Below, piece by piece: positions 1-24,092 of a DNA stretch of 24,092 nt. The stretch comes from a virus. Positions within the stretch are counted from its first letter, which is position 1; each line of letters opens with the position of its first letter. The stretch is from IMG/VR virus record IMGVR_UViG_3300047359_000188, positions 1 to 24,092 of that record; one strand, given 5' to 3'. The notes beneath the pieces are model-generated. The model had not been told where the DNA came from. It was given only the letters and a program-made list of their open reading frames with translations, and searched no databases. Made by a program: the position numbers and the translations under genes.

Positions 1-2
1 AC

Positions 3-719
3 TTTGAGAACGGATCAGTACTTACTGAGTCGGAATTAGATAGAGCTTATCAACACAATCGTTTCTTAGCGGAAGAGATAAGCGAGTTAAACGATCAATC
101 ACTGCAACGAGTACAAGGTAGTCTTGATTTTTCTGCTCAGAATCAGAACTTAAAAGACTTAGCTGATCCTGTTGATGCTCAGGACGCTACCACTAAGAAC
201 TATGTTGACGGAGCTATAACCAGTGAAGAGTCAGCGAGGATAGCAGGATTAGCACTTAAAGTATCTAAAGCAGGTGACTCGATGACGGGTGCGTTAGCTA
301 TGGGGGACAATAAGATAACAGGTGTAAGGAGTCCATCTGATGTTAATGATGCGGTTAATAAGATATACGTAGACAATACTATTTCTTCTATCGTTACGGG
401 TACAGGAGTAGTTCCAGGTTTCGATAAGTTTACAGGCAACGGAACGGATACTGACTTCTCTTTATCTTTTACAACAAATGGTGTATCTTCAACTGTTATA
501 CTTGTAGCTATCGACGGTGCTGTTATAGACCCTAGTGATTACACTATTTCAGGAGGAGCAGATCAAATACAATTTACAACACCACCTGCTAACTTATCTG
601 AGATACTTGTTATCGAGAGGGGATTTAAGCCTAAAGTAGATATTCCTACAGAGTATGATTGGGGGAGCGTAACAGGTGATCCAGTAACAGCGTCTTATAA
701 CTACGGTTTTATATCATGA
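3..719 (+). CDS. T7 gp17-like tail fibre N-terminal protein (5' end outside window)
   Basis: The reading frame is open from the first bases, so the start lies upstream; 238 residues are visible. The first visible residues (FENGSVLTESELDRAYQ) followed by a helical AEE segment resemble the part of T7 gp17 that follows its virion-binding beta-domain, around residue 88 in T7 numbering. An NLKDLADPVDAQDATTKNYVD-type fibre-neck segment follows. Residues from about 140 on look like a second small beta-domain (VAIDGAVIDPSDY, IQFTTPPANL). Unlike T7 gp17 (553 aa) there is no distal shaft or receptor tip: the protein ends here, and its stop overlaps the next start as ATGA. It is probably the adaptor that anchors the fibre parts encoded downstream. 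The family call is firm; the adaptor role is inferred. Confidence 0.85.
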   Translation, partial: FENGSVLTESELDRAYQHNRFLAEEISELNDQSLQRVQGSLDFSAQNQNLKDLADPVDAQDATTKNYVDGAITSEESARIAGLALKVSKAGDSMTGALAMGDNKITGVRSPSDVNDAVNKIYVDNTISSIVTGTGVVPGFDKFTGNGTDTDFSLSFTTNGVSSTVILVAIDGAVIDPSDYTISGGADQIQFTTPPANLSEILVIERGFKPKVDIPTEYDWGSVTGDPVTASYNYGFIS

Positions 720-1306
720 GTTTATCAGTACAACTAAGAAGAGGAACAGCAGCTCAAAACAATACGTTTACTGGGTCTGCTGGTGAATTAATTTATACTA
801 CAGATACTAAGAAGTTATTTGTACACGATGGAAGTACAGCAGGTGGAGCAGAAGTAGGATCGTTAACCGCTGTTCCTGACGACTCTGTTACCTTCGCTAA
901 GATAGAAGAGATACCTGCTAATACGATATTAGGTAATAATACTGGTAGTTCTTCTGATATAATAGAGTTAAGTGTAGCACAGACTCAGTCGTTATTAAAC
1001 GTCGCTGACGGTGCTACTGCTAATGATAGTGACGCTAACTTAAAGAGCAGAGCTAACCACACAGGTACACAGACTGCATCTACTATCTCTGACTTCGATA
1101 CAGAAGTAGCTAACAACTCTGCTGTTACAGCTAACACTGCAAAGATAAGTTATACAGATGCTGCTGCTGTGGCTTTAAACACTGCAAAGGTAACAAACGC
1201 TACACACTCAGGAGACGTAACAGGAGCAACCACTCTTACTATTGCAAACAGTGCAGTAGACTCCGACAAGCTATCAACAACATTAGACTTTGGATCAATC
1301 GCATAA
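716..1306 (+). CDS. Tail fibre protein with Mtd-type N-terminal domain
   Basis: 196 aa. Residues 1-48 (LSVQLRRGTAAQNN, GELIYTTDTKKLFVHDGS) match the small beta-fold called the major tropism determinant N-terminal domain, common at the head of phage fibre and receptor-binding proteins. Residues 50-196 are low-complexity beta/coil rich in Ala, Thr, Asn and Asp, with a RANHTGTQ motif (112-119) and an HSGDVTG motif typical of phage fibre shafts. There is no recognisable lectin or enzyme tip. The start ATG overlaps the gp17-like stop (ATGA), so translation is probably coupled. It likely extends the fibre anchored by the previous protein. No SD is visible. Confidence 0.75.
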   Translation: MSLSVQLRRGTAAQNNTFTGSAGELIYTTDTKKLFVHDGSTAGGAEVGSLTAVPDDSVTFAKIEEIPANTILGNNTGSSSDIIELSVAQTQSLLNVADGATANDSDANLKSRANHTGTQTASTISDFDTEVANNSAVTANTAKISYTDAAAVALNTAKVTNATHSGDVTGATTLTIANSAVDSDKLSTTLDFGSIA

Positions 1307-1321
1307 CAACTACATAGAACC

Positions 1322-2515
1322 ATGCCAAACATACAAGTAAAACTTAGAAGAGGAACCACCACAGAGCACACATCTTTTGCAGGTGCTGAAGGAGAAGTAA
1401 CCGTAGATACCGATTTAGATACACTTATGGTACACACTGGAGGCTCTGCGGGGTCAGGGGTTCGTTTAGCAAAACACAGTGAACTAGGTGGAGCAGGTGC
1501 AGGAGGTACTGTTACTGAAGTAGATAGTGGTACTGGTTTAGTTACAAGTCCTGTAGGCGGTATTACTGCGACAGGTACGATAGGTATAGCTGACGGTGGT
1601 GTTGATACTTTACAACTAGCTACAGGTGCTGTTGAGACGGATAAGATAGAGGACTTAAATGTTACTACGGGCAAGATAGCTGACGACGCTGTTACTGCTG
1701 ACAAACTAGCTCACACTACTGTTGCACCTGGTACTTATACGAACGCTGACATCACAGTAGACCAACAAGGCAGACTTACAGCTGCTGCTAGTGGAAGTGG
1801 TGGAGGTGCTGCTGGTACTCCTAACTGGAATAGCGGGTGGGTAAGTACAGACGGTACTACAGCTGTAGCTAATGGGGCTACTCTTGATTTTACACATAAC
1901 TTAGGCTCTGAAAACTTGATTGTTCAGGTTTACATGGCAACTAGTGCAGCAGGTGCTAACTCTGTTAAAGTTGATGCACAGATTCGTTTAGATGTAAGTA
2001 GTTTAGAATACGGGGCTATAATCCAAGGCGTTACAACTACAGGATTAACAGTTCAGTTAGCATCGAGCGGATGGATAATTTGGGATAGTAGCGGTCAGTT
2101 TACAAGTAATAACTGGGGAACTACATACACACACATCAAAGTAGTAGCGAGTGCTAGTGCGACGGTTGGTGCTATTTCTAAGTACGATAGTGGGTGGTTT
2201 AATGACACTACAGGTTTATCTAACGGAGGTACTTATTCTTTCACACACGGACTGGGGACAGCTGCTGCTCAAGTTCAAGTGTGGATGGCTACCGATAATA
2301 GCGGGTCTGACATTAAGATGTGTATGCACGAAGCTGTAGACGGAGCTGGTACTTCCAATATTAATTACAACGCTTGGATTACAAACATAACAAGCACTGC
2401 CTTAGAAGTTCAACTAGGAGCACAATCGGTATACTATAACAGCGCAGGTACTCGTGTTGCTTCAAGCTGGACTAGTGGTACATACACACACATCAAAGTA
2501 GTAGCTATAGGATAA
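1322..2515 (+). CDS. Tail fibre/receptor-binding protein with Mtd-type N-terminus and two tandem beta-domains
   Basis: 397 aa. Residues 1-50 repeat the Mtd-like module of the previous protein (IQVKLRRGTTTEH, GEVTVDTDLDTLMVH). Residues 60-168 are a Gly/Thr/Asp-rich shaft with DGGVDTLQLATGAVETDKI-type repeats and a GSGGGAAG hinge. Residues ~169-277 and ~287-397 are two copies of one beta-sandwich-like domain; each opens with a SGW(V/F) motif followed by F.H.LG and ends with YTHIKVVA. This layout (docking head, thin shaft, duplicated C-terminal domain) suggests the domains contact the host surface, probably as a trimer. The fold was not identified beyond beta-rich. No SD precedes the ATG at 1322. 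Confidence 0.75.
   Translation: MPNIQVKLRRGTTTEHTSFAGAEGEVTVDTDLDTLMVHTGGSAGSGVRLAKHSELGGAGAGGTVTEVDSGTGLVTSPVGGITATGTIGIADGGVDTLQLATGAVETDKIEDLNVTTGKIADDAVTADKLAHTTVAPGTYTNADITVDQQGRLTAAASGSGGGAAGTPNWNSGWVSTDGTTAVANGATLDFTHNLGSENLIVQVYMATSAAGANSVKVDAQIRLDVSSLEYGAIIQGVTTTGLTVQLASSGWIIWDSSGQFTSNNWGTTYTHIKVVASASATVGAISKYDSGWFNDTTGLSNGGTYSFTHGLGTAAAQVQVWMATDNSGSDIKMCMHEAVDGAGTSNINYNAWITNITSTALEVQLGAQSVYYNSAGTRVASSWTSGTYTHIKVVAIG
2122..2505 (+). repeat. 27-bp exact direct repeat ending the two C-terminal domains
   Basis: The same 27 bases occur at 2122-2148 and 2479-2505, both in frame and both encoding TYTHIKVVA-type residues at the end of each beta-domain of the fibre protein. The remaining DNA of the two domains has diverged, so this is the best-conserved trace of an internal domain duplication and could serve as a site for unequal recombination. 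Confidence 0.85.
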
Positions 2516-2522
2516 CAGACAG

Positions 2523-2774
2523 ATGACTGAATCTCTCTCCCACTTCTTAGATACTGCTCTTGGCGTAATACTTGCCGTGATTGGTTGGATGATAAAGAAA
2601 CTGTCGGACCGCTTAGAGAACGACGAGAAACGCCTGACTAAGATAGAGGTTGAGTTAGCAGCACAAAGTGAAAGAGATACTGCTGTTGAGAACCGTATGA
2701 GTGGATTAGAGACTACTGTTAAAGAAATCAATAGTAAGTTAGATAGAATGATGGAGATATTAATTAAACGATAA
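2523..2774 (+). CDS. Small membrane protein with coiled coil (holin or inner-membrane spanin candidate)
   Basis: 83 aa. A single hydrophobic segment spans about residues 9-25 (FLDTALGVILAVIGWMI) and is followed by a charged, heptad-like helix from about 26 to 80 with many Glu, Lys and Arg. T7 relatives carry their holin (17.5) and inner-membrane spanin (18.5) in this part of the genome, next to the fibre and terminase genes. One N-terminal membrane helix plus a coiled coil fits a short i-spanin, and also XhlA-like lysis accessory proteins with reversed topology. Nothing in the sequence decides between them. Its stop shares a base with the next start, so the two are probably co-translated. Confidence 0.6.
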   Translation: MTESLSHFLDTALGVILAVIGWMIKKLSDRLENDEKRLTKIEVELAAQSERDTAVENRMSGLETTVKEINSKLDRMMEILIKR

Positions 2775-2899
2775 TGAGCTTATATAAAAACATGAACAGA
2801 CGGAAGAAGCTCGGTATTAGCCGTAGTAAGAAGAAGTCTACCGTTACACCTAAAGCATACGCTAACATGAAGCGTGGGTTCCCTAAGAATAAGAAGTAA
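2774..2899 (+). CDS. 41-aa very basic conserved-type phage protein
   Basis: A short frame starting with the ATG that shares its A with the preceding TAA. The protein MSLYKNMNRRKKLG... is extremely rich in Lys and Arg (about 15 of 41) and ends GFPKNKK. The coupled start, continuous frame and fit between two genes support it as real. Small basic proteins of this look occur near fibre and lysis genes in marine podoviruses; the function is unknown. Nucleic-acid binding or virion-internal DNA neutralisation is possible. Confidence 0.6.
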   Translation: MSLYKNMNRRKKLGISRSKKKSTVTPKAYANMKRGFPKNKK

Positions 2900-2921
2900 G
2901 CGTCGTTGGAAGTGCTAACAG

Positions 2922-3152
2922 ATGGCTAGACCTACCAGAAGACCTGTAGTACGTCCTAATCCGTTGGCGTTTCAACAGCGTACTATTTCTGCTGTGTCGT
3001 CTGCTGTAGCTACAGAGAACAAAGAGAAAGCTGACAATCTACAATCTAAAGTTACTTCATTGGAGAGTGATCCGTTTTTCGTTACGATTGACGGAGGTAG
3101 CCCTGTATTAGACGAGACTGATATATTTGACGGAGGACAAGCTGATGCCTAG
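2922..3152 (+). CDS. Hypothetical small protein, possibly fibre-associated
   Basis: 76 aa. An Arg/Pro-rich start (MARPTRRPVVRPNP) is followed by a predicted helix (residues 15-48, Ala/Ser/Lys/Glu rich) and an acidic tail with two FDGG/IDGG-like motifs (VTIDGGSPVLDE, IFDGGQADA). Such DGG tails occur in small structural proteins just before phage fibre genes, but the family was not identified. The last 8 bases overlap the start of the next gene, and this tail region supplies that gene's SD. Probably structural, from context only. Confidence 0.55.
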   Translation: MARPTRRPVVRPNPLAFQQRTISAVSSAVATENKEKADNLQSKVTSLESDPFFVTIDGGSPVLDETDIFDGGQADA

Positions 3153-3381
3153 TTTTACCAAACGTATACAATTAAGAAGAGGAACCGCTACTGAATGGAG
3201 TAGTGAGAACCCTGTGTTGTTAGAAGGAGAAGTAGCTATTGAGTTAGATGCAGGTCGTAATCGTATTAAGATAGGTGACGGTACATCTGCTTGGAATGAC
3301 CTTCCTTACTTCCTAGATGCACGTGAAGAAGAGGTAGGAGATCATAGCGAGTTCCTTGAAGGCTTGACAGGTGATCCATAA
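3145..3381 (+). CDS. Single-domain Mtd-N-like tail protein
   Basis: 78 aa from the ATG at 3145. This start has one of the few good SD sequences of the window (GGAGG at 3132-3136, 8-nt spacing), so it is preferred over an in-frame TTG at 3127. Almost the whole protein is the Mtd-type beta-module (FTKRIQLRRGTATEWSS, GEVAIELDAGRNRIKIGDG, WNDLPYF), the third copy after those in the genes at 716 and 1322. A short acidic tail follows (REEEVGDHSEFLEGLTGDP). Lacking a shaft, it could be a cap, adaptor or chaperone-like subunit for the fibres. Confidence 0.7.
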   Translation: MPSFTKRIQLRRGTATEWSSENPVLLEGEVAIELDAGRNRIKIGDGTSAWNDLPYFLDAREEEVGDHSEFLEGLTGDP

Positions 3382-3428
3382 ACCACTAACAAGTGTCGGA
3401 TTTAAACACCTAAAAATGAAAAGAAAAT

Positions 3429-3623
3429 ATGAGCGTATGGTATCTAATGGGACAAAGTGTCAGAAATTTATTAATCTCTCTTACGAGTACTAGCAAAGCA
3501 ATCCTGGATACTGAAAGTAATATCCAAGCAAGAACAGGCGATGATTTAGGAACGATGGCGTATGCTACCGATACTAATAAATTGTATGTATTTACTGACT
3601 CAGGATGGCAAGCCGCTCAATAG
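3429..3623 (+). CDS. Small fibre-type protein with shared N-terminal motif and beta-hairpin module
   Basis: 64 aa. The N-terminus (VWYLMGQSVRNLL) resembles those of the proteins at 3665 and 6134, suggesting a common docking helix. Residues ~28-64 (NIQARTGDDLGTMAYATDT, NKLYVFTDSGWQ) form the short 'Y.TDT..LYVF..S.W' module also seen at 3665 and at the head of the LamG protein at 5025. No catalytic features. Probably a structural tail component. The upstream sequence is AT-rich without an SD. Confidence 0.6.
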   Translation: MSVWYLMGQSVRNLLISLTSTSKAILDTESNIQARTGDDLGTMAYATDTNKLYVFTDSGWQAAQ

Positions 3624-3664
3624 TTTTGACATATCATAATCACTAACATAAATATAAAACACTA

Positions 3665-3922
3665 ATGGCAAACATACTTCAACAAATCGGAACAACCGTT
3701 AAGTCGAAGCTGGATGACAAGGTAGATAAATCGGATGCAGTTACAGACTTCTTAAAGTCTATTCTCGGCTTTCCTGAAGACACCGTTTCACCAGAAGTAG
3801 ACACGGCAGCAAACATCACGGCTAGAACTAGCGACGACCAAGGTACTATTATGTACGGTAGCGATACCTACGACTTGTATGTCTTTGACGGAAGCAACTG
3901 GCAGGTCTACAACAACAGCTAA
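3665..3922 (+). CDS. Small fibre-type protein, relative of the preceding gene
   Basis: 85 aa. MANILQQIGTTVKSKLDD at the N-terminus is a compact amphipathic start common in marine phage structural proteins and similar to its neighbours. Residues 15-45 are a charged linker. Residues 46-85 (NITARTSDDQGTIMYGSDTY, DLYVFDGSNWQVY) repeat the module of the previous protein. The two genes look like divergent duplicates. Probably structural; function unknown. Confidence 0.6.
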   Translation: MANILQQIGTTVKSKLDDKVDKSDAVTDFLKSILGFPEDTVSPEVDTAANITARTSDDQGTIMYGSDTYDLYVFDGSNWQVYNNS

Positions 3923-3939
3923 AAAAATAATAAAACACA

Positions 3940-4770
3940 ATGAGTGATATTACATTAATTGATGATAGCGAGCAGTCTTCGCTAGTAACTAATGGACTCG
4001 TCAAGAATGGCGAACTCTATTTAAAGAAAGCAGGGAGTACCAGTGCTGGTGCTATTGTTGCTTATGATAACGGAGTGTGGAGAACGTTTGCTAATGAAGC
4101 TGGTGGTGGTTTTAGTAATGCCTACAGTGTAGAATTTGACGGCAGTAACGAATATGTCGATATAGGTGATTTAACAGCCCTTAATAGTGCTTCGACTTTT
4201 TCCATGTCAATGTGGTGGAAAACACCTAGTAGTTCTGAGAAAATAATGGTAGGTGACTCTGCCCCAGATGCAACAGGGATCGGGATGTATCAGTGGAGTA
4301 CTGGAGTCTTTTACGTACACGCTGGTGCTAGTAATGTTTTTTCATCTGGCATAACTGTACCTGGTTACAACCAATGGAACTTTGTGTTGGTTACTTACAA
4401 CTCGTCAGGAAGTGTTAAAGCTTATTTTAATGGAAACACAACCCCTGCAGCTTCGGTATCCGCTACCGCATTAAGCTCTTCAGCTGGAGATGGTTTTAGA
4501 ATTGGAAAGTACGAAGGTTATCCTTCTGCTTATAGTGAGGGACTCATTGATGAGGTTGCTATTTTTAGTAGCGAACTTAGTAGCTCAGACTCTGAAACAC
4601 TTTGGAACAGCGGAGTACCTGCGGATATATCTTCTCTTAGTCCTCTAGGACATTGGAGAATGGGAGATAATGACTCAGGAACAGGTACTACTGTAACAGA
4701 TCAAGGTAGCGGAAGTAATGACGGTACTCTTATAAATGGTCCTACCTTCTCTTCAGACGTTCCTTCTTAA
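3940..4770 (+). CDS. LamG/concanavalin-like domain tail protein (copy 1)
   Basis: 276 aa. Residues 1-55 are a short beta-module (GAIVAYDNGVWRTF). Residues ~59-213 show LamG-fold marks: FSNAYSVEFDGSNEYV, FSMSMWWKT, WNFVLVTYNSSGSVKAYFNG and the closing LIDEVAIFSSELSS. The C-terminus repeats a pattern shared with copy 2 (SSLSPLGHWRMGD, PTFSSDVPS). LamG folds bind glycans or proteins in many systems, so this is a good candidate for the receptor-contacting part of the virion. The gene is directly followed by a 78-aa partner, and the same pair recurs at 5025-6097. No active-site residues for a glycosidase were recognised. Confidence 0.75.
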   Translation: MSDITLIDDSEQSSLVTNGLVKNGELYLKKAGSTSAGAIVAYDNGVWRTFANEAGGGFSNAYSVEFDGSNEYVDIGDLTALNSASTFSMSMWWKTPSSSEKIMVGDSAPDATGIGMYQWSTGVFYVHAGASNVFSSGITVPGYNQWNFVLVTYNSSGSVKAYFNGNTTPAASVSATALSSSAGDGFRIGKYEGYPSAYSEGLIDEVAIFSSELSSSDSETLWNSGVPADISSLSPLGHWRMGDNDSGTGTTVTDQGSGSNDGTLINGPTFSSDVPS

Positions 4771-4784
4771 TAAACTTAATAACT

Positions 4785-5021
4785 ATGAACGATAGACAAT
4801 ACGTAATTCTAACTAGTGAAGAAGTATCTTCCGTCAACTTTGACGATGTACTTGAAACTTCAGTAGACACACTAAGATACAATGTAGCGGGGGATGAAAC
4901 CTTTGTTAAATATGCAGGTGCTAAACCTCGTTGCTTGTACGGTAAAGACACTCTCAGCCACTCAGCTATGCTTACGGTATTAGCAGACGAAGCTTGGACA
5001 CAACCTATGGAGGAAGAATAA
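4785..5021 (+). CDS. Small LamG-partner protein (copy 1)
   Basis: 78 aa, no recognised domain. It is paralogous to the 76-aa protein at 5867: a hand alignment gives about 49 identities over 76 positions, including TLRYNVAGD, TFVKY, GKDT.SH and a WT.PMEE tail. Each copy follows a LamG gene by 5-14 nt, so the pair behaves as a unit. By analogy with fibre genes paired with small assembly factors it may be a folding or attachment partner, but it could also be a virion subunit. Confidence 0.65.
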   Translation: MNDRQYVILTSEEVSSVNFDDVLETSVDTLRYNVAGDETFVKYAGAKPRCLYGKDTLSHSAMLTVLADEAWTQPMEEE

Positions 5022-5024
5022 GAC

Positions 5025-5861
5025 ATGGCTAAATTAAATACAGTCACATCAGGAACCCGTCCTGCGTCGCCAGCTGCTGGTGAAACGTACTTTGAGACGG
5101 ACACTAATAAAGTTATCATTTGGGACGGTTCTGCTTGGACGGAGCTTGCTTCGGATAGTGGAGGAGCAGCTTTTAGTAATGCCTACAGCTTAGAATTTGA
5201 TGGTACTAACGAAGCTTTGCATGGTCCACTAGATAGTAACAACGCGCCTATCGCTTCTTCTCAAATTACACTAGGAAGCGGTGACGCTTGGACTATAAGT
5301 TTTTGGTACAAGAATGACAATGTAAGTATTAATGATACTAGCTTATTTAACGGTGCAGGAAGTGATTATTTTAGATTTAATGTTAACGCATCAGGTCACG
5401 CGAACATCATGGTTTATGATGGGAGTATGCGCGTAAGGACGGGAAACCAGCCAACAATCGATTTGAGAAATTGGACGCACGTGGCATACACGCATGACGG
5501 ATCAGGACTTCACAAAATGTATGTCAATGGGTCGCTGCCTGTTTTTGCTGGATATGGTGATGGAACTGCCACTTATACAGGTGATTTTCAAACTTACGGT
5601 TGGATTTACGGAAGAGCAAGCACCGCAACACCTGATGCTTATTTGGATGAGGTGGCATTTTTTGCTTCTGATTTAAGTTCAAGTATTTCCACGCTCTACA
5701 ACGGTGGAGTAGCAGGAGATCTAAGTTCTCTTAATCCTACTTATTGGTATCGTATGGAAGAAGGAAGTGGATCATCTGTAGCAAATAGTGGTTCTGTGGG
5801 TTCAGGTGCTGATCTTGCAACATCAAACAGTCCAACCTTCTCAACTGACATACCATCTTAA
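5025..5861 (+). CDS. LamG/concanavalin-like domain tail protein (copy 2)
   Basis: 278 aa. Residues 1-46 hold a clear copy of the short module (GETYFETDTNKVIIWDGSAW), better preserved than in copy 1. Residues ~50-216 are LamG-like: FSNAYSLEFDGTNEA, WTISFWYKND, NWTHVAYTHDGSGLHKMYVNG and YLDEVAFFASDLSS. The C-terminus (SSLNPTYWYRMEEGSG, PTFSTDIPS) matches copy 1. The central LamG sequence has diverged strongly while both edges are conserved, as expected if the middle faces the receptor. GGAGGA lies 10 nt upstream of the ATG. Confidence 0.75.
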   Translation: MAKLNTVTSGTRPASPAAGETYFETDTNKVIIWDGSAWTELASDSGGAAFSNAYSLEFDGTNEALHGPLDSNNAPIASSQITLGSGDAWTISFWYKNDNVSINDTSLFNGAGSDYFRFNVNASGHANIMVYDGSMRVRTGNQPTIDLRNWTHVAYTHDGSGLHKMYVNGSLPVFAGYGDGTATYTGDFQTYGWIYGRASTATPDAYLDEVAFFASDLSSSISTLYNGGVAGDLSSLNPTYWYRMEEGSGSSVANSGSVGSGADLATSNSPTFSTDIPS

Positions 5862-5866
5862 TAATC

Positions 5867-6097
5867 ATGAGAAACTACGTAATCATCGACGCTTCGGAAG
5901 TTCCTTCTGTTGACTTTAATAACGTCCTTGAAACCTCAGCATCTACCCTTCGGTATAATGTTGCAGGTGATAAGACATTCGTAAAGTATGAAGGAGCTAT
6001 GCCACCTTTTCTATTAGGCAAAGACACTTATAGCCACGCTCAAATCCTTGAGGTTTTAGCAGGTGAAGAGTGGACTGCCCCGATGGAAGAACTTTAA
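5867..6097 (+). CDS. Small LamG-partner protein (copy 2)
   Basis: 76 aa, paralogue of the protein at 4785 (about 64% identity by hand alignment). It starts 5 nt after the second LamG gene. Conserved blocks are VLETS, TLRYNVAGD, TFVKY and PMEE; the middle (GAMPPFLLGKDTYSHAQ) differs most. No membrane segment, signal or catalytic motif is seen. The role is inferred from the repeated pairing only. Confidence 0.65.
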   Translation: MRNYVIIDASEVPSVDFNNVLETSASTLRYNVAGDKTFVKYEGAMPPFLLGKDTYSHAQILEVLAGEEWTAPMEEL

Positions 6098-6133
6098 CAT
6101 CAACAACAATAACAACTATAGTTAAATACTAAT

Positions 6134-7315
6134 ATGCCAGATACATCATCTATATTCTATCAAATCGGTCAATCGACCAAGAGTGCTATTGCAGTAGAAG
6201 AAACACGTGCGTTAGCTGCCGAAGCTACACTTCAGTCGAATATCGACTCCGAAGCTTCCAGTCGTGCAAGTGCTGATACTACCCTGCAATCTAACATCAC
6301 TGCTGAGGCTTCAAGCCGAGCATCTGCTGACAGTACCTTACAAGGTAACATCGACTCAGAAGCAAGCAGCAGAACATCCGCTGACTCCGCTATCCAATCC
6401 GAACTTGACGCTACTCAAAGTGGTGCTGGTCTAGGTGTTGGTGGTTCGTACTCAGCTAATGCTTCTACTAACTACATTACTTCTGTAAGTACGTTGGTTG
6501 GTGCTGATGAAGCTCTTGACGGACAGATCAAAACTAACGCTGACGCTATCTCTTCTGAAGCAAGTACTCGTGCATCTGCCGATACAACTCTTCAGTCGAA
6601 CATTACTAGTGAAGCTTCTTCTCGTGCTAGTGCTGACACAACTCTCCAAAGCAACATTGATGCTGAAGAGACTGCCCGTCAAGCTGCTGACTCGACCCTT
6701 CAAACAAACATAAGTGACGAGGCAACTGCTAGAGCTTCCGCTGATACGACTTTACAGTCCAATATCGACGCTGAAGAAACTGCACGTATTGCTGCTGTTA
6801 GTGGTGAAGCTACTGCTAGAGCATCTGCCGACACGACTCTTCAATCGAATATCGATTCCGAAGCTTCGACTCGTGCTTCTGCTGTTTCCAATCTTGATAC
6901 CATCAAAGCTAACCTTAGTGGTGCTTCCTTCACAGGAGACGTAAGTGGAACCAATCTTGTACTTAGCGGTAACTTAACCGTTCAAGGCACGACTACTTCC
7001 CTTGAAACCACCAACTCCCAAGTTAAAGATGCTATCATGCTTCTCAATGACGGAGCTGGTTCAGGTGCTAACAACGGTAACGACGCTGGGTTTATCATTG
7101 AGCGTGGTTCTTCCGACGACGGAAACATCGCTGCTGTATACGACGAAGGTGAAGACAAGTTTGCTTTCTACAAAACTTCAGCTGGTGCTACTTCTACTGA
7201 CATCAGTGGAGACGACGGAAGTGCTTCTTTGATCGACGTTAAAGCTAACGACGTTGTTCTTGGAGACGGAAACAATCTTGGATCATTGGCTGACTTTACA
7301 GCTGCAATGGCCTAA
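6134..7315 (+). CDS. Tail fibre shaft protein with 18-residue helical repeats
   Basis: 393 aa. Residues 1-20 (SSIFYQIGQSTKSAIA) resemble the docking motif of neighbouring fibre proteins. Residues ~23-92 and ~139-258 contain about nine copies of an 18-residue repeat of the type EASSRASADTTLQSNI plus two residues, separated by a non-repeat insert (93-138). Residues ~262-393 form a beta-rich head with GNLTVQGTTTSLETTNSQVKD and GFIIERGSSDDGN, a C-terminal type common in cyanophage and other marine phage fibre proteins. The protein probably trimerises through the helical shaft. It ends the fibre island. No SD is seen; a 10-bp palindrome (6114-6123) lies upstream. Confidence 0.8.
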   Translation: MPDTSSIFYQIGQSTKSAIAVEETRALAAEATLQSNIDSEASSRASADTTLQSNITAEASSRASADSTLQGNIDSEASSRTSADSAIQSELDATQSGAGLGVGGSYSANASTNYITSVSTLVGADEALDGQIKTNADAISSEASTRASADTTLQSNITSEASSRASADTTLQSNIDAEETARQAADSTLQTNISDEATARASADTTLQSNIDAEETARIAAVSGEATARASADTTLQSNIDSEASTRASAVSNLDTIKANLSGASFTGDVSGTNLVLSGNLTVQGTTTSLETTNSQVKDAIMLLNDGAGSGANNGNDAGFIIERGSSDDGNIAAVYDEGEDKFAFYKTSAGATSTDISGDDGSASLIDVKANDVVLGDGNNLGSLADFTAAMA

Positions 7316-7329
7316 CACCAGTTTGCTAT

Positions 7330-7521
7330 ATGAGTTCGAAAAGTAAGAAGAAGGATACAGTCGCTTTAACTTTTCGTCTCGCAAGCTCGCAAAAGAAGGA
7401 GGTAGCTAAGGTCGCCAATACGCTCGGCCTTAGCTCCTCCGCTCTTCTGCAATCGTGGGTTACCCGTATACTTAATAACATGAACGGACGAGGCGACCAC
7501 GACCAACTGCTGAGAGACTAA
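7330..7521 (+). CDS. Ribbon-helix-helix DNA-binding protein
   Basis: 63 aa. A Lys/Ser-rich start is followed by a likely strand (TVALTFRL), helix 1 (SSQKKEVAKVANTLG), a turn and helix 2 (SSSALLQSWVTRILNN), the order expected for an RHH/CopG-type fold that works as a dimer on DNA. It lies immediately before the small terminase, so it could regulate late transcription or help mark packaging DNA. No operator was identified. The fold call is moderate and the role is inferred. Confidence 0.6.
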   Translation: MSSKSKKKDTVALTFRLASSQKKEVAKVANTLGLSSSALLQSWVTRILNNMNGRGDHDQLLRD

Positions 7522-7533
7522 AAAGAAAATTAT

Positions 7534-7782
7534 ATGAAGGATCACGTAGAAGGAGCTAAACTTGCTGATGGGTTAACAAAACTATGTTCAGCATCTATTG
7601 ATTTTATGAAGTCTATGGAGGAGTATAATCCTTCGTTGATGAATATGATTAGACAGTACTTAAAAGATAACAACGTAACTGTTGACAACCGTAGCGGTAC
7701 TGCTTTGGATCAACTAGGTACTGACTTCAATACGTTACCTTTTAACGAAGAACAAGAAACACCTATAGAGAAACAGCTTTAA
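7534..7782 (+). CDS. Small terminase subunit (TerS, T7 gp18-like)
   Basis: 82 aa, close to T7 gp18 (89 aa), directly upstream of the large terminase as in T7. The segment YNPSLMNMIRQYLKDNNVTV resembles the gp18 stretch SPQLYNAINKLLDRHKF, and the acidic C-terminal tail is also gp18-like. It would recognise concatemeric genome ends and hand the DNA to TerL at the portal. The call rests on position, size and this weak similarity. An AT-rich leader with no SD precedes it. Confidence 0.75.
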   Translation: MKDHVEGAKLADGLTKLCSASIDFMKSMEEYNPSLMNMIRQYLKDNNVTVDNRSGTALDQLGTDFNTLPFNEEQETPIEKQL

Positions 7783-7808
7783 TAACTTGCTCTTCCCTAC
7801 ACACCCTT

Positions 7809-7844
7809 AGAGTCGTCACTGCATTAGTCGGGGACGGCTCTTTT
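7809..7844 (+). terminator. Rho-independent terminator-like hairpin between TerS and TerL
   Basis: AGAGTCGTC (7809-7817) pairs with GACGGCTCT (7833-7841) through nine positions including one G-U, with a 15-nt loop. It is followed at once by a short T-run (7841-7844). It lies in the 72-nt gap before the large terminase gene. The T-run is short, so it may act as an attenuator or a processing site. Confidence 0.55.
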
Positions 7845-7854
7845 ACTTTACAAC

Positions 7855-9543
7855 ATGAAGAAACACCAAGAGATACCTGAGAGTCTTAAAGACTTCCGTA
7901 ACTTCCTATACATCGTATGGAAACATCTTAACCTTCCTGATCCTACTGAATTACAGTACGACATAGCTGACTATATGCAGCACGGTCCTAAGCGGTCGTT
8001 AATCATGGCGTTTCGTGGAGTAGGTAAGTCCTGGGTTTGTAGTGCATATGTAGTACATCAACTCCTACTTAACCCTAGTAAGAACATACTTGTTGTATCT
8101 GCTAGCAAGAATCGTGCCGATGACTTCTCTACTTTCACTCTACGGATCATCCAGGAGATACCTATACTTCATCACCTTAAACCTACAGAGAACCAACGAT
8201 TCAGTAAGATAGCTTTTGACGTCGGACCCAGTCCTGCCTCTCACGCTCCCTCTGTTAAATCTCTAGGTATCTCCTCACAGTTAACAGGTAGTCGTGCTGA
8301 CATCATCGTTGCTGACGACGTAGAAGTACCTAACAACTCTGCTACTCAAGGTATGCGGGATAAGCTGGATGAACAAGTAAAAGAGTTCGAAGCTATCCTT
8401 AAACCCTTAGACACCTCTCGTATCCTTTTCCTCGGTACTCCTCAATGTGAAGACTCTATATACAACAAGCTACGAGACAGAGGCTACAACGCCCGTATAT
8501 GGCCTTCTGAGTATCCGAATGAGATAGAAGTCGATACGAACTACGGAGGCGATCTAGCACCTCTCCTGAGTAATAACATAGATGAAGACACTGTGGGTAC
8601 AACTACAGAACCTACTCGCTTCACTAATATGGACCTAGAGGAACGTAAGATGTCATACGGTCGTACTGGGTACGCTCTACAGTTCATGCTTAATCCTAAG
8701 CTCTCTGATGCTGATAGATACCCTTTGAAGATTAACGACCTTATCATATTAGATGTAGATGTTGATACGGCTCCTGAGAAGGTGCTGTGGTCCTCTGATA
8801 ACGATCTAGCTGATAAGACACTGCCTAATGTAGGTTTGAGTGGTGACCGCTTTAAACGACCCTTTAAGACGATCGGTGATAACGTACCTTACAGTGGTTC
8901 TGTTCTTTCGATTGACCCGTCAGGTAGAGGTAAGGATGAAACAGGGTACGCTGTTGTCAAGATGCTTAACGGTCAACTGTTCGTTCCTGATTGTGGTGGT
9001 CTTAAAGGTGGATACGATGAAGTAACTCTTAAACGCCTGGTCGCTATCGCTAAGGATAACAAAGTTAACAGAGTAGTTATAGAGTCTAACTTTGGTGACG
9101 GTATGTTTATGGAACTGATTAAACCTCTGTTTCGTACTTCTTACCCTTGCTCTATAGAAGAAGTAAGACATAACAAACAGAAGGAGCTTAGAATCGTAGA
9201 CACCTTAGAACCTGTGTTAAACAGTCATAGACTTATCTTTGATCCTTCTTGTGTTACTAACGACTATAAGAGTGCTCTTAGCTACCCTATAGAACAACAG
9301 ACTAAATATATGCTGTTCTATCAGTTAACAAGGATAACAAGAGATAGAGGTAGCTTGGCTCATGATGACCGTCTTGACGCTCTATCAATCGCTGTTGGTT
9401 ATTGGGTACAGCAGATGGCTGCTGACGTTAACCAAAACATAGTTGATAGGAAACAAGAACTGTTACAACAAGAGTTAACAAAGTTTACTGACTCCTTCTA
9501 TAAGAAATCTAACAAAGCTGATAGAGCTTTACTTTGGAGTTAA
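7855..9543 (+). CDS. terL: Terminase large subunit (T7 gp19-like)
   Basis: 562 aa; T7 gp19 is 586. It is the ATP-driven motor and nuclease that cuts concatemers and pumps DNA through the portal. N-terminal ATPase: Walker A at 51-59 (MAFRGVGKS), Walker B at 149-157 (DIIVADDVE) and coupling motif LFLGTP at 191-196. C-terminal RNase H-like nuclease: acidic motifs at 352-362 (SIDPSGRGKDE), 407-416 (VVIESNFGDG) and 503-510 (HDDRLDAL). The motif spacing matches the T7 family and no key residue is missing. It ends the late transcription unit, and a gene-poor region follows. Confidence 0.97.
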   Translation: MKKHQEIPESLKDFRNFLYIVWKHLNLPDPTELQYDIADYMQHGPKRSLIMAFRGVGKSWVCSAYVVHQLLLNPSKNILVVSASKNRADDFSTFTLRIIQEIPILHHLKPTENQRFSKIAFDVGPSPASHAPSVKSLGISSQLTGSRADIIVADDVEVPNNSATQGMRDKLDEQVKEFEAILKPLDTSRILFLGTPQCEDSIYNKLRDRGYNARIWPSEYPNEIEVDTNYGGDLAPLLSNNIDEDTVGTTTEPTRFTNMDLEERKMSYGRTGYALQFMLNPKLSDADRYPLKINDLIILDVDVDTAPEKVLWSSDNDLADKTLPNVGLSGDRFKRPFKTIGDNVPYSGSVLSIDPSGRGKDETGYAVVKMLNGQLFVPDCGGLKGGYDEVTLKRLVAIAKDNKVNRVVIESNFGDGMFMELIKPLFRTSYPCSIEEVRHNKQKELRIVDTLEPVLNSHRLIFDPSCVTNDYKSALSYPIEQQTKYMLFYQLTRITRDRGSLAHDDRLDALSIAVGYWVQQMAADVNQNIVDRKQELLQQELTKFTDSFYKKSNKADRALLWS

Positions 9544-10025
9544 TATAACAACTCTGCTTACTTATCTATACTACTACTACTATATTGTAAGGTGTTTTCT
9601 TACTTAGTGTAGATACAGTTATAAGTTATCTATACAGCTGACGTCAAAACTGCTACTCCTCCTCTTGGTTTATATATGTGTAAACACATCTCCCCTTTTT
9701 AAAAGCTTTGTTTAAAGAACGTTATAACTTTAGTTTTCGAAAGAACGAAGTATGAGAAAGCTACAACAACTTTTGAGTAGGAGTAGTTTAAAGCGTCTAC
9801 TACTTACTACTGTTAATATTATTATGTGTGTTATTCGTCTAAAGCGAAGTCTAACTAGGCGTTAGGGCCATTATAGCATTTATGAACCATTACAGGTTTG
9901 TTGTAAAGCCTAAAGTCCTAAGTAGCTGTTTGTTAGTAAGTTATAACATGGGACATTTTGTCACACCTGATTTAAAGCAAGAGTCTTTACTTGTTAAACA
10001 TCTTTAGGTAGAGTAGTAAGCAAGT
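9544..10025. other. Gene-poor region after TerL; candidate genome-end/early control region
   Basis: About 480 bp with no convincing gene larger than a 37-aa ORF. It is rich in TACTACT-like strings. It contains a 6-bp inverted repeat with a 2-nt centre (ATGTGT/ACACAT, 9676-9689), a separated inverted repeat (CTACTCCTCCTC 9653-9664 and GAGTAGGAGTAG 9775-9786, 11 of 12 paired), a short hairpin (CTAAC/GTTAG, 9851-9865) and TAAGTAGCTG at 9919-9928. In T7 relatives the terminal repeat and early promoters lie between gene 19 and the first early gene, so this is the expected place for them. No clear sigma-70 promoter was found. Confidence 0.5.
9752..9865 (+). CDS. Possible 37-aa basic/hydrophobic peptide
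   Basis: An ATG-to-TAG frame encoding MRKLQQLLSRSSLKRLLLTT followed by VNIIMCVIRLKRSLTRR. It is Arg/Lys-rich with a hydrophobic centre (residues 16-30), which could form a membrane-associated helix. There is no SD, and it covers part of the inverted-repeat structure, so it may be a chance frame. Reported only because the region is otherwise empty. Confidence 0.25.
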   Translation: MRKLQQLLSRSSLKRLLLTTVNIIMCVIRLKRSLTRR

Positions 10026-10241
10026 ATGAATAACAACGACCAAACAGACTCTTTTATGTTCGACTTAGATAATCTGATCAGGAGATACCAGCAGGAGTTC
10101 GAGCTTAACGACCAGACAATAGTAGGCTCGTTGGAGTTCGCTAAGCTGACCGTTTTGACTGATTCTAACATACTGTTTACCGAGGATGACCTGGACGATT
10201 TTAAGGACGAACCAGGAGACTTTATCAGTCCTAACTTCTAA
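10026..10241 (+). CDS. Acidic 71-aa early protein of unknown function
   Basis: 71 aa with 17 Asp/Glu against four Lys/Arg (net about -13). Acidity is concentrated in residues 53-66 (EDDLDDFKDEPGDF). It is isolated between two gene-poor stretches and is the first convincing gene after the large terminase, the position of T7's first early genes. Small acidic early phage proteins often target host enzymes, and some imitate DNA (T7 Ocr, 117 aa), but no sequence match was recognised. A 6-bp hairpin (GCTTGG/TCAAGC, 10244-10259) follows the stop without a T-run. Confidence 0.65.
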   Translation: MNNNDQTDSFMFDLDNLIRRYQQEFELNDQTIVGSLEFAKLTVLTDSNILFTEDDLDDFKDEPGDFISPNF

Positions 10242-10907
10242 AAGCTTGGTATATCAAGCAGCAAGTTACGTTTAAGATTAGTCGAAAAAATCTGAAAGGC
10301 TTACGCTATATACGCGAACTTTAATTTACCCCTTGGGTACCCTAAGTTTTTTTGTAGGGTAGGGGATCACTTTGTTAGATATTTATAGCTCTACTATTGA
10401 TCTATGCTACTAATCAGATTGCACGGTTCCATAAGTAGCTGATAATCAACAAAACTGAGTTCGTCAAATATGTATTATGTCTAATCGCTTAAGGCTTTTA
10501 GAAGGTAAGCATGATTCGTGCCAGACTTTCTAGTATTGTTATCAGTAGCTTAATAGTTTGATTGGGTTTCAATGTTTCATATCATTCTATCATGATGCGT
10601 TGATATGTATTTTTGATATTTCGAGCCGTCATCACCTTTCACCACATTTGGAAGTCTCACGATCTTAACCGCTTAAACACTGAGCTTTTACTTTCAATAC
10701 TTTCATAAATCACTACTACTGCCAGACTTACAACAATATCGTTCGCTTAAAATCGTTTTGCTTACAATTATCTAAAACTTTTTTGAATATTTCTATTCTT
10801 TGTTAATCAGCTACTTACAACACAATTAAAAAGTTTTTATTTACAAGCTTATTAAATTATGGCTTAAAGAAAATCATATTTATTTTAACTTATAACCAAC
10901 ACACATC
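10242..10907. other. Gene-poor early leader region (~670 bp)
   Basis: No credible gene on either strand; short frames are under 20 codons. AT-rich. It holds a bulged hairpin at 10329-10365, TAAGTAGCTGAT (10432-10443) with its exact reverse complement at 10806-10817, GCCAGACTT twice (10520-10528, 10721-10729) and CGCTTAA three times between about 10484 and 10752. Weak sigma-70-like boxes occur (TTGATT 10558-10563 and TATCAT 10580-10585, 16-nt spacing). It is probably a regulatory leader for the early operon starting at 10908. It could also hold an untranslated RNA, for which I see no diagnostic structure. Confidence 0.5.
10329..10365. other. Bulged hairpin in the early leader
   Basis: CCCC (10329-10332) pairs with GGGG (10362-10365). 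A five-base one-sided bulge (TTGGG) separates this from TACCCTA (10338-10344) pairing with TAGGGTA (10355-10361), with a 10-nt T-rich loop. No T-run follows on either strand, so it is not a standard terminator. A processing, packaging or protein-binding site is possible. Confidence 0.5.
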
Positions 10908-11072
10908 ATGAAAATCCTAGAAACAATTACATTGCAACAAGCTTTAGAATGGCAAGACACAGACGAAAGGGTCTGCTACATATGCGACACTTTTGACATT
11001 TATGCTCACATGACAAACACGATTGAATTAATCGAATCTTATATGGCGCATTTACTTTCATTCGAATCTTAA
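10908..11072 (+). CDS. 54-aa hypothetical early protein
   Basis: Begins with ATG after a CCAACACACATC leader, the same kind of AC-rich leader found before the next two genes. Protein MKILETITLQQALEWQDTDE... has a CYIC pair (residues 23-26) and a helical C-terminus (TIELIESYMAHLLSF). No family was recognised. Continuity with the following operon and the similar start context support it as a real gene. Confidence 0.55.
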   Translation: MKILETITLQQALEWQDTDERVCYICDTFDIYAHMTNTIELIESYMAHLLSFES

Positions 11073-11096
11073 TCAACACTACAACCCACACACACT

Positions 11097-11729
11097 ATGA
11101 AAATAAAACACGCTAAAGAAATAACAGGAGGGCTTAGTAATCCTTCAAAGATGCCTAGTAAAGCTTATTCTATACCTGCGAGCCGTTGTCATGTGGGTAG
11201 TAAGCTTGCAAAGGTTAAAGGCTCAGTATGCGAAGGATGTTACGCATTAAAAGGTATGTATCGTTTCGGCAACGTGCAAGATGCTTTAGAAAAGCGTTTT
11301 CAATCTTTAGGCAATACTGCGTGGGTCAATTCAATGGCTTTATTAATAAGCAAGCAGTCTAAAGACTTTTTTAGGTGGCATGATTCAGGAGACATTCAAA
11401 GTGTAAACCATCTTAAAAAGATTGTTGATGTTTGCAAGCTTACTCCTGACACAAAACACTGGTTACCTACTAGAGAATATAAGATAGTAGAAGATTATAT
11501 TAATCAACACGGCTCTATACCTTCGAACCTTATTGTTAGGTTATCGGCTCACAAGGTCAACTTTCCTGCACCTACTAAATTAGCTAAAAGATTAGGAGTA
11601 CAAACGTCATCCGTTACCACCTCAAAGGATACCTTCACTTGCAAAGCTCCTAATCAAGAAAACGCTTGCAAAGATTGTAGGTTATGTTGGAACTCTAAAG
11701 TTTCAAATGTCTCTTATCTCAAACACTAA
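11097..11729 (+). CDS. GP88-like phage protein with conserved cysteines
   Basis: 210 aa. The segment FFRWHDSGDIQSVNHL (91-106), the early CxxCYALKG (45-53) and the C-terminal CKDCRLCW (191-198) recall the phage 'gene product 88' family of unknown function. Cysteines at 31, 45, 48, 113, 182, 191, 194 and 197 suggest a metal or Fe-S site formed by both ends of the chain. WLPTREY (122-128) and IVRLSAH (146-152) look like core strands of an alpha/beta fold. It is the largest gene of the early block. The start follows ACCCACACACACT without an SD. Function unknown; an enzyme is plausible. Confidence 0.65.
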   Translation: MKIKHAKEITGGLSNPSKMPSKAYSIPASRCHVGSKLAKVKGSVCEGCYALKGMYRFGNVQDALEKRFQSLGNTAWVNSMALLISKQSKDFFRWHDSGDIQSVNHLKKIVDVCKLTPDTKHWLPTREYKIVEDYINQHGSIPSNLIVRLSAHKVNFPAPTKLAKRLGVQTSSVTTSKDTFTCKAPNQENACKDCRLCWNSKVSNVSYLKH

Positions 11730-11742
11730 TACAAATACACAC

Positions 11743-11916
11743 ATGAAAAACTCAATCGACAAATCCTTATTAAAGTTTGCAAAGGCTCAAAGCGAGCCCC
11801 AACCATTCGAACCTACAAACAAGAAACAATTAGCACTTGTCATTCTTCTAAGCCCTCTTATCGCATTAGGTGGATGGGTATTCTTATTAATCCTATGCAT
11901 GAAAGAGGGCAACTAA
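11743..11916 (+). CDS. 57-aa single-pass membrane protein
   Basis: The start at 11743 (ATGAAAAACTC after an AATACACAC leader) is preferred over an in-frame ATG at 11707 that lies inside the preceding gene. Residues 1-29 are charged and Pro-rich; residues 30-52 (LALVILLSPLIALGGWVFLL) are a clear membrane helix with a short KEGN tail. Early phage membrane peptides can alter the host envelope or block superinfection, but no homologue was recognised. Confidence 0.6.
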   Translation: MKNSIDKSLLKFAKAQSEPQPFEPTNKKQLALVILLSPLIALGGWVFLLILCMKEGN

Positions 11917-11917
11917 G

Positions 11918-12106
11918 ATGACTGACACAAAAGAGAACCAGGAGCACATACAGGCTTTAGAAACTAACCTTTACAATTTGTTAAGGCACTTGCAACAAGT
12001 CAAAGACGATAGGAAAAACGGATGGCAAGCCGAAGTATGTTTACATGAAACTAACCTTTATTTAGGCAAAGCTTTAGAAGCCTATCAAGAAATATACGAC
12101 CGATGA
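11918..12106 (+). CDS. 62-aa hypothetical helical protein
   Basis: Starts 1 nt after the preceding stop and overlaps the next start by 4 nt (ATGA). Composition (NQEHIQALETNLYNLLRHLQ, KALEAYQEIYDR) suggests two amphipathic helices around a polar loop. TNLY occurs twice (residues 16-19 and 45-48). No family was recognised. Tight packing in the early operon supports it. Confidence 0.55.
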   Translation: MTDTKENQEHIQALETNLYNLLRHLQQVKDDRKNGWQAEVCLHETNLYLGKALEAYQEIYDR

Positions 12107-12249
12107 ATAAAATACTACTACTCACAACTTTATTGTTAACTGCCAGTTGCAACTCTTACAAGCTAAGCGATCATGCTATAGACACTTGCCCGTCCGATGA
12201 AGGCTTTTCTTGTCCGATTGACGGAAGCCCTTGTCCATTTTGCAGATGA
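12103..12249 (+). CDS. 48-aa Cys/Pro-rich small lipoprotein
   Basis: Starts at the ATGA overlap with the upstream stop. Residues 1-15 are a short signal peptide (KILLLTTLLLTAS) followed by Cys16, a lipobox-like site (T-A-S-C, with an unusual Thr at -3). The mature part is 33 aa with four more cysteines (29, 37, 44, 47), three of them followed by Pro in the series TCPSDEGFSCPIDGSPCPFC. It would sit in the outer or inner membrane. Candidate roles are superinfection exclusion (as with T5 Llp), an o-spanin-like function or metal binding; none can be chosen. The next gene starts inside its stop (ATGA). Confidence 0.6.
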   Translation: MNKILLLTTLLLTASCNSYKLSDHAIDTCPSDEGFSCPIDGSPCPFCR

Positions 12250-12461
12250 CAGCACCTAAACCTAAAACCTGCATCACGTGTGGCCTAGAGCTACGGGGGC
12301 ACGATATAGAAGGCGATTACTGCCTTACCTGTCTCCAAGCTTTAACTCCACACGTTAGCTTTGATGGTGGATATTATAGTCCGCAAGCCCTCATAAAAAT
12401 GGGCAAGATTAAACAAACCCTAAATGACAATAACCTAAACAAGAAAGATAAAGAATCATGA
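12246..12461 (+). CDS. 71-aa zinc-ribbon protein
   Basis: The ATG at 12246 forms an ATGA overlap with the lipoprotein stop, so it is preferred over an upstream TTG. Cys9-x2-Cys12 and Cys26-x2-Cys29, 13 residues apart, make a typical zinc knuckle. After that comes HVSFDGGYYSPQALIKMG and a Lys-rich tail. A nucleic-acid or protein-binding adaptor is likely; the specific function is unknown. Its stop again overlaps the next start by four bases. Confidence 0.6.
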   Translation: MTAPKPKTCITCGLELRGHDIEGDYCLTCLQALTPHVSFDGGYYSPQALIKMGKIKQTLNDNNLNKKDKES

Positions 12462-12535
12462 GCATGATAAGTTTCCTGTCGCTAGTTATGCTGGCAATAA
12501 TATTAATCAGTATTTTATATTCAGATGACTGTTGA
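12458..12535 (+). CDS. 25-aa single-helix membrane peptide
   Basis: The ATG lies in an ATGA overlap with the zinc-ribbon stop. The peptide MSMISFLSLVMLAIILISIL plus YSDDC is one hydrophobic helix with a short acidic end. The end overlaps the next gene by 11 nt. Its position in a chain of coupled genes argues that it is translated. Function unknown; it could be an envelope modulator. Confidence 0.5.
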   Translation: MSMISFLSLVMLAIILISILYSDDC

Positions 12536-12725
12536 AATACTTAAACCTAAACACATGATAGAGGAGTTAATGTTTTATATACACCAGGAGGAAATGGGAG
12601 GTGAGTGTCTTGATCCTGATAACCGATTTTTCCCATTGTATTTAGAGTTGCAGAAACTCTTAGATAAGTTAAACAACAACGATGAGAAACCTTACGTGTC
12701 CGTGAAAAATGATGAAAGCAACTGA
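12525..12725 (+). CDS. 66-aa hypothetical early protein
   Basis: Overlaps the membrane peptide by 11 nt. The protein (MTVEILKPKHMIEELMFYIH...) has an amphipathic helix near the start, a GGECLDPDNRFFPLYLELQK block and a polar Lys/Asn/Glu tail. No domain was recognised. The base composition is AT-rich like the rest of this block. Confidence 0.5.
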   Translation: MTVEILKPKHMIEELMFYIHQEEMGGECLDPDNRFFPLYLELQKLLDKLNNNDEKPYVSVKNDESN

Positions 12726-12960
12726 AATTAATACTAATAATATAAACCAAATAGAAAGCGGTGAAATAAACGGTTACGATGTTTACATACATAAAATGTT
12801 TGATGATTTATGGACGCTTCAAATAGTAGGCCCAGCTCCTGAGTTTGAAAACTTTGAGTTGGATTGTGAGAGCTTCAACGAAGCATTAGAAAATTATAAC
12901 ATTGAAGTAAATTACTTGAGACAAAACGCCAAACTTAGACCTTGTTGGTTAGACTATTAA
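12712..12960 (+). CDS. 82-aa hypothetical early protein
   Basis: Two adjacent ATGs (12709 and 12712); the second is used here and either may serve. Residues ~15-60 read as alternating strands (INGYDVYIHKMFDDLWTLQI), then an acidic helix (FENFELDCESFNEALENY) and the tail RPCWLDY. The shape suggests a small alpha/beta domain. No family was recognised. A sample line here is about 27% GC by hand count. Confidence 0.5.
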   Translation: MKATEINTNNINQIESGEINGYDVYIHKMFDDLWTLQIVGPAPEFENFELDCESFNEALENYNIEVNYLRQNAKLRPCWLDY

Positions 12961-12967
12961 TAACACC

Positions 12968-13486
12968 ATGAGAAACTATCAGGAAAATAAACAAATGAAT
13001 CCATTAGAGCACATATTAAAATTCCTTCAAACAAAGAAGGCAGAGCTTGTGTTGCAAGAGCAAAGTGATCAGTTTTTATTTGAACTTAACCAGACATTAA
13101 CTGAGAGAGACGAACTTGAGACACCTATTACAAACACGGTACAAGAGAAAGGCGCAAGTGCGTATCAACAAGTAACTAACTTATTAAACTTTTTAAAAGA
13201 GTTAGAGTGGGATGACTTCCATTGTGAGCTTAAAGACACGCGTATTACTATCGATAGATCACGCAAAGGACATAACATCGAAGGCAATTATCAGTCAGGT
13301 TTTGAGTTATGCATTATTGATTACGATGGTAAACAAAGAGAGTACGTGGGTAAAGCTTACTATCAGCTCGGATTGAGCGAAGATGGCATTGAGTGCGAGA
13401 GTGTATACCCAAAGATTGATTTGATAGATGCTGATAAAAAGAGAGAAAAGAAAGAGTTTTACAAAAAGGAAGGAAGGTTTAATTAA
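12968..13486 (+). CDS. 172-aa hypothetical early protein
   Basis: Residues 10-85 are largely helical (PLEHILKFLQTKKAELVLQE, AYQQVTNLLNFLKEL). Residues ~86-150 look beta-rich (FHCELKDTRITIDRS, FELCIIDYDGKQREYVGKAY). The C-terminus is highly charged (DADKKREKKEFYKKEG). An alternative start at Met10 (12995) is possible. No recognised family; the second largest gene of the early block. Confidence 0.55.
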   Translation: MRNYQENKQMNPLEHILKFLQTKKAELVLQEQSDQFLFELNQTLTERDELETPITNTVQEKGASAYQQVTNLLNFLKELEWDDFHCELKDTRITIDRSRKGHNIEGNYQSGFELCIIDYDGKQREYVGKAYYQLGLSEDGIECESVYPKIDLIDADKKREKKEFYKKEGRFN

Positions 13487-13487
13487 G

Positions 13488-13646
13488 ATGAGAAACTGTA
13501 ACTACGATAGCTGGCTTACTTCTTTCCTTGACTATGAGGATGATGATGAATTTAATCCCGAAGACTTTACTGAAGAAGAGATCGAAGCGAGGCGAGAAGA
13601 AGCTTTGATTGAGCAGTACGAACGAAACAAACAAACAAACGACTGA
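13488..13646 (+). CDS. 52-aa acidic hypothetical protein
   Basis: The start at 13488 follows the preceding stop, with a purine-rich AAGGAAGG stretch ~12 nt upstream; a longer frame from 13428 would lie inside the previous gene. The protein contains YEDDDEFNPEDFTEEEIEAR and is strongly acidic and helical. Function unknown. Confidence 0.5.
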   Translation: MRNCNYDSWLTSFLDYEDDDEFNPEDFTEEEIEARREEALIEQYERNKQTND

Positions 13647-13650
13647 AGAG

Positions 13651-13872
13651 ATGGACGAAGACGAAGACGAGGACGGACGCGAGCTTACACAGAGAGAAGC
13701 TGAAACGATCATGCAAATGGTCACTGATGGATGCGAATTATTCTGGGCTAACACCGAGTTGAAGTACGATAAACACTTAAACATAGTCAGAAGCGACATT
13801 CCGCGTGTCCGTCCTCGTGTGTGGTTTAATCATATGCCGATCAGAGTTAAGAAAGATAAAGATGCCCAGTAA
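13651..13872 (+). CDS. 73-aa hypothetical protein just before RNA polymerase
   Basis: The ATG at 13651 lies 4 nt after the previous stop and is preferred over an upstream TTG within that gene. An acidic start (MDEDEDEDGRELTQ) is followed by a helix (REAETIMQMVTDGCELFW) and an Arg/Pro-rich end (DIPRVRPRVWFNHMPIRVKK). The end overlaps the RNA polymerase start by 11 nt, so the two may be co-translated. No family was recognised. Confidence 0.5.
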   Translation: MDEDEDEDGRELTQREAETIMQMVTDGCELFWANTELKYDKHLNIVRSDIPRVRPRVWFNHMPIRVKKDKDAQ

Positions 13873-16177
13873 AGCTGAGAACGAGATGAAGGAGTGGGGC
13901 AAGGCAACTTACCGCCAGTTCCAACAGCTTTATAAGGAAGCGGAGAGAGCAAGTGAGTTGGAAAGCTCTAAGCGTATCCTTGGTAAGCTTGCACCTGAGT
14001 TAGCAACACCTATTCAAGACTTCTTTGGAAGGTTTGCCACTGAAGATAGCCCGTCTATGCCTTTATGGTTGTGCTATATCGCAGACTTTCACCCTCAAAT
14101 GGTAGCACATATTGGATTGAAGACTTTGTTAGATCGGATGTACGCACCTGACCGACACTTCACTGCTCTTTCTCTTGAAATAGGTAAAGCATTTGAACAG
14201 ATAGCACGGCAGAAAGTAGCTGAAGAGACTGTACCTAAGAATAAGATGCACGGTATCAAGCATAAGAAGAGCAGACAATCTAAGTTCCGTAGGTTCTATA
14301 AAGTAGAGAAGAATAACCGACGGTTTAAAGTGTGGGATAAACGGCACAAAGTATCGTTGGGTGCTTGGTTGTTGGGAGAGATACAGAAACATACAGGCTT
14401 GATTGAATTTAGAATCGAACGGATAGGTAAGAAGAAGCGTAAAGATGTAGTGCTCACTAAAGAGTTTACTGATTGGGTACGACGCTTTGATTCGTGGCGC
14501 GAGATGTTAGACCCTATGCGAATGGCTTTACCTGAAAAACCTAGAGATTGGGTAGACTTTTACACAGGTGGATACGAAACCTTTAACGACTGCTTTGTAA
14601 TGAACCGTGTGAACGGTAGTAACTACGAGTTCGCCAGCATGAAGAACATTTACGCGGCCGTGAACAACATTCAAAGAGTACCTTGGAAGATCAACAAGAA
14701 GATACTGGATGTAGCACAGAAGTGTTGGGATTTGGAGCGTGTGTTTGAGTTTCACGAAGTGCCTATGCAACCGTACCTTGAAGGTGGACACGAGAAGCCT
14801 GAAGAGTTGAGGATTTGGAAGGCTAAGCAAGATAAGATCAGGCGAATGAACGAAGCGAGACGTAGCAAAAGGCTACAACACGCCAAGGTCATGCACTTAG
14901 CTAAGAAGTATAGTGAATGGGATGATGTTTACTTTCCTACTCGTGTAGATTACAGAGGTCGTGTGTATTATATGCCAGCTTATCTGCATCCACAAGGCTC
15001 TGACTTAGCTAGAGGTTTGTTACAGTTTGGAAGAGGTGAGCAAGTAGTAGATGAAGATGACTTAGAGCGTGTGTTAATACACGGTGCTAATGCTTACGGA
15101 GTAAAGGGTAGTTTAGACGAACGGTTAGCGTGGATAGAAAGTCGTAAGCAGGAGATACTGGAGTGTGCTGAGGACTCAATGACTAACGATTGGTGGACGG
15201 AAGCGAGTGAACCGTTTGGGTTTCTTGCTTTTTGTTTTGAGTACCAACAGTTCACAGAAGAAGGATACGGATACACCTCACACTTTCCTGTACGTATGGA
15301 CTGCAGTAATAACGGTATGCAAATATTGCACTTGCTACTCAGAGATACAACACACGCCAAGCACTGCAACCTAGTACCTGACCAACCTGTCGGAGATATG
15401 TACCAGCACGTAGCTGATCTTGTTTACGAACGATTGAAAGAACAAGCTAGTGAAAGCTACATAGCAAGTGAGTGGTTAAAGTACGGAGTGACTAGAGCTA
15501 TGGCGAAGGCTGCTGTTATGAACAAACCGTACGGTCAAGGATTCTTTCCTGTGTTGGGTAGGTTCTTATCTATAATCGGAGACAATCATCCGTTTGAAGA
15601 TGGAGAACAGATTGACGGTATCAATTACTTAGCCAGACAGTTTAACGAGGTAGCACGTGATGAGTTAGACAGTGTTGACCGAGTAAGACGGTTCCTTAGA
15701 CCGTGCACTACAGCAGTAGGTAATGAGATGTTAAGGTGGACTACACCGTCAGGCTTTAAAGTAGTACAAGGATTAACAAAGACTAAGCGTATCCAATGTC
15801 GTACAATTGTAGGTAACATAGAGACTAAGATTGAATACCAAGGACCGACTGATCAGATTGATCCGAAGCAACAACGAAAGAGTATCACTGCTAACTTTAT
15901 CCACGGATTGGATGCTTCTATTGTTCATCGTTTAGCGTACGATATGGCGTACGACATGGGCTTTGTTCACGACTGCTTTATCAGTCACGCTTCCAACGCA
16001 CGAAAAGTACACCAAGATGTACGAAACACATACAAGACTTTCTTTTCTGTTGACTTACTAGCCGAGTTCAGATGTGAGTTACAGAATCAATACCCGACAG
16101 CAAAGTTGCCTGACCTGCCTGAACTTGGGACACTAGATGTCTCGCAAATAGATCGAGCAATGTACCTGCTGTCTTAA
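13862..16177 (+). CDS. T7-type single-subunit DNA-directed RNA polymerase
   Basis: 771 aa from the ATG at 13862; a longer frame from a GTG at 13805 lies in the previous gene and lacks support. T7 gp1 is 883 aa, so the N-terminal domain is shorter. Landmarks: DYRGRVYYMPAYLHPQGSDL (363-382); catalytic motif A with Asp480 (RMDCSNNGMQ, T7 Asp537); motif B RAMAKAAVMNKPYGQ (545-559; Lys549 and Tyr557 match T7 Lys631 and Tyr639); ANFIHGLDAS (677-686); motif C HDCF (703-706; Asp704 = T7 Asp812). Motif A departs from T7's DGSCSG, and the C-terminus (MYLLS) differs from T7's FAFA. It would transcribe middle and late genes. Confidence 0.96.
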   Translation: MPSKAENEMKEWGKATYRQFQQLYKEAERASELESSKRILGKLAPELATPIQDFFGRFATEDSPSMPLWLCYIADFHPQMVAHIGLKTLLDRMYAPDRHFTALSLEIGKAFEQIARQKVAEETVPKNKMHGIKHKKSRQSKFRRFYKVEKNNRRFKVWDKRHKVSLGAWLLGEIQKHTGLIEFRIERIGKKKRKDVVLTKEFTDWVRRFDSWREMLDPMRMALPEKPRDWVDFYTGGYETFNDCFVMNRVNGSNYEFASMKNIYAAVNNIQRVPWKINKKILDVAQKCWDLERVFEFHEVPMQPYLEGGHEKPEELRIWKAKQDKIRRMNEARRSKRLQHAKVMHLAKKYSEWDDVYFPTRVDYRGRVYYMPAYLHPQGSDLARGLLQFGRGEQVVDEDDLERVLIHGANAYGVKGSLDERLAWIESRKQEILECAEDSMTNDWWTEASEPFGFLAFCFEYQQFTEEGYGYTSHFPVRMDCSNNGMQILHLLLRDTTHAKHCNLVPDQPVGDMYQHVADLVYERLKEQASESYIASEWLKYGVTRAMAKAAVMNKPYGQGFFPVLGRFLSIIGDNHPFEDGEQIDGINYLARQFNEVARDELDSVDRVRRFLRPCTTAVGNEMLRWTTPSGFKVVQGLTKTKRIQCRTIVGNIETKIEYQGPTDQIDPKQQRKSITANFIHGLDASIVHRLAYDMAYDMGFVHDCFISHASNARKVHQDVRNTYKTFFSVDLLAEFRCELQNQYPTAKLPDLPELGTLDVSQIDRAMYLLS

Positions 16178-16205
16178 CAACAACAAAAATAAATCGAGAG
16201 ATAAA

Positions 16206-16841
16206 ATGAGTATACAAGCAAGAAAGAAACACGACATAATAAAGTTAAGTGGGATCGGAAAGTTCTGCTTTCTTAACAAGCCTAGCAAAAAGTTCAAGCC
16301 TGAGTTTGGGGAGTACATATGCGACACCGTTGTAAGTGAGGAGGTAGCGGAAAAAGTTAAAGCACAGCTTCGCCCTGTTTATGAGCAAGAACTAAAAGCT
16401 AGAACAGACCTTGAAGGTAAGGAACTAAAAAAAGCTGAGTTACCCTTCGTTGAAAGTGAAGACGGAACTCTTATTAAGACTAAGCTTAAAGGTGGTCACC
16501 GCACTAAAGAAGGCAAGGTATACGAATTTAACGTAGCTTTGTTCGATGCATCCTGTAACCCTTTACCTAAAGACGTACAAGTATGGGGTGGAAGTAAAGT
16601 CAATGTAGCTGTACGACCTAACTTTTGGTACACAGCTTCTCTTGGTTTTGGTGTCACGTTTGAGATACAAGCAGTACAAGTTGTTGAGTTAGCTAACGGT
16701 GGAGTGAGTAGCGTTGCCGCTGAAGCTTTCGGACTTACCAGTGAAGAAGGATACGTAGCAAATGGCGGTGAAACCCTTGACCAAGTATTCGATGCCGAAG
16801 AGACAAGCGAAGAAGAAGAGACCGTCAAAGCGAACTTCTAA
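16206..16841 (+). CDS. Single-stranded DNA-binding protein (T7 gp2.5-like)
   Basis: 211 aa; T7 gp2.5 is 232. It shares GGGSK-like WGGSKVNVAVRPNFWY (127-142), LGFGVTFEIQAVQVVELANG and GYVANGGE with gp2.5, then an acidic tail (DAEETSEEEETVKANF) ending in Phe, the feature through which gp2.5 contacts polymerase and helicase. The N-terminal half is the OB-fold region. It sits between RNA polymerase and endonuclease I as in T7. Its 3' 80 nt overlap the endonuclease frame if that gene starts at 16762. A purine-rich GAGAG precedes the ATG. Confidence 0.92.
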   Translation: MSIQARKKHDIIKLSGIGKFCFLNKPSKKFKPEFGEYICDTVVSEEVAEKVKAQLRPVYEQELKARTDLEGKELKKAELPFVESEDGTLIKTKLKGGHRTKEGKVYEFNVALFDASCNPLPKDVQVWGGSKVNVAVRPNFWYTASLGFGVTFEIQAVQVVELANGGVSSVAAEAFGLTSEEGYVANGGETLDQVFDAEETSEEEETVKANF

Positions 16842-17307
16842 TTATCGTTCTGGATTCGAAGCTAAACTAGCAAATCAATTACAGCGTAGTGGTGTTGAGT
16901 TTCAATACGAGACATTACAACTTGAGTATAAAAAAGTATCGACTTACACTCCTGACTTCATACTCCCCAACGGCATCATCATTGAAGCCAAGGGGTTATG
17001 GGTCACGGAGGACAGGACAAAACATCTGTTAGTCCGCGAGCAACATCCACACCTAGATATAAGAATGGTGTTCATGAATGCAGGTAACAAGATACGAAAG
17101 GGAAGCTCAACATCCTACGCTAGTTGGTGCGAAAAGAAAGGAATTAAATATGCAAACAAAGTTATACCTAAATCATGGCTATCATCCAAGCACATCAACC
17201 CTGTGACAAGTGTGGGTCAAGTGACGCAAGAGCCTTCAACGATGACGGAAGCTCCTATTGTTTCAGTTGCCAAGATCATAGTGGACGAAGTGGAGGACAA
17301 CGTATGA
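16762..17307 (+). CDS. Endonuclease I (T7 gp3-like Holliday-junction resolvase)
   Basis: 181 aa; T7 gp3 is 149. It resolves branched DNA and helps degrade host DNA. YRSGFEAKLANQL, YTPDFILPNGIIIEAKGLW, KHLLVREQHPHLDIR and SYASWCEKKGIKYA follow T7 closely. Active-site equivalents: Glu33 (T7 E20), Asp65 (D55), Glu75 (E65) and Lys77 (K67). T7 E35 aligns with Gln48, with Glu50 nearby. The start at 16762 has AGAAGG 11 nt upstream; Met11 (16792) is an alternative. The last ~40 residues exceed T7 and lie entirely over the next gene in another frame; the stop overlaps an internal helicase start as ATGA. Confidence 0.95.
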   Translation: MAVKPLTKYSMPKRQAKKKRPSKRTSNYRSGFEAKLANQLQRSGVEFQYETLQLEYKKVSTYTPDFILPNGIIIEAKGLWVTEDRTKHLLVREQHPHLDIRMVFMNAGNKIRKGSSTSYASWCEKKGIKYANKVIPKSWLSSKHINPVTSVGQVTQEPSTMTEAPIVSVAKIIVDEVEDNV

Positions 17308-18761
17308 CTACACCTACACCAACAAGTTTTATCAGTGGAGAACCACAAGCTATAGCACGTCGAAACTTAACAGAAGAAACGTGTCGGAAGTGGGGATACT
17401 GGGTAGGTAAAGACCAAGGCGAGTGGGTACAGATAGCTAACTATAAGACACGAGACGGTAAACCTGTCGGTCAGAAGATCAGGCGAGCCGATAAGAAGTT
17501 CGCAGTGAAGGGTGAGCTGATGGGCTTGTACGGTCAGCACCTGTGGAGAGACGGAGGTCGTCGAGTGGTTGTAACTGAAGGAGAGATCGATGCACTCAGT
17601 GTCAGTCAAGCTATGGATAACAAGTGGCCTGTAGTATCTGTGCCTAATGGTGCAGGAGCTGCAAAAAAATATGTAGCACAAGCTATCGATTGGTTAGAAC
17701 GGTACGAGAAAGTAGTCTTCTGTTTTGATATGGATGATGTCGGAAGAAAAGGGGCAGCTGAATGTGCAGCACTCCTCACTCCTGGCAAGGGATACATAGC
17801 AGAACTACCACTCAAGGATCCAAATGATATGTTGACCAGCGGTAAGTCGAAGGACTTGATCAGTTGTTTATATGATGCAAGAGAGTATCGACCTGACGGA
17901 ATAGTAAACGGTAAAGAGTTGTGGGATTTAGTGAGCAATCGCGACGAACACAAAGCAGTACCGTATCCTTACTTCAGCTTAAACGAGTTAACCCACGGCA
18001 TGAGACTAGGAGAATTAGTTACGGTATGCGCGGGCAGTGGAATAGGAAAGTCTCTGTTCTGCCGTGAGATAGCTCATCATCTACTGGGTCTTGGCGAGAC
18101 GGTAGGTTATATAGCGTTGGAGGAATCCGTCAGGCGTACTTGTCTTGGTATCATGGGCATTCATTTGAACAAACCGTTACACTTAGAAGAGGATGAGGTA
18201 GAACAAGAAGCTTTGTTACCTGCATTTGAAGAGACGGTAGGTAACGGTAAGTTCTATACCTACGACCACTTCGGATCGATGGATAGTGACAACCTACTGA
18301 GTAAGATTAGATACTTGATTAAAGGATTCGATTGTAAGTGGATATTCTTAGATCATCTATCGATTGTAATCAGTGGTATCCAAGGAGACGACGAACGACG
18401 GTTAATTGATAACACCATGACTAAACTTAGAAGTCTAGTTGAAGAGACAGGATGTGGAATGATATTAGTATCACATCTAAAGCGAGTAGACAATGGTCAC
18501 GAAGAAGGAGGACGAGTAAGTCTTCACCATCTACGGGGCAGTCAAGCAATCGCACAGCTAAGTGACATGGTAATTGGATTGGAGCGTAACCAACAAGCAG
18601 GTACAACAAGTAATGAGACTCGTGTTCGTGTGTTGAAGAATAGATTCAGCGGACAGACAGGACATTGTACTACTCTTGGTTATGACCACGACACAGGACG
18701 ATACAAGGAGGACACTAATGTGTTCGAAGATACAACAGCAACAACTAACAACCCATTCTAA
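17175..18761 (+). CDS. Primase-helicase (T7 gp4-like)
   Basis: 528 aa; T7 gp4A is 566. Zinc-binding domain: Cys10, Cys13, Cys29 and Cys32, for template-site recognition. TOPRIM primase: VVVTEGEIDALS (131-142) and CFDMDDVGRKG (183-193). RecA-like hexameric helicase: Walker A CAGSGIGKS (285-293), Walker B IFLDHLS (390-396), a LVSHL sensor (431-435) and an RVRVLKNRFSG arginine region. It primes and unwinds at the fork with the polymerase. The first 44 codons overlap endonuclease I out of frame. A second start at Met44 with a strong SD could give a helicase lacking the zinc domain, like T7 gp4B. No SD precedes the first ATG. Confidence 0.97.
   Translation: MAIIQAHQPCDKCGSSDARAFNDDGSSYCFSCQDHSGRSGGQRMTTPTPTSFISGEPQAIARRNLTEETCRKWGYWVGKDQGEWVQIANYKTRDGKPVGQKIRRADKKFAVKGELMGLYGQHLWRDGGRRVVVTEGEIDALSVSQAMDNKWPVVSVPNGAGAAKKYVAQAIDWLERYEKVVFCFDMDDVGRKGAAECAALLTPGKGYIAELPLKDPNDMLTSGKSKDLISCLYDAREYRPDGIVNGKELWDLVSNRDEHKAVPYPYFSLNELTHGMRLGELVTVCAGSGIGKSLFCREIAHHLLGLGETVGYIALEESVRRTCLGIMGIHLNKPLHLEEDEVEQEALLPAFEETVGNGKFYTYDHFGSMDSDNLLSKIRYLIKGFDCKWIFLDHLSIVISGIQGDDERRLIDNTMTKLRSLVEETGCGMILVSHLKRVDNGHEEGGRVSLHHLRGSQAIAQLSDMVIGLERNQQAGTTSNETRVRVLKNRFSGQTGHCTTLGYDHDTGRYKEDTNVFEDTTATTNNPF
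17292..17306 (+). promoter_or_regulatory. Ribosome-binding site and internal start for a helicase-only (4B-like) product
   Basis: GGAGG at 17292-17296 lies 7 nt before ATG 17304-17306, which is in frame with the primase-helicase at codon 44, right after the zinc-binding domain. The ATG overlaps the endonuclease I stop (ATGA). In T7 the same gene makes a shorter 4B form from an internal Met after the zinc domain. This is one of the best SD sequences in the window. Confidence 0.65.
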
Positions 18762-18766
18762 AAATT

Positions 18767-19882
18767 ATGAAGTGGAATTACAAATCACCCGTCACCAAGT
18801 CTCATGGATATGAGGATGTGATAAATATATTGAGCAAGTATAACAAAGAATATTATGCGAACTGCACAGATGACGAACAGAATCAAATCGTTGAAGAAAT
18901 ATTTAGTGTTTATAGAGGTCGTAATATTTTTCCCATTCAGTACTACAACGAGAAAGGAATATTATATGAAATACATAAAGCTATAGATAAAGATGTTAGT
19001 TTCGATGGTGATGTTTTAGACCTGAAATACAACCAAGGTTCTAGTCTGTGTAGGTTTTTATTTCCTAATTTATCAACAGTCGACTGTAAAGGTAGCAAAA
19101 ACAACTCTCCTTATAGTAAATTCATGGACGACCATAAATTAAAAAGAGCTATAGATTTTTGTTTAAGACATAAAACATCTAATAAACCTACTATGCCAAG
19201 TGGAATCAAGGATGGTTTGGAAATGTTGGGAGGTAATGTTGCAACTAATTTTAAACCTATGAACGCTAAAGCTCTTTACGAAAGGTACACACCTAAAAAT
19301 GGTGTGATCTATGATTTCTCGTGTGGTTTTGGTGGTAGGATGCTGGGAGCTTTAAGTAGTAAAAACAACTATAGGTATGTGGGAGTTGAACCTAATACAG
19401 AAACCTTCAACAACCTTTTAATACTTGGTAGTTACATTGAAAAAGCTACGGGTACAAAAAATCGCTATACAATCAAAAAAATAGGAAGTGAAAGTATTAC
19501 TGTTAATAAAGAAAGTTGCGTAGATTTTGCTTTTAGTAGCCCGCCTTATTTTTCTTTAGAGAAGTATAGCGATGAATCTACTCAATGTTATATAAAGTTT
19601 CCTACATTAAGTACATGGTTCGATGGGTATGTTAAAGCCACTATTCATAATATACATAAATTATTAAAAAAAGACAGGTTCTATGCAGTTAATATAGCTG
19701 ACTTTAAACTAGGAAATGAAACCGTTTGGTTAGTTGATGAGTGGGTGAGATTAAGTGAGCAATGTGGTTTATCATTTCATCACAAGATTGACATGAAGCT
19801 GCAAAGTAGGAGGGGTATTGGACACTCTTCTAAAAATGGAAAAACAAAACAAGAAGGAATATTTGTATTCCGCAAAAATTAA
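18767..19882 (+). CDS. DNA methyltransferase (N6-adenine/N4-cytosine type)
   Basis: 371 aa. A SAM-binding motif I, YDFSCGFGGRM (182-192), is followed by an acidic VEPN (207-210) and the catalytic motif SSPPYF (257-262), typical of amino-methyltransferases. The C-terminal part ends FHHKIDMKLQSRRGIGHSS. It would methylate DNA, perhaps protecting phage DNA from restriction; the target base is unknown. It sits between helicase and polymerase, where T7 has small genes. It is more AT-rich than its neighbours (hand counts of sample lines 27-33% GC against 38-47%) and both edges carry AATTATGAA, so it looks acquired. No partner restriction enzyme is recognised. Confidence 0.85.
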   Translation: MKWNYKSPVTKSHGYEDVINILSKYNKEYYANCTDDEQNQIVEEIFSVYRGRNIFPIQYYNEKGILYEIHKAIDKDVSFDGDVLDLKYNQGSSLCRFLFPNLSTVDCKGSKNNSPYSKFMDDHKLKRAIDFCLRHKTSNKPTMPSGIKDGLEMLGGNVATNFKPMNAKALYERYTPKNGVIYDFSCGFGGRMLGALSSKNNYRYVGVEPNTETFNNLLILGSYIEKATGTKNRYTIKKIGSESITVNKESCVDFAFSSPPYFSLEKYSDESTQCYIKFPTLSTWFDGYVKATIHNIHKLLKKDRFYAVNIADFKLGNETVWLVDEWVRLSEQCGLSFHHKIDMKLQSRRGIGHSSKNGKTKQEGIFVFRKN

Positions 19883-19889
19883 AACAATT

Positions 19890-21764
19890 ATGAAAACACT
19901 ATTCTTTGATATAGAAACTAATAAGATAAAGGACTGGACTAACTTGTCTGACTTAAAGACGGTTCACTGTCTATCTATCTACGAACCAATGAACGCCAAG
20001 ATGGTAACCTATCACGGTGACGGCATACAGAACGGACTAAGAGAGTTAGCTAAAGCAGATCGTATCTGTGGACATAATGTCATAGGGTTTGATCTACCTG
20101 CTCTGTCTAAACTGTACGGCTTTGCTCCTCCGTTGATACGAATACTAGATACGATGGTCATGGCTAAGTGTATAGTAGCTGATGTAAGGAACGATGACTT
20201 CCTACGTAAGGACTTTGATAAGAGTTTAGTAGGCAGTCACTCACTGAAAGCTTGGGGCAAACGAATGAGCAAGATGACTAAGCTGACTTACGGTGAAGAA
20301 GACGATGCGTTCGATAGCTACAACGACGAGATGCGTAAGTATTGTGAGCGTGATGTAGTTGTAACACACTTGCTGTTTGATTACTTAATGAAGAAAGAAC
20401 CTAGCGGTGAGATGTTAGCATTGGAACACTGGTTCGCTTTCCTTATGAGACTGCAAGAGAAGCAAGGCTTTGCGTTTGATATAGATAAAGCAGAACAACT
20501 AGAGCTTGTGTTAGCTGGTCGTCGTGCTGACTTGTTGGATAGATTACAGAAAGAGTTTCCATCCAAGACAGAAGAGATGAAGACTCCGAGTGGTTGGTCC
20601 TTAGAGTTAGAGTGTAAGGAAGGTGTAGAAATAATCACAGCTCCTACTAAGACAGCACTTAAACAACAGCTGAAGAGTCGTAACTTAAAACAGACTTTAG
20701 TTAAAGATGCTGTACAGTTAGCACCTAAGACGAAGACTACCTTGTTCAATCCTGGTAGCCGTAAGCAAATAGCTGAACGATTAGGTGAACTAGGATACGA
20801 CTTACCTAAAGAACCTGATGCTAAGACTCCGAAGGTAGATGAAGGTGTACTTAGAAGTATAGACCATCCGTTCGCTGAGGTGCTGTGCGATTACTTGTTG
20901 GTTACCAAGAGGTTAGGACAACTAGCAGAAGGCAATCAAGCGTGGTTAAAACTACAGAAGGACGGACGGATACACGGTAGAGTCAACACCAACGGTGCGG
21001 TGACAGGTAGATGTACACATCAGAATCCTAATGTAGCACAAGTACCTGCGTGTCGTGCTGAGTACGGAGCAGAGTGTCGTGATCTATTCAAAGCAGGTAA
21101 TGGATACAAGTTAGTAGGTACGGATGCAGCAGGGTTAGAACTACGGATGCTTGCTCACTACTTAGCTTTCTACGACAGAGGTGCTTACGCCAAGACGGTA
21201 GTAGAAGGAGACATCCATACACTCAACCAAGAAGCAGCAGGACTGGAGACTCGTGACCAAGCAAAGACATTCATCTACGCTTTTCTTTACGGAGCAGGTG
21301 ACGCTAAGATCGGAGAGATAGTAGGAGGTTCTGCTAAAGAAGGACAGATGTTAAAGCGTAAGTTCTTGAACAACCTACCTGCACTGAAGAAGTTACAAGC
21401 AGATGTACAGAGGAAGGTGGAAGCTGAAGGTAAACTAATTGGATTAGATGGTCGGGTACTGCCTGTTCGTTCCAGTCACTCCGCACTTAATATGTTGTTA
21501 CAGAGTGCAGGTGCTGTGTGTATGAAGGTAGCACTGATACAACTGTTTCATAAGATGAACTCGATGAAGTGGCAGCACGGTAGAGAGTACAGCTTTGTAG
21601 CTAATGTACACGATGAGTTCCAAGCAGAAGTATTACCTGAGAAAGCACAGCACTTCGGTGAGTTGGCAGTCTTGGCTATCAAAGCAGCAGGACTAGAGTT
21701 GAAGTTAAACGTAATGCTTGATGGTGAAGCTAAGATAGGAGAGTCATGGGCACAGACACATTAG
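19890..21764 (+). CDS. Family-A DNA polymerase (T7 gp5-like)
   Basis: 624 aa from the ATG at 19890; T7 gp5 is 704. A longer frame from 19818 lies inside the methyltransferase. Proofreading exonuclease: FFDIET (Asp7, Glu9), GHNVIGFD (61-68) and YCERDVV (151-157). Polymerase: VTGRCTH (371-377), motif A GTDAAGLELR (410-419, Asp412), O-helix RDQAKTFIYAFLYGAG (455-470) and motif C VHDEFQ (573-578, Asp575). Tyr463 matches T7 Tyr526. The thumb insert where T7 binds thioredoxin (here ~223-286) is present at roughly similar length but not similar in sequence, so the processivity partner is uncertain. Confidence 0.97.
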   Translation: MKTLFFDIETNKIKDWTNLSDLKTVHCLSIYEPMNAKMVTYHGDGIQNGLRELAKADRICGHNVIGFDLPALSKLYGFAPPLIRILDTMVMAKCIVADVRNDDFLRKDFDKSLVGSHSLKAWGKRMSKMTKLTYGEEDDAFDSYNDEMRKYCERDVVVTHLLFDYLMKKEPSGEMLALEHWFAFLMRLQEKQGFAFDIDKAEQLELVLAGRRADLLDRLQKEFPSKTEEMKTPSGWSLELECKEGVEIITAPTKTALKQQLKSRNLKQTLVKDAVQLAPKTKTTLFNPGSRKQIAERLGELGYDLPKEPDAKTPKVDEGVLRSIDHPFAEVLCDYLLVTKRLGQLAEGNQAWLKLQKDGRIHGRVNTNGAVTGRCTHQNPNVAQVPACRAEYGAECRDLFKAGNGYKLVGTDAAGLELRMLAHYLAFYDRGAYAKTVVEGDIHTLNQEAAGLETRDQAKTFIYAFLYGAGDAKIGEIVGGSAKEGQMLKRKFLNNLPALKKLQADVQRKVEAEGKLIGLDGRVLPVRSSHSALNMLLQSAGAVCMKVALIQLFHKMNSMKWQHGREYSFVANVHDEFQAEVLPEKAQHFGELAVLAIKAAGLELKLNVMLDGEAKIGESWAQTH

Positions 21765-22255
21765 AACTTGAATACGATTACTACTTGAGTCTAGCTAAAC
21801 TGTACGATACCATCGACTTAGACGTCCCGTGGGATTGGAAACAACAACAACAAGATATGCCAACATCTAAGTCACAACGAATCGGAGCGATAGCTGAGTC
21901 TAGATTTATAACTGAATGTTTAGAACGTAACTTCGAACCTCATGTACCTACTACACCTATGCCTTGGGACTTCATCGTCACTTGTCCAGCAGGTACACTG
22001 AAGGTACAGATCAAATCGACCAACGCAAAGACACCAGGTGAAAGCTATCAACTTAATACTAGCACAGGATGCAGGAACAAAGACCTTATGTGTGATTCGA
22101 TTGATGTGGTAGGTTGTTATGTTGGACCTGCGAAGATGTGGTGGATGATACCACGCAATGAAATCAAAGGTGTATCGATCAAGCTAAACCCTGAGCACAC
22201 ATCAAAAAGTAAATATAAAAAATACCAAGAGAACTGGAGCTTATACTATGAGTAA
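21746..22255 (+). CDS. PD-(D/E)XK-like nuclease, putative
   Basis: 169 aa, overlapping the polymerase end by 19 nt and the exonuclease start by 8 nt. The core GAIAESRFITECLERNFEPH (47-66), PWDFIV (73-78, Asp75) and LKVQIKST (85-92, Lys90) has the order E...D...QxK of a PD-(D/E)XK fold, with Gln88 in place of the usual Glu; this variant occurs in some family members. WWMIPRNEIKG (132-142) resembles the last strand seen in such endonuclease-like proteins. It could be a nicking, resolvase-like or host-DNA-degrading enzyme working with the neighbouring exonuclease. Met38 is an alternative start. Catalytic activity is not certain. Confidence 0.6.
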   Translation: MGTDTLELEYDYYLSLAKLYDTIDLDVPWDWKQQQQDMPTSKSQRIGAIAESRFITECLERNFEPHVPTTPMPWDFIVTCPAGTLKVQIKSTNAKTPGESYQLNTSTGCRNKDLMCDSIDVVGCYVGPAKMWWMIPRNEIKGVSIKLNPEHTSKSKYKKYQENWSLYYE

Positions 22256-23168
22256 GAAAACAACCCTATTAATAGACGCTGATGTTCTAGCGTTTGAAGC
22301 AGCTATTGTTGCAGAAGAATCAATCGAGTGGAAGGAGGAGATGTGGACAGTACACGCTGACATGGCAATGGCTAAAGCTCGCGTCGTTAACAGAGTGGAA
22401 GAGTTCAAAGACATGATGAAGACAGATAGAGTTGTCATGTGCTTGACTGATCGTGCTAACTTCCGACGAATCTTGAACCCTGACTACAAAGCTAACAGAT
22501 CAAAGAGCAGACTGCCGATCATACTTAGACAAGTTAAGCAGTGGATCATCGATGAGTTCGACGGACAGATGTGGCCTAACTTAGAAGCTGATGATGTTAT
22601 ATCTATACTAGCTACTGACAAAGAGATGGATGAAGAGACTGTTATAGTCAGCATCGATAAAGATTTCAAGTCAGTTCCTGGTGTCTTCTACGACTACAAC
22701 AAAGGAGAGTACCACCATCCAACAGAAGAGGAAGCCGATAACTTTCACTTGATGCAAACCATAATGGGAGATGCAACAGATGGATTCAGTGGTGTACCTA
22801 GAGTGGGTCCAGTTGGGGCTAAAAAATTATTGGACAAAGAAGGATACACTTGGGAGACAGTTGTTAAAGCTTACGAGAAAGCAGGACTCACAGAACAAGA
22901 CGCATTAATGAACGCTTGGATGGCACGACTACTCCGAGCAGATAACTACTCATTCAGAACTAATACTATTAAAAAACTATGGACACCGAGAAACTACCAA
23001 ACCAAGGATATACTAAAGATTTCACCACAGGGGCTAAACGTGACGGGGACATTGGACGCGGACGACCCAGCCTTATACCTCCGATCGCCTTACGCAGTCT
23101 CGCCAAAAGATTTGAAGATGGCGGCAAGCTTTACGGAGACAACAACTGGAGGAAAGGCTTCCCTTTAA
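22248..23168 (+). CDS. 5'-3' exonuclease (T7 gp6-like, FEN/PIN superfamily)
   Basis: 306 aa; T7 gp6 is 300. It removes RNA primers and degrades host DNA to nucleotides. Metal-binding acids: Asp10 and Asp12 (LIDADVLAF), Glu113, Asp115 and Asp116 (LEADDVIS), Asp137 and Asp139 (VSIDKDF), Asp175 and Asp178 (GDATDGFSG). A helix-hairpin-helix-type DNA-binding motif follows (GVPRVGPVGAKKLL, 182-195). The conserved PDYKANR appears at 78-84. The last 63 codons overlap the next gene in a different frame. It starts 8 nt before the upstream stop. Confidence 0.93.
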   Translation: MSKKTTLLIDADVLAFEAAIVAEESIEWKEEMWTVHADMAMAKARVVNRVEEFKDMMKTDRVVMCLTDRANFRRILNPDYKANRSKSRLPIILRQVKQWIIDEFDGQMWPNLEADDVISILATDKEMDEETVIVSIDKDFKSVPGVFYDYNKGEYHHPTEEEADNFHLMQTIMGDATDGFSGVPRVGPVGAKKLLDKEGYTWETVVKAYEKAGLTEQDALMNAWMARLLRADNYSFRTNTIKKLWTPRNYQTKDILKISPQGLNVTGTLDADDPALYLRSPYAVSPKDLKMAASFTETTTGGKASL

Positions 23169-23344
23169 CGAGACTGTACGACAGTATGTTCAGACATCTG
23201 TTAGCACTGGCTGAAGGAGATGAAACAGAAGACCACGCAGGTGCTATACTTTGGAATGCTGCTGCTTGGATATGGATCAAGGATCAGATAAAGCGTGGTA
23301 ATTTGCCACTAGAATTAGATGACATTGAGAACGATGACAAGTGA
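22979..23344 (+). CDS. dATP/dGTP diphosphohydrolase N-terminal-domain-like protein
   Basis: 121 aa. FTTGAKRDGDIGRGRPSLIP (15-34), LRSLAKRFEDGGKLYGDNNW (38-57), the helix RLYDSMFRHLLALAEGDETE (65-84) and DHAGAILWNAAAWIWI (85-100) match the short phage domain named for dATP/dGTP diphosphohydrolases (formerly DUF5664). The His and acidic residues of RH...DH are the likely metal ligands. It may adjust dNTP pools during replication. Its first 63 codons overlap the exonuclease by 190 nt, yet the conserved domain begins near residue 15, so the long overlap looks real. Enzymatic activity was not shown for this form by anything in the sequence. Confidence 0.75.
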   Translation: MDTEKLPNQGYTKDFTTGAKRDGDIGRGRPSLIPPIALRSLAKRFEDGGKLYGDNNWRKGFPLTRLYDSMFRHLLALAEGDETEDHAGAILWNAAAWIWIKDQIKRGNLPLELDDIENDDK

Positions 23345-23534
23345 CGAACTAGTACTCCCTGCTCTCAGCAAAGATTTAATAGATAAGCTTGACAAGCTGT
23401 ACCCAGATAAATGTCCGCTGTTGACAGACGAAGAGAGAATGGTATGGTATAAGTCAGGACAACGTAGTGTAATTAACTACTTAAAAAATATATACGACGA
23501 ACAACTTCAAGATAACATTATTACCAAGGATTAA
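23334..23534 (+). CDS. 66-aa conserved-type phage protein of unknown function
   Basis: The start at 23334 overlaps the previous stop by 11 nt; an in-frame ATG at 23319 adds five residues. LVLPALSKDLIDKLDKLYPD is followed by LTDEERMVWYKSGQRSVINY, a pattern I associate with small phage proteins found near replication or portal genes. It appears helical. No function known to me. Confidence 0.55.
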   Translation: MTSDELVLPALSKDLIDKLDKLYPDKCPLLTDEERMVWYKSGQRSVINYLKNIYDEQLQDNIITKD

Positions 23535-23538
23535 TACT

Positions 23539-23748
23539 ATGTGTATGTCATCGCCTAAAATTCCACCACCACCTCCACCTCCTGCACTGCCTCCTGCTTC
23601 GACATTCGAACCTGAGAGTAAAGCTGTAACACAAGCACAAGCAAGGAAAGCACCGAAGCGTCGTAGAGGTACGGCTCAATTGACAGTTCGTCGTCCGTCT
23701 GTAGCTATGGGCGGTAGTGGTGGTACAGGTGTACAGCTTTCATCGTAA
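23539..23748 (+). CDS. Pro-rich small virion/tail-assembly protein (gp7.3-like)
   Basis: 69 aa. A MCMSSPKI start leads into a run of prolines (KIPPPPPPPALPP), a Lys/Arg-rich middle (ARKAPKRRRGTAQLTVRRP) and a Gly/Ser tail (GGSGGTGVQLSS). T7 gp7.3 has the same type of Ser/Val/Arg and Gly-rich ending and lies just before the portal; marine podoviruses carry Pro-rich versions there. AAGGA lies ~9 nt upstream. Its position at the right edge suggests the portal gene follows. Assignment by composition and place only. Confidence 0.6.
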   Translation: MCMSSPKIPPPPPPPALPPASTFEPESKAVTQAQARKAPKRRRGTAQLTVRRPSVAMGGSGGTGVQLSS

Positions 23749-23772
23749 CAAAATAACAAAAGGATATATATC

Positions 23773-24090
23773 ATGCTTCGCTCTCTCGCAAAACTAACTC
23801 TACTTTCAGCAGGTACTTCAGCTGCGGCAGGTAGTTCATTTAGTGTCGAAAGGTCTAAGGGCTGGACGTTCTGTATAGAATCATCAGGTGTAACTTCAGG
23901 AGCTACTGTAGCAATCGAAGCTTATATCGGTGATGTATGGAGAACAGTAGACAGTCGTACGATCACAGCCACAGGTAACACTCTAATAAGAGACGACCAC
24001 GGACACTACGAAAAGATAAGAGCTTCGATCACAGCTTACACAGACGGCAGTTACGATGTGTTTGCTACGGGTTCAGTGGAAGGACTTTAA
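23773..24090 (+). CDS. 105-aa putative structural beta-protein
   Basis: A hydrophobic start (MLRSLAKLTLLSAGTSAAAG) is followed by a beta-rich domain (WTFCIESSGVTSGATVAIEA, VWRTVDSRTITATGN, YEKIRASITAYTDGSYDVFA). The start helix could be a short signal or just a helix. No enzyme motif is seen. It follows the gp7.3-like gene, where T7 relatives encode tail and portal proteins, so a minor virion protein is likely. AAAAGGA precedes the ATG by 9-10 nt. Complete: the stop is 2 nt before the window end. Confidence 0.6.
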   Translation: MLRSLAKLTLLSAGTSAAAGSSFSVERSKGWTFCIESSGVTSGATVAIEAYIGDVWRTVDSRTITATGNTLIRDDHGHYEKIRASITAYTDGSYDVFATGSVEGL

Positions 24091-24092
24091 GT

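Follow-up and report, generated by a model that had tools for sequence, protein, structure and literature searches.

Organization of the endonuclease I and primase-helicase genes

The window, that is, the whole stretch of 24,092 nucleotides analysed here, is a virus record with T7-like genes, which encode RNA polymerase, SSB, endonuclease I, primase-helicase, methylase, DNA polymerase A, exonuclease and terminase. On its plus strand, positions 16792..17307 encode a T7 gp3-like endonuclease I of 171 aa, the start at 16792 being picked by alignment with relatives. The product is matched by PF05367 at E=2.9e-52 in Pfam, and its residues 18-132 align to structure 1m0d, which places the homology to the endonuclease I (Holliday-junction resolvase) core. 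This core extends to W129-L130 and is followed by a tail of 41 residues that lies in an overlap with the next gene. Because homology to the T7 endonuclease I stops at residue 132, the overprinted part of the protein is an extension without a counterpart in T7.

The next gene (17175..18761, plus strand) encodes a T7 gp4A-like primase-helicase of 528 aa, and its ATG is embedded in the endonuclease codons TCA-TGG. Pfam returned PF21268, PF13155 and PF03796 for it, and the four-cysteine zinc domain, the T7 N-terminal alpha+beta fold, Toprim and the DnaB-type helicase of a T7-type gp4 (4A) are all present; the alignment with the T7 gp4 structure 6n7i starts at residue 5, spans the zinc domain and extends beyond Met44. 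The initial annotation had described an out-of-frame overlap of the two genes, and this observation is confirmed: they share 133 nt (17175..17307, plus strand), with the endonuclease in the +1 frame of the primase. The primase zinc-binding domain (C10-x2-C13-x15-C29-x2-C32; 17202..17270, plus strand) lies entirely within the overlap, and all four zinc cysteines are covered, as had been claimed. It can also be seen that the helicase Met44, a 4B-like internal start, and the endonuclease TGA (17305-17307) share an ATGA at 17304..17307, and that a Shine-Dalgarno (SD)-like GGAGG in linker glycine codons, at 17292..17296, precedes the internal ATG by 7 nt (both on the plus strand). These features had been reported correctly, and so had the lack of an SD (at least 4 matches) ahead of the primase start at 17175. 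Thus, as in a T7-type 4A/4B gene, the zinc domain is followed by an internal start that is in frame and has an SD. In the alignment with T7 gp4, Met44 falls beside the 4B Met in 'SGGKPMT', which bears out that the two starts correspond in position.

Other features of the window were also recorded. The C-terminal end of the SSB gene (16206-16841) is overlapped by endonuclease I over 50 nt (16792-16841), so that SSB, endonuclease I and primase are three consecutive overlapping genes. The gene for the terminase large subunit lies upstream of that for the RNA polymerase (7855-16177), and the contig therefore appears to cross the genome-end junction of the T7-like map. A two-gene unit, a larger gene and then one for a 76-78 aa protein, is present in two copies at 3940-6097; the 76-78 aa proteins (4785-5021 and 5867-6097) have 'VLETSxxTLRYNVAGDxTFVKY' in common. 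At 6134-7315, a tail-region protein is built of repeated 'TLQSNIDSEASSRASADT' units, and these repeats give several out-of-frame ORFs.

Conservation of the overlap and openness of the +1 frame

Eighty IMG/VR relatives were gathered by primase similarity, so that the overlap played no part in their choice. In every one of them (80/80) the endonuclease frame continues for 124-136 nt beyond the primase ATG, and the overlap is therefore conserved throughout the clade. With further loci, 93 unique long-overlap clade sequences were obtained. The primase M1 codon is ATG, without an SD, in 93/93, and its A is invariant even though it is the third codon position of the endonuclease frame. The phage collection yielded no isolate of the clade, all matches there being below 60% identity; the clade that carries the overlap is one of uncultured marine relatives of phage T7.

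A stop in the +1 frame requires an L, I, V or M codon followed by A or G. Such combinations are scarce in zinc domains, which are rich in C, G, S, D, N, H and T, so the +1 frame stays open; most T7-like zinc domains likewise have no stop in it. By synonymous re-coding, the probability that the +1 frame is free of stops over the zinc domain was 0.57 for the protein sequence of the window and 0.25-1.0 across clade representatives. An open frame is thus expected from the primase protein alone, and this codon-shuffle null rules out openness as a sign of selection. What is remarkable is not that the frame is open in one genome; it is the conservation, the retention of the SD and the synonymous constraint described below.

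Comparison with T7 and other phages

T7 had been held to make 4A and 4B from one gene without such overprinting, a contrast that fails. T7 gene 4.1, annotated at 11635-11757, overprints the 4A zinc domain in the same +1 frame (4A start 11565) and, as in the window, ends in ATGA at the internal start (4B, 11754); AGGAGGT lies upstream of it. The difference lies in the identity of the overprinting frame: in T7 it is a separate ORF of 40 codons, whereas in the window it is the endonuclease C-terminus. In addition, the T7 endonuclease I (gene 3) lies further upstream, with genes 3.5 and 3.8 between. Synonymous change in the zinc domain of the T7 group is above the gene average (1.5; T7 L088 2066-2258), so that gene 4.1 is without sign of protein-level constraint. 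A search for literature on T7 gene 4.1 or on an endonuclease/primase overlap gave nothing relevant.

The order SSB, endonuclease I, primase is shared by short-overlap marine T7-like phages (e.g. L233 and L251) and by Ayaqvirus S45C18. In L233 the primase ATG is embedded in IPxxW as in the window, whereas the endonuclease stop lies at primase codon 4. In S45C18 the order continues with methylase and polymerase, again as in the window, whereas the endonuclease stops before the primase. Desulfovibrio phage ProddE has a primase-helicase annotated with full-length and internal-start forms (6A/6B) directly after endonuclease I, but there the endonuclease stop lies 12 nt ahead of the primase start, without overlap. 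In the records of L421 (GU943054.1), Cyanophage NATL1A-7, P-SSP2 and P-SSP3 the primase is unannotated or hypothetical, and some were matched in two pieces, which suggests missed or frameshifted calls.

Overlap lengths and the origin of the overlap

At least 120 contigs were matched in a scan for the pattern ATACC......ATGG, in which the primase ATG is embedded. Among the matches listed, the endonuclease stop lies mostly at primase codons 4-9 and in some at codons 21-24; it is found at codons 41-47 in the window's clade and at codon 49 in L379. The endonuclease core ends at W-L, and outgroup endings read WLDE*, WLRE*, WLNE* and IPRSWFD*. In a primase tree (FastTree, zinc domain excluded), the long overlaps formed one clade of 11 cluster representatives (99% local support) plus L379. 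This clade groups with mid-length overlaps and adjoins short-overlap lineages. Overlap length takes two changes on the tree, and a single origin is also compatible with it. L233 reads ATACCACTAACATGGGTTTCATAAAAACACACC, in which the endonuclease TAA lies inside primase codon 4 (ATA-A) of MGFIKTHQPC. The codon at this site is ACA in 75/86 of the window's clade and ATC in the window itself; with ACA there is no endonuclease stop there (MAFTKTHQ, ACA-A, versus MGFIKTHQ, ATA-A).

The best explanation, and probably the correct one, is that a T7-type 4A/4B gene had its 5' end run into by the upstream endonuclease I after loss of the endonuclease stop. Gene compaction would have brought the primase ATG inside the codons of the last conserved residues of the endonuclease (Ser-Trp, tcATGg). 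The stop, then at primase codon 4-9 (e.g. ATA-A), would have been lost (ACA-A). As L/I/V/M codons before A or G are almost absent from the zinc domain, the frame would then have crossed it and reached its next +1 stop in the NTGA at which the helicase starts internally. Elongation of an upstream gene at its 3' end after stop loss is modelled as a general mechanism in PMC3887535. These sequences do not prove that short overlaps came before mid-length ones and these before long ones; the mid-length overlaps could derive from long ones.

The internal start and its SD

The endonuclease stop overlaps the internal start as NTGA (ATGA or GTGA) in 80 of the 93 clade sequences, which is the stop-start overlap expected of a translationally coupled pair, and 73 of those 80 sites have an SD by a lenient test (a match of at least 4 nt). 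The internal start codon is GTG in 34/93. At the endonuclease stop of the other 13/93 there is NTAA or ATAG, hence no start; a universal 4B-like start was rejected on this count, and the short form is not universal, although the stop is kept. The SD and internal start of the initial annotation are therefore conserved in most of the clade (NTGA with SD in 73/93), and not in these 13. Within the L055-L079 sublineage, most of the sequences without the start retain the GGA run and the stop. Being without NTG, L055, L057, L060-L063, L066 and L079 are probably unable to make the short helicase from that codon.

Linker glycine is encoded by GGA in 255/259 clade codons (98%), versus 43% in the rest of the gene; in other groups the linker value is 12-40%, and in the mid group 67%, from six codons only. 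In the endonuclease frame, GGA of a linker glycine reads GAN (Glu/Asp). The bias is in keeping with a preserved SD, but pure SD selection was not adopted as its cause, being inseparable from an acidic endonuclease end or from A-rich start regions.

Termination-reinitiation at NTGA is documented in PMC6728339. A ribosome that ends the endonuclease at ATGA beside GGAGG could reinitiate and yield a short, 4B-like helicase that lacks the zinc domain, while the full-length primase-helicase would initiate at 17175 without an SD, as most genes of the phage do. Endonuclease and helicase would in that case be coupled at ATGA. Alternatively, NTGA might merely reflect a general preference for A after the start codon, with endonuclease termination incidental and no coupling. 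NTGA occurs also at the 4B-position Met where the +1 frame is not a known gene (e.g. in cyanophages), and PMC5850271 describes a general enrichment of A at the fourth site of bacterial starts, attributed there to +1 frameshift error proofing; it may explain part of the pattern in the T7 group, where SD plus NTGA is found at the 4B position in 6/9 representatives and A follows internal Met codons in 25/142 cases in the representatives' genes. However, in the 13 clade sequences that lost the start, the stop stays put as NTAA or ATAG, suggesting that the stop itself is retained. We regard the incidental reading as tenable but somewhat doubtful.

Synonymous constraint and the endonuclease tail

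A check of synonymous constraint over the overlap had been proposed. Synonymous codon changes at conserved primase residues were counted by parsimony on the clade tree, the expected counts were taken from same-residue columns downstream, and p-values were obtained by column resampling. Over primase codons 3-32 there were 105 changes versus 151 expected (ratio 0.70, p=0.006). In sub-ranges picked after inspection of the data, codons 3-13 showed no reduction (53 versus 55 expected, p=0.49), and codons 14-32 had 52 changes versus 97 expected (p=0.0012), with a ratio of 0.48 in this second half. Control ratios were 1.01 for short-overlap phages, 1.10 for cyanophages and 1.5 for the T7 group. Therefore, the constraint is specific to the long-overlap clade, and within it does not extend to codons 3-13. 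It is concentrated at primase codons 14, 22, 24, 25 and 26; codons 22-26 encode NDDGS (17238..17252, plus strand). Codons 22, 24 and 26 have 0, 1 and 1 changes and codon 23 varies; the three are nearly fixed at AAC, GAC and AGC, by which endonuclease T150, T152 and A154 are retained. The invariant GCT at primase codon 2 follows from the fixed endonuclease W129 and L130.

The reduction in codons 14-32, missing from the controls, indicates that the endonuclease tail is not purely passive, and raises the alternative of selected overprinting, in which the tail over the zinc domain is functional (e.g. a T-x-T-x-A-x-x-V-S segment) and is itself what maintains the overlap. Against this, codons 3-13 are unconstrained and most tail residues vary freely. 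A conserved tail fold was rejected, since AlphaFold2 gave residues 137-171 a pLDDT below 50 (mean pLDDT 62.7, a modest overall confidence, from a shallow alignment of 14 sequences). The constraint is modest, and an RNA element could be its cause. Overprinting kept for the tail is thus a possibility we hold only tentatively, and the data give weak evidence of a later recruitment of a tail that arose by stop loss. A combined reading, that the tail from stop loss was recruited as a functional element and that translation of the endonuclease also sets the amount of zinc-less helicase through reinitiation, seems unlikely; if true, the doses of Holliday-junction nuclease, primase and helicase would be linked through reinitiation.

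Full-length and short products

The initial annotation had proposed the short helicase as the main, coupled product and the full-length primase as the minor one, and an SD is indeed present solely at the internal start. However, SD matches were seen at a minority of the start sites in the window, and the RNA polymerase, SSB and terminase starts are all without one. An SD-less primase start is therefore ordinary, the missing SD at 17175 says little, and SD absence was discarded as a mark of weak full-length expression. Moreover, the M1 ATG is kept throughout the clade, including its A at a third codon position of the endonuclease frame, while at the internal site GTG is frequent and some sequences have no start. 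Dominance of the short form is accordingly quite improbable. Fusion of endonuclease and primase by programmed -1 frameshifting, for which the primase frame is suitably placed at -1 relative to the endonuclease, is hardly credible and was ruled out: the primase has its own invariant ATG, and an in-frame slippery heptamer X XXY YYZ, looked for from 150 nt upstream to the end of the overlap, occurs in 0/93 clade sequences.

Implications

Taken together, the above results show the arrangement to be a conserved variant of T7 4A/4B/4.1, which most likely arose by stop loss. The T7 4.1/4B junction may then be one instance of a more general occurrence of stop-start overlaps at the edge of the zinc domain. 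The natural series of overlaps (about a dozen nt in the shortest, about 65-75 nt at mid length and about 130 nt in the longest) would illustrate how the loss of a stop can give rise to a long overlap on the same strand, when the amino acid composition of a zinc finger leaves the second frame without stops.
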